Under the pieces are notes generated by a model, which was not told where the DNA came from, searched no databases, and was given only the letters and a program-made list of their open reading frames with translations. Position numbers and translations under genes: made by a program. A DNA stretch of 64,000 nt from Crossaster papposus (lineage: Eukaryota; Echinodermata; Asteroidea; Velatida; Solasteridae), in contig JBAIAA010001588.1 of assembly GCA_037893245.1 (NCBI GenBank), positions 1 through 64,000 on the forward strand, in the 5' to 3' direction. Numbering within the stretch: position 1 is the first letter of the stretch; each line of letters opens with the position of its first letter. Below, one piece after another: positions 1 to 64,000 of the stretch.

Positions 1-3000
1 GGTAAAGAAGTGTGCATAAGAAATATGTAAACGGAAAGAAGTTTGCATAAAAAATATATGTAAAGGGAAAGAAGTGTGCATAAGAAATATGTAAAGGGAA
101 AGAAGTGTGCATAAGAAATATGTAAAGGGAAAGAAGTGTGCATAAGAAATATGTAAAGGGAAAGAAGTGTGCATAAGAAATATGTAAAGGGAAAGAAGTG
201 TGCATAAGAAATATGTAAAGGGAAAGAAGTGTGCATAAGAAATATGTAAAGGGAAAGAAGTGTGCATAAGAAATATGTAAAGGGAAAGAAGTGTGCATAA
301 GAAATATGTAAAGGGAAAGAAGTGTGCATAAGAAATATGTAAAGGGAAAGAAGTGTGCATACGAAATATGTAAAGGGAAAGAAGTGTGCATAAGAAAAAT
401 GTAAAGGGAAAGAAGTGTGCATAAGAAATATGTAAAGGGAAAGAAGTGTGCATAAGAAATATGTAAAGGGAAAGAAGTGTGCATAAGAAATATGTAAAGG
501 GAAAGAAGTGTGCATAAGAAATATGTAAAGGGATAGAAGTGTGCATAAGAAATATGTAAAGGGAAAGAAGTGTGCATAAGAAATATGTAAAGGGAAAGAA
601 GTGTGCATAAGAAATATGTAAAGGGAAAGAAGTGTGCATAAGAAATATGTAAAGGGAAAGAAGTAGTGTGCATAAGAAATATGTAAAGGGAAAGAAGTGT
701 GCATAAGAAATATGTAAAGGGAAAGAAGTGTGCATAAGAAATATGTAAAGGGAAAGAAGTGTGCATAAGAAATATGTAAAGGGAAAGAAGTGTGCATAAG
801 AAATATGTAAAGGGAAAGAAGTGTGCATAAGAACTATGTAAAGGGAAAGAAGTGTGCATAAGAAATATGTAAAGGGAAAGAAGTGTGCATAAGAAATATG
901 TAAAGGGAAAGAAGTGTGCATAAGAAATATGTAAAGGGAAAGAAGTGTGCATAAGAAATATGTAAAGGGAAAGAAGTGTGCATAAGAAATATGTAAAGGG
1001 AAAGAAGTGTGCATAAGAAATATGTAAAGGGAAAGAAGTGTGCATAAGAAATATGTAAAGGGAAAGAAGTGTGCATAAGAAATATGTAAAGGGAAAGAAG
1101 TGTGCATAAGAAATATGTAAAGGGAAAGAAGTGTGCATAAGAAATATGTAAAGGGAAAGAAGTGTGCATAAGAAATATGTAAAGGGAAAGAAGTGTGCAT
1201 AAGAAATATGTAAAGGGAAAGAAGTGTGCATAAGAAATATGTAAAGGGAAAGAAGTGTGCATAAGAAATATGTAAAGGGAAAGAAGTGTGCATCAGAAAT
1301 ATGTAAAGGGAAAGAAGTGTGCATCAGAAATATGTAAAGGGAAAGAAGTGTGCATAAGAAATATGTAAAGGGAAAGAAGTGTGCATAAGAAATATGTAAA
1401 GGGAAAGAAGTGTGCATAAGAAATATGTAAAGGGAAAGAAGTGTGCATAAGAAATATGTAAAGGGAAAGAAGTGTGCATAAGAAATATGTAAAGGGAAAG
1501 AAGTGTGCATAAGAAATATGTAAAGGGAAAGAAGTGTGCATAGGAAATATGTAAAGGGAAAGAAGTGTGCATAAGAAATATGTAAAGGGAAAGAAGTGTG
1601 CATAAGAAATATGTAAAGGGAAAGAAGTGTGCATAAGAAATATGTAAAGGGAAAGAAGTGTGCATAAGAAATATGTAAAGGGAAAGAAGTGTGCATAAGA
1701 AATATGTAAAGGGAAAGAAGTGTGCATAAGAAAAATGTAAAGGGAAAGAAGTGTGCATAAGAAATATGTAAAGGGAAAGAAGTGTGCATAAGAAATATGT
1801 AAAGGGAAAGAAGTGTGCATAAGAAATATGTAAAGGGAAAGAAGTGTGCATAAGAAATATGTAAAGGGAAAGAAGTGTGCATAAGAAATATGTAAAGGGA
1901 AAGAAGTGTGCATAAGAAATATGTAAAGGGAAAGAAGTGTGCATAAGAAATATGTAAAGGGAAAGAAGTGTGCATAAGAAATATGTAAAGGGAAAGAAGT
2001 AGTGTGCATAAGAAATATGTAAAGGGAAAGAAGTGTGCATAAGAAATATGTAAAGGGAAATTAGTGTGCATAAGAAATATGTAAAGGGAAAGAAGTGTGC
2101 ATAAGAAATATGTAAAGGGAAAGAAGTGTGCATAAGAAATATGTAAAGGGAAAGAAGTGTGCATAAGAAATATGTAAAGGGAAAGAAGTGTGCATAAGAA
2201 ATATGTAAAGGGAAAGAAGTGTGCATAAGAAATATGTAAAGGGAAAGAAGTGTGCATAAGAAATATGTAAAGGGAAAGAAGTGTGCATAAGAAATATGTA
2301 AAGGGAAAGAAGTGTGCATAAGAAATATGTAAAGGGAAAGAAGTGTGCATAAGAAATATGTAAAGGGAAAGAAGTGTGCATAAGAAATATGTAAAGGGAA
2401 AGAAGTGTGCATAAGAAATATGTAAAGGGAAAGAAGTGTGCATAAGAAATAAACACATGATGTCGGGACAAGCCCTCGAGTTAAATATGTAAAGGGAAAG
2501 AAGTGTGCATAATAAATAATAAAGGGAAAGAAGTGTGCATAAGAAATATGTAAAGGGAAAGAAGTGTGCATAAGAAATATGTAAAGGGAAAGAAGTGTGC
2601 ATAAGAAATATGTAAAGGGAAAGAAGTGTGCATAAGAAATATGTAAAGGGAAAGAAGTGTGCATAAGAAATATGTAAAGGGAAATAAGTGTGCATAAGAA
2701 ATATGTAAAGGGAAAGAAGTGTGCATAAGAAATATGTAAAGGGAAAGAAGTGTGCATAAGAAATATGTAAAGGGAAAGAAGTGTGCATAAGAAATATGTA
2801 AAGGGAAAGAAGTGTGCATAAGAAATATGTAAAGGGAAAGAAGTGTGCATAAGAAATATGTAAAGGGAAAGAAGTGTGCATAAGAAATATGTAAAGGGAA
2901 AGAAGTGTGCATAAGAAATATGTAAAGGGAAAGAAGTGTGCATCAGAAATATGTAAAGGGAAAGAAGTGTGCATAAGAAATATGTAAAGGGAAAGAAGTG

Positions 3001-5244
3001 TGCATAAGAAATATGTAAAGGGAAAGAAGTGTGCATAAGAAATATGTAAAGGGAAAGAAGTGTGCATAAGAAATATGTAAAGGGAAAGAAGTGTGCATAA
3101 GAAATATGTAAAGGGAAAGAAGTGTGCATAAGAAATATGTAAAGGGAAAGAAGTGTGCATAAGAAATATGTAAAGGGAAAGAAGTGTGCATAAGAAATAT
3201 GTAAAGGGAAAGAAGTGTGCATAAGAAATATGTAAAGGGAAAGAAGTGTGCATAAGAAATATGTAAAGGGAAAGAAGTGTGCATCAGAAATATGTAAAGG
3301 GAAAGAAGTGTGCATCAGAAATATGTAAAGGGAAAGAAGTGTGCATAAGAAATATGTAAAGGGAAAGAAGTGTGCATAAGAAAAGTGTAAAGGGAAAGAA
3401 GTGTGCATAAGAAATATGAAAAGGGAAAGAAGTGTGCATAAGAAATATGTAAAGGGAAAGAAGTGTGCATAAGAAATATGTAAAGGGAAAGAAGTGTGCA
3501 TAAGAAATATGTAAAGGGAAAGAAGTGTGCATAAGAAATATGTAAAGGGAAAGAAGTGTGCATAAGAAATATGTAAAGGGAAAGAAGTGTGCATAAGAAA
3601 TATGTAAAGGGAAAAAAGTGTGCATAAGAAATATGTAAAGGGAAAGAAGTGTGCATAAGAAATATGTAAAGGGAAAGAAGTGTGCATAAGAAATATGTAA
3701 AGGGAAAGAAGTGTGCATAAGAAATATGTAAAGGGAAAGAAGTGTGCATAAGAAATATGTAAAGGGAAAGAGGTGTGCATAAGAAATATGTAAAGGGAAA
3801 GAAGTGTGCATAAGAAATATGTAAAGGGAAAGAAGTGTGCATAAGAAATATGTAAAGGGAAAAAAGTGTACATAAGAAATATGTAAAGGGAAAGAAGTGT
3901 GCATAAGAAATATGTAAAGGGAAAGAAGTGTGCATAAGAAATATGTAAAGGGAAAGAAGAGTGCATAAGAAATATGTAAAGGGAAAGAAGTGTGCATAAG
4001 AAATATGTAAAGGGAAAGAAGTGTGCCTAAGAAATATGTAAAGGGAAAGAAGTGTGCATAAGAAATATGTAAAGGGAAAGAAGTGTGCATAAGAAATATG
4101 TAAAGGGAAAGAAGTGTGCATAAGAAATATGTAAAGGGAAAGAAGTGTGCATAAGAAATATATAAAGGGAAAGAAGTGTGCATAAGAAATATGTAAAGGG
4201 AAAGAAGTGTGCATAAGAAATATGTAAAGGGAAAGAAGTGTGCATAAGAAATATGTAAAGGGAAAGAAGTGTGCATAAGAAATATGTAAAGGGAAAGAAG
4301 TGTGCATAAGAAATATGTAAAGGGAAAGAAGTGTGCATAAGAAATATGTAAAGGGAAAGAAGTGTGCATAAGAAATATGTAAAGGGAAAGAAGTGTGCAT
4401 AAGAAATATGTGAAGGGAAAGAAGTGTGCATAAGAAATATGTAAAGGGAAAGAAGTGTGCATAAGAAATATGTAAAGGGAAAGAAGTGTGCATAAGAAAT
4501 ATGTAAAGGGAAAGAAGTGTGCATAAGAAATATGTAAAGGGAAAGAAGTGTGCATAAGAAATATGTAAAGGGAAAGAAGTGTGCATAAGAAATATGTAAA
4601 GGGAAAGAAGTGTGCATAAGAAATATGTAAAGGGAAAGAAGTGTGCATAAGAAATATGTAAAGGGAAAGAAGTGTGCATAAGAAATATGTAAAGAGAAAG
4701 AAGTGTGCATAAGAAATATGTAAAGGGAAAGAAGTGTGCATAAGAAATATGTAAAGGGAAAGAAGTGTGCATAAGAAATATGTAAAGGGAAAGAAGTGTG
4801 CATAAGAAATATGTAAAGGGAAAGAAGTGTGCATAAGAAATATGTAAAGGGAAAGAAGTGTGCATAAGAAATATGTAAAGGGAAAGAAGTGTGCATAAGA
4901 AATATGTAAAGGGAAAGAAGTGTACATAAGAAATATGTAAAGGGAAAGAAGTGTGCATAAGAAATATGTAAAGGGAAAGAAGTGTGCATAAGAAATATGT
5001 AAAGGGAAAGAAGTGTGCATAAGAAATATGTAAAGGGAAAGAAGTGTGCATAAGAAATATGTAAAGGGAAAGAAGTGTGCATAAGAAATATGTAAAGGGA
5101 AAGAAGTGTGCATAAGAAATATGTAAAGGGAAAGAAGTGTGCATAAGAAATATGTAAAGGGAAAGAAGTGTGCTTAAGAAATATGTAAAGGGAAAGAAGT
5201 GTGCATAAGAAATATGTAAAGGGAAAGAAGTGTGCATAAGAAAT

Positions 5245-7148
5245 AAACACATGATGTGGGAACAAGCCCTCGAGTTAAATATGTAAAGGGAAAGAAGTGT
5301 GCATAAGAAATATGTAAAGGGAAAGAAGTGTGCATAATAAATATGTAAAGGAAAAGAAGTGTGCATAATAAATATGTAAAGGGAAAGAAGTGTGCATAAG
5401 AAATATGTAAAGGGAAAGAAGTGTGCATAAGAAATATGTAAAGGGAAAGAAGTGTGCATAAGAAATATGTAAAGGGAAAGAAGTGTGCATAAGAAATATG
5501 TGAAGGGAAAGAAGTGTGCATAAGAAATATGTAAAGGGAAAGAAGTGTGCATAAGAAATATGTAAAGGGAAAGAAGTGTGCATAAGATATATGTAAAGGG
5601 AAAGAAGTGTGCATAAGAAATATGTAAAGGGAAAGAAGTGTGCATAAGAAATATGTAAAGGGAAAGAAGTGTGCATAAGAAATATGTAAAGAGAAAGAAG
5701 TGTGCATAAGAAATATGTAAAGGGAAAGAAGTGTACATAAGAAATATGTAAAGGGAAAGAAGTGTGCATAAGAAATATGTAAAGGGAAAGAAGTGTGCAT
5801 AAGGAATATGTAAAGGGAAAGAAGTGTGCATACGAAATATGTAAAGGGAAAGAAGTGTGCATAAGAAATATGTAAAGGGAAAGAAGTGTGCATAAGAAAT
5901 ATGTAAAGGGAAAGAAGTGTGCATAAGAAATATGTAAAGGGAAAGAAGTGTGCATAAGAAATATGTAAAGGGAAAGAAGTGTGCATAAGAAATATGTAAA
6001 GGGAAATAAGTGTGCATAAGAAATATGTAAAGGGAAAGAAGTGTGCATAAGAAATATGTAAAGGGAAAGAAGTGTGCATAAGAAATATGTAAAGGGAAAG
6101 AAGTGTGCATAAGAAATATGTAAAGGGAAAGAAGTGTGCATAAGAAATATGTAAAGGGAAAGAAGTGTGCATAAGAAATATGTAAAGGGAAAGAAGTGTG
6201 CATAAGAAATATGTAAAGGGAAAGAAGTGAGCATAAGAAATAAACACATGATGTGGGAACAAGCCCTCGAGTTAAATATGTAAAGGGAAAGAAGTGTGCA
6301 TAATAAATATGTAAAGGGAAAGAAGTGTGCATAATAAATATGTAAAGGGAAAGAAGTGTGCATAATAAATATGTAAAGGGAAAGAAGTGTGCATAAGAAA
6401 TATGTAAAGGGAAAGAAGTGTGCATAAGAAATATGTAAAGGGAAAGAAGTGTGCATAAGAAATATGTAAAGGAAAAGAAGTGTGCATAAGAAATATGTGA
6501 AGGGAAAGAAGTGTGCATAAGAAATATGTAAAGGGAAAGAAGTGTGCATAAGAAATATGTAAAGGGAAAGAAGTGTGCATAAGAAATATGTGAAGGGAAA
6601 GAAGTGTGCATAAGAAATATGTAAAGGGAAAGAAGTGTGCATAAGAAATATGTAAAGGGAAAGAAGTGTGCATAAGAAATATGTAAAGGGAAAGAAGTGT
6701 GCATAAGAAATATGTAAAGGGAAAGAAGTGTGCATAAGAAATATGTAAAGGGAAAGAAGTGTGCATAAGAAATATGTAAAGGGAAATAAGTGTGCATAAG
6801 AAATATGTAAAGGGAAAGAAGTGTGCATAAGAAATATGTAAAGGGAAAGAAGTGTGCATAAGAAATATGTAAAGGGAAAGAAGTGTGCATAAGAAATATG
6901 TAAAGGGAAAGAAGTGTGCACAAGAAATATGTAAAGGGAAAGAAGTGTGCATAAGAAATATGTAAAGGGAAAGAAGTGTGTATAAGAAATATGTAAAGGG
7001 AAAGAAGTGTGCATAAGAAATATGTAAAGGGAAAGAAGTGTGCATAAGAAATATGTAAAGGGAAAGAAGTGTGCATACGAAATATGTAAAGGGAAAGAAG
7101 TGTGCATAAGAAATAAACACATGATGTCGGGACAAGCCCTCGAGTTAA
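5245..7148 (+). repeat. Long-range duplicated block, left copy
   Basis: Runs from a type B spacer through TAAAGGAAAAG (5346), TGAAGGG (5501), GAGAAAG (5691), AAGGAATATG (5801), the AAGTGAGCAT junction before the 6242 spacer, and GTATAAG near 6980 to the type A spacer at 7115. The same order occurs at 23885-25726. Confidence 0.85.
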
Positions 7149-8450
7149 ATATGTAAAGGGAAACAAGTGTGCATAAGAAATAATAAAGGGAAAGAAGTGT
7201 GCATAAGAAATATGTAAAGGGAAAGAAGTGTGCATAAGAAATATGTAAAGGGAAAGAAGTGTGCATAAGAAATATGTAAAGGGAAAGAAGTGTGCATAAG
7301 AAATATGTAAAGGGAAAGAAGTGTGCATAAGAAATATGTAAGGGGAAAGAAGTGTGCATAAGAAATATGTAAAGGGAAAGAAGTGTGCATAAGAAATATG
7401 TAAAGGAAAAGAAGTGTGCATAAGAAATATGTAAAGGGCAAGAAGTGTGCATAAGAAATATGTAAAGGGAAAGAAGTGTGCATAAGAAATAAACACATGA
7501 TGTCGGGACAAGCCCTCGAGTTAAATATGTAAAGGGAAAGAAGTGTGCATAAGAAATAATAAAGGGAAAGAAGTGTGCATAAGAAATATGTAAAGGGAAA
7601 GAAGTGTGCATAAGAAATATGTAAAGGGAAAGAAGTGTGCATAAGAAATATGTAAAGGGAAAGAAGTGTGCATAGGAAATATGTAAAGGGAAAGAAGTGT
7701 GCATAAGAAATATGTAAAGGGAAAGAAGTGTGCATAAGAAATATGTAAAGGGAAAGAAGTGTGCATAAGAAATATGTAAAGGGAAAGAAGTGTGCATAAG
7801 AAATATGTAAAAGGAAAGAAGTGTGCATAAGAAATATGTAAAGGGAAAGAGGTGTGCATAAGAAATATGTAAAGGGAAAGAAGTGTGCATAAGAAATATG
7901 TAAAGGGAAAGAAGTGTGCATAAGAAATATGTAAAGGGAAAGAAGTGTGCATAAGAAATAATAAAGGGAAAGAAGTGTGCATAAGAAATATGTAAAGGGA
8001 AAGAAGTGTGCATAAGAAATATGTAAAGCGAAAGAAGTGTGCATAAGAAATATGTAAAGGGAAAGAAGTGTGCATAAGAAATATGTAAAGGGAAAGAAGT
8101 GTGCATAAGAAATAAACACATGATGTGGGAACAAGCCCTCGAGTTAAATATGTAAAGGGAAAGAAGTGTGCATAAGAAATATGTAAAGGGAAAGAAGTGT
8201 GCATAAGAAATATGTAAAGGGAAAGAAGTGTGCATAAGAAATATGTAAAGGGAAAGAAGTGTGCATAAGAAATATGTAAAGGGAAAGAAGTGTGCATAAG
8301 AAATATGTAAAGGGAAAGAAGTGTGCATAAGAAATATGTAAAGGGAAAGAAGTGTGCATAAGAAATATGTAAAGGGAAAGAAGTGTGCATAAGAAATATG
8401 TAAAGGGAAGGAAGTGTGCATAAGAAATATGTAAAGGGAAGGAAGTGTGC
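6760..8450 (+). repeat. 2.68-kb-spaced duplicated block, empty-site copy
   Basis: Shares with 9440-11780 the marker order: GGGAAATAAG, a CACAAG junction, GTATAAG, CATACG, type A spacer, 30-bp monomer, TAAGGGG, TAAAGGAAAAG, GGGCAAG, type A spacer, CATAGG, AAAAGG, GAGGTG, AATAATAAAG, AAAGCG, type B spacer, then two GGGAAGG monomers. Offset is 2680 before the transposon and 3335 after it. The unoccupied target lies at 7401-7406. Confidence 0.88.
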
Positions 8451-10080
8451 ATAAGAAATATGTAAAGGGAAAGAAGTGTGCATAAGAAATATGTAAAGGG
8501 AAAGAAGTGTGCATAAGAAATATGTAAACGGAAAGAAGTTTGCATAAAAAATATATGTAAAGGGAAAGAAGTGTGCATAAGAAATATGTAAAGGGAAAGA
8601 AGTGTGCATAAGAAATATGTAAAGGGAAAGAAGTGTGCATACGAAATATGTAAAGGGAAAGAAGTGTGCATAAGAAATATGTAAAGGGAAAGAAGTGTGC
8701 ATAAGAAATATGTAAAGGGAAAGAAGTGTGCATAAGAAATATGTAAAGGGAAAGAAGTGTGCATAAGAAATATGTAAAGGGAAAGAAGTGTGCATAAGAA
8801 ATATGTAAAGGGAAAGAAGTGTGCATAAGAAATATGTAAAGGGAAATAAGTGTGCATAAGAAATATGTAAAGGGAAATAAGTGTGCATAAGAAATATGTA
8901 AAGGGAAAGAAGTGTGCATAAGAAATATGTAAAGGGAAAGAAGTGTGCATAAGAAATATGTAAAGGGAAAGAAGTGTGCATAAGAAATATGTAAAGGGAA
9001 AGAAGTGTGCACAAGAAATATGTAAAGGGAAAGAAGTGTGCATAAGAAATATGTAAAGGGAAAGAAGTGTGTATAAGAAATATGTAAAGGGAAAGAAGTG
9101 TGCATATGAAATATGTAAAGGGAAAGAAGTGTGCATAAGAAATATGTAAAGGGAAAGAAGTGTGCATAAGAAATATGTAAAGGGAAAGAAGTGTGCATAA
9201 GAAATATGTAAAGGGAAAGAAGTGTGCATAAGAAATATGTAAAGGGAAAGAAGTGTGCATAAGAAATATGTAAAGGGAAAGAAGTGTGCATAAGAAATAT
9301 GTAAAGGGAAAGAAGTGTGCATAAGAAATATGTAAAGGGAAAGAAGTGTGCATAAGAAATATGTAAAGGGAAAGAAGTGTGCATAAGAAATATGTAAAGG
9401 GAAAGAAGTGTGCATAAGAAATATGTAAAGGGAAATAAGTGTGCATAAGAAATATGTAAAGGGAAATAAGTGTGCATAAGAAATATGTAAAGGGAAAGAA
9501 GTGTGCATAAGAAATATGTAAAGGGAAAGAAGTGTGCATAAGAAATATGTAAAGGGAAAGAAGTGTGCATAAGAAATATGTAAAGGGAAAGAAGTGTGCA
9601 CAAGAAATATGTAAAGGGAAAGAAGTGTGCATAAGAAATATGTAAAGGGAAAGAAGTGTGTATAAGAAATATGTAAAGGGAAAGAAGTGTGCATAAGAAA
9701 TATGTAAAGGGAAAGAAGTGTGCATAAGAAATATGTAAAGGGAAAGAAGTGTGCATACGAAATATGTAAAGGGAAAGAAGTGTGCATAAGAAATAAACAC
9801 ATGATGTCGGGACAAGCCCTCGAGTTAAATATGTAAAGGGAAAGAAGTGTGCATAAGAAATAATAAAGGGAAAGAAGTGTGCATAAGAAATATGTAAAGG
9901 GAAAGAAGTGTGCATAAGAAATATGTAAAGGGAAAGAAGTGTGCATAAGAAATATGTAAAGGGAAAGAAGTGTGCATAAGAAATATGTAAAGGGAAAGAA
10001 GTGTGCATAAGAAATATGTAAGGGGAAAGAAGTGTGCATAAGAAATATGTAAAGGGAAAGAAGTGTGCATAAGAAATATG

Positions 10081-10083
10081 TAA
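10081..10083. other. Left target-site duplication (TAA) of the 10084-10735 element
   Basis: TAA abuts the AGGCCCAG end of the element. The same TAA abuts the other end at 10736-10738. Removing the element plus one TAA restores the satellite exactly as it stands in the paralogous block at about 7394-7411. Because the target continues AGG after TAA, a 6-bp duplication TAAAGG with asymmetric ends is an alternative reading; the 3-bp reading gives perfectly paired terminal bases. Confidence 0.75.
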
Positions 10084-10154
10084 AGGCCCAGTCCCACTGC
10101 ACTTGCGCACGAATTACTCATGAATTGCGCATAAAATTTTCTTTGTGCGTGATT
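10084..10154 (+). repeat. Left terminal inverted repeat of the transposon
   Basis: The outer 17 bp are nearly identical to the reverse complement of the right end. The inner block 10127-10154 (GCGCATAAAATT then a TTTGTGCGTGATT core) matches the reverse complement of 10665-10691 with a two-base difference and a one-base gap. The middle (10101-10126) is similar but has diverged largely by C/T and G/A changes, as expected for CpG decay. The inner blocks lie at nearly the same distance from the two ends (43 and 44 bp). Confidence 0.85.
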
Positions 10155-10233
10155 CGTCAGTGATGTGCGTAAATCCCACGTGATTCACACGTGGAGCATC
10201 AGTTTTTGTAAGTGATTGTACGCGGAGACGGGT
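10145..10233 (+). repeat. Degenerate 11-bp tandem units, left interior of the transposon
   Basis: Reading in steps of 11 from 10145 gives units such as GTGCGTGATTC, GTCAGTGATGT, ACGTGATTCAC and AGTGATTGTAC, which share CGTG/AGTG-type cores in register. Individual units are only moderately similar, so this was judged by eye rather than by score. Confidence 0.6.
10176..10194. repeat. Perfect 7-bp inverted repeat with CACGTG cores
   Basis: CCACGTG at 10176-10182 and CACGTGG at 10188-10194 are separated by ATTCA. The arms can form a short hairpin, and each holds the palindrome CACGTG, the canonical E-box/G-box core. In a sequence built from CGTG-rich 11-bp units this may be chance; no function is claimed. 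Confidence 0.6.
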
Positions 10234-10296
10234 TTGTGCGCGATCGCCGGTTTTGAACGGTTCAAAAAAATTTCCACGCACAACGTGCGCGATTAT

Positions 10297-10504
10297 ACGC
10301 AGTTTATGCGCAGTTTATGCGCAATGTACGTAGTTTGGACGTGGAAGGTGCGTGATATGTGCGTGATATGTGCGTGTTCTGTCAGTGCGCCCTTCATCAG
10401 TGATACATGCGTGCTCCATGCGCGGACCGTACGTGATTCATCAGTGCTCGTGCGCTGTTCATGCGTGATCCATACGTGTTACATTCGCTATACATGCGTC
10501 GATT
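10297..10504 (+). repeat. Degenerate 11-bp tandem units, central interior of the transposon
   Basis: About 19 consecutive 11-bp steps with one 1-bp slip near 10449. The clearest runs are ACGCAGTTTAT then GCGCAGTTTAT (10297-10318), two identical GTGATATGTGC units (10352-10373), and a series of ATGCG or TACGTG starts at 10407, 10418, 10461 and 10494. The units share a purine, TGCGTG or ACGTG core and a T/C-rich end. Divergence between units is high, so the array is old or was under loose constraint. Confidence 0.75.
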
Positions 10505-10545
10505 GAACGTCAGAAATTGTATCGGGTTTGGGCTTGTGCGCTGTT

Positions 10546-10622
10546 GTGCGTGGAATGTTCGTTCTTTGTCAGTGATTGTAAGTGATACATGCGCAGTTTA
10601 TACGCGATTCATCGGTGATTCT
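10546..10622 (+). repeat. Degenerate 11-bp tandem units, right interior of the transposon
   Basis: Seven consecutive 11-bp steps: GTGCGTGGAAT, GTTCGTTCTTT, GTCAGTGATTG, TAAGTGATACA, TGCGCAGTTTA, TACGCGATTCA and TCGGTGATTCT. Several resemble units in the left and central parts (GTCAGTGAT and GCGCAGTTTA recur). Confidence 0.7.
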
Positions 10623-10664
10623 GACCACGCACAACCCCAGAAAATGACCAATTTCTCCACGAAC

Positions 10665-10735
10665 AATCACGCACAAACCAATTTTATGCGCGATTTATGC
10701 GTGATTTATGCGTCATTGGCAATGGGACTGGGCCT
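10665..10735 (-). repeat. Right terminal inverted repeat of the transposon
   Basis: Inverted partner of the left end. It holds AATCACGCACAAACC and ATTTTATGCGC inside and ends ATGGGACTGGGCCT. Within it, 10685-10717 reads as three consecutive 11-bp units with ATGCG starts, so the terminal repeat shares the rhythm of the element interior. Confidence 0.85.
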
Positions 10736-10738
10736 TAA
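10736..10738. other. Right target-site duplication (TAA)
   Basis: Direct copy of the TAA at 10081-10083. The satellite resumes from here in the register of position 7401 of the paralogous block. Confidence 0.75.
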
Positions 10739-13567
10739 AGGAAAAGAAGTGTGCATAAGAAATATGTAAAGGGCAAGAAGTGTGCATAAGAAATATGTAA
10801 AGGGAAAGAAGTGTGCATAAGAAATAAACACATGATGTCGGGACAAGCCCTCGAGTTAAATATGTAAAGGGAAAGAAGTGTGCATAAGAAATAATAAAGG
10901 GAAAGAAGTGTGCATAAGAAATATGTAAAGGGAAAGAAGTGTGCATAAGAAATATGTAAAGGGAAAGAAGTGTGCATAAGAAATATGTAAAGGGAAAGAA
11001 GTGTGCATAGGAAATATGTAAAGGGAAAGAAGTGTGCATAAGAAATATGTAAAGGGAAAGAAGTGTGCATAAGAAATATGTAAAGGGAAAGAAGTGTGCA
11101 TAAGAAATATGTAAAGGGAAAGAAGTGTGCATAAGAAATATGTAAAAGGAAAGAAGTGTGCATAAGAAATATGTAAAGGGAAAGAGGTGTGCATAAGAAA
11201 TATGTAAAGGGAAAGAAGTGTGCATAAGAAATATGTAAAGGGAAAGAAGTGTGCATAAGAAATATGTAAAGGGAAAGAAGTGTGCATAAGAAATAATAAA
11301 GGGAAAGAAGTGTGCATAAGAAATTTGTAAAGGGAAAGAAGTGTGCATAAGAAATATGTAAAGCGAAAGAAGTGTGCATAAGAAATATGTAAAGGGAAAG
11401 AAGTGTGCATAAGAAATATGTAAAGGGAAAGAAGTGTGCATACGAAATAAACACATGATGTGGGAACAAGCCCTCGAGTTAAATATGTAAAGGGAAAGAA
11501 GTGTGCATAAGAAATATGTAAAGGGAAAGAAGTGTGCATAAGAAATATGTAAAGGGAAAGAAGTGTGCATAAGAAATATGTAAAGGGAAAGAAGTGTGCA
11601 TAAGAAATATGTAAAGGGAAAGAAGTGTGCATACGAAATATGTAAAGGGAAAGAAGTGTGCATAAGAAATATGTAAAGGGAAAGAAGTGTGCATACGAAA
11701 TATGTAAAGGGAAAGAAGTGTGCATAAGAAATATGTAAAGGGAAGGAAGTGTGCATAAGAAATATGTAAAGGGAAGGAAGTGTGCATAAGAAATATGTAA
11801 AGGGAAAGAAGTGTGCATAAGAAATATGTAAAGGGAAAGAAGTGTGCATAAGAAATATGTAAAGGGATAGAAGTGTGCATAAGAAATATGTAAAGGGAAA
11901 GAAGTGTGCATAAGAAATATGTAAAGGGAAAGAAGTGTGCATAAGAAATATGTAAAGGGAAAGAAGTGTGCATAAGAAATATGTAAAGGGAAAGAAGTAG
12001 TGTGCATAAGAAATATGTAAAGGGAAAGAAGTGTGCATAAGAAATATGTAAAGGGAAAGAAGTGTGCATAAGAAATATGTAAAGGGAAAGAAGTGTGCAT
12101 AATAAATATGTAAAGGGAAAGAAGTGTGCATAAGAAATATGTAAAGGGAAAGAAGTGTGCATAAGAACTATGTAAAGGGAAAGAAGTGTGCATAAGAAAT
12201 ATGTAAAGGGAAAGAAGTGTGCATAAGAAATATGTAAAGGGAAAGAAGTGTGCATAAGAAATATGTAAAGGGAAAGAAGTGTGCATAAGAAATATGTAAA
12301 GGGAAAGAAGTGTGCATAAGAAATATGTAAAGGGAAAGAAGTGTGCATAAGAAATATGTAAAGGGAAAGAAGTGTGCATAAGAAATATGTAAAGGGAAAG
12401 AAGTGTGCATAAGAAATATGTAAAGGGAAAGAAGTGTGCATAAGAAATATGTAAAGGGAAAGAAGTGTGCATAAGAAATATGTAAAGGGAAAGAAGTGTG
12501 CATAAGAAATATGTAAAGAGAAAGAAGTGTGCATAAGAAATATGTAAAGGGAAAGAAGTGTGCATAAGAAATATGTAAAGGGAAAGAAGTGTGCATAAGA
12601 AATATGTAAAGGGAAAGAAGTGTGCATCAGAAATATGTAAAGGGAAAGAAGTGTGCATAAGAAATATGTAAAGGGAAAGAAGTGTGCATAAGAAATATGT
12701 AAAGGGAAAGAAGTGTGCATAAGAAATATGTAAAGGGAAAGAAGTGTGCATAAGAAATATGTAAAGGGAAAGAAGTGTGCATAAGAAATATGTAAAGGGA
12801 AAGAAGTGTGCATAAGAAATATGTAAAGGGAAAGAAGTGTGCATAAGAAATATGTAAAGGGAAAGAAGTGTGCATAAGAAATATGTAAAGGGAAAGAAGT
12901 GTGCATAGGAAATATGTAAAGGGAAAGAAGTGTGCATAAGAAATATGTAAAGGGAAAGAAGTGTGCATAAGAAATATGTAAAGGGAAAGAAGTGTGCATA
13001 AGAAATATGTAAAGGGAAAGAAGTGTGCATAAGAAATATGTAAAGGGAAAGAAGTGTGCATAAGAAATATGTAAAGGGAAAGAAGTGTGCATAAGAAAAA
13101 TGTAAAGGGAAAGAAGTGTGCATAATAAATATGTAAAGGGAAAGAAGTGTGCATAAGAAATATGTAAAGGGAAAGAAGTGTGCATAAGAAATATGTAAAG
13201 GGAAAGAAGTGTGCATAAGAAATATGTAAAGGGAAAGAAGTGTGCATAAGAAATATGTAAAGGGAAAGAAGTGTGCATAAGAAATATGTAAAGGGAAAGA
13301 AGTGTGCATAAGAAATATGTAAAGGGAAAGAAGTGTGCATAAGAAATATGTAAAGGGAAAGAAGTAGTGTGCATAAGAAATATGTAAAGGGAAAGAAGTG
13401 TGCATAAGAAATATGTAAAGGGAAAGAAGTGTGCATAAGAAATATGTAAAGGGAAAGAAGTGTGCATAAGAAATATGTAAAGGGAAAGAAGTGTGCATAA
13501 GAAATATGTAAAGGGAAAGAAGTGTGCATAAGAAATATGTAAAGGGAAAGAAGTGTGCATAAGAAAT

Positions 13568-15872
13568 AAACACATGATGTCGGGACAAGCCCTCGAGTTA
13601 AATATGTAAAGGGAAAGAAGTGTGCATAATAAATAATAAAGGGAAAGAAGTGTGCATAATAAATATGTAAAGGGAAAGAAGTGTGCATAATAAATATGTA
13701 AAGGGAAAGAAGTGTGCATAAGAAATATGTAAAGGGAAAGAAGTGTGCATAAGAAATATGTAAAGGGAAAGAAGTGTGCATAAGAAATATGTAAAGGGAA
13801 ATAAGTGTGCATAAGAAATATGTAAAGGGAAAGAAGTGTGCATAAGAAATATGTAAAGGGAAAGAAGTGTGCATAAGAAATATGTAAAGGGAAAGAAGTG
13901 TGCATAAGAAATATGTAAAGGGAAAGAAGTGTGCATAAGAAATATGTAAAGGGAAAGAAGTGTGCATAAGAAATATGTAAAGGGAAAGAAGTGTGCATAA
14001 GAAATATGTAAAGGGAAAGAAGTGTGCATAAGAAATATGTAAAGGGAAAGAAGTGTGCATAAGAAATATGTAAAGGGAAAGAAGTGTGCATAAGAAATAT
14101 GTAAAGGGTAAGAAGTGTGCATAAGAAATATGTAAAGGGAAAGAAGTGTGCATAAGAAATATGTAAAGGGAAAGAAGTGTGCATAAGAAATATGTAAAGG
14201 GAAAGAAGTGTGCATAAGAAATATGTAAAGGGAAAGAAGTGTGCATAAGAAATATGTAAAGGGAAAGAAGTGTGCATAAGAAATATGTAAAGGGAAAGAA
14301 GTGTGCATAAGAAATATGTAAAGGGAAAGAAGTGTGCATAAGAAATATGTAAAGGGAAAGAAGTGTGCATAAGAAATATGTAAAGGGAAAGAAGTGTGCA
14401 TAAGAAATATGTAAAGGGAAAGAAGTGTGCATAAGAAATATGTAAAGGGAAAGAAGTGTGCATCAGAAATATGTAAAGGGAAAGAAGTGTGCATCAGAAA
14501 TATGTAAAGGGAAAGAAGTGTGCATAAGAAATATGTAAAGGGAAAGAAGTGTGCATAAGAAAAGTGTAAAGGGAAAGAAGTGTGCATAAGAAATATGAAA
14601 AGGGAAAGAAGTGTGCATAAGAAATATGTAAAGGGAAAGAAGTGTGCATAAGAAATATGTAAAGGGAAAGAAGTGTGCATAAGAAATATGTAAAGGGAAA
14701 GAAGTGTGCATAAGAAATATGTAAAGGGAAAGAAGTGTGCATAAGAAATATGTAAAGGGAAAGAAGTGTGCATAAGAAATATGTAATGGGAAAGAAGTGT
14801 GCATAAGAAATATGTAAAGGGAAAGAAGTGTGCATAAGAAATATGTAAAGGGAAAGAAGTGTGCATAAGAAATATGTAAAGGGAAAGAAGTGTGCATAAG
14901 AAATATGTAAAGGGAAAGAAGTGTGCATAAGAAATATGTAAAGGGAAAGAAGTGTGCATAAGAAATATGTAAAGGGAAAGAAGTGTGCATAAGAAATATG
15001 TAAAGGGAAAGAAGTGTGCATAAGAAATATGTAAAGGGAAAGAAGTAGTGTGCATAAGAAATATGTAAAGGGAAAAAAGTGTGCATAAGAAATATGTAAA
15101 GGGAAATTAGTGTGCATAAGAAATATGTAAAGGGAAAGAAGTGTGCATAAGAAATATGTAAAGGGAAAGAAGTGTGCATAAGAAATATGTAAAGGGAAAG
15201 AAGTGTGCATAAGAAATATGTAAAGGGAAAGAAGTGTGCATAAGAAATATGTAAAGGGAAAGAAGTGTGCATAAGAAATATGTAAAGGGAAAGAAGTGTG
15301 CATAAGAAATATGTAAAGGGAAAGAAGTGTGCATAAGAAATATGTAAAGGGAAAGAAGTGTGCATAAGAAATATGTAAAGGGAAAGAAGTGTGCATAAGA
15401 AATATGTAAAGGGAAAGAAGTGTGCATAAGAAATATGTAAAGGGAAAGAAGTGTGCATAAGAAATATGTAAAGGGAAAGAAGTGTGCATAAGAAATAAAC
15501 ACATGATGTCGGGACAAGCCCTCGAGTTAAATATGTAAAGGGAAAGAAGTGTGCATAATAAATAATAAAGGGAAAGAAGTGTGCATAAGAAATATGTAAA
15601 GGGAAAGAAGTGTGCATAAGAAATATGTAAAGGGAAAGAAGTGTGCATAAGAAATATGTAAAGGGAAAGAAGTGTGCATAAGAAATATGTAAAGGGAAAG
15701 AAGTGTGCATAAGAAATATGTAAAGGGAAATAAGTGTGCATAAGAAATATGTAAAGGGAAAGAAGTGTGCATAAGAAATATGTAAAGGGAAAGAAGTGTG
15801 CATAAGAAATATGTAAAGGGAAAGAAGTGTGCATAAGAAATATGTAAAGGGAAAGAAGTGTGCATAAGAAAT
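13568..15872 (+). repeat. 2305-bp higher-order unit, copy 1
   Basis: Begins at a type A spacer and contains a second one at 15497, the CATCAG pair at 14462/14493, the AAAAGTG and ATGAAAAGG monomers just after, and a 34-bp monomer near 15046. The same landmarks recur exactly 2305 bp later. Confidence 0.9.
14462..14600 (+). repeat. Diagnostic monomer haplotype (CATCAG pair, AAAAGTG, ATGAAAAGG)
   Basis: Two successive CATCAG junctions, then after one normal monomer AAAAGTGTAAAGG, then ATGAAAAGG. The four-variant string recurs at 3283, 16767, 18634 and 21345, marking five descendants of one ancestral block. Confidence 0.88.
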
Positions 15873-18177
15873 AAACACATGATGTCGGGACAAGCCCTCG
15901 AGTTAAATATGTAAAGGGAAAGAAGTGTGCATAATAAATAATAAAGGGAAAGAAGTGTGCATAATAAATATGTAAAGGGAAAGAAGTGTGCATAATAAAT
16001 ATGTAAAGGGAAAGAAGTGTGCATAAGAAATATGTAAAGGGAAAGAAGTGTGCATAAGAAATATGTAAAGGGAAAGAAGTGTGCATAAGAAATATGTAAA
16101 GGGAAATAAGTGTGCATAAGAAATATGTAAAGGGAAAGAAGTGTGCATAAGAAATATGTAAAGGGAAAGAAGTGTGCATAAGAAATATGTAAAGGGAAAG
16201 AAGTGTGCATAAGAAATATGTAAAGGGAAAGAAGTGTGCATAAGAAATATGTAAAGGGAAAGAAGTGTGCATAAGAAATATGTAAAGGGAAAGAAGTGTG
16301 CATAAGAAATATGTAAAGGGAAAGAAGTGTGCATAAGAAATATGTAAAGGGAAAGAAGTGTGCATAAGAAATATGTAAAGGGAAAGAAGTGTGCATAAGA
16401 AATATGTAAAGGGTAAGAAGTGTGCATAAGAAATATGTAAAGGGAAAGAAGTGTGCATAAGAAATATGTAAAGGGAAAGAAGTGTGCATAAGAAATATGT
16501 AAAGGGAAAGAAGTGTGCATAAGAAATATGTAAAGGGAAAGAAGTGTGCATAAGAAATATGTAAAGGGAAAGAAGTGTGCATAAGAAATATGTAAAGGGA
16601 AAGAAGTGTGCATAAGAAATATGTAAAGGGAAAGAAGTGTGCATAAGAAATATGTAAAGGGAAAGAAGTGTGCATAAGAAATATGTAAAGGGAAAGAAGT
16701 GTGCATAAGAAATATGTAAAGGGAAAGAAGTGTGCATAAGAAATATGTAAAGGGAAAGAAGTGTGCATCAGAAATATGTAAAGGGAAAGAAGTGTGCATC
16801 AGAAATATGTAAAGGGAAAGAAGTGTGCATAAGAAATATGTAAAGGGAAAGAAGTGTGCATAAGAAAAGTGTAAAGGGAAAGAAGTGTGCATAAGAAATA
16901 TGAAAAGGGAAAGAAGTGTGCATAAGAAATATGTAAAGGGAAAGAAGTGTGCATAAGAAATATGTAAAGGGAAAGAAGTGTGCATAAGAAATATGTAAAG
17001 GGAAAGAAGTGTGCATAAGAAATATGTAAAGGGAAAGAAGTGTGCATAAGAAATATGTAAAGGGAAAGAAGTGTGCATAAGAAATATGTAATGGGAAAGA
17101 AGTGTGCATAAGAAATATGTAAAGGGAAAGAAGTGTGCATAAGAAATATGTAAAGGGAAAGAAGTGTGCATAAGAAATATGTAAAGGGAAAGAAGTGTGC
17201 ATAAGAAATATGTAAAGGGAAAGAAGTGTGCATAAGAAATATGTAAAGGGAAAGAAGTGTGCATAAGAAATATGTAAAGGGAAAGAAGTGTGCATAAGAA
17301 ATATGTAAAGGGAAAGAAGTGTGCATAAGAAATATGTAAAGGGAAAGAAGTAGTGTGCATAAGAAATATGTAAAGGGAAAAAAGTGTGCATAAGAAATAT
17401 GTAAAGGGAAATTAGTGTGCATAAGAAATATGTAAAGGGAAAGAAGTGTGCATAAGAAATATGTAAAGGGAAAGAAGTGTGCATAAGAAATATGTAAAGG
17501 GAAAGAAGTGTGCATAAGAAATATGTAAAGGGAAAGAAGTGTGCATAAGAAATATGTAAAGGGAAAGAAGTGTGCATAAGAAATATGTAAAGGGAAAGAA
17601 GTGTGCATAAGAAATATGTAAAGGGAAAGAAGTGTGCATAAGAAATATGTAAAGGGAAAGAAGTGTGCATAAGAAATATGTAAAGGGAAAGAAGTGTGCA
17701 TAAGAAATATGTAAAGGGAAAGAAGTGTGCATAAGAAATATGTAAAGGGAAAGAAGTGTGCATAAGAAATATGTAAAGGGAAAGAAGTGTGCATAAGAAA
17801 TAAACACATGATGTCGGGACAAGCCCTCGAGTTAAATATGTAAAGGGAAAGAAGTGTGCATAATAAATAATAAAGGGAAAGAAGTGTGCATAAGAAATAT
17901 GTAAAGGGAAAGAAGTGTGCATAAGAAATATGTAAAGGGAAAGAAGTGTGCATAAGAAATATGTAAAGGGAAAGAAGTGTGCATAAGAAATATGTAAAGG
18001 GAAAGAAGTGTGCATAAGAAATATGTAAAGGGAAATAAGTGTGCATAAGAAATATGTAAAGGGAAAGAAGTGTGCATAAGAAATATGTAAAGGGAAAGAA
18101 GTGTGCATAAGAAATATGTAAAGGGAAAGAAGTGTGCATAAGAAATATGTAAAGGGAAAGAAGTGTGCATAAGAAAT
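15873..18177 (+). repeat. 2305-bp higher-order unit, copy 2
   Basis: Landmarks at 15873, 16767/16798, 17351, 17802 and 18036 correspond to 13568, 14462/14493, 15046, 15497 and 15731 at a constant offset. A third spacer is not present at 18178, so the exact tandem repeat stops here, although related blocks follow at 18.6 and 21.3 kb. Confidence 0.9.
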
Positions 18178-18633
18178 ATGTAAAGGGAAAGAAGTGTGCA
18201 TAAGAAATATGTAAAGGGAAAGAAGTGTGCATAAGAAATATGTAAAGGGAAAGAAGTGTGCATAAGAAATATGTAAAGGGAAAGAAGTGTGCATAAGAAA
18301 TATGTAAAGGGAAAGAAGTGTGCATAAGAAATATGTAAAGGGAAAGAAGTGTGCATAAGAAATATGTAAAGGGAAAGAAGTGTGCATAAGAAATATGTAA
18401 AGGGAAAGAAGTGTGCATAAGAAATATGTAAAGGGAAAGAAGTGTGCATAAGAAATATGTAAAGGGAAAGAAGTGTGCATAAGAAATATGTAAAGGGAAA
18501 GAAGTGTGCATAAGAAATATGTAAAGGGAAAGAAGTGTGCATAAGAAATATGTAAAGGGAAAGAAGTGTGCATAAGAAATATGTAAAGGGAAAGAAGTGT
18601 GCATAAGAAATATGTAAAGGGAAAGAAGTGTGC

Positions 18634-20400
18634 ATCAGAAATATGTAAAGGGAAAGAAGTGTGCATCAGAAATATGTAAAGGGAAAGAAGTGTGCATAAG
18701 AAATATGTAAAGGGAAAGAAGTGTGCATAAGAAAAGTGTAAAGGGAAAGAAGTGTGCATAAGAAATATGAAAAGGGAAAGAAGTGTGCATAAGAAATATG
18801 TAAAGGGAAAGAAGTGTGCATAAGAAATATGTAAAGGGAAAGAAGTGTGCATAAGAAATATGTAAAGGGAAAGAAGTGTGCATAAGAAATATGTAAAGGG
18901 AAAGAAGTGTGCATAAGAAATATGTAAAGGGAAAGAAGTGTGCATAAGAAATATGTAATGGGAAAGAAGTGTGCATAAGAAATATGTAAAGGGAAAGAAG
19001 TGTGCATAAGAAATATGTAAAGGGAAAGAAGTGTGCATAAGAAATATGTAAAGGGAAAGAAGTGTGCATAAGAAATATGTACAGGGAAAGAAGTGTGCAT
19101 AAGAAATATGTAAAGGGAAAGAAGTGTGCATAAGACATATGTAAAGGGAAAGAAGTGTGCATAAGAAATATGTAAAGGGAAAGAAGTGTGCATAATAAAT
19201 ATGTAAAGGGAAAGAAGTGTGCATAAGAAATATGTAAAGGGAAAGAAGTGTGCATAAGAAATATGTAAAGGGAAAGAAGTGTGCATAAGAAATATGTAAA
19301 GGGAAAGAAGTGTGCATAAGAAATATGTAAAGGGAAAGAAGTGTGCATAAGAAATATGTAAAGGGAAAGAAGTGTGCATAAGAAATATGTAAAGGGAAAG
19401 AAGTGTGCATAAGAAATATGTAAAGGGAAAGAAGTGTGCATAAGAAATATGTAAAGGGAAAGAAGTGTGCATAAGAAATATGTAAAGGGAAAGAAGTGTG
19501 CATAAGAAATATGTAAAGGGAAAGAAGTGTGCATAAGAAATATGTAAAGGGAATGAAGTGTGCATAAGAAATAAACACATGATGTGGGAACAAGCCCTCG
19601 AGTTAAATATGTAAAGGGAAAGAAGTGTGCATAAGAAATAAACACATGATGTGGGAACAAGCCCTCGAGTTAAATATGTTAAGGGAAAGAAGTGTGCATA
19701 AGAAATATGTAAAGGGAAAGAAGTGTGCATAAGAAATATGTAAAGGGAAAGAAGTGTGCATAAGAAATATGTAAAGGGAAAGAAGTGTGCATAAGAAATA
19801 TGTAAAGGGAAAGAAGTGTGCATAAGAAATATGTAAAGGGAAAGAAGTGTGCATAAGAAATATGTAATGGGAAAGAAGTGTGCATAAGAAATATGTAAAG
19901 GGAAAGAAGTGTGCATAAGAAATATGTAAAGGGAAAGAAGTGTGCATAAGAAATATGTAAAGGGAAAGAAGTGTGCATAAGAAATATGTACAGGGAAAGA
20001 AGTGTGCATAAGAAATATGTAAAGGGAAAGAAGTGTGCATAAGACATATGTAAAGGGAAAGAAGTGTGCATAAGAAATATGTAAAGGGAAAGAAGTGTGC
20101 ATAAGAAATATGTAAAGGGAAAGAAGTGTGCATAAGAAATATGTAAAGGGAAAGAAGTGTGCATAAGAAATATGTAAAGGGAAAGAAGTGTGCATAAGAA
20201 ATATGTAAAGGGAAAGAAGTGTGCATAAGAAATATGTAAAGGGAAAGAAGTGTGCATAAGGAATATGTAAAGGGAAAGAAGTGTGCATAAGAAATATGTA
20301 AAGGGAAAGAAGTGTGCATAAGAAATATGTAAAAGGAAAGAAGTGTGCATAAGAAATATGTAAAGGGAAAGAAGTGTGCATAAGAAATATGTAAAGGGAA
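18634..20400 (+). repeat. 2.7-kb higher-order unit, copy 1
   Basis: CATCAG pair at 18634/18665, AAAAGTG and ATGAAAAGG monomers, the 19573 doublet, TAATGGG at 19867, ACAGGG at 19990, AAGACATATG at 20041 and AAAAGG at 20331. Repeated at 21345-23140. Confidence 0.85.
19573..19673 (+). repeat. Type B spacer doublet, 67-bp pitch
   Basis: Two type B spacers separated by one monomer; a GGGAATGAAG monomer precedes the doublet and an ATGTTAAGG monomer follows it. The same arrangement recurs at 22315 and 23255. Confidence 0.9.
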
Positions 20401-21344
20401 AGAAGTGTGCATACGAAATATGTAAAGGGAAAGAAGTGTGCATAAGAAATATGTAAAGGGAAAGAAGTGTGCATAAGAAATATGTAAAGGGAAAGAAGTG
20501 TGCATAAGAAATAAACACATGATGTCGGGACAAGCCCTCGAGTTAAATATGTAAAGGGAAAGAAGTGTGCATAATAAATAATAAAGGGAAAGAAGTGTGC
20601 ATAAGAAATATGTAAAGGGAAAGAAGTGTGCATAAGAAATATGTAAAGGGAAAGAAGTGTGCATAAGAAATATGTAAAGGGAAAGAAGTGTGCATAAGAA
20701 ATATGTAAAGGGAAAGAAGTGTGCATAAGAAATATGTAAAGGGAAATAAGTGTGCATAAGAAATATGTAAAGGGAAAGAAGTGTGCATAAGAAATATGTA
20801 AAGGGAAAGAAGTGTGCATAAGAAATATGTAAAGGGAAAGAAGTGTGCATAGGAAATATGTAAAGGGAAAGAAGTGTGCATAAGAAATATGTAAAGGGAA
20901 AGAAGTGTGCATAAGAAATATGTAAAGGGAAAGAAGTGTGCATAATAAATATGTAAAGGGAAAGAAGTGTGCATAAGAAATATGTAAAGGGAAAGAAGTG
21001 TGCATAAGAAATATGTAAAGGGAAAGAAGTGTGCATAATAAATATGTAAAGGGAAAGAAGTGTGCATAAGAAATATGTAAAGGGAAAGAAGTGTGCATAA
21101 GAAATATGTAAAGGGAAAGAAGTGTGCATAAGAAATATGTAAAGGGAAAGAAGTGTGCATAAGAAATATGTAAAGGGAAAGAAGTGTGCATAAGAAATAT
21201 GTAAAGGGAAAGAAGTGTGCATAAGAAATATGTAAAGGGAAAGAAGTGTGCATAAGAAATATGTAAAGGGAAAGAAGTGTGCATAAGAAATATGTAAAGG
21301 GAAAGAAGTGTGCATAAGAAATATGTAAAGGGAAAGAAGTGTGC

Positions 21345-23140
21345 ATCAGAAATATGTAAAGGGAAAGAAGTGTGCATCAGAAATATGTAAAGGGAAAGAA
21401 GTGTGCATAAGAAATATGTAAAGGGAAAGAAGTGTGCATAAGAAAAGTGTAAAGGGAAAGAAGTGTGCATAAGAAATATGAAAAGGGAAAGAAGTGTGCA
21501 TAAGAAATATGTAAAGGGAAAGAAGTGTGCATAAGAAATATGTAAAGGGAAAGAAGTGTGCATAAGAAATATGTAAAGGGAAAGAAGTGTGCATAAGAAA
21601 TATGTAAAGGGAAAGAAGTGTGCATAAGAAATATGTAAAGGGAAAGAAGTGTGCATAAGAAATATGTAATGGGAAAGAAGTGTGCATAAGAAATATGTAA
21701 AGGGAAAGAAGTGTGCATAAGAAATATGTAAAGGGAAAGAAGTGTGCATAAGAAATATGTAAAGGGAAAGAAGTGTGCATAAGACATATGTAAAGGGAAA
21801 GAAGTGTGCATAAGAAATATGTAAAGGGAAAGAAGTGTGCATAAGAAATATGTAAAGGGAAAGAAGTGTGCATAAGAAATATGTAAAGGGAAAGAAGTGT
21901 GCATAAGAAATATGTAAAGGGAAAGAAGTGTGCATAAGAAATATGTAAAGGGAAAGAAGTGTGCATAAGAAATATGTAAAGGGAAAGAAGTGTGCATAAG
22001 AAATATGTAAAGGGAAAGAAGTGTGCATAAGAAATATGTAAAGGGAAAGAAGTGTGCATAAGAAATATGTAAAGGGAAAGAAGTGTGCATAAGAAATATG
22101 TAAAGGGAAAGAAGTGTGCATAAGAAATATGTAAAGGGAAAGAAGTGTGCATAAGAAATATGTAAAGGGAAAGAAGTGTGCATAAGAAATATGTAAAGGG
22201 AAAGAAGTGTGCATAAGAAATATGTAAAGGGAAAGAAGTGTGCATAAGAAATATGTAAAGGGAAAGAAGTGTGCATAAGAAATATGTAAAGGGAATGAAG
22301 TGTGCATAAGAAATACACACATGATGTGGGAACAAGCCCTCGAGTTAAATATGTAAAGGGAAAGAAGTGTGCATAAGAAATAAACACATGATGTGGGAAC
22401 AAGCCCTCGAGTTAAATATGTTAAGGGAAAGAAGTGTGCATAAGAAATATGTAAAGGGAAAGAAGTGTGCATAAGAAATATGTAAAGGGAAAGAAGTGTG
22501 CATAAGAAATATGTAAAGGGAAAGAAGTGTGCATAAGAAATATGTAAAGGGAAAGAAGTGTGCATAAGAAATATGTAAAGGGAAAGAAGTGTGCATAAGA
22601 AATATGTAATGGGAAAGAAGTGTGCATAAGAAATATGTAAAGGGAAAGAAGTGTGCATAAGAAATATGTAAAGGGAAAGAAGTGTGCATAAGAAATATGT
22701 AAAGGGAAAGAAGTGTGCATAAGAAATATGTACAGGGAAAGAAGTGTGCATAAGAAATATGTAAAGGGAAAGAAGTGTGCATAAGACATATGTAAAGGGA
22801 AAGAAGTGTGCATAAGAAATATGTAAAGGGAAAGAAGTGTGCATAAGAAATATGTAAAGGGAAAGAAGTGTGCATAAGAAATATGTAAAGGGAAAGAAGT
22901 GTGCATAAGAAATATGTAAAGGGAAAGAAGTGTGCATAAGAAATATGTAAAGGGAAAGAAGTGTGCATAAGAAATATGTAAAGGGAAAGAAGTGTGCATA
23001 AGAAATATGTAAAGGGAAAGAAGTGTGCATAAGAAATATGTAAAGGGAAAGAAGTGTGCATAAGAAATATGTAAAAGGAAAGAAGTGTGCATAAGAAATA
23101 TGTAAAGGGAAAGAAGTGTGCATAAGAAATATGTAAAGGG
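21345..23140 (+). repeat. 2.7-kb higher-order unit, copy 2
   Basis: Same marker order as 18634-20400. Offset is 2711 at the CATCAG pair and 2742 from the spacer doublet onward, so the two copies differ by whole monomers in their first half. Confidence 0.85.
22315..22415 (+). repeat. Type B spacer doublet, 67-bp pitch
   Basis: Second copy of the doublet, 2742 bp after the one at 19573. Its first spacer has an A-to-C change (AATACACAC). Confidence 0.9.
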
Positions 23141-23254
23141 AAAGAAGTGTGCATAAGAAATATGTAAAGGGAAAGAAGTGTGCATAAGAAATATGTAAAG
23201 GGAAAGAAGTGTGCATAAGAAATATGTAAAGGGAATGAAGTGTGCATAAGAAAT

Positions 23255-23355
23255 AAACACATGATGTGGGAACAAGCCCTCGAGTTAAATATGTAAAGGG
23301 AAAGAAGTGTGCATAAGAAATAAACACATGATGTGGGAACAAGCCCTCGAGTTAA
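23255..23355 (+). repeat. Type B spacer doublet, 67-bp pitch
   Basis: Third copy, 940 bp after the second and 2742 bp after the single type A spacer at 20513, so it holds the register position of a different spacer type. Confidence 0.9.
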
Positions 23356-23884
23356 ATATGTTAAGGGAAAGAAGTGTGCATAAGAAATATGTAAAGGGAA
23401 AGAAGTGTGCATAAGAAATATGTAAAGGGAAAGAAGTGTGCATAAGAAATATGTAAAGGGAAAGAAGTGTGCATAAGAAATATGTAAAGGGAAAGAAGTG
23501 TGCATCAGAAATATGTAAAGGGAAAGAAGTGTGCATAAGAAATATGTAAAGGGAAAGAAGTGTACATAAGAAATATGTAAAGGGAAAGAAGTGTGCATAA
23601 GAAATATGTAAAGGGAAAGAAGTGTGCATAAGAAATATGTAAAGGGAAAGAAGTGTGCATAAGAAATATGTAAAGGGAAAGAAGTGTGCATAAGAAATAT
23701 GTAAAGGGAAAGAAGTGTGCATAAGAAATATGTAAAGGGAAAGAAGTGTGCATAAGAAATATGTAAAGGGAAAGAAGTGTGCATAAGAAATATGTAAAGG
23801 GAAAGAAGTGTGCATAAGAAATATGTAAAGGGAAAGAAGTGTGCATAAGAAATATGTAAAGGGAAAGAAGTGTGCATAAGAAAT

Positions 23885-25726
23885 AAACACATGATGTGGG
23901 AACAAGCCCTCGAGTTAAATATGTAAAGGGAAAGAAGTGTGCATAAGAAATATGTAAAGGGAAAGAAGTGTGCATAATAAATATGTAAAGGAAAAGAAGT
24001 GTGCATAATAAATATGTAAAGGGAAAGAAGTGTGCATAAGAAATATGTAAAGGGAAAGAAGTGTGCATAAGAAATATGTAAAGGGAAAGAAGTGTGCATA
24101 AGAAATATGTAAAGGGAAAGAAGTGTGCATAAGAAATATGTGAAGGGAAAGAAGTGTGCATAAGAAATATGTAAAGGGAAAGAAGTGTGCATAAGAAATA
24201 TGTAAAGGGAAAGAAGTGTGCATAAGAAATATGTAAAGGGAAAGAAGTGTGCATAAGAAATATGTAAAGGGAAAGAAGTGTGCATAAGAAATATGTAAAG
24301 GGAAAGAAGTGTGCATAAGAAATATGTAAAGAGAAAGAAGTGTGCATAAGAAATATGTAAAGGGAAAGAAGTGTGCATAAGAAATATGTAAAGGGAAAGA
24401 AGTGTGCATAAGAAATATGTAAAGGGAAAGAAGTGTGCATAAGGAATATGTAAAGGGAAAGAAGTGTGCATAAGAAATATGTAAAGGGAAAGAAGTGTGC
24501 ATAAGAAATATGTAAAGGGAAAGAAGTGTGCATACGAAATATGTAAAGGGAAAGAAGTGTGCATAAGAAATATGTAAAGCGAAAGAAGTGTGCATAAGAA
24601 ATATGTAAAGGGAAAGAAGTGTGCATAAGAAATATGTAAAGGGAAAGAAGTGTGCATAAGAAATATGTAAAGGGAAAGAAGTGTGCATAAGAAATATGTA
24701 AAGGGAAAGAAGTGTGCATAAGAAATATGTAAAGGGAAAGAAGTGTGCATAAGAAATATGTAAAGGGAAAGAAGTGTGCATAAGAAATATGTAAAGGGAA
24801 AGAAGTGTGCATAAGAAATATGTAAAGGGAAAGAAGTGTGCATAAGAAATATGTAAAGGGAAAGAAGTGTGCATAAGAAATATGTAAAGGGAAAGAAGTG
24901 AGCATAAGAAATAAACACATGATGTGGGAACAAGCCCTCGAGTTAAATATGTAAAGGGAAAGAAGTGTGCATAATAAATATGTAAAGGGAAAGAAGTGTG
25001 CATAATAAATATGTAAAGGGAAAGAAGTGTGCATAATAAATATGTAAAGGGAAAGAAGTGTGCATAAGAAATATGTAAAGGGAAAGAAGTGTGCATAAGA
25101 AATATGTAAAGGGAAAGAAGTGTGCATAAGAAATATGTAAAGGGAAAGAAGTGTGCATAAGAAATATGTGAAGGGAAAGAAGTGTGCATAAGAAATATGT
25201 AAAGGGAAAGAAGTGTGCATAAGAAATATGTAAAGGGAAAGAAGTGTGCATAAGAAATATGTAAAGGGAAAGAAGTGTGCATAAGAAATATGAAAAGGGA
25301 AAGAAGTGTGCATAAGAAATATGTAAAGGGAAAGGAGTGTGCATAAGAAATATGTAAAGGGAAATAAGTGTGCATAAGAAATATGTAAAGGGAAAGAAGT
25401 GTGCATAAGAAATATGTAAAGGGAAAGAAGTGTGCATAAGAAATATGTAAAGGGAAAGAAGTGTGCATAAGAAATATGTAAAGGGAAAGAAGTGTGCATA
25501 AGAAATATGTAAAGGGAAAGAAGTGTGCATAAGAAATATGTAAAGGGAAAGAAGTGTGTATAAGAAATATGTAAAGGGAAAGAAGTGTGCATAAGAAATA
25601 TGTAAAGGGAAAGAAGTGTGCATAAGAAATATGTAAAGGGAAAGAAGTGTGCATAAGAAATATGTAAAGGGAAAGAAGTGTGCATAAGAAATAAACACAT
25701 GATGTCGGGACAAGCCCTCGAGTTAA
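23885..25726 (+). repeat. Long-range duplicated block, right copy
   Basis: Landmarks match the left copy at an offset of 18640 through at least 24450, then 18671 at the next spacer and 18578 at the last, i.e. gains and losses of whole 31-bp monomers. It is separated from its partner by about 17 kb of other satellite blocks. Confidence 0.85.
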
Positions 25727-27841
25727 ATATGTTAAGGGAAAGAAGTGTGCATAAGAAATAATAAAGGGAAAGAAGTGTGCATAAGAAATAATAAAGGGAA
25801 AGAAGTGTGCATAAGAAATATGTAAAGGGAAAGAAGTGTGCATAAGAAATATGTAAAGGGAAAGAAGTGTGCATAAGAAATATGTAAAGGGAAAGAAGTG
25901 TGCATAAGAAATATGTAAAGGGAAAGAAGTGTGCATAAGAAATATGTAAGGGGAAAGAAGTGTGCATAAGAAATATGTAAAGGGAAAGAAGTGTGCATAA
26001 GAAATATGTAAAGGGAAAGAAGTGTGCATAGGAAATATGTAAAGGGAAAGAAGTGTGCATAATAAATATGTAAAGGGAAAGAAGTGTGCATAAGAAATAT
26101 GTAAAGGGAAAGAAGTGTGCATAAGAAAAATGTAAAGGGAAAGAAGTGTGCATAAGAAATATGTAAAGGGAAAGAAGTGTGCATAAGAAATATGTAAAGG
26201 GAAATAAGTGTGCATAAGAAATATGTAAAGGGAAAGAAGTGTGCATAAGAAATATGTAAAGGGAAAGAAGTGTGCATAAGAAATATGTAAAGGGAAAGAA
26301 GTGTGCATAAGAAATATGTAAAGGGAAAGAAGTGTGCATAAGAAATATGTAAAGGGAAAGAAGTGTGCATAAGAAATAAACACATGATGTCGGGACAAGC
26401 CCTCGAGTTAAATATGTTAAGGGAAAGAAGTGTGCATAAGAAATAATAAAGGGAAAGAAGTGTGCATAAGAAATATGTAAAGGGAAAGAAGTGTGCATAA
26501 GAAATATGTAAAGGGAAAGAAGTGTGCATAAGAAATATGTAAAGGGAAAGAAGTGTGCATAAGAAATATGTAAAGGGAAAGAAGTGTGCATAAGACATAT
26601 GTAAGGGGAAAGAAGTGTGCATAAGAAATATGTAAAGGGAAAGAAGTGTGCATAAGAAATATGTAAAGGGAAAGAAGTGTGCATAGGAAATATGTAAAGG
26701 GAAAGAAGTGTGCATAATAAATATGTAAAGGGAAAGAAGTGTGCATAAGAAATATGTAAAGGGAAAGAAGTGTGCATAAGAAAAATGTAAAGGGAAAGAA
26801 GTGTGCATAAGAAATATGTAAAGGGAAAGAAGTGTGCATAAGAAATATGTAAAGGGAAAGAAGTGTGCATAAGAAATATGTAAAGGGAAAGAAGTGTGCA
26901 TAAGAAATATGTAAAGGGAAAGAAGTGTGCATAAGAAATATGTAAAGGGAAAGAAGTGTGCATAAGAAATATGTAAAGGGAAAGAAGTGTGCATAAGAAA
27001 TATGTAAAGGGAAAGAAGTGTGCATAAGAAATATGTAAAGGGAAAGAAGTAGTGTGCATAAGAAATATGTAAAGGGAAAGAAGTGTGCATAAGAAATATG
27101 TAAAGGGAAAGAAGTGTGCATAAGAAATATGTAAAGGGAAATAAGTGTGCATAAGAAATATGTAAAGGGAAAGAAGTGTGCATAAGAAATATGTAAAGGG
27201 AAATAAGTGTGCATAAGAAATATGTAAAGGGAAATAAGTGTGCATAAGAAATATGTAAAGGGAAAGAAGTGTGCATAAGAAATATTTAAAGGGAAAGAAG
27301 TGTGCATAAGAAATATGTAAAGGGAAAGAAGTGTGCATAAGAAATATGTAAAGGGAAAGAAGTGTGCATAAGAAATATGTAATGGGAAAGAAGTGTGCAT
27401 AAGAAATATGTAAAGGGAAAGAAGTGTGCATAAGAAATATGTAAAGGGAAAGAAGTGTGCATAAGAAATATGTAAAGGGAAAGAAGTGTGCATAAGAAAT
27501 ATGTACAGGGAAAGAAGTGTGCATAAGAAATATGTAAAGGGAAAGAAGTGTGCATAAGACATATGTAAAGGGAAAGAAGTGTGCATAAGAAATATGTAAA
27601 GGGAAAGAAGTGTGCATAAGAAATATGTAAAGGGAAAGAAGTGTGCATAAGAAATATGTAAAGGGAAAGAAGTGTGCATAAGAAATATGTAAAGGGAAAG
27701 AAGTGTGCATAAGAAATATGTAAAGGGAAAGAAGTGTGCATAAGAAATATGTAAAGGGAAAGAAGTGTGCATAAGAAATATGTAAAGGGAAAGAAGTGTG
27801 CATAAGAAAAATGTTAAGGGAAAGAAGTGTGCATAAGAAAT

Positions 27842-28220
27842 AAACACATGATGTCGGGACAAGCCCTCGAGTTAAATATGTAAAGGGAAAGAAGTGTGCA
27901 TAAGAAATAATAAAGGGAAAGAAGTGTGCATAAGAAATATGTAAAGGGAAAGAAGTGTGCATAATAAATATGTAAAGGGAAAGAAGTGTGCATAAGAAAT
28001 ATGTAAAGGGAAAGAAGTGTGCATAAGAAATATGTAAAGGGAAAGAAGTGTGCATAAGAAATATGTAAAGGGAAAGAAGTGTGCATAAGAAATATGTAAA
28101 GGGAAAGAAGTGTGCATAAGAAATATGTAAAGGGAAAGAAGTGTGCATAAGAAATATGTTAAGGGAAAGAAGTGTGCATAAGAAATAAACACATGATGTC
28201 GGGACAAGCCCTCGAGTTAA
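27842..28220 (+). repeat. Paired type A spacer cassette (345-bp pitch)
   Basis: Two type A spacers separated by one 30-bp and eight 31-bp monomers. The same 345-bp pair stands at 30333/30678, 32674/33019 and 34789/35134. A 376-bp version with one more monomer stands at 7115/7491, 15497/15873 and 36915/37291. 345 = 67 + 30 + 8x31, so the arithmetic is exact. Confidence 0.88.
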
Positions 28221-29275
28221 ATATGTAAAGGGAAAGAAGTGTGCATAAGAAATAATAAAGGGAAAGAAGTGTGCATAAGAAATATGTAAAGGGAAAGAAG
28301 TGTGCATAATAAATATGTAAAGGGAAAGAAGTGTGCATAAGAAATATGTAAAGGGAAAGAAGTGTGCATAAGAAATATGTAAAGGGAAAGAAGTGTGCAT
28401 AAGAAATATGTAAAGGGAAAGAAGTGTGCATAAGAAATATGTAAAGGGAAAGAAGTGTGCATAAGAAATATGTAAAGGGAAAGAAGTGTGCATAATACAT
28501 ATGTAAATGGAAAGAAGTGTGCATAAGAAATATGTAAAGGGAAAGAAGTGTGCATAATAAATATGTAAAGGGAAAGAAGTGTGCATAATAAATATGTAAA
28601 GGGAAAGAAGTGTGCATAAGAAATATGTTAAGGGAAAGAAGTGTGCATAAGAAATATGTAAAGGGAAAGAAGTGTGCATAAGAAATATGTAAAGGGAAAG
28701 AAGTGTGCATAAGAAATATGTAAAGGGAAAGAAGTGTGCATAAGAAATATGTAAAGTGAAAGAAGTGTGCATAATAAATATGTAAAGGGAAAGAAGTGTG
28801 CATAAGAAATATGTAAAGGGAAAGAAGTGTGCATAAGAAATATGTAAAGGGAAAGAAGTGTGCATAAGAAATATGTAAAGGGAAAGAAGTGTGCATAAGA
28901 AATATGTAAAGGGAAAGAAGTGTGCATAATAAATATGTAAAGGGAAAGAAGTGTGCATAAGAAATATGTAAAGGGAAAGAAGTGTGCATAAGAAATATGT
29001 AAAGGGAAAGAAGTGTGCATAAGAAATATGTAAAGGGAAAGAAGTGTGCATAAGAAATATGTAAAGGGAAAGAAGTGTGCATAAGAAATATGTAAAGGGA
29101 AAGAAGTGTGCATAAGAAATATGTAAAGGGAAAGAAGTGTGCATACAAAATATGTAAAGGGAAAGAAGTGTGCATAAGAAATATGTAAAGGGAAAGAAGT
29201 GTGCATAAGAAATATGTAAAGGGAAAGAAGTGTGCATAAGAAATATGTTAAGGGAAAGAAGTGTGCATAAGAAAT

Positions 29276-31616
29276 AAACACATGATGTCGGGACAAGCCC
29301 TCGAGTTAAATATGTAAAGGGAAAGAAGTGTGCATAAGAAATAATAAAGGGAAAGAAGTGTGCATAAGAAATATGTAAAGGGAAAGAAGTGTGCATAATA
29401 AATATGTAAAGGGAAAGAAGTGTGCATAAGAAATATGTAAAGGGAAAGAAGTGTGCATAAGAAATATGTTAAGGGAAAGAAGTGTGCATAAGAAATAATA
29501 AAGGGAAAGAAGTGTGCATAAGAAATATGTAAAGGGAAAGAAGTGTGCATAATAAATATGTAAGGGGAAAGAAGTGTGCATAAGAAATATGTAAAGGGAA
29601 AGAAGTGTGCATAAGAAATATGTAAAGGGAAAGAAGTGTGCATAAGAAATATGTAAAGGGAAAGAAGTGTGCATAAGAAATATGTAAAGGGAAAGAAGTG
29701 TGCATAAGAAATATGTAAAGGGAAAGAAGTGTGCATAAGAAATATGTAAATGGAAAGAAGTGTGCATAAGAAATATGTAAAGGGAAAGAAGTGTGCATAA
29801 TAAATATGTAAAGGGAAAGAAGTGTGCATAATAAATATGTAAAGGGAAAGAAGTGTGCATAAGAAATATGTTAAGGGAAAGAAGTGTGCATAAGAAATAT
29901 GTAAAGGGAAAGAAGTGTGCATACGAAATATGTAAAGGGAAAGAAGTGTGCATAAGAAATATGTAAAGGGAAAGAAGTGTGCATAAGAAATATGTAAAGG
30001 GAAAGAAGTGTGCATAAGAAATATGTAAAGGGAAAGAAGTGTGCATAAGAAATATGTAAAGGGAAAAAAGTGTGCATAAGAAATATGTAAAGGGAAAAAA
30101 GTGTGCATAAGAAATATGTAAAGGGAAAGAAGTGTGCATAAGAAATATGTAAAGGGAAAGAAGTGTGCATAAGAAATATGTAAAGGGAAAGAAGTGTGCA
30201 TAAGAAATATGTAAAGGGAAAGAAGTGTGCATAAGAAATATGTAAAGGGAAATAAGTGTGCATAAGAAATATGTAAAGGGAAAGAAGTGTGCATAAGAAA
30301 TATGTTAAGGGAAAGAAGTGTGCATAAGAAATAAACACATGATGTCGGGACAAGCCCTCGAGTTAAATATGTAAAGGGAAAGAAGTGTGCATAAGAAATA
30401 ATAAAGGGAAAGAAGTGTGCATAAGAAATATGTAAAGGGAAAGAAGTGTGCATAATAAATATGTAAAGGGAAAGAAGTGTGCATAAGAAATATGTAAAGG
30501 GAAAGAAGTGTGCATAAGAAATATGTAAAGGGAAAGAAGTGTGCATAAGAAATATGTAAAGGGAAAGAAGTGTGCATAAGAAATATGTAAAGGGAAAGAA
30601 GTGTGCATAAGAAATATGTAAAGGGAAAGAAGTGTGCATAAGAAATATGTTAAGGGAAAGAAGTGTGCATAAGAAATAAACACATGATGTCGGGACAAGC
30701 CCTCGAGTTAAATATGTAAAGGGAAAGAAGTGTGCATAAGAAATAATAAAGGGAAAGAAGTGTGCATAAGAAATATGTAAAGGGAAAGAAGTGTGCATAA
30801 GAAATATGTAAAGGGAAAGAAGTGTGCATAAGAAATATGTAAATGGAAAGAAGTGTGCATAAGAAATATGTAAAGGGAAAGAAGTGTGCATAAGAAATAT
30901 GTAAAGGGAAAGAAGTGTGCATAATAAATATGTAAAGGGAAAGAAGTGTGCATAAGAAATATGTTAAGGGAAAGAAGTGTGCATAAGAAATATGTAAAGG
31001 GAAAGAAGTGTGCATACGAAATATGTAAAGGGAAAGAAGTGTGCATAAGAAATATGTAAAGGGAAAGAAGTGTGCATAAGAAATATGTAAAGGGAAAGAA
31101 GTGTGCATAAGAAATATGTAAACGGAAAGAAGTGTGCATAAGAAATATGTAAAGGGAAAGAAGTGTGCATAAGAAATATGTAAAGGGAAAGAAGTGTGCA
31201 TAAGAAATATGTAAAGGGAAAGAAGTGTGCATAAGAAATAAACACATGATGTCGGGACAAGCCCTCGAGTTAAATATGTAAAGGGAAAGAAGTGTGCATA
31301 AGAAATATGTTAAGGGAAAGAAGTGTGCATAAGAAATATGTAAAGGGAAAGAAGTGTGCATAAGAAATATGTAAAGGGAAAGAAGTGTGCATAAGAAATA
31401 TGTAAAGGGAAAGAAGTGTGCATAAGAAATATGTAAAGGGAAAGAAGTGTGCATAAGAAATATGTAAAGGGAAAGAAGTGTGCATACAAAATATGTAAAG
31501 GGAAAGAAGTGTGCATAAGAAATATGTAAAGGGAAAGAAGTGTGCATAATAAATATGTAAAGGGAAAGAAGTGTGCATAAGAAATATGTTAAGGGAAAGA
31601 AGTGTGCATAAGAAAT
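29276..31616 (+). repeat. 2341-bp higher-order unit, copy 1
   Basis: Contains type A spacers at 29276, 30333, 30678 and 31240. Similarity to copy 2 also extends leftward at least to the CATACAAAAT junction at about 29141. Confidence 0.88.
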
Positions 31617-33500
31617 AAACACATGATGTCGGGACAAGCCCTCGAGTTAAATATGTAAAGGGAAAGAAGTGTGCATAAGAAATAATAAAGGGAAAGAAGT
31701 GTGCATAAGAAATATGTAAAGGGAAAGAAGTGTGCATAATAAATATGTAAAGGGAAAGAAGTGTGCATAAGAAATATGTAAAGGGAAAGAAGTGTGCATA
31801 AGAAATATGTTAAGGGAAAGAAGTGTGCATAAGAAATAATAAAGGGAAAGAAGTGTGCATAAGAAATATGTAAAGGGAAAGAAGTGTGCATAATAAATAT
31901 GTAAGGGGAAAGAAGTGTGCATAAGAAATATGTAAAGGGAAAGAAGTGTGCATAAGAAATATGTAAAGGGAAAGAAGTGTGCATAAGAAATATGTAAAGG
32001 GAAAGAAGTGTGCATAAGAAATATGTAAAGGGAAAGAAGTGTGCATAAGAAATATGTAAAGGGAAAGAAGTGTGCATAAGAAATATGTAAATGGAAAGAA
32101 GTGTGCATAAGAAATATGTAAAGGGAAAGAAGTGTGCATAATAAATATGTAAAGGGAAAGAAGTGTGCATAATAAATATGTAAAGGGAAAGAAGTGTGCA
32201 TAAGAAATATGTTAAGGGAAAGAAGTGTGCATAAGAAATATGTAAAGGGAAAGAAGTGTGCATACGAAATATGTAAAGGGAAAGAAGTGTGCATAAGAAA
32301 TATGTAAAGGGAAAGAAGTGTGCATAAGAAATATGTAAAGGGAAAGAAGTGTGCATAAGAAATATGTAAAGGGAAAGAAGTGTGCATAAGAAATATGTAA
32401 AGGGAAAGAAGTGTGCATAAGAAATATGTAAAGGGAAAAAAGTGTGCATAAGAAATATGTAAAGGGAAAGAAGTGTGCATAAGAAATATGTAAAGGGAAA
32501 GAAGTGTGCATAAGAAATATGTAAAGGGAAAGAAGTGTGCATAAGAAATATGTAAAGGGAAAGAAGTGTGCATAAGAAATATGTAAAGGGAAATAAGTGT
32601 GCATAAGAAATATGTAAAGGGAAAGAAGTGTGCATAAGAAATATGTTAAGGGAAAGAAGTGTGCATAAGAAATAAACACATGATGTCGGGACAAGCCCTC
32701 GAGTTAAATATGTAAAGGGAAAGAAGTGTGCATAAGAAATAATAAAGGGAAAGAAGTGTGCATAAGAAATATGTAAAGGGAAAGAAGTGTGCATAATAAA
32801 TATGTAAAGGGAAAGAAGTGTGCATAAGAAATATGTAAAGGGAAAGAAGTGTGCATAAGAAATATGTAAAGGGAAAGAAGTGTGCATAAGAAATATGTAA
32901 AGGGAAAGAAGTGTGCATAAGAAATATGTAAAGGGAAAGAAGTGTGCATAAGAAATATGTAAAGGGAAAGAAGTGTGCATAAGAAATATGTTAAGGGAAA
33001 GAAGTGTGCATAAGAAATAAACACATGATGTCGGGACAAGCCCTCGAGTTAAATATGTAAAGGGAAAGAAGTGTGCATAAGAAATAATAAAGGGAAAGAA
33101 GTGTGCATAAGAAATATGTAAAGGGAAAGAAGTGTGCATAATAAATATGTAAAGGGAAAGAAGTGTGCATAAGAAATATGTAAATGGAAAGAAGTGTGCA
33201 TAAGAAATATGTAAAGGGAAAGAAGTGTGCATAAGAAATATGTAAAGGGAAAGAAGTGTGCATAATAAATATGTAAAGGGAAAGAAGTGTGCATAAGAAA
33301 TATGTTAAGGGAAAGAAGTGTGCATAAGAAATATGTAAAGGGAAAGAAGTGTGCATACGAAATATGTAAAGGGAAAGAAGTGTGCATAAGAAATATGTAA
33401 AGGGAAAGAAGTGTGCATAAGAAATATGTAAAGGGAAAGAAGTGTGCATAAGAAATATGTAAACGGAAAGAAGTGTGCATAAGAAATATGTAAAGGGAAA
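31617..33500 (+). repeat. 2341-bp higher-order unit, copy 2 (incomplete)
   Basis: Spacers at 31617, 32674 and 33019 plus the ATGTTAAGG, CATACG and AAACGG monomers near 33302, 33352 and 33463 match copy 1 at offset 2341. The fourth spacer, expected at 33581, is missing, so the copy ends between about 33480 and 33581. Confidence 0.85.
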
Positions 33501-35850
33501 GAAGTGTGCATAAGAAATATGTAAAGGGAAAGAAGTGTGCATAAGAAATATGTAAAGGGAAAGAAGTGTGCATAAGAAATATGTAAAGGGAAAGAAGTGT
33601 GCATAAGAAATATGTAAAGGGAAAGAAGTGTGCATAAGAAATATGTAAAGGGAAAGAAGTGTGCATAAGAAATATGTAAAGGGAAAGAAGTGTGCATAAG
33701 AAATATGTAAAGGGAAAGAAGTGTGCATAAGAAATATGTAAAGGGAAAGAAGTGTGCATAAGAAATATGTAAAGGGAAAGAATTGTGCATAAGAAATATG
33801 TAAAGGGAAAGAAGTGTGCATAATAAATATGTAAAGGGAAAGAAGTGTGCATAAGAAATATGTAAAGGGAAAGAAGTGTGCATAAGAAATATGTAAAGGG
33901 AAAGAAGTGTGCATAAGAAATATGTAAAGGGAAAGAAGTGTGCATAAGAAATATGTAAAGGGAAAGAAGTGTGCATAAGAAATATGTAAAGGGAAAGAAG
34001 TGTGCATAAGAAATATGTAAATGGAAAGAAGTGTGCATAAGAAATATGTAAAGGGAAAGAAGTGTGCATAATAAATATGTAAAGGGAAAGAAGTGTGCAT
34101 AATAAATATGTAAAGGGAAAGAAGTGTGCATAAGAAATATGTTAAGGGAAAGAAGTGTGCATAAGAAATATGTAAAGGGAAAGAAGTGTGCATACGAAAT
34201 ATGTAAAGGGAAAGAAGTGTGCATAAGAAATATGTAAAGGGAAAGAAGTGTGCATAAGAAATATGTAAAGGGAAAGAAGTGTGCATAAGAAATATGTAAA
34301 GGGAAAGAAGTGTGCATAAGAAATATGTAAAGGGAAAGAAGTGTGCATAAGAAATATGTAAAGGGAAAGAAGTGTGCATAAGAAATATGTAAAGGGAAAG
34401 AAGTGTGCATAAGAAATATGTAAAGGGAAAGAAGTGTGCATAAGAAATATGTAAAGGGAAAGAAGTGTGCATAAGAAATATGTAAAGGGAAAGAAGTGTG
34501 CATAAGAAATATGTAAAGGGAAAGAAGTGTGCATAAGAAATATGTAAAGGGAAAGAAGTGTGCATAAGAAATATGTAAAGGGAAAGAAGTGTGCATAAGA
34601 AATATGTAAAGGGAAAGAAGTGTGCATAAGAAATATGTAAAGGGAAAGAAGTGTGCATAAGAAATATGTAAAGGGAAAGAAGTGTGCATAAGAAATATGT
34701 ATGGGAAAGAAGTTTGCATAAGAAATATGTAAAGGGAAAAAAGTGTGCATAAGAAATATGTAAAGGGAAAGAAGTGTGCATAGGAAATAAACACATGATG
34801 TCGGGACAAGCCCTCGAGTTAAATATGTAAAGGGAAAGAAGTGTGCATAAGAAATAATAAAGGGAAAGAAGTGTGCATAAGAAATATGTAAAGGGAAAGA
34901 AGTGTGCATAAGAAATATGTAAAGGGAAAGAAGTGTGCATAAGAAATATGTAAAGGGAAAGAAGTGTGCATAAGAAATATGTAAAGGGAAAGAAGTGTGC
35001 ATAAGAAATATGTAAAGGGAAAGAAGTGTGCATAAGAAATATGTAAAGGGAAAGAAGTGTGCATAAGAAATATGTAAAGGGAAAGAAGTGTGCATAAGAA
35101 ATATGTAAAGGGAAAGAAGTGTGCATAAGAAATAAACACATGATGTCGGGACAAGCCCTCGAGTTAAATATGTAAAGGGAAAGAAGTGTGCATAATAAAT
35201 AATAAAGGGAAAGAAGTGTGAATAAGAAATATGTAAAGGGAAAGAAGTGTGCATAAGAAATATGTAAAGGGAAAGAAGGTTGCATAAGAAATATGTAAAG
35301 GGAAAGAAGTGTGCATAAGAAATATGTAAAGGGAAAGAAGTGTGCATAAGAAATATGTAAAGGGAAAGAAGTGTGCATAAGAAATATGTAAAGGGAAAGA
35401 AGTGTGCATAAGAAATATGTAAAGGGAAAGAAGTGTGCATAAGAAATATGTAAAGGGAAAGAAGTGTGCATAAGAAATATGTAAAGGGAAAGAAGTGTGC
35501 ATAAGAAATATGTAAAGGGAAAGAAGTGTGCATAAGAAATATGTAAAGGGAAAGAAGTGTGCATAAGAAATATGTAAAGGGAAAGAAGTGTGCATAAGAA
35601 ATATGTAAAGGGAAAGAAGTGTGCATAAGAAATATGTAAAGGGAAAGAAGTGTGCATAAGAAATATGTAAAGGGAAAGAAGTGTGCATAAGAAATATGTA
35701 AAGGGAAAGAAGTGTGCATAAGAAATATGTAAAGGGAAAGAAGTGTGCATAAGAAATATGTAAAGGGAAAGAAGTGTGCATAAGAAATATGTAAAGGGAA
35801 AGAAGTGTGCATAAGAAATATGTAAAGGGAAAGAAGTGTGCATAAGAAAT

Positions 35851-35982
35851 AAACACATGATGTGGGAACAAGCCCTCGAGTTAAATATGTAAAGGGAAAG
35901 AAGTGTGCATAAAAAATATGTAAAGGGAAAGAAGTGTGCATAATAAATAAACACATGATGTGGGAACAAGCCCTCGAGTTAA
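35851..35982 (+). repeat. Type B spacer doublet, 98-bp pitch
   Basis: Two type B spacers with one extra monomer between them compared with the 67-bp doublets. The intervening junction reads CATAAAAAAT. The arrangement repeats at 38039. Confidence 0.9.
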
Positions 35983-38038
35983 ATATGTAAAGGGAAAGAA
36001 GTGTGCATAAGAAATATGTAAAGGGAAAGAAGTGTGCATAATAAATATGTAAAGGGAAAGAAGTGTGCATAATAAATATGTAAAGGGAAAGAAGTGTGCA
36101 TAAGAAATATGTAAAGGGAAAGAAGTGTGCATAAGAAATATGTAAAGTGAAAGAAGTGTGCATAAGAAATATGTAAAGGGAAAGAAGTGTGCATAAGAAA
36201 TATGTAAAGGGAAAGAAGTGTGCATAAGAAATATGTAAAGGGAAAGAAGTGTGCATAAGAAATATGTAAAGGGAAAGAAGTGTGCATAAGAAATATGTAA
36301 AGGGAAAGAAGTGTGCATAAGAAATATGTAAAGGGAAAGAAGTGTGCATACGAAATATGTAAAGGGAAAGAAGTGTGCATAAGAAATATGTAAAGGGAAA
36401 GAAGTGTGCATAAGAAATATGTAAAGGGAAAGAAGTGTGCATAAGAAATATGTAAAGGGAAAGAAGTGTGCATAAGAAATATGTAAAGGGAAATAAGTGT
36501 GCATAAGAAATATGTAAAGGGAAAGAAGTGTGCATAAGAAATATGTAAAGGGAAAGAAGTGTGCATAAGAAATATGTAAAGGGAAAGAAGTGTGCATAAG
36601 AAATATGTAAAGGGAAAGAAGTGTGCATAAGAAATATGTAAAGGGAAAGAAGTGTGCATAATAAATATGTAAAGGGAAAGAAGTGTGCATAAGAAATATG
36701 TAAAGGGAAAGAAGTGTGCATCAGAAATATGTAAAGGGAAAGAAGTGTGCATAAGAAATATGTAAAGGGAAAGAAGTGTGCATAAGAAATATGTAAAGGG
36801 AAAGAAGTGTGCATAAGAAATATGTAAAGGGAAAGAAGTTTGCATAAGAAATATGTAAAGGGAAAAAAGTGTGCATAAGAAATATGTAAAGGGAAAGAAG
36901 TGTGCATAGGAAATAAACACATGATGTCGGGACAAGCCCTCGAGTTAAATATGTAAAGGGAAAGAAGTGTGCATAAGAAATAATAAAGGGAAAGAAGTGT
37001 GCATACAAAATATGTAAAGGGAAAGAAGTGTGCATAAGAAATATGTAAAGGGAAAGAAGTGTGCATAAGAAATATGTAAAGGGAAAGAAGTGTGCATAAG
37101 AAATATGTAAAGGGAAAGAAGTGTGCATAAGAAATATGTAAAGGGAAAGAAGTGTGCATAAGAAATATGTAAAGGGAAAGAAGTGTGCATAAGAAATATG
37201 TAAAGGGAAAGAAGTGTGCATAAGAAATATGTAAAGGGAAAGAAGTGTGCATAAGAAATATGTAAAGGGAAAGAAGTGTGCATAAGAAATAAACACATGA
37301 TGTCGGGACAAGCCCTCGAGTTAAATATGTAAAGGGAAAGAAGTGTGCATAAGAAATAATAAAGAGAAAGAAGTGTGCATAAGAAATATGTAAAGGGAAA
37401 GAAGTGTGCATAAGAAATATGTAAAGGGAAAGAAGGTTGCATAATAAATATGTAAAGGGAAAGAAGTGTGCATAAGAAATATGTAAAGGGAAAGAAGTGT
37501 GCATAAGAAATATGTAAAGGGAAAGAAGTGTGCATAAGAAATATGTAAAGGGAAAGAAGTGTGCATAAGAAATATGTAAAGGGAAAGAAGTGTGCATAAG
37601 AAATATGTAAAGGGAAAGAAGTGTGCATAAGAAATATGTAAAGGGAAAGAAGTGTGCATAAGAAATATGTAAAGGGAAAGAAGTGTGCATAAGAAATATG
37701 TAAAGGGAAAGAAGTGTGCATAAGAAATATGTAAAGGGAAAGAAGTGTGCATAAGAAATATGTAAAGGGAAAGAAGTGTGCATAAGAAATATGTAAAGGG
37801 AAAGAAGTGTGCATAAGAAATATGTAAAGGGAAAGAAGTGTGCATAAGAAATATGTAAAGGGAAAGAAGTGTGCATAAGAAATATGTAAAGGGAAAGAAG
37901 TGTGCATAAGAAATATGTAAAGGGAAAGAAGTGTGCATAAGAAATATGTAAAGGGAAAGAAGTGTGCATAAGAAATATGTAAAGGGAAAGAAGTGTGCAT
38001 ACGAAATATGTAAAGGGAAAGAAGTGTGCATAAGAAAT

Positions 38039-38170
38039 AAACACATGATGTGGGAACAAGCCCTCGAGTTAAATATGTAAAGGGAAAGAAGTGTGCATAA
38101 AAAATATGTAAAGGGAAAGAAGTGTGCATAAGAAATAAACACATGATGTGGGAACAAGCCCTCGAGTTAA
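38039..38170 (+). repeat. Type B spacer doublet, 98-bp pitch
   Basis: Copy of the 35851 doublet, 2188 bp downstream, with the same CATAAAAAAT junction. Confidence 0.9.
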
Positions 38171-38734
38171 ATATGTAAAGGGAAAGAAGTGTGCATAAGA
38201 AATATGTAAAGGGAAAGAAGTGTGCATAAGAAATATGTAAAGGGAAAGAAGTGTGCATAAGAAATATGTAAAGAGAAAGAAGTGTGCATAAGAAATATGT
38301 AAAGGGAAAGAAGTGTGCATAAGAAATATGTAAAGTGAAAGAAGTGTGCATAAGAAATATGTAAAGGGAAAGAAGTGTGCATAAGAAATATGTAAAGGGA
38401 AAGAAGTGTGCATAAGAAATATGTAAAGGGAAAGAAGTGTGCATAAGAAATATGTAAAGGGAAAGAAGTGTGCATAATAAATATGTAAAGGGAAAGAAGT
38501 GTGCATAATAAATATGTAAAGGGAAAGAAGTGTGCATAAGAAATAAACACATGATGTCGGGACAAGCCCTCAAGTTAAATATGTAAAGGGAAAGAAGTGT
38601 GCATAAGAAATAATAAAGGAAAAGAAGTGTGCATAAGAAATATGTAAAGGGAAAGAAGTGTGCATAAGAAATATGTAAAGGGAAAGAAGTGTGCATAAGA
38701 AATATGTAAAGGGAAAGAAGTGTGCATAAGAAAT

Positions 38735-38768
38735 AAACACATGATGTGGGGACAAGCCCTCGAGTTAA
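38735..38768 (+). repeat. Hybrid A/B spacer
   Basis: Core reads TGTGGGGACAAG: it has the type B base at the first diagnostic position and the type A base at the second. It is the last intact spacer before the homogeneous core. Either a mutational intermediate between the types or a recombinant. Confidence 0.85.
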
Positions 38769-39076
38769 ATATGTAAAGGGAAAGAAGTGTGCATAAAAAA
38801 TATGTAAAGGGAAAGAAGTGTGCATAAGAAATATGTAAAGGGAAAGAAGTGTGCATAAGAAATATGTAAAGGGAAAGAAGTGTGCATAAGAAATATGTAA
38901 AGGGAAAGAAGTGTGCATAAGAAATATGTAAAGGGAAAGAAGTGTGCATAAGAAATATGTAAAGGGAAAGAAGTGTGCATAAGAAATATGTAAAGGGAAA
39001 GAAGTGTGCATAAGAAATATGTAAAGGGAAAGAAGTGTGCATAAGAAATATGTAAAGGGAAAGAAGTGTGCATAAT

Positions 39077-39100
39077 AAGATGTGGGACAAGCCAGAGTAA
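39077..39100 (+). repeat. Damaged spacer at left edge of the core
   Basis: AAGATGTGGGACAAG followed by CCAGAGTAA: recognisable spacer with several small internal losses, including the CTCGAG palindrome. Confidence 0.75.
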
Positions 39101-40093
39101 ATATGTAAAGGGAAAGAAGTGTGCATAAGAAATATGTAAAGGGAAAGAAGTGTGCATAAGAAATATGTAAAGGGAAAGAAGTGTGCATAAGAAATATGTA
39201 AAGGGAAAGAAGTGTGCATAAGAAATATGTAAAGGGAAAGAAGTGTGCATAAGAAATATGTAAAGGGAAAGAAGTGTGCATAAGAAATATGTAAAGGGAA
39301 AGAAGTGTGCATAAGAAATATGTAAAGGGAAAGAAGTGTGCATAAGAAAATATGTAAAGGGAAAGAAGTGTGCATAAGAAATATGTAAAGGGAAAGAAGT
39401 GTGCATAAGAAATATGTAAAGGGAAAGAAGTGTGCATAAGAAATATGTAAAGGGAAAGAAGTGTGCATAAGAAATATGTAAAGGGAAAGAAGTGTGCATA
39501 AGAAATATGTAAAGGGAAAGAAGTGTGCATAAGAAATATGTAAAGGGAAAGAAGTGTGCATAAGAAATATGTAAAGGGAAAGAAGTGTGCATAAGAAATA
39601 TGTAAAGGGAAAGAAGTGTGCATAAGAAATATGTAAAGGGAAAGAAGTGTGCATAAGAAATATGTAAAGGGAAAGAAGTGTGCATAAGAAATATGTAAAG
39701 GGAAAGAAGTGTGCATAAGAAATATGTAAAGGGAAAGAAGTGTGCATAAGAAATATGTAAAGGGAAAGAAGTGTGCATAAGAAATATGTAAAGGGAAAGA
39801 AGTGTGCATAAGAAATATGTAAAGGGAAAGAAGTGTGCATAAGAAATATGTAAAGGGAAAGAAGTGTGCATAAGAAATATGTAAAGGGAAAGAAGTGTGC
39901 ATAAGAAATATGTAAAGGGAAAGAAGTGTGCATAAGAAATATGTAAAGGGAAAGAAGTGTGCATAAGAAATATGTAAAGGGAAAGAAGTGTGCATAAGAA
40001 ATATGTAAAGGGAAAGAAGTGTGCATAAGAAATATGTAAAGGGAAAGAAGTGTGCATAAGAAATATGTAAAGGGAAAGAAGTGTGCATAAGAA

Positions 40094-40120
40094 ACATGAT
40101 GTGGGAAAGAAGTGAGCTAA
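40094..40120 (+). repeat. Damaged spacer, chimeric with monomer
   Basis: Begins ACATGATGTGGGAA like a type B spacer, then reads AAGAAGTG like the monomer, then AGCTAA. Shorter than an intact spacer. Confidence 0.7.
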
Positions 40121-43100
40121 ATATGTAAAGGGAAAGAAGTGTGCATAAGAAATATGTAAAGGGAAAGAAGTGTGCATAAGAAATATGTAAAGGGAAAGAA
40201 GTGTGCATAAGAAATATGTAAAGGGAAAGAAGTGTGCATAAGAAATATGTAAAGGGAAAGAAGTGTGCATAAGAAATATGTAAAGGGAAAGAAGTGTGCA
40301 TAAGAAATATGTAAAGGGAAAGAAGTGTGCATAAGAAATATGTAAAGGGAAAGAAGTGTGCATAAGAAATATGTAAAGGGAAAGAAGTGTGCATAAGAAA
40401 TATGTAAAGGGAAAGAAGTGTGCATAAGAAATATGTAAAGGGAAAGAAGTGTGCATAAGAAATATGTAAAGGGAAAGAAGTGTGCATAAGAAATATGTAA
40501 AGGGAAAGAAGTGTGCATAAGAAATATGTAAAGGGAAAGAAGTGTGCATAAGAAATATGTAAAGGGAAAGAAGTGTGCATAAGAAATATGTAAAGGGAAA
40601 GAAGTGTGCATAAGAAATATGTAAAGGGAAAGAAGTGTGCATAAGAAATATGTAAAGGGAAAGAAGTGTGCATAAGAAATATGTAAAGGGAAAGAAGTGT
40701 GCATAAGAAATATGTAAAGGGAAAGAAGTGTGCATAAGAAATATGTAAAGGGAAAGAAGTGTGCATAAGAAATATGTAAAGGGAAAGAAGTGTGCATAAG
40801 AAATATGTAAAGGGAAAGAAGTGTGCATAAGAAATATGTAAAGGGAAAGAAGTGTGCATAAGAAATATGTAAAGGGAAAGAAGTGTGCATAAGAAATATG
40901 TAAAGGGAAAGAAGTGTGCATAAGAAATATGTAAAGGGAAAGAAGTGTGCATAAGAAATATGTAAAGGGAAAGAAGTGTGCATAAGAAATATGTAAAGGG
41001 AAAGAAGTGTGCATAAGAAATATGTAAAGGGAAAGAAGTGTGCATAAGAAATATGTAAAGGGAAAGAAGTGTGCATAAGAAATATGTAAAGGGAAAGAAG
41101 TGTGCATAAGAAATATGTAAAGGGAAAGAAGTGTGCATAAGAAATATGTAAAGGGAAAGAAGTGTGCATAAGAAATATGTAAAGGGAAAGAAGTGTGCAT
41201 AAGAAATATGTAAAGGGAAAGAAGTGTGCATAAGAAATATGTAAAGGGAAAGAAGTGTGCATAAGAAATATGTAAAGGGAAAGAAGTGTGCATAAGAAAT
41301 ATGTAAAGGGAAAGAAGTGTGCATAAGAAATATGTAAAGGGAAAGAAGTGTGCATAAGAAATATGTAAAGGGAAAGAAGTGTGCATAAGAAATATGTAAA
41401 GGGAAAGAAGTGTGCATAAGAAATATGTAAAGGGAAAGAAGTGTGCATAAGAAATATGTAAAGGGAAAGAAGTGTGCATAAGAAATATGTAAAGGGAAAG
41501 AAGTGTGCATAAGAAATATGTAAAGGGAAAGAAGTGTGCATAAGAAATATGTAAAGGGAAAGAAGTGTGCATAAGAAATATGTAAAGGGAAAGAAGTGTG
41601 CATAAGAAATATGTAAAGGGAAAGAAGTGTGCATAAGAAATATGTAAAGGGAAAGAAGTGTGCATAAGAAATATGTAAAGGGAAAGAAGTGTGCATAAGA
41701 AATATGTAAAGGGAAAGAAGTGTGCATAAGAAATATGTAAAGGGAAAGAAGTGTGCATAAGAAATATGTAAAGGGAAAGAAGTGTGCATAAGAAATATGT
41801 AAAGGGAAAGAAGTGTGCATAAGAAATATGTAAAGGGAAAGAAGTGTGCATAAGAAATATGTAAAGGGAAAGAAGTGTGCATAAGAAATATGTAAAGGGA
41901 AAGAAGTGTGCATAAGAAATATGTAAAGGGAAAGAAGTGTGCATAAGAAATATGTAAAGGGAAAGAAGTGTGCATAAGAAATATGTAAAGGGAAAGAAGT
42001 GTGCATAAGAAATATGTAAAGGGAAAGAAGTGTGCATAAGAAATATGTAAAGGGAAAGAAGTGTGCATAAGAAATATGTAAAGGGAAAGAAGTGTGCATA
42101 AGAAATATGTAAAGGGAAAGAAGTGTGCATAAGAAATATGTAAAGGGAAAGAAGTGTGCATAAGAAATATGTAAAGGGAAAGAAGTGTGCATAAGAAATA
42201 TGTAAAGGGAAAGAAGTGTGCATAAGAAATATGTAAAGGGAAAGAAGTGTGCATAAGAAATATGTAAAGGGAAAGAAGTGTGCATAAGAAATATGTAAAG
42301 GGAAAGAAGTGTGCATAAGAAATATGTAAAGGGAAAGAAGTGTGCATAAGAAATATGTAAAGGGAAAGAAGTGTGCATAAGAAATATGTAAAGGGAAAGA
42401 AGTGTGCATAAGAAATATGTAAAGGGAAAGAAGTGTGCATAAGAAATATGTAAAGGGAAAGAAGTGTGCATAAGAAATATGTAAAGGGAAAGAAGTGTGC
42501 ATAAGAAATATGTAAAGGGAAAGAAGTGTGCATAAGAAATATGTAAAGGGAAAGAAGTGTGCATAAGAAATATGTAAAGGGAAAGAAGTGTGCATAAGAA
42601 ATATGTAAAGGGAAAGAAGTGTGCATAAGAAATATGTAAAGGGAAAGAAGTGTGCATAAGAAATATGTAAAGGGAAAGAAGTGTGCATAAGAAATATGTA
42701 AAGGGAAAGAAGTGTGCATAAGAAATATGTAAAGGGAAAGAAGTGTGCATAAGAAATATGTAAAGGGAAAGAAGTGTGCATAAGAAATATGTAAAGGGAA
42801 AGAAGTGTGCATAAGAAATATGTAAAGGGAAAGAAGTGTGCATAAGAAATATGTAAAGGGAAAGAAGTGTGCATAAGAAATATGTAAAGGGAAAGAAGTG
42901 TGCATAAGAAATATGTAAAGGGAAAGAAGTGTGCATAAGAAATATGTAAAGGGAAAGAAGTGTGCATAAGAAATATGTAAAGGGAAAGAAGTGTGCATAA
43001 GAAATATGTAAAGGGAAAGAAGTGTGCATAAGAAATATGTAAAGGGAAAGAAGTGTGCATAAGAAATATGTAAAGGGAAAGAAGTGTGCATAAGAAATAT

Positions 43101-46012
43101 GTAAAGGGAAAGAAGTGTGCATAAGAAATATGTAAAGGGAAAGAAGTGTGCATAAGAAATATGTAAAGGGAAAGAAGTGTGCATAAGAAATATGTAAAGG
43201 GAAAGAAGTGTGCATAAGAAATATGTAAAGGGAAAGAAGTGTGCATAAGAAATATGTAAAGGGAAAGAAGTGTGCATAAGAAATATGTAAAGGGAAAGAA
43301 GTGTGCATAAGAAATATGTAAAGGGAAAGAAGTGTGCATAAGAAATATGTAAAGGGAAAGAAGTGTGCATAAGAAATATGTAAAGGGAAAGAAGTGTGCA
43401 TAAGAAATATGTAAAGGGAAAGAAGTGTGCATAAGAAATATGTAAAGGGAAAGAAGTGTGCATAAGAAATATGTAAAGGGAAAGAAGTGTGCATAAGAAA
43501 TATGTAAAGGGAAAGAAGTGTGCATAAGAAATATGTAAAGGGAAAGAAGTGTGCATAAGAAATATGTAAAGGGAAAGAAGTGTGCATAAGAAATATGTAA
43601 AGGGAAAGAAGTGTGCATAAGAAATATGTAAAGGGAAAGAAGTGTGCATAAGAAATATGTAAAGGGAAAGAAGTGTGCATAAGAAATATGTAAAGGGAAA
43701 GAAGTGTGCATAAGAAATATGTAAAGGGAAAGAAGTGTGCATAAGAAATATGTAAAGGGAAAGAAGTGTGCATAAGAAATATGTAAAGGGAAAGAAGTGT
43801 GCATAAGAAATATGTAAAGGGAAAGAAGTGTGCATAAGAAATATGTAAAGGGAAAGAAGTGTGCATAAGAAATATGTAAAGGGAAAGAAGTGTGCATAAG
43901 AAATATGTAAAGGGAAAGAAGTGTGCATAAGAAATATGTAAAGGGAAAGAAGTGTGCATAAGAAATATGTAAAGGGAAAGAAGTGTGCATAAGAAATATG
44001 TAAAGGGAAAGAAGTGTGCATAAGAAATATGTAAAGGGAAAGAAGTGTGCATAAGAAATATGTAAAGGGAAAGAAGTGTGCATAAGAAATATGTAAAGGG
44101 AAAGAAGTGTGCATAAGAAATATGTAAAGGGAAAGAAGTGTGCATAAGAAATATGTAAAGGGAAAGAAGTGTGCATAAGAAATATGTAAAGGGAAAGAAG
44201 TGTGCATAAGAAATATGTAAAGGGAAAGAAGTGTGCATAAGAAATATGTAAAGGGAAAGAAGTGTGCATAAGAAATATGTAAAGGGAAAGAAGTGTGCAT
44301 AAGAAATATGTAAAGGGAAAGAAGTGTGCATAAGAAATATGTAAAGGGAAAGAAGTGTGCATAAGAAATATGTAAAGGGAAAGAAGTGTGCATAAGAAAT
44401 ATGTAAAGGGAAAGAAGTGTGCATAAGAAATATGTAAAGGGAAAGAAGTGTGCATAAGAAATATGTAAAGGGAAAGAAGTGTGCATAAGAAATATGTAAA
44501 GGGAAAGAAGTGTGCATAAGAAATATGTAAAGGGAAAGAAGTGTGCATAAGAAATATGTAAAGGGAAAGAAGTGTGCATAAGAAATATGTAAAGGGAAAG
44601 AAGTGTGCATAAGAAATATGTAAAGGGAAAGAAGTGTGCATAAGAAATATGTAAAGGGAAAGAAGTGTGCATAAGAAATATGTAAAGGGAAAGAAGTGTG
44701 CATAAGAAATATGTAAAGGGAAAGAAGTGTGCATAAGAAATATGTAAAGGGAAAGAAGTGTGCATAAGAAATATGTAAAGGGAAAGAAGTGTGCATAAGA
44801 AATATGTAAAGGGAAAGAAGTGTGCATAAGAAATATGTAAAGGGAAAGAAGTGTGCATAAGAAATATGTAAAGGGAAAGAAGTGTGCATAAGAAATATGT
44901 AAAGGGAAAGAAGTGTGCATAAGAAATATGTAAAGGGAAAGAAGTGTGCATAAGAAATATGTAAAGGGAAAGAAGTGTGCATAAGAAATATGTAAAGGGA
45001 AAGAAGTGTGCATAAGAAATATGTAAAGGGAAAGAAGTGTGCATAAGAAATATGTAAAGGGAAAGAAGTGTGCATAAGAAATATGTAAAGGGAAAGAAGT
45101 GTGCATAAGAAATATGTAAAGGGAAAGAAGTGTGCATAAGAAATATGTAAAGGGAAAGAAGTGTGCATAAGAAATATGTAAAGGGAAAGAAGTGTGCATA
45201 AGAAATATGTAAAGGGAAAGAAGTGTGCATAAGAAATATGTAAAGGGAAAGAAGTGTGCATAAGAAATATGTAAAGGGAAAGAAGTGTGCATAAGAAATA
45301 TGTAAAGGGAAAGAAGTGTGCATAAGAAATATGTAAAGGGAAAGAAGTGTGCATAAGAAATATGTAAAGGGAAAGAAGTGTGCATAAGAAATATGTAAAG
45401 GGAAAGAAGTGTGCATAAGAAATATGTAAAGGGAAAGAAGTGTGCATAAGAAATATGTAAAGGGAAAGAAGTGTGCATAAGAAATATGTAAAGGGAAAGA
45501 AGTGTGCATAAGAAATATGTAAAGGGAAAGAAGTGTGCATAAGAAATATGTAAAGGGAAAGAAGTGTGCATAAGAAATATGTAAAGGGAAAGAAGTGTGC
45601 ATAAGAAATATGTAAAGGGAAAGAAGTGTGCATAAGAAATATGTAAAGGGAAAGAAGTGTGCATAAGAAATATGTAAAGGGAAAGAAGTGTGCATAAGAA
45701 ATATGTAAAGGGAAAGAAGTGTGCATAAGAAATATGTAAAGGGAAAGAAGTGTGCATAAGAAATATGTAAAGGGAAAGAAGTGTGCATAAGAAATATGTA
45801 AAGGGAAAGAAGTGTGCATAAGAAATATGTAAAGGGAAAGAAGTGTGCATAAGAAATATGTAAAGGGAAAGAAGTGTGCATAAGAAATATGTAAAGGGAA
45901 AGAAGTGTGCATAAGAAATATGTAAAGGGAAAGAAGTGTGCATAAGAAATATGTAAAGGGAAAGAAGTGTGCATAAGAAATATGTAAAGGGAAAGAAGTG
46001 TGCATAAGAAAT

Positions 46013-46044
46013 AAACATGATGTGGGAACAAGCCCTCGAGTTAA
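46013..46044 (+). repeat. Type B spacer lacking two bases, in the core
   Basis: Starts AAACATGATG instead of AAACACATGATG; otherwise a complete type B spacer with CTCGAG and TTAA. The only nearly intact spacer inside the homogeneous core. Confidence 0.85.
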
Positions 46045-47623
46045 ATATGTAAAGGGAAAGAAGTGTGCATAAGAAATATGTAAAGGGAAAGAAGTGTGCA
46101 TAAGAAATATGTAAAGGGAAAGAAGTGTGCATAAGAAATATGTAAAGGGAAAGAAGTGTGCATAAGAAATATGTAAAGGGAAAGAAGTGTGCATAAGAAA
46201 TATGTAAAGGGAAAGAAGTGTGCATAAGAAATATGTAAAGGGAAAGAAGTGTGCATAAGAAATATGTAAAGGGAAAGAAGTGTGCATAAGAAATATGTAA
46301 AGGGAAAGAAGTGTGCATAAGAAATATGTAAAGGGAAAGAAGTGTGCATAAGAAATATGTAAAGGGAAAGAAGTGTGCATAAGAAATATGTAAAGGGAAA
46401 GAAGTGTGCATAAGAAATATGTAAAGGGAAAGAAGTGTGCATAAGAAATATGTAAAGGGAAAGAAGTGTGCATAAGAAATATGTAAAGGGAAAGAAGTGT
46501 GCATAAGAAATATGTAAAGGGAAAGAAGTGTGCATAAGAAATATGTAAAGGGAAAGAAGTGTGCATAAGAAATATGTAAAGGGAAAGAAGTGTGCATAAG
46601 AAATATGTAAAGGGAAAGAAGTGTGCATAAGAAATATGTAAAGGGAAAGAAGTGTGCATAAGAAATATGTAAAGGGAAAGAAGTGTGCATAAGAAATATG
46701 TAAAGGGAAAGAAGTGTGCATAAGAAATATGTAAAGGGAAAGAAGTGTGCATAAGAAATATGTAAAGGGAAAGAAGTGTGCATAAGAAATATGTAAAGGG
46801 AAAGAAGTGTGCATAAGAAATATGTAAAGGGAAAGAAGTGTGCATAAGAAATATGTAAAGGGAAAGAAGTGTGCATAAGAAATATGTAAAGGGAAAGAAG
46901 TGTGCATAAGAAATATGTAAAGGGAAAGAAGTGTGCATAAGATGTAAAGGGAAAGAAGTGTGCATAAGAAATATGTAAAGGGAAAGAAGTGTGCATAAGA
47001 AATATGTAAAGGGAAAGAAGTGTGCATAAGAAATATGTAAAGGGAAAGAAGTGTGCATAAGAAATATGTAAAGGGAAAGAAGTGTGCATAAGAAATATGT
47101 AAAGGGAAAGAAGTGTGCATAAGAAATATGTAAAGGGAAAGAAGTGTGCATAAGAAATATGTAAAGGGAAAGAAGTGTGCATAAGAAATATGTAAAGGGA
47201 AAGAAGTGTGCATAAGAAATATGTAAAGGGAAAGAAGTGTGCATAAGAAATATGTAAAGGGAAAGAAGTGTGCATAAGAAATATGTAAAGGGAAAGAAGT
47301 GTGCATAAGAAATATGTAAAGGGAAAGAAGTGTGCATAAGAAATATGTAAAGGGAAAGAAGTGTGCATAAGAAATATGTAAAGGGAAAGAAGTGTGCATA
47401 AGAAATATGTAAAGGGAAAGAAGTGTGCATAAGAAATATGTAAAGGGAAAGAAGTGTGCATAAGAAATATGTAAAGGGAAAGAAGTGTGCATAAGAAATA
47501 TGTAAAGGGAAAGAAGTGTGCATAAGAAATATGTAAAGGGAAAGAAGTGTGCATAAGAAATATGTAAAGGGAAAGAAGTGTGCATAAGAAATATGTAAAG
47601 GGAAAGAAGTGTGCATAAGAAAT

Positions 47624-47650
47624 AAGCATGATGTGGGAACAAGCCTCGAG
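47624..47650 (+). repeat. Damaged type B spacer in the core
   Basis: AAGCATGATGTGGGAACAAG then CCTCGAG, directly followed by AAATATG. It has lost bases at the start, in the CCCTCGAG stretch and the terminal TTAA. Confidence 0.8.
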
Positions 47651-50600
47651 AAATATGTAAAGGGAAAGAAGTGTGCATAAGAAATATGTAAAGGGAAAGA
47701 AGTGTGCATAAGAAATATGTAAAGGGAAAGAAGTGTGCATAAGAAATATGTAAAGGGAAAGAAGTGTGCATAAGAAATATGTAAAGGGAAAGAAGTGTGC
47801 ATAAGAAATATGTAAAGGGAAAGAAGTGTGCATAAGAAATATGTAAAGGGAAAGAAGTGTGCATAAGAAATATGTAAAGGGAAAGAAGTGTGCATAAGAA
47901 ATATGTAAAGGGAAAGAAGTGTGCATAAGAAATATGTAAAGGGAAAGAAGTGTGCATAAGAAATATGTAAAGGGAAAGAAGTGTGCATAAGAAATATGTA
48001 AAGGGAAAGAAGTGTGCATAAGAAATATGTAAAGGGAAAGAAGTGTGCATAAGAAATATGTAAAGGGAAAGAAGTGTGCATAAGAAATATGTAAAGGGAA
48101 AGAAGTGTGCATAAGAAATATGTAAAGGGAAAGAAGTGTGCATAAGAAATATGTAAAGGGAAAGAAGTGTGCATAAGAAATATGTAAAGGGAAAGAAGTG
48201 TGCATAAGAAATATGTAAAGGGAAAGAAGTGTGCATAAGAAATATGTAAAGGGAAAGAAGTGTGCATAAGAAATATGTAAAGGGAAAGAAGTGTGCATAA
48301 GAAATATGTAAAGGGAAAGAAGTGTGCATAAGAAATATGTAAAGGGAAAGAAGTGTGCATAAGAAATATGTAAAGGGAAAGAAGTGTGCATAAGAAATAT
48401 GTAAAGGGAAAGAAGTGTGCATAAGAAATATGTAAAGGGAAAGAAGTGTGCATAAGAAATATGTAAAGGGAAAGAAGTGTGCATAAGAAATATGTAAAGG
48501 GAAAGAAGTGTGCATAAGAAATATGTAAAGGGAAAGAAGTGTGCATAAGAAATATGTAAAGGGAAAGAAGTGTGCATAAGAAATATGTAAAGGGAAAGAA
48601 GTGTGCATAAGAAATATGTAAAGGGAAAGAAGTGTGCATAAGAAATATGTAAAGGGAAAGAAGTGTGCATAAGAAATATGTAAAGGGAAAGAAGTGTGCA
48701 TAAGAAATATGTAAAGGGAAAGAAGTGTGCATAAGAAATATGTAAAGGGAAAGAAGTGTGCATAAGAAATATGTAAAGGGAAAGAAGTGTGCATAAGAAA
48801 TATGTAAAGGGAAAGAAGTGTGCATAAGAAATATGTAAAGGGAAAGAAGTGTGCATAAGAAATATGTAAAGGGAAAGAAGTGTGCATAAGAAATATGTAA
48901 AGGGAAAGAAGTGTGCATAAGAAATATGTAAAGGGAAAGAAGTGTGCATAAGAAATATGTAAAGGGAAAGAAGTGTGCATAAGAAATATGTAAAGGGAAA
49001 GAAGTGTGCATAAGAAATATGTAAAGGGAAAGAAGTGTGCATAAGAAATATGTAAAGGGAAAGAAGTGTGCATAAGAAATATGTAAAGGGAAAGAAGTGT
49101 GCATAAGAAATATGTAAAGGGAAAGAAGTGTGCATAAGAAATATGTAAAGGGAAAGAAGTGTGCATAAGAAATATGTAAAGGGAAAGAAGTGTGCATAAG
49201 AAATATGTAAAGGGAAAGAAGTGTGCATAAGAAATATGTAAAGGGAAAGAAGTGTGCATAAGAAATATGTAAAGGGAAAGAAGTGTGCATAAGAAATATG
49301 TAAAGGGAAAGAAGTGTGCATAAGAAATATGTAAAGGGAAAGAAGTGTGCATAAGAAATATGTAAAGGGAAAGAAGTGTGCATAAGAAATATGTAAAGGG
49401 AAAGAAGTGTGCATAAGAAATATGTAAAGGGAAAGAAGTGTGCATAAGAAATATGTAAAGGGAAAGAAGTGTGCATAAGAAATATGTAAAGGGAAAGAAG
49501 TGTGCATAAGAAATATGTAAAGGGAAAGAAGTGTGCATAAGAAATATGTAAAGGGAAAGAAGTGTGCATAAGAAATATGTAAAGGGAAAGAAGTGTGCAT
49601 AAGAAATATGTAAAGGGAAAGAAGTGTGCATAAGAAATATGTAAAGGGAAAGAAGTGTGCATAAGAAATATGTAAAGGGAAAGAAGTGTGCATAAGAAAT
49701 ATGTAAAGGGAAAGAAGTGTGCATAAGAAATATGTAAAGGGAAAGAAGTGTGCATAAGAAATATGTAAAGGGAAAGAAGTGTGCATAAGAAATATGTAAA
49801 GGGAAAGAAGTGTGCATAAGAAATATGTAAAGGGAAAGAAGTGTGCATAAGAAATATGTAAAGGGAAAGAAGTGTGCATAAGAAATATGTAAAGGGAAAG
49901 AAGTGTGCATAAGAAATATGTAAAGGGAAAGAAGTGTGCATAAGAAATATGTAAAGGGAAAGAAGTGTGCATAAGAAATATGTAAAGGGAAAGAAGTGTG
50001 CATAAGAAATATGTAAAGGGAAAGAAGTGTGCATAAGAAATATGTAAAGGGAAAGAAGTGTGCATAAGAAATATGTAAAGGGAAAGAAGTGTGCATAAGA
50101 AATATGTAAAGGGAAAGAAGTGTGCATAAGAAATATGTAAAGGGAAAGAAGTGTGCATAAGAAATATGTAAAGGGAAAGAAGTGTGCATAAGAAATATGT
50201 AAAGGGAAAGAAGTGTGCATAAGAAATATGTAAAGGGAAAGAAGTGTGCATAAGAAATATGTAAAGGGAAAGAAGTGTGCATAAGAAATATGTAAAGGGA
50301 AAGAAGTGTGCATAAGAAATATGTAAAGGGAAAGAAGTGTGCATAAGAAATATGTAAAGGGAAAGAAGTGTGCATAAGAAATATGTAAAGGGAAAGAAGT
50401 GTGCATAAGAAATATGTAAAGGGAAAGAAGTGTGCATAAGAAATATGTAAAGGGAAAGAAGTGTGCATAAGAAATATGTAAAGGGAAAGAAGTGTGCATA
50501 AGAAATATGTAAAGGGAAAGAAGTGTGCATAAGAAATATGTAAAGGGAAAGAAGTGTGCATAAGAAATATGTAAAGGGAAAGAAGTGTGCATAAGAAATA

Positions 50601-53600
50601 TGTAAAGGGAAAGAAGTGTGCATAAGAAATATGTAAAGGGAAAGAAGTGTGCATAAGAAATATGTAAAGGGAAAGAAGTGTGCATAAGAAATATGTAAAG
50701 GGAAAGAAGTGTGCATAAGAAATATGTAAAGGGAAAGAAGTGTGCATAAGAAATATGTAAAGGGAAAGAAGTGTGCATAAGAAATATGTAAAGGGAAAGA
50801 AGTGTGCATAAGAAATATGTAAAGGGAAAGAAGTGTGCATAAGAAATATGTAAAGGGAAAGAAGTGTGCATAAGAAATATGTAAAGGGAAAGAAGTGTGC
50901 ATAAGAAATATGTAAAGGGAAAGAAGTGTGCATAAGAAATATGTAAAGGGAAAGAAGTGTGCATAAGAAATATGTAAAGGGAAAGAAGTGTGCATAAGAA
51001 ATATGTAAAGGGAAAGAAGTGTGCATAAGAAATATGTAAAGGGAAAGAAGTGTGCATAAGAAATATGTAAAGGGAAAGAAGTGTGCATAAGAAATATGTA
51101 AAGGGAAAGAAGTGTGCATAAGAAATATGTAAAGGGAAAGAAGTGTGCATAAGAAATATGTAAAGGGAAAGAAGTGTGCATAAGAAATATGTAAAGGGAA
51201 AGAAGTGTGCATAAGAAATATGTAAAGGGAAAGAAGTGTGCATAAGAAATATGTAAAGGGAAAGAAGTGTGCATAAGAAATATGTAAAGGGAAAGAAGTG
51301 TGCATAAGAAATATGTAAAGGGAAAGAAGTGTGCATAAGAAATATGTAAAGGGAAAGAAGTGTGCATAAGAAATATGTAAAGGGAAAGAAGTGTGCATAA
51401 GAAATATGTAAAGGGAAAGAAGTGTGCATAAGAAATATGTAAAGGGAAAGAAGTGTGCATAAGAAATATGTAAAGGGAAAGAAGTGTGCATAAGAAATAT
51501 GTAAAGGGAAAGAAGTGTGCATAAGAAATATGTAAAGGGAAAGAAGTGTGCATAAGAAATATGTAAAGGGAAAGAAGTGTGCATAAGAAATATGTAAAGG
51601 GAAAGAAGTGTGCATAAGAAATATGTAAAGGGAAAGAAGTGTGCATAAGAAATATGTAAAGGGAAAGAAGTGTGCATAAGAAATATGTAAAGGGAAAGAA
51701 GTGTGCATAAGAAATATGTAAAGGGAAAGAAGTGTGCATAAGAAATATGTAAAGGGAAAGAAGTGTGCATAAGAAATATGTAAAGGGAAAGAAGTGTGCA
51801 TAAGAAATATGTAAAGGGAAAGAAGTGTGCATAAGAAATATGTAAAGGGAAAGAAGTGTGCATAAGAAATATGTAAAGGGAAAGAAGTGTGCATAAGAAA
51901 TATGTAAAGGGAAAGAAGTGTGCATAAGAAATATGTAAAGGGAAAGAAGTGTGCATAAGAAATATGTAAAGGGAAAGAAGTGTGCATAAGAAATATGTAA
52001 AGGGAAAGAAGTGTGCATAAGAAATATGTAAAGGGAAAGAAGTGTGCATAAGAAATATGTAAAGGGAAAGAAGTGTGCATAAGAAATATGTAAAGGGAAA
52101 GAAGTGTGCATAAGAAATATGTAAAGGGAAAGAAGTGTGCATAAGAAATATGTAAAGGGAAAGAAGTGTGCATAAGAAATATGTAAAGGGAAAGAAGTGT
52201 GCATAAGAAATATGTAAAGGGAAAGAAGTGTGCATAAGAAATATGTAAAGGGAAAGAAGTGTGCATAAGAAATATGTAAAGGGAAAGAAGTGTGCATAAG
52301 AAATATGTAAAGGGAAAGAAGTGTGCATAAGAAATATGTAAAGGGAAAGAAGTGTGCATAAGAAATATGTAAAGGGAAAGAAGTGTGCATAAGAAATATG
52401 TAAAGGGAAAGAAGTGTGCATAAGAAATATGTAAAGGGAAAGAAGTGTGCATAAGAAATATGTAAAGGGAAAGAAGTGTGCATAAGAAATATGTAAAGGG
52501 AAAGAAGTGTGCATAAGAAATATGTAAAGGGAAAGAAGTGTGCATAAGAAATATGTAAAGGGAAAGAAGTGTGCATAAGAAATATGTAAAGGGAAAGAAG
52601 TGTGCATAAGAAATATGTAAAGGGAAAGAAGTGTGCATAAGAAATATGTAAAGGGAAAGAAGTGTGCATAAGAAATATGTAAAGGGAAAGAAGTGTGCAT
52701 AAGAAATATGTAAAGGGAAAGAAGTGTGCATAAGAAATATGTAAAGGGAAAGAAGTGTGCATAAGAAATATGTAAAGGGAAAGAAGTGTGCATAAGAAAT
52801 ATGTAAAGGGAAAGAAGTGTGCATAAGAAATATGTAAAGGGAAAGAAGTGTGCATAAGAAATATGTAAAGGGAAAGAAGTGTGCATAAGAAATATGTAAA
52901 GGGAAAGAAGTGTGCATAAGAAATATGTAAAGGGAAAGAAGTGTGCATAAGAAATATGTAAAGGGAAAGAAGTGTGCATAAGAAATATGTAAAGGGAAAG
53001 AAGTGTGCATAAGAAATATGTAAAGGGAAAGAAGTGTGCATAAGAAATATGTAAAGGGAAAGAAGTGTGCATAAGAAATATGTAAAGGGAAAGAAGTGTG
53101 CATAAGAAATATGTAAAGGGAAAGAAGTGTGCATAAGAAATATGTAAAGGGAAAGAAGTGTGCATAAGAAATATGTAAAGGGAAAGAAGTGTGCATAAGA
53201 AATATGTAAAGGGAAAGAAGTGTGCATAAGAAATATGTAAAGGGAAAGAAGTGTGCATAAGAAATATGTAAAGGGAAAGAAGTGTGCATAAGAAATATGT
53301 AAAGGGAAAGAAGTGTGCATAAGAAATATGTAAAGGGAAAGAAGTGTGCATAAGAAATATGTAAAGGGAAAGAAGTGTGCATAAGAAATATGTAAAGGGA
53401 AAGAAGTGTGCATAAGAAATATGTAAAGGGAAAGAAGTGTGCATAAGAAATATGTAAAGGGAAAGAAGTGTGCATAAGAAATATGTAAAGGGAAAGAAGT
53501 GTGCATAAGAAATATGTAAAGGGAAAGAAGTGTGCATAAGAAATATGTAAAGGGAAAGAAGTGTGCATAAGAAATATGTAAAGGGAAAGAAGTGTGCATA

Positions 53601-56600
53601 AGAAATATGTAAAGGGAAAGAAGTGTGCATAAGAAATATGTAAAGGGAAAGAAGTGTGCATAAGAAATATGTAAAGGGAAAGAAGTGTGCATAAGAAATA
53701 TGTAAAGGGAAAGAAGTGTGCATAAGAAATATGTAAAGGGAAAGAAGTGTGCATAAGAAATATGTAAAGGGAAAGAAGTGTGCATAAGAAATATGTAAAG
53801 GGAAAGAAGTGTGCATAAGAAATATGTAAAGGGAAAGAAGTGTGCATAAGAAATATGTAAAGGGAAAGAAGTGTGCATAAGAAATATGTAAAGGGAAAGA
53901 AGTGTGCATAAGAAATATGTAAAGGGAAAGAAGTGTGCATAAGAAATATGTAAAGGGAAAGAAGTGTGCATAAGAAATATGTAAAGGGAAAGAAGTGTGC
54001 ATAAGAAATATGTAAAGGGAAAGAAGTGTGCATAAGAAATATGTAAAGGGAAAGAAGTGTGCATAAGAAATATGTAAAGGGAAAGAAGTGTGCATAAGAA
54101 ATATGTAAAGGGAAAGAAGTGTGCATAAGAAATATGTAAAGGGAAAGAAGTGTGCATAAGAAATATGTAAAGGGAAAGAAGTGTGCATAAGAAATATGTA
54201 AAGGGAAAGAAGTGTGCATAAGAAATATGTAAAGGGAAAGAAGTGTGCATAAGAAATATGTAAAGGGAAAGAAGTGTGCATAAGAAATATGTAAAGGGAA
54301 AGAAGTGTGCATAAGAAATATGTAAAGGGAAAGAAGTGTGCATAAGAAATATGTAAAGGGAAAGAAGTGTGCATAAGAAATATGTAAAGGGAAAGAAGTG
54401 TGCATAAGAAATATGTAAAGGGAAAGAAGTGTGCATAAGAAATATGTAAAGGGAAAGAAGTGTGCATAAGAAATATGTAAAGGGAAAGAAGTGTGCATAA
54501 GAAATATGTAAAGGGAAAGAAGTGTGCATAAGAAATATGTAAAGGGAAAGAAGTGTGCATAAGAAATATGTAAAGGGAAAGAAGTGTGCATAAGAAATAT
54601 GTAAAGGGAAAGAAGTGTGCATAAGAAATATGTAAAGGGAAAGAAGTGTGCATAAGAAATATGTAAAGGGAAAGAAGTGTGCATAAGAAATATGTAAAGG
54701 GAAAGAAGTGTGCATAAGAAATATGTAAAGGGAAAGAAGTGTGCATAAGAAATATGTAAAGGGAAAGAAGTGTGCATAAGAAATATGTAAAGGGAAAGAA
54801 GTGTGCATAAGAAATATGTAAAGGGAAAGAAGTGTGCATAAGAAATATGTAAAGGGAAAGAAGTGTGCATAAGAAATATGTAAAGGGAAAGAAGTGTGCA
54901 TAAGAAATATGTAAAGGGAAAGAAGTGTGCATAAGAAATATGTAAAGGGAAAGAAGTGTGCATAAGAAATATGTAAAGGGAAAGAAGTGTGCATAAGAAA
55001 TATGTAAAGGGAAAGAAGTGTGCATAAGAAATATGTAAAGGGAAAGAAGTGTGCATAAGAAATATGTAAAGGGAAAGAAGTGTGCATAAGAAATATGTAA
55101 AGGGAAAGAAGTGCTAAGAAATATGTAAAGGGAAAGAAGTGTGCATAAGAAATATGTAAAGGGAAAGAAGTGTGCATAAGAAATATGTAAAGGGAAAGAA
55201 GTGTGCATAAGAAATATGTAAAGGGAAAGAAGTGTGCATAAGAAATATGTAAAGGGAAAGAAGTGTGCATAAGAAATATGTAAAGGGAAAGAAGTGTGCA
55301 TAAGAAATATGTAAAGGGAAAGAAGTGTGCATAAGAAATATGTAAAGGGAAAGAAGTGTGCATAAGAAATATGTAAAGGGAAAGAAGTGTGCATAAGAAA
55401 TATGTAAAGGGAAAGAAGTGTGCATAAGAAATATGTAAAGGGAAAGAAGTGTGCATAAGAAATATGTAAAGGGAAAGAAGTGTGCATAAGAAATATGTAA
55501 AGGGAAAGAAGTGTGCATAAGAAATATGTAAAGGGAAAGAAGTGTGCATAAGAAATATGTAAAGGGAAAGAAGTGTGCATAAGAAATATGTAAAGGGAAA
55601 GAAGTGTGCATAAGAAATATGTAAAGGGAAAGAAGTGTGCATAAGAAATATGTAAAGGGAAAGAAGTGTGCATAAGAAATATGTAAAGGGAAAGAAGTGT
55701 GCATAAGAAATATGTAAAGGGAAAGAAGTGTGCATAAGAAATATGTAAAGGGAAAGAAGTGTGCATAAGAAATATGTAAAGGGAAAGAAGTGTGCATAAG
55801 AAATATGTAAAGGGAAAGAAGTGTGCATAAGAAATATGTAAAGGGAAAGAAGTGTGCATAAGAAATATGTAAAGGGAAAGAAGTGTGCATAAGAAATATG
55901 TAAAGGGAAAGAAGTGTGCATAAGAAATATGTAAAGGGAAAGAAGTGTGCATAAGAAATATGTAAAGGGAAAGAAGTGTGCATAAGAAATATGTAAAGGG
56001 AAAGAAGTGTGCATAAGAAATATGTAAAGGGAAAGAAGTGTGCATAAGAAATATGTAAAGGGAAAGAAGTGTGCATAAGAAATATGTAAAGGGAAAGAAG
56101 TGTGCATAAGAAATATGTAAAGGGAAAGAAGTGTGCATAAGAAATATGTAAAGGGAAAGAAGTGTGCATAAGAAATATGTAAAGGGAAAGAAGTGTGCAT
56201 AAGAAATATGTAAAGGGAAAGAAGTGTGCATAAGAAATATGTAAAGGGAAAGAAGTGTGCATAAGAAATATGTAAAGGGAAAGAAGTGTGCATAAGAAAT
56301 ATGTAAAGGGAAAGAAGTGTGCATAAGAAATATGTAAAGGGAAAGAAGTGTGCATAAGAAATATGTAAAGGGAAAGAAGTGTGCATAAGAAATATGTAAA
56401 GGGAAAGAAGTGTGCATAAGAAATATGTAAAGGGAAAGAAGTGTGCATAAGAAATATGTAAAGGGAAAGAAGTGTGCATAAGAAATATGTAAAGGGAAAG
56501 AAGTGTGCATAAGAAATATGTAAAGGGAAAGAAGTGTGCATAAGAAATATGTAAAGGGAAAGAAGTGTGCATAAGAAATATGTAAAGGGAAAGAAGTGTG

Positions 56601-59600
56601 CATAAGAAATATGTAAAGGGAAAGAAGTGTGCATAAGAAATATGTAAAGGGAAAGAAGTGTGCATAAGAAATATGTAAAGGGAAAGAAGTGTGCATAAGA
56701 AATATGTAAAGGGAAAGAAGTGTGCATAAGAAATATGTAAAGGGAAAGAAGTGTGCATAAGAAATATGTAAAGGGAAAGAAGTGTGCATAAGAAATATGT
56801 AAAGGGAAAGAAGTGTGCATAAGAAATATGTAAAGGGAAAGAAGTGTGCATAAGAAATATGTAAAGGGAAAGAAGTGTGCATAAGAAATATGTAAAGGGA
56901 AAGAAGTGTGCATAAGAAATATGTAAAGGGAAAGAAGTGTGCATAAGAAATATGTAAAGGGAAAGAAGTGTGCATAAGAAATATGTAAAGGGAAAGAAGT
57001 GTGCATAAGAAATATGTAAAGGGAAAGAAGTGTGCATAAGAAATATGTAAAGGGAAAGAAGTGTGCATAAGAAATATGTAAAGGGAAAGAAGTGTGCATA
57101 AGAAATATGTAAAGGGAAAGAAGTGTGCATAAGAAATATGTAAAGGGAAAGAAGTGTGCATAAGAAATATGTAAAGGGAAAGAAGTGTGCATAAGAAATA
57201 TGTAAAGGGAAAGAAGTGTGCATAAGAAATATGTAAAGGGAAAGAAGTGTGCATAAGAAATATGTAAAGGGAAAGAAGTGTGCATAAGAAATATGTAAAG
57301 GGAAAGAAGTGTGCATAAGAAATATGTAAAGGGAAAGAAGTGTGCATAAGAAATATGTAAAGGGAAAGAAGTGTGCATAAGAAATATGTAAAGGGAAAGA
57401 AGTGTGCATAAGAAATATGTAAAGGGAAAGAAGTGTGCATAAGAAATATGTAAAGGGAAAGAAGTGTGCATAAGAAATATGTAAAGGGAAAGAAGTGTGC
57501 ATAAGAAATATGTAAAGGGAAAGAAGTGTGCATAAGAAATATGTAAAGGGAAAGAAGTGTGCATAAGAAATATGTAAAGGGAAAGAAGTGTGCATAAGAA
57601 ATATGTAAAGGGAAAGAAGTGTGCATAAGAAATATGTAAAGGGAAAGAAGTGTGCATAAGAAATATGTAAAGGGAAAGAAGTGTGCATAAGAAATATGTA
57701 AAGGGAAAGAAGTGTGCATAAGAAATATGTAAAGGGAAAGAAGTGTGCATAAGAAATATGTAAAGGGAAAGAAGTGTGCATAAGAAATATGTAAAGGGAA
57801 AGAAGTGTGCATAAGAAATATGTAAAGGGAAAGAAGTGTGCATAAGAAATATGTAAAGGGAAAGAAGTGTGCATAAGAAATATGTAAAGGGAAAGAAGTG
57901 TGCATAAGAAATATGTAAAGGGAAAGAAGTGTGCATAAGAAATATGTAAAGGGAAAGAAGTGTGCATAAGAAATATGTAAAGGGAAAGAAGTGTGCATAA
58001 GAAATATGTAAAGGGAAAGAAGTGTGCATAAGAAATATGTAAAGGGAAAGAAGTGTGCATAAGAAATATGTAAAGGGAAAGAAGTGTGCATAAGAAATAT
58101 GTAAAGGGAAAGAAGTGTGCATAAGAAATATGTAAAGGGAAAGAAGTGTGCATAAGAAATATGTAAAGGGAAAGAAGTGTGCATAAGAAATATGTAAAGG
58201 GAAAGAAGTGTGCATAAGAAATATGTAAAGGGAAAGAAGTGTGCATAAGAAATATGTAAAGGGAAAGAAGTGTGCATAAGAAATATGTAAAGGGAAAGAA
58301 GTGTGCATAAGAAATATGTAAAGGGAAAGAAGTGTGCATAAGAAATATGTAAAGGGAAAGAAGTGTGCATAAGAAATATGTAAAGGGAAAGAAGTGTGCA
58401 TAAGAAATATGTAAAGGGAAAGAAGTGTGCATAAGAAATATGTAAAGGGAAAGAAGTGTGCATAAGAAATATGTAAAGGGAAAGAAGTGTGCATAAGAAA
58501 TATGTAAAGGGAAAGAAGTGTGCATAAGAAATATGTAAAGGGAAAGAAGTGTGCATAAGAAATATGTAAAGGGAAAGAAGTGTGCATAAGAAATATGTAA
58601 AGGGAAAGAAGTGTGCATAAGAAATATGTAAAGGGAAAGAAGTGTGCATAAGAAATATGTAAAGGGAAAGAAGTGTGCATAAGAAATATGTAAAGGGAAA
58701 GAAGTGTGCATAAGAAATATGTAAAGGGAAAGAAGTGTGCATAAGAAATATGTAAAGGGAAAGAAGTGTGCATAAGAAATATGTAGGAAAGAAGTGTGCA
58801 TAAGAAATATGTAAAGGGAAAGAAGTGTGCATAAGAAATATGTAAAGGGAAAGAAGTGTGCATAAGAAATATGTAAAGGGAAAGAAGTGTGCATAAGAAA
58901 TATGTAAAGGGAAAGAAGTGTGCATAAGAAATATGTAAAGGGAAAGAAGTGTGCATAAGAAATATGTAAAGGGAAAGAAGTGTGCATAAGAAATATGTAA
59001 AGGGAAAGAAGTGTGCATAAGAAATATGTAAAGGGAAAGAAGTGTGCATAAGAAATATGTAAAGGGAAAGAAGTGTGCATAAGAAATATGTAAAGGGAAA
59101 GAAGTGTGCATAAGAAATATGTAAAGGGAAAGAAGTGTGCATAAGAAATATGTAAAGGGAAAGAAGTGTGCATAAGAAATATGTAAAGGGAAAGAAGTGT
59201 GCATAAGAAATATGTAAAGGGAAAGAAGTGTGCATAAGAAATATGTAAAGGGAAAGAAGTGTGCATAAGAAATATGTAAAGGGAAAGAAGTGTGCATAAG
59301 AAATATGTAAAGGGAAAGAAGTGTGCATAAGAAATATGTAAAGGGAAAGAAGTGTGCATAAGAAATATGTAAAGGGAAAGAAGTGTGCATAAGAAATATG
59401 TAAAGGGAAAGAAGTGTGCATAAGAAATATGTAAAGGGAAAGAAGTGTGCATAAGAAATATGTAAAGGGAAAGAAGTGTGCATAAGAAATATGTAAAGGG
59501 AAAGAAGTGTGCATAAGAAATATGTAAAGGGAAAGAAGTGTGCATAAGAAATATGTAAAGGGAAAGAAGTGTGCATAAGAAATATGTAAAGGGAAAGAAG

Positions 59601-60330
59601 TGTGCATAAGAAATATGTAAAGGGAAAGAAGTGTGCATAAGAAATATGTAAAGGGAAAGAAGTGTGCATAAGAAATATGTAAAGGGAAAGAAGTGTGCAT
59701 AAGAAATATGTAAAGGGAAAGAAGTGTGCATAAGAAATATGTAAAGGGAAAGAAGTGTGCATAAGAAATATGTAAAGGGAAAGAAGTGTGCATAAGAAAT
59801 ATGTAAAGGGAAAGAAGTGTGCATAAGAAATATGTAAAGGGAAAGAAGTGTGCATAAGAAATATGTAAAGGGAAAGAAGTGTGCATAAGAAATATGTAAA
59901 GGGAAAGAAGTGTGCATAAGAAATATGTAAAGGGAAAGAAGTGTGCATAAGAAATATGTAAAGGGAAAGAAGTGTGCATAAGAAATATGTAAAGGGAAAG
60001 AAGTGTGCATAAGAAATATGTAAAGGGAAAGAAGTGTGCATAAGAAATATGTAAAGGGAAAGAAGTGTGCATAAGAAATATGTAAAGGGAAAGAAGTGTG
60101 CATAAGAAATATGTAAAGGGAAAGAAGTGTGCATAAGAAATATGTAAAGGGAAAGAAGTGTGCATAAGAAATATGTAAAGGGAAAGAAGTGTGCATAAGA
60201 AATATGTAAAGGGAAAGAAGTGTGCATAAGAAATATGTAAAGGGAAAGAAGTGTGCATAAGAAATATGTAAAGGGAAAGAAGTGTGCATAAGAAATATGT
60301 AAAGGGAAAGAAGTGTGCATAAGAAATATG

Positions 60331-63300
60331 TAAAAGGAAAGAAGTGTGCATAAGAAATATGTAAAGGGAAAGAAGTGTGCATAATAAATATGTAAAGGGA
60401 AAGAAGTGTGCATAAGAAATATGTAAAGGGAAAGAAGTGTGCATAAGAAATATGTAAAGGGAAATAAGTGTGCATAAGAAATATGTAAAGGGAAATAAGT
60501 GTGCATAAGAAATATGTAAAGGAAAGAAGTGTGCATAAGAAATATGTAAAGGGAAAGAAGTGTGCATAAGAAATATGTAAAGGGAAAGAAGTGTGCATAA
60601 GAAATATGTAAAGGGAAAGAAATGTGCATAAGAAATATGTAAAGGGAAAGAAGTGTGCATAAGAAATATGTAAAGGGAAAGAAGTGTGCATAAGAAATAT
60701 GTAAAGGGAAAGAAGTGTGCATAAGAAATATGTAAAGGGAAAGAAGTGTGCATAAGAAATATGTAAAGGGAAAGAAGTGTGCATAAGAAATATGTAAAGG
60801 GAAAGAAGTGTGCATAAGAAATATGTAAAGGGAAAGAAGTGTGCATAAGAAATATGTAAAGGGAAAGAAGTGTGCATAAGAAATATGTAAAGGGAAAGAA
60901 GTGTGCATAAGAAATATGTAAAGGGAAAGAAGTGTGCATAAGAAATATGTAAAGGGAAAGAAGTGTGCATAAGAAATATGTAAAGGGAAAAAAGTGTGCA
61001 TACGAAATATGTAAAGGGAAAGAAGTGTGCATAAGAAATATGTAAAGGGAAAGAAGTGTGCATAAGAAATATGTAAAGGGGAAGAAGTGTGCATAAGAAA
61101 TATGTAAAGGGAAAGAAGTGTGCATAAGAAATATGTAAAGGGAAAGAAGTGTGCATAAGAAATATGTAAAGGGAAAGAAATGTGCATAAGAAATATGTAA
61201 AGGGAAAGAAGTGTGCATAAGAAATATGTAAAGGGAAAGAAGTGTGCATAAGAAATATGTAAAGGGAAAGAAGTGTGCATAAGAAATATGTAAAGGGAAA
61301 GAAGTGTGCATAAGACATATGTAAAGGGAAAGAAGTGTGCATAAGAAATATGTAAAGGGAAAGAAGTGTGCATAAGAAATATGTAAAGGGAAAGAAGTGT
61401 GCATAAGAAATATGTAAAGGGAAAGAAGTGTGCATAAGAAATATGTAAAGGGAAAGAAGTGTGCATAAGAAATATGTAAAGGGAAAGAAGTGTGCATAAG
61501 AAATATGTAAAGGGAAAGAAGTGTGCATAAGAAATATGTAAAGGGAAAGAAGTGTGCATAAGAAATATGTTTAAGGGAAAAAAGTGTGCATAAGAAATAT
61601 GTAAAGGAAAAGAAGTGTGCATAAGAAATATGTAAAGGGAAAGAAGTGTGCATAAGAAATAAACACATGATGTGGGAACAAGCCCTCGAGTTATATATGT
61701 AAAGGGAAAGAAGTGTGCATAAGAAATAAACACATGATGTGGGAACAAGCCCTCGAGTTAAATATGTAAAGGGAAAGAAGTGTGCATAAGCAATATGTAA
61801 AGGGAAAGAAGTGTGCATAAGAAATATGTAAAGGGAAAGAAGTGTGCATAAGAAATATGTAAAGGGAAAGAAGTGTGCATAAGAAATATGTAAAGGGAAA
61901 GAAGTGTGCATAAGAAATATGTAAAGGGAAAGAAGTGTGCATAAGAAATATGTAAAGGGAAAGAAGTGTGCATAAGAAATATGTAAAGGGAAAGAAGTGT
62001 GCATAAGAAATATGTAAAGGGAAAGAAGTGTGCATAAGAAATATGTAAAGGGAAAGAAGTGTGCATAAGAAATATGTAAAGGGAAAGAAGTGTGCATAAG
62101 AAATATGTAAAGGGAAAGAAGTGTGCATAAGAAATATGTAAAGGGAAAGAAGTGTGCATAAGAAATATGTAAAGGGAAAGAAGTGTGCATAAGAAATATG
62201 TAAAGGGAAAGAAGTGTGCATAAGAAATATGTAAAGGGAAAGAAGTGTGCATAAGAAATATGTAAAGGGAAAGAAGTGTGCATAAGAAAAATGTAAAGGG
62301 AAAGAAGTGTGCATAATAAATATGTAAAGGGAAAGAAGTGTGCATAAGAAATATGTAAAGGGAAAGAAGTGTGCATAAGAAATATGTAAAGGGAAAGAAG
62401 TGTGCATAAGAAATATGTAAAGGGAAAGAAGTGTGCATAAGAAATATGTAAAGGGAAAGAAGTGTGCATAAGAAATATGTAAAGGGAAAGAAGTGTGCAT
62501 AAGAAATATGTAAAGGGAAATAAGTGTGCATAAGAAATATGTAAAGGGAAAGAAGTGTGCATAAGAAATATGTAAAGGGAAAGAAGTGTGCATAAGAAAT
62601 ATGTAAAGGGAAAGAAGTGTGCATAAGAAATATGTAAAGGGAAAGAAGTGTGCATAAGAAATATGTAAAGGGAAAGAAGTGTGCATAAGAAATATGTAAA
62701 GGGAAAGAAGTGTGCATAAGAAATATGTAAAGGGAAAGAAGTGTGCATAAGAAATATGTAAAGGGAAAGAAGTGTGCATCAGAAATATTTAAAGGGAAAG
62801 AAGTGTGCATAAGAAATATGTAAAGGGAAAGAAGTGTGCATAAGAAATATGTAAAGGGAAAGAAGTGTGCATAAGAAATATGTAAAGGGAAAGAAGTGTG
62901 CATACGAAATATGTAAAGGGAAAGAAGTGTGCATAAGAAATATGTAAAGGGAAAGAAGTGTGCATAAGAAATATGTAAAGGGAAAGAAGTGTGCATAAGA
63001 AATATGTAAAGGGAAAGAAGTGTGCATAAGAAATATGTAAAGGGAAAGAAGTGTGCATAAGAAATATGTAAAGGGAAAGAAGTGTGCATAAGAAATATGT
63101 AAAGGGAAAGAAGTGTGCATAAGAAATATGTAAAGGGAAAGAAGTGTGCATAAGAAATATGTAAAGGGAAAGAAGTGTGCATAAGAAATATGTAAAGGGA
63201 AAGAAGTGTGCATAAGAAATATGTAAAGGGAAAGAAGTGTGCATAAGAAATATGTAAAGGGAAAGAAGTGTGCATAAGAAATATGTAAAGGGAAAGAAGT

Positions 63301-64000
63301 GTGCATAAGAAATATGTAAAGGGAAAGAAGTGTGCATAAGAAATATGTAAAAGGAAAGAAGTGTGCATAAGAAATATGTAAAGGGAAAGAAGTGTGCATA
63401 ATAAATATGTAAAGGGAAAGAAGTGTGCATAAGAAATATGTAAAGGGAAAGAAGTGTGCATAATAAATATGTAAAGGGAAAGAAGTGTGCATAAGAAATA
63501 TGTAAAGGGAAAGAAATGTGCATAAGAAATATGTAAAGGGAAAGAAGTGTGCATAAGAAATATGTAAAGGGAAAGAAGTGTGCATAAGAAATATGTAAAG
63601 GGAAAGAAGTGTGCATAAGAAATATGTAAAGGGAAAGAAGTGTGCATAAGAAATATGTAAAGGGAAAGAAGTGTGCATAAGAAATATGTAAAGGGAAAGA
63701 AGTGTGCATAAGAAATATGTAAAGGGAAAGAAGTGTGCATAAGAAATATGTAAAGGGAAAGAAGTGTGCATAAGAAATATGTAAAGGGAAAGAAGTGTGC
63801 ATAAGAAATATGTAAAGGGAAAGAAGTGTGCATAAGAAATATGTAAAGGGAAAGAAGTGTGCATAAGAAATATGTAAAGGGAAAGAAGTGTGCATAAGAA
63901 ATATGTAAAGGGAAAGAAGTGTGCATAAGAAATATGTAAAGGGAAAGAAGTGTGCATAAGAAATATGTAAAGGGAAAGAAGTGTGCATAAGAAATATGTA
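60331..64000 (+). repeat. 31-bp satellite array, right variant-containing segment
   Basis: Substitutions return abruptly (AAAAGG near 60335, AATAAAT near 60384, GGGAAATAAG at about 60471 and 60491, GAAATGTGC at 60622 and 61178), with one short monomer near 60522. It includes a type B spacer doublet at 61661-61761 and ends in mid-monomer, so the array continues rightward. Confidence 0.96.
61661..61761 (+). repeat. Type B spacer doublet, 67-bp pitch, right flank
   Basis: The only intact spacers right of the core. They match the doublets at 19-23 kb in spacing and type, linking the right flank to the left flank across the homogeneous block. Confidence 0.9.

Follow-up and report, generated by a model that had tools for sequence, protein, structure and literature searches.

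An insertion in satellite DNA

The window (the whole stretch of DNA that was analysed, 64,000 bp) is filled by a satellite with a period of 31 bp, of which Tandem Repeats Finder (TRF) reported 2058 copies at positions 4-64000. After masking by frequent satellite 10-mers, 10087-10742 was the sole uncovered run longer than 13 bp. This run is the element, a sharp insertion of 652 bp in the 31-bp satellite DNA. A previous reading of the letters (the sequence-only reading) had described a transposon at 10084-10735; target-site duplication (TSD), terminal inverted repeats (TIRs) and an empty site show these coordinates to be exact and the insertion to be MITE-like. The locus has the following features:

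10084-10735, no strand: non-autonomous transposon, MITE-like (TSD and TIRs, empty site, satellite 10-mer mask)
10081-10083, forward strand: left TSD, TAA (the empty site is ATATG-TAA-AGGAAAAG)
10736-10738, forward strand: right TSD, TAA (flank comparison, empty site)
10084-10154, forward strand: left TIR, about 71 bp (gapped alignment, terminal identity)
10665-10735, reverse strand: right TIR, about 71 bp (gapped alignment, terminal identity)
6804-8003, forward strand: empty-site copy (this satellite segment lacking the element), junction 7403/7404

The flanks of the element were joined (600 bp each, with one TAA) and compared with the window. They match 6804-8003 over 1200 bp with 2 mismatches and no gap; the second-best site within the window reaches 98.5%. 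The AGGAAAAG variant to the right of the insertion is also present at the empty site. Since a near-identical empty site carries this variant too, the insertion postdates the duplication of this stretch of the array. In array terms, the element was inserted recently and with its units (see below) already in place. Most differences among these units should predate the insertion, and the recent arrival beside a near-identical empty target means that the design existed when the element moved. TTAA is the target of piggyBac and Kolobok elements. A target of this type was rejected, as the empty site reads GTAAA.

The satellite itself has an interspersed variant block (ACACATGATGT...CCCTCGAGTT), the ACACATGATGT core of which occurs in 45 exact copies at irregular spacing in the window (1-64000), and a compound unit of 67 bp was found by TRF at 19538-19707. 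A recent duplication at kilobase scale is seen between 6804-8003 and the flanks of the element at about 8950-11900 (2/1200 differences). The likeness of the flanks to the empty-site region extends for about 1.1 kb on each side, with more mismatches, and larger segments are therefore copied within the array.

In a gapped alignment, the two TIRs have 58 identical positions, 7 transitions, 5 transversions and 2 gap positions. The outermost 13 bp are identical and 16 of the outer 17 bp match. The terminus is AGGCCCAGTCCCACTG, starting with AGGCCC; the end sequence is also given as AGGCCCAGTCCCAYTG. According to the accessible part of PMC4482050, PIF/Harbinger elements use TWA targets, their first base is usually A or G and their TIRs are shorter than 60 bp in about 93% of families. 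The element has a 3-bp TWA target, with TAA on both sides and a single TAA at the empty site, and its ends start with a base of the A/G type.

PMC2997013 covers 17 silkworm MITE families, and the nine ends given in its available part served for comparison with both ends of the element, using 20000 shuffles per comparison to determine significance. The left end agrees with BmMITE-4 (TWA, Tourist-like) at 12/16 positions and has the same terminus (2/20000 shuffles), and with BmMITE-5 (TWA) at 9/16 (412/20000). For the right end, the values are 11/16 (33/20000) and 8/16 (1698/20000), respectively. None of the other seven ends in this set falls below 5% with either end of the element. Among them, BmMITE-9 (ATT target) is the nearest non-TWA end to the left end (7/15, 1301/20000). 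BmMITE-6, a TWA family, gave no significant match to the left end (8/16, 3325/20000) or the right end (7/16, 6304/20000), which counts against the interpretation favoured below. Because of the TWA target, the A/G first base and the BmMITE matches, PIF/Harbinger appears to be the best superfamily placement. MITEs are short, non-coding and multi-copy; the element has 652 bp and no coding signal, and the window contains one copy of it (10-mer mask). The ends have no CACTA-type terminus: a 3-bp TSD is present and the terminus is AGGCCC.

The 11-bp unit

Self-identity at lag 11 in 10084-10735 is 0.441, compared with 0.253 in dinucleotide shuffles (z 11.0, 0/2000); across 80 lags, z in the shuffles never exceeds 4.8. 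The excess at this lag, which the sequence-only reading had proposed to check by autocorrelation, is therefore present and survives trimming of 60 bp from both ends (z 8.9). Of the multiples expected along with it, lag 22 gives a clear peak (0.363, z 6.3, 0/2000) and lag 33 a weak one (z 2.4, 13/2000). Fourier analysis, proposed for the same purpose, agrees in part: over its full length, the element has z 1.3 at period 11.0 and a higher value at period 10.0 (z 4.1), and with 60 bp trimmed off both ends z at period 11.0 is 3.5. The weak peak at 11.0 is ascribed to register slips.

A cyclic profile model (HMM) allowing indels and both strands was trained for unit lengths of 7-14. Length 11 was best: its gain was 199.4 nats, while lengths 10 and 12 reached 129.7 and 92.3, respectively. 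The maximum gain in 40 shuffles (lengths 9-12) was 42.0, obtained with 2 restarts versus 4 for the real sequence. The consensus of the unit is about TTYRTRCGYRA, and units cover 77% of the element on the HMM path (69% forward, 9% reverse). They are arranged as follows:

10103-10135, reverse strand: three outward-pointing units in the left TIR (HMM path; 16/22 matches at lag 11, 0/1000 shuffles)
10142-10225, forward strand: array 1 (HMM path; the weakest run, 40/1000 shuffles for 10145-10233)
10270-10382, forward strand: array 2 (HMM path; TRF 10293-10323 and 10348-10376)
10385-10510, forward strand: array 3 (HMM path; TRF, 43-bp period over 10393-10499)
10534-10621, forward strand: array 4 (HMM path)
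10657-10677, reverse strand: two reverse units (HMM path), the outer one (10667-10677) being the inward unit of the right TIR
10683-10715, forward strand: three outward-pointing units in the right TIR (HMM path; TRF 10683-10717, period 11, 3.2 copies)

The sequence-only reading had noted the unit length in both TIRs. The HMM path places three units pointing outward and one pointing inward in each of them, and the terminal tract 10685-10717 has 20/22 matches at lag 11 (0/1000 shuffles). The inward unit of the left TIR (10142-10152) is at the same time the first unit of array 1, which continues from it in register. All four interior arrays share their orientation, and the model places reverse units nowhere but in the left TIR and close to the right one. 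By eye, pieces of reverse units were seen at 10272-10284 and 10625-10637, and there is a reverse unit by eye in the first 12 bp of array 2, which fit poorly.

The element had been described as a transposon whose whole body is organised in such units. This applies to 77% of it and fails for three spacers, in which no lag-11 excess was found (10226-10269, 10505-10545 and 10623-10656; 357, 731 and 180 of 1000 shuffles, respectively, at or above the observed value). Of the long runs named in support, 10297-10504 (118/197 matches at lag 11, 0/1000 shuffles) and 10546-10622 (30/66, 1/1000) are strong and 10145-10233 is weak (28/78). The first of these is not interrupted by one 1-bp slip only, as had been stated; its cores follow each other every 11 bp apart from steps of 9, 15 and 10 bp. 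For the interior as a whole, 26 of 34 core-to-core steps within runs are 11 bp, 6 are 10 bp and 2 are 9 bp (mean 10.7 bp), and the steps between runs are 15, 31 and 56 bp. CAG-, AAG- and then CG-cored units follow each other in the same order at 10195-10225 and 10565-10596, about 370 bp apart (by eye), which hints at the duplication of a multi-unit block.

The G of the unit core is constant in 46/46 units. The base preceding it is C in 37 units, A in 8 and G in 1, and T does not occur. In most of the flanking columns, the two transition states account for the bulk of the bases. Had all columns drifted alike, transitions would be expected in the CG core too, and they are absent there. When transitions in the CG core were compared with those in six pooled flanking columns, Fisher's test gave 1e-7 for the C column and 4e-9 for the G column, the tested columns having been picked after the data were seen. 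Neutral arrays were simulated as a control for alignment bias, using 60 star-like and 60 duplication-tree runs. An invariant column was obtained in 0/120 simulations. The observed column heterogeneity was reached in 0/60 star-like and 7/60 duplication-tree runs, the latter being an imperfect control with arrays more diverged than the real one (mean pair identity 0.47 vs about 0.57). The data favour a constrained CG core; the constraint is not proven, because duplication-tree simulations did match the heterogeneity in those runs.

Growth of the body and role of the units

Adjacent full forward units are alike at 7.26 of 11 positions, compared with 6.31 after permutation (19 pairs, 6/5000 permutations). 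Tandem growth is supported by this unusual likeness of adjacent units. For units 2, 3 and 4 apart, no significant excess likeness was found (1342, 799 and 298 of 3000 permutations, respectively), which weighs against this interpretation. Expansion of a short terminal motif was one of two options offered by the sequence-only reading, and it gains support from the unit in both TIRs, the start of array 1 off the left TIR and the likeness of neighbours. Stepwise local tandem duplication of an end motif fits. The body would have grown mainly via repeated tandem duplication of an 11-bp subterminal motif, with losses of 1-2 bp, and growth probably started from the inner side of the left end. A protein involved in mobilisation, which in PIF/Harbinger would be the Myb-like ORF1 protein, may recognise this motif as an accessory site; copies of the motif may have been held about one helical turn apart, and their CG core constrained. 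Mobilisation would depend on a transposase that acts in trans and is encoded elsewhere, in PIF/Harbinger a DDE transposase. The insertion itself, at a TAA, is recent, and a 64-kb satellite array that carries it looks eukaryotic.

We consider it fairly probable that the element is a non-autonomous MITE of the PIF/Harbinger type and, jointly, that its body grew from an end motif. Binding of a protein by the units is a separate and more tentative proposal, which we regard as possible. It draws, by analogy, on Harbinger3N_DR, whose TIRs are bound by the ORF1 protein (available part of PMC2836001), and on Galileo, whose THAP domain binds sites in the tandem repeats of its TIRs (available part of PMC3688188). 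For mPing/mPong, the authors of PMC9921582 argue, in the portion accessible, that internal sequences are probably not sequence-specific, and this speaks against the favoured reading. Going further, the MITE could be nearly all recognition site, with more than 40 degenerate CG-cored copies, whose core would be under selection, titrating or recruiting the DNA-binding protein of a partner. The motif would then have spread from one end through the body at about one turn apart within runs, and the non-autonomous element might out-recruit its autonomous source, either for mobilisation or against silencing. This extension is speculative and rather unlikely. If the interior is an expanded end motif, extra binding sites would be a directly testable explanation of why some MITEs out-compete their autonomous parents, whether through mobility or through evasion of silencing.

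The units may also do nothing, in which case the body would be a decayed minisatellite that grew by slippage inside a MITE. The greater likeness of adjacent units, the in-run length changes (all losses of 1-2 bp) and several unit columns that are about evenly split between two bases are in favour of such passive expansion. It conflicts with the invariant core G and with the absence of C-to-T changes before it despite many transitions in neighbouring columns, and also with the same unit sitting in both TIRs. Neutral simulations did not produce an invariant column, although the duplication-tree runs matched the heterogeneity in some cases. We rate passive expansion as somewhat unlikely. That the MITE trapped an unrelated 11-bp tandem repeat has a precedent in the capture of a satellite by a CACTA-like element (reported in the available part of PMC8978399). 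Here, the unit is found in both TIRs, array 1 continues from the inward unit of a TIR and the surrounding satellite is a 31-bp repeat rather than the 11-bp unit, so that capture of a foreign satellite is very unlikely indeed.

A body of regularly phased units had been suggested to present a binding surface along the DNA. This suggestion is not supported for the body as a whole: the maximum helical coherence of the interior (R 0.64) is no better than that of permuted steps (null mean 0.65), and a test at the single period 10.5 gives a marginal result (0.56 vs 0.40, 3.1% of permutations). One fixed helical face over the whole body was rejected on these grounds. A Z-DNA-prone or rotationally phased row of alternating octamers around CG would account for 28 alternating pyrimidine-purine runs of at least 8 bases containing CG, which cover 245 bases versus 66.9 +/- 19.5 in shuffles (0/1000). 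The excess fades for runs of at least 10 bases (90/1000 shuffles) and at least 12 bases (328/1000) and follows automatically from any repeated YRYRCGYR unit; it is a property of the unit itself. With helical coherence no higher than under permutation, a structural array of this kind is very unlikely. The units might instead recruit a protein which alters chromatin or DNA methylation, by analogy with VANC on VANDAL elements. VANDAL elements are Mutator-like elements of plants and there is no candidate protein in the present case, which makes such anti-silencing improbable, although the CpG content of the element exceeds expectation (observed/expected 1.54 versus 0.14 in the satellite) and its architecture is as described for VANC targets in the available part of PMC5735166.

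A coding or structured-RNA remnant with repeats at the level of peptide or RNA has a negligible probability. Of two forward open frames, 96 and 102 aa long and located within the element or overlapping it, neither has a Pfam match at the cut-off. The longest stop-free frame has 99 codons versus a shuffle mean of 108.7, with 599/1000 shuffles at or above, and a coding reading was rejected. No Rfam match was found for the element, and folding of the interior as DNA gives no support for hairpins (z -1.05); a structured RNA or hairpin interior was likewise rejected. The fold of the whole element is strong (z -10, 20 shuffles), which is ascribed to the inverted ends.

Relatives and known systems

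A blastn search of phage records with the element returned 5 records with matches of only 26-30 bp (E 0.7-2). The 15-base end occurs in 28 viral-contig stretches, none of which has the exact opposite end GGGACTGGGCC within 1500 bases, and a longer end pattern was found in 13 viral and 86 prokaryote-genome stretches (80 of the 86 listed). Opposed exact 12-base ends within 2500 bases were absent from the 127 viral/prokaryotic loci, a search which diverged ends would escape, and the top two lag-11 values among these loci come from L063 and L060, at stretches that contain runs of N. A satellite 24-mer had no match in viral contigs. No second family member was found in the viral and prokaryotic collections searched, a non-eukaryote scope that says little about the family; that neither a relative nor an autonomous partner appeared among the viral/prokaryotic sequences searched nevertheless weighs against the favoured reading. 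A scan of the element for bacterial consensus sites turned up 3 terminator-like sites, where 0.8 were expected, and no promoter-like site.

Using three tandem units as the pattern, 3 unrelated prokaryotic viral contigs were found (L128-L130). Their 11-bp direct-repeat arrays of 3-4 units have a similar pyrimidine-purine pattern and are located at L130:14024-14063, just upstream of a ParA-type ATPase gene, at L129:6917-6956, just before an open frame that is phage integrase-like by eye (no Pfam match at 0.001), and at L128:2301-2336. As in the element, three 11-bp units fit the same degenerate pattern; unlike it, they have only 3-4 units, no matching end pair was seen and the setting is prokaryotic. 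These short prokaryotic arrays were rejected as relatives and the likeness is taken as convergent. In the open-licence literature, no MITE with a body of 11-bp units was found, and exact-string searches gave no match for satellite strings; the 12-mer TGGGACTGGGCC occurs in an aptamer and a primer study (by title).

With Tourist-like elements of PIF/Harbinger (mPing, BmMITE-4), the element shares the 3-bp TWA target, a start with AGG and CCCACTG in the end, as well as the short length, the lack of a coding signal and a clean empty site. It differs from Tourist-like MITEs in that its body consists mostly of a degenerate 11-bp unit and its TIR of 71 bp is longer than the usual <60 bp. CACTA (En/Spm) elements resemble it in their 3-bp TSD and in units of 10-20 bp, direct and inverted, near the ends, as far as the available sources go; CACTA-like Jozin elements have 19-23 copies of a 12-bp subterminal unit (accessible part of PMC8978399). 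By eye, the CACTA 12-bp unit TATTTGCGTCAC, as given in the excerpted source, resembles units of the element such as TTTATGCGTCA, which is no reason to infer homology. The element has no CACTA terminus, and its units fill the interior rather than the subterminal regions only.

In Galileo/Foldback elements, tandem repeats are tied to terminal inverted repeats as well; the available source gives Galileo TIRs exceeding 1 kb and a transposase of the P-element kind, whereas the units described here fill the body between short TIRs. A VANDAL/VANC-type array is present in the element as regards architecture only. VANC21 binds YAGTATTAY motifs that form arrays of uniform orientation and spread through the formation of tandem repeats (available part of PMC5735166). 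Common to both are dense short motifs of the same orientation in non-coding DNA of a transposable element and tandem repeat formation; VANDAL differs in its motif (YAGTATTAY in VANDAL21) and in being protein-coding. The contrast with "ordinary MITEs" of unstructured or transposase-derived interior, which the sequence-only reading had drawn, was therefore too sharp, since short repeated units, some of them shown to act as binding sites, are documented in Galileo, VANDAL and CACTA transposons. The present element stands apart from these in that most of a short MITE is taken up by its unit.
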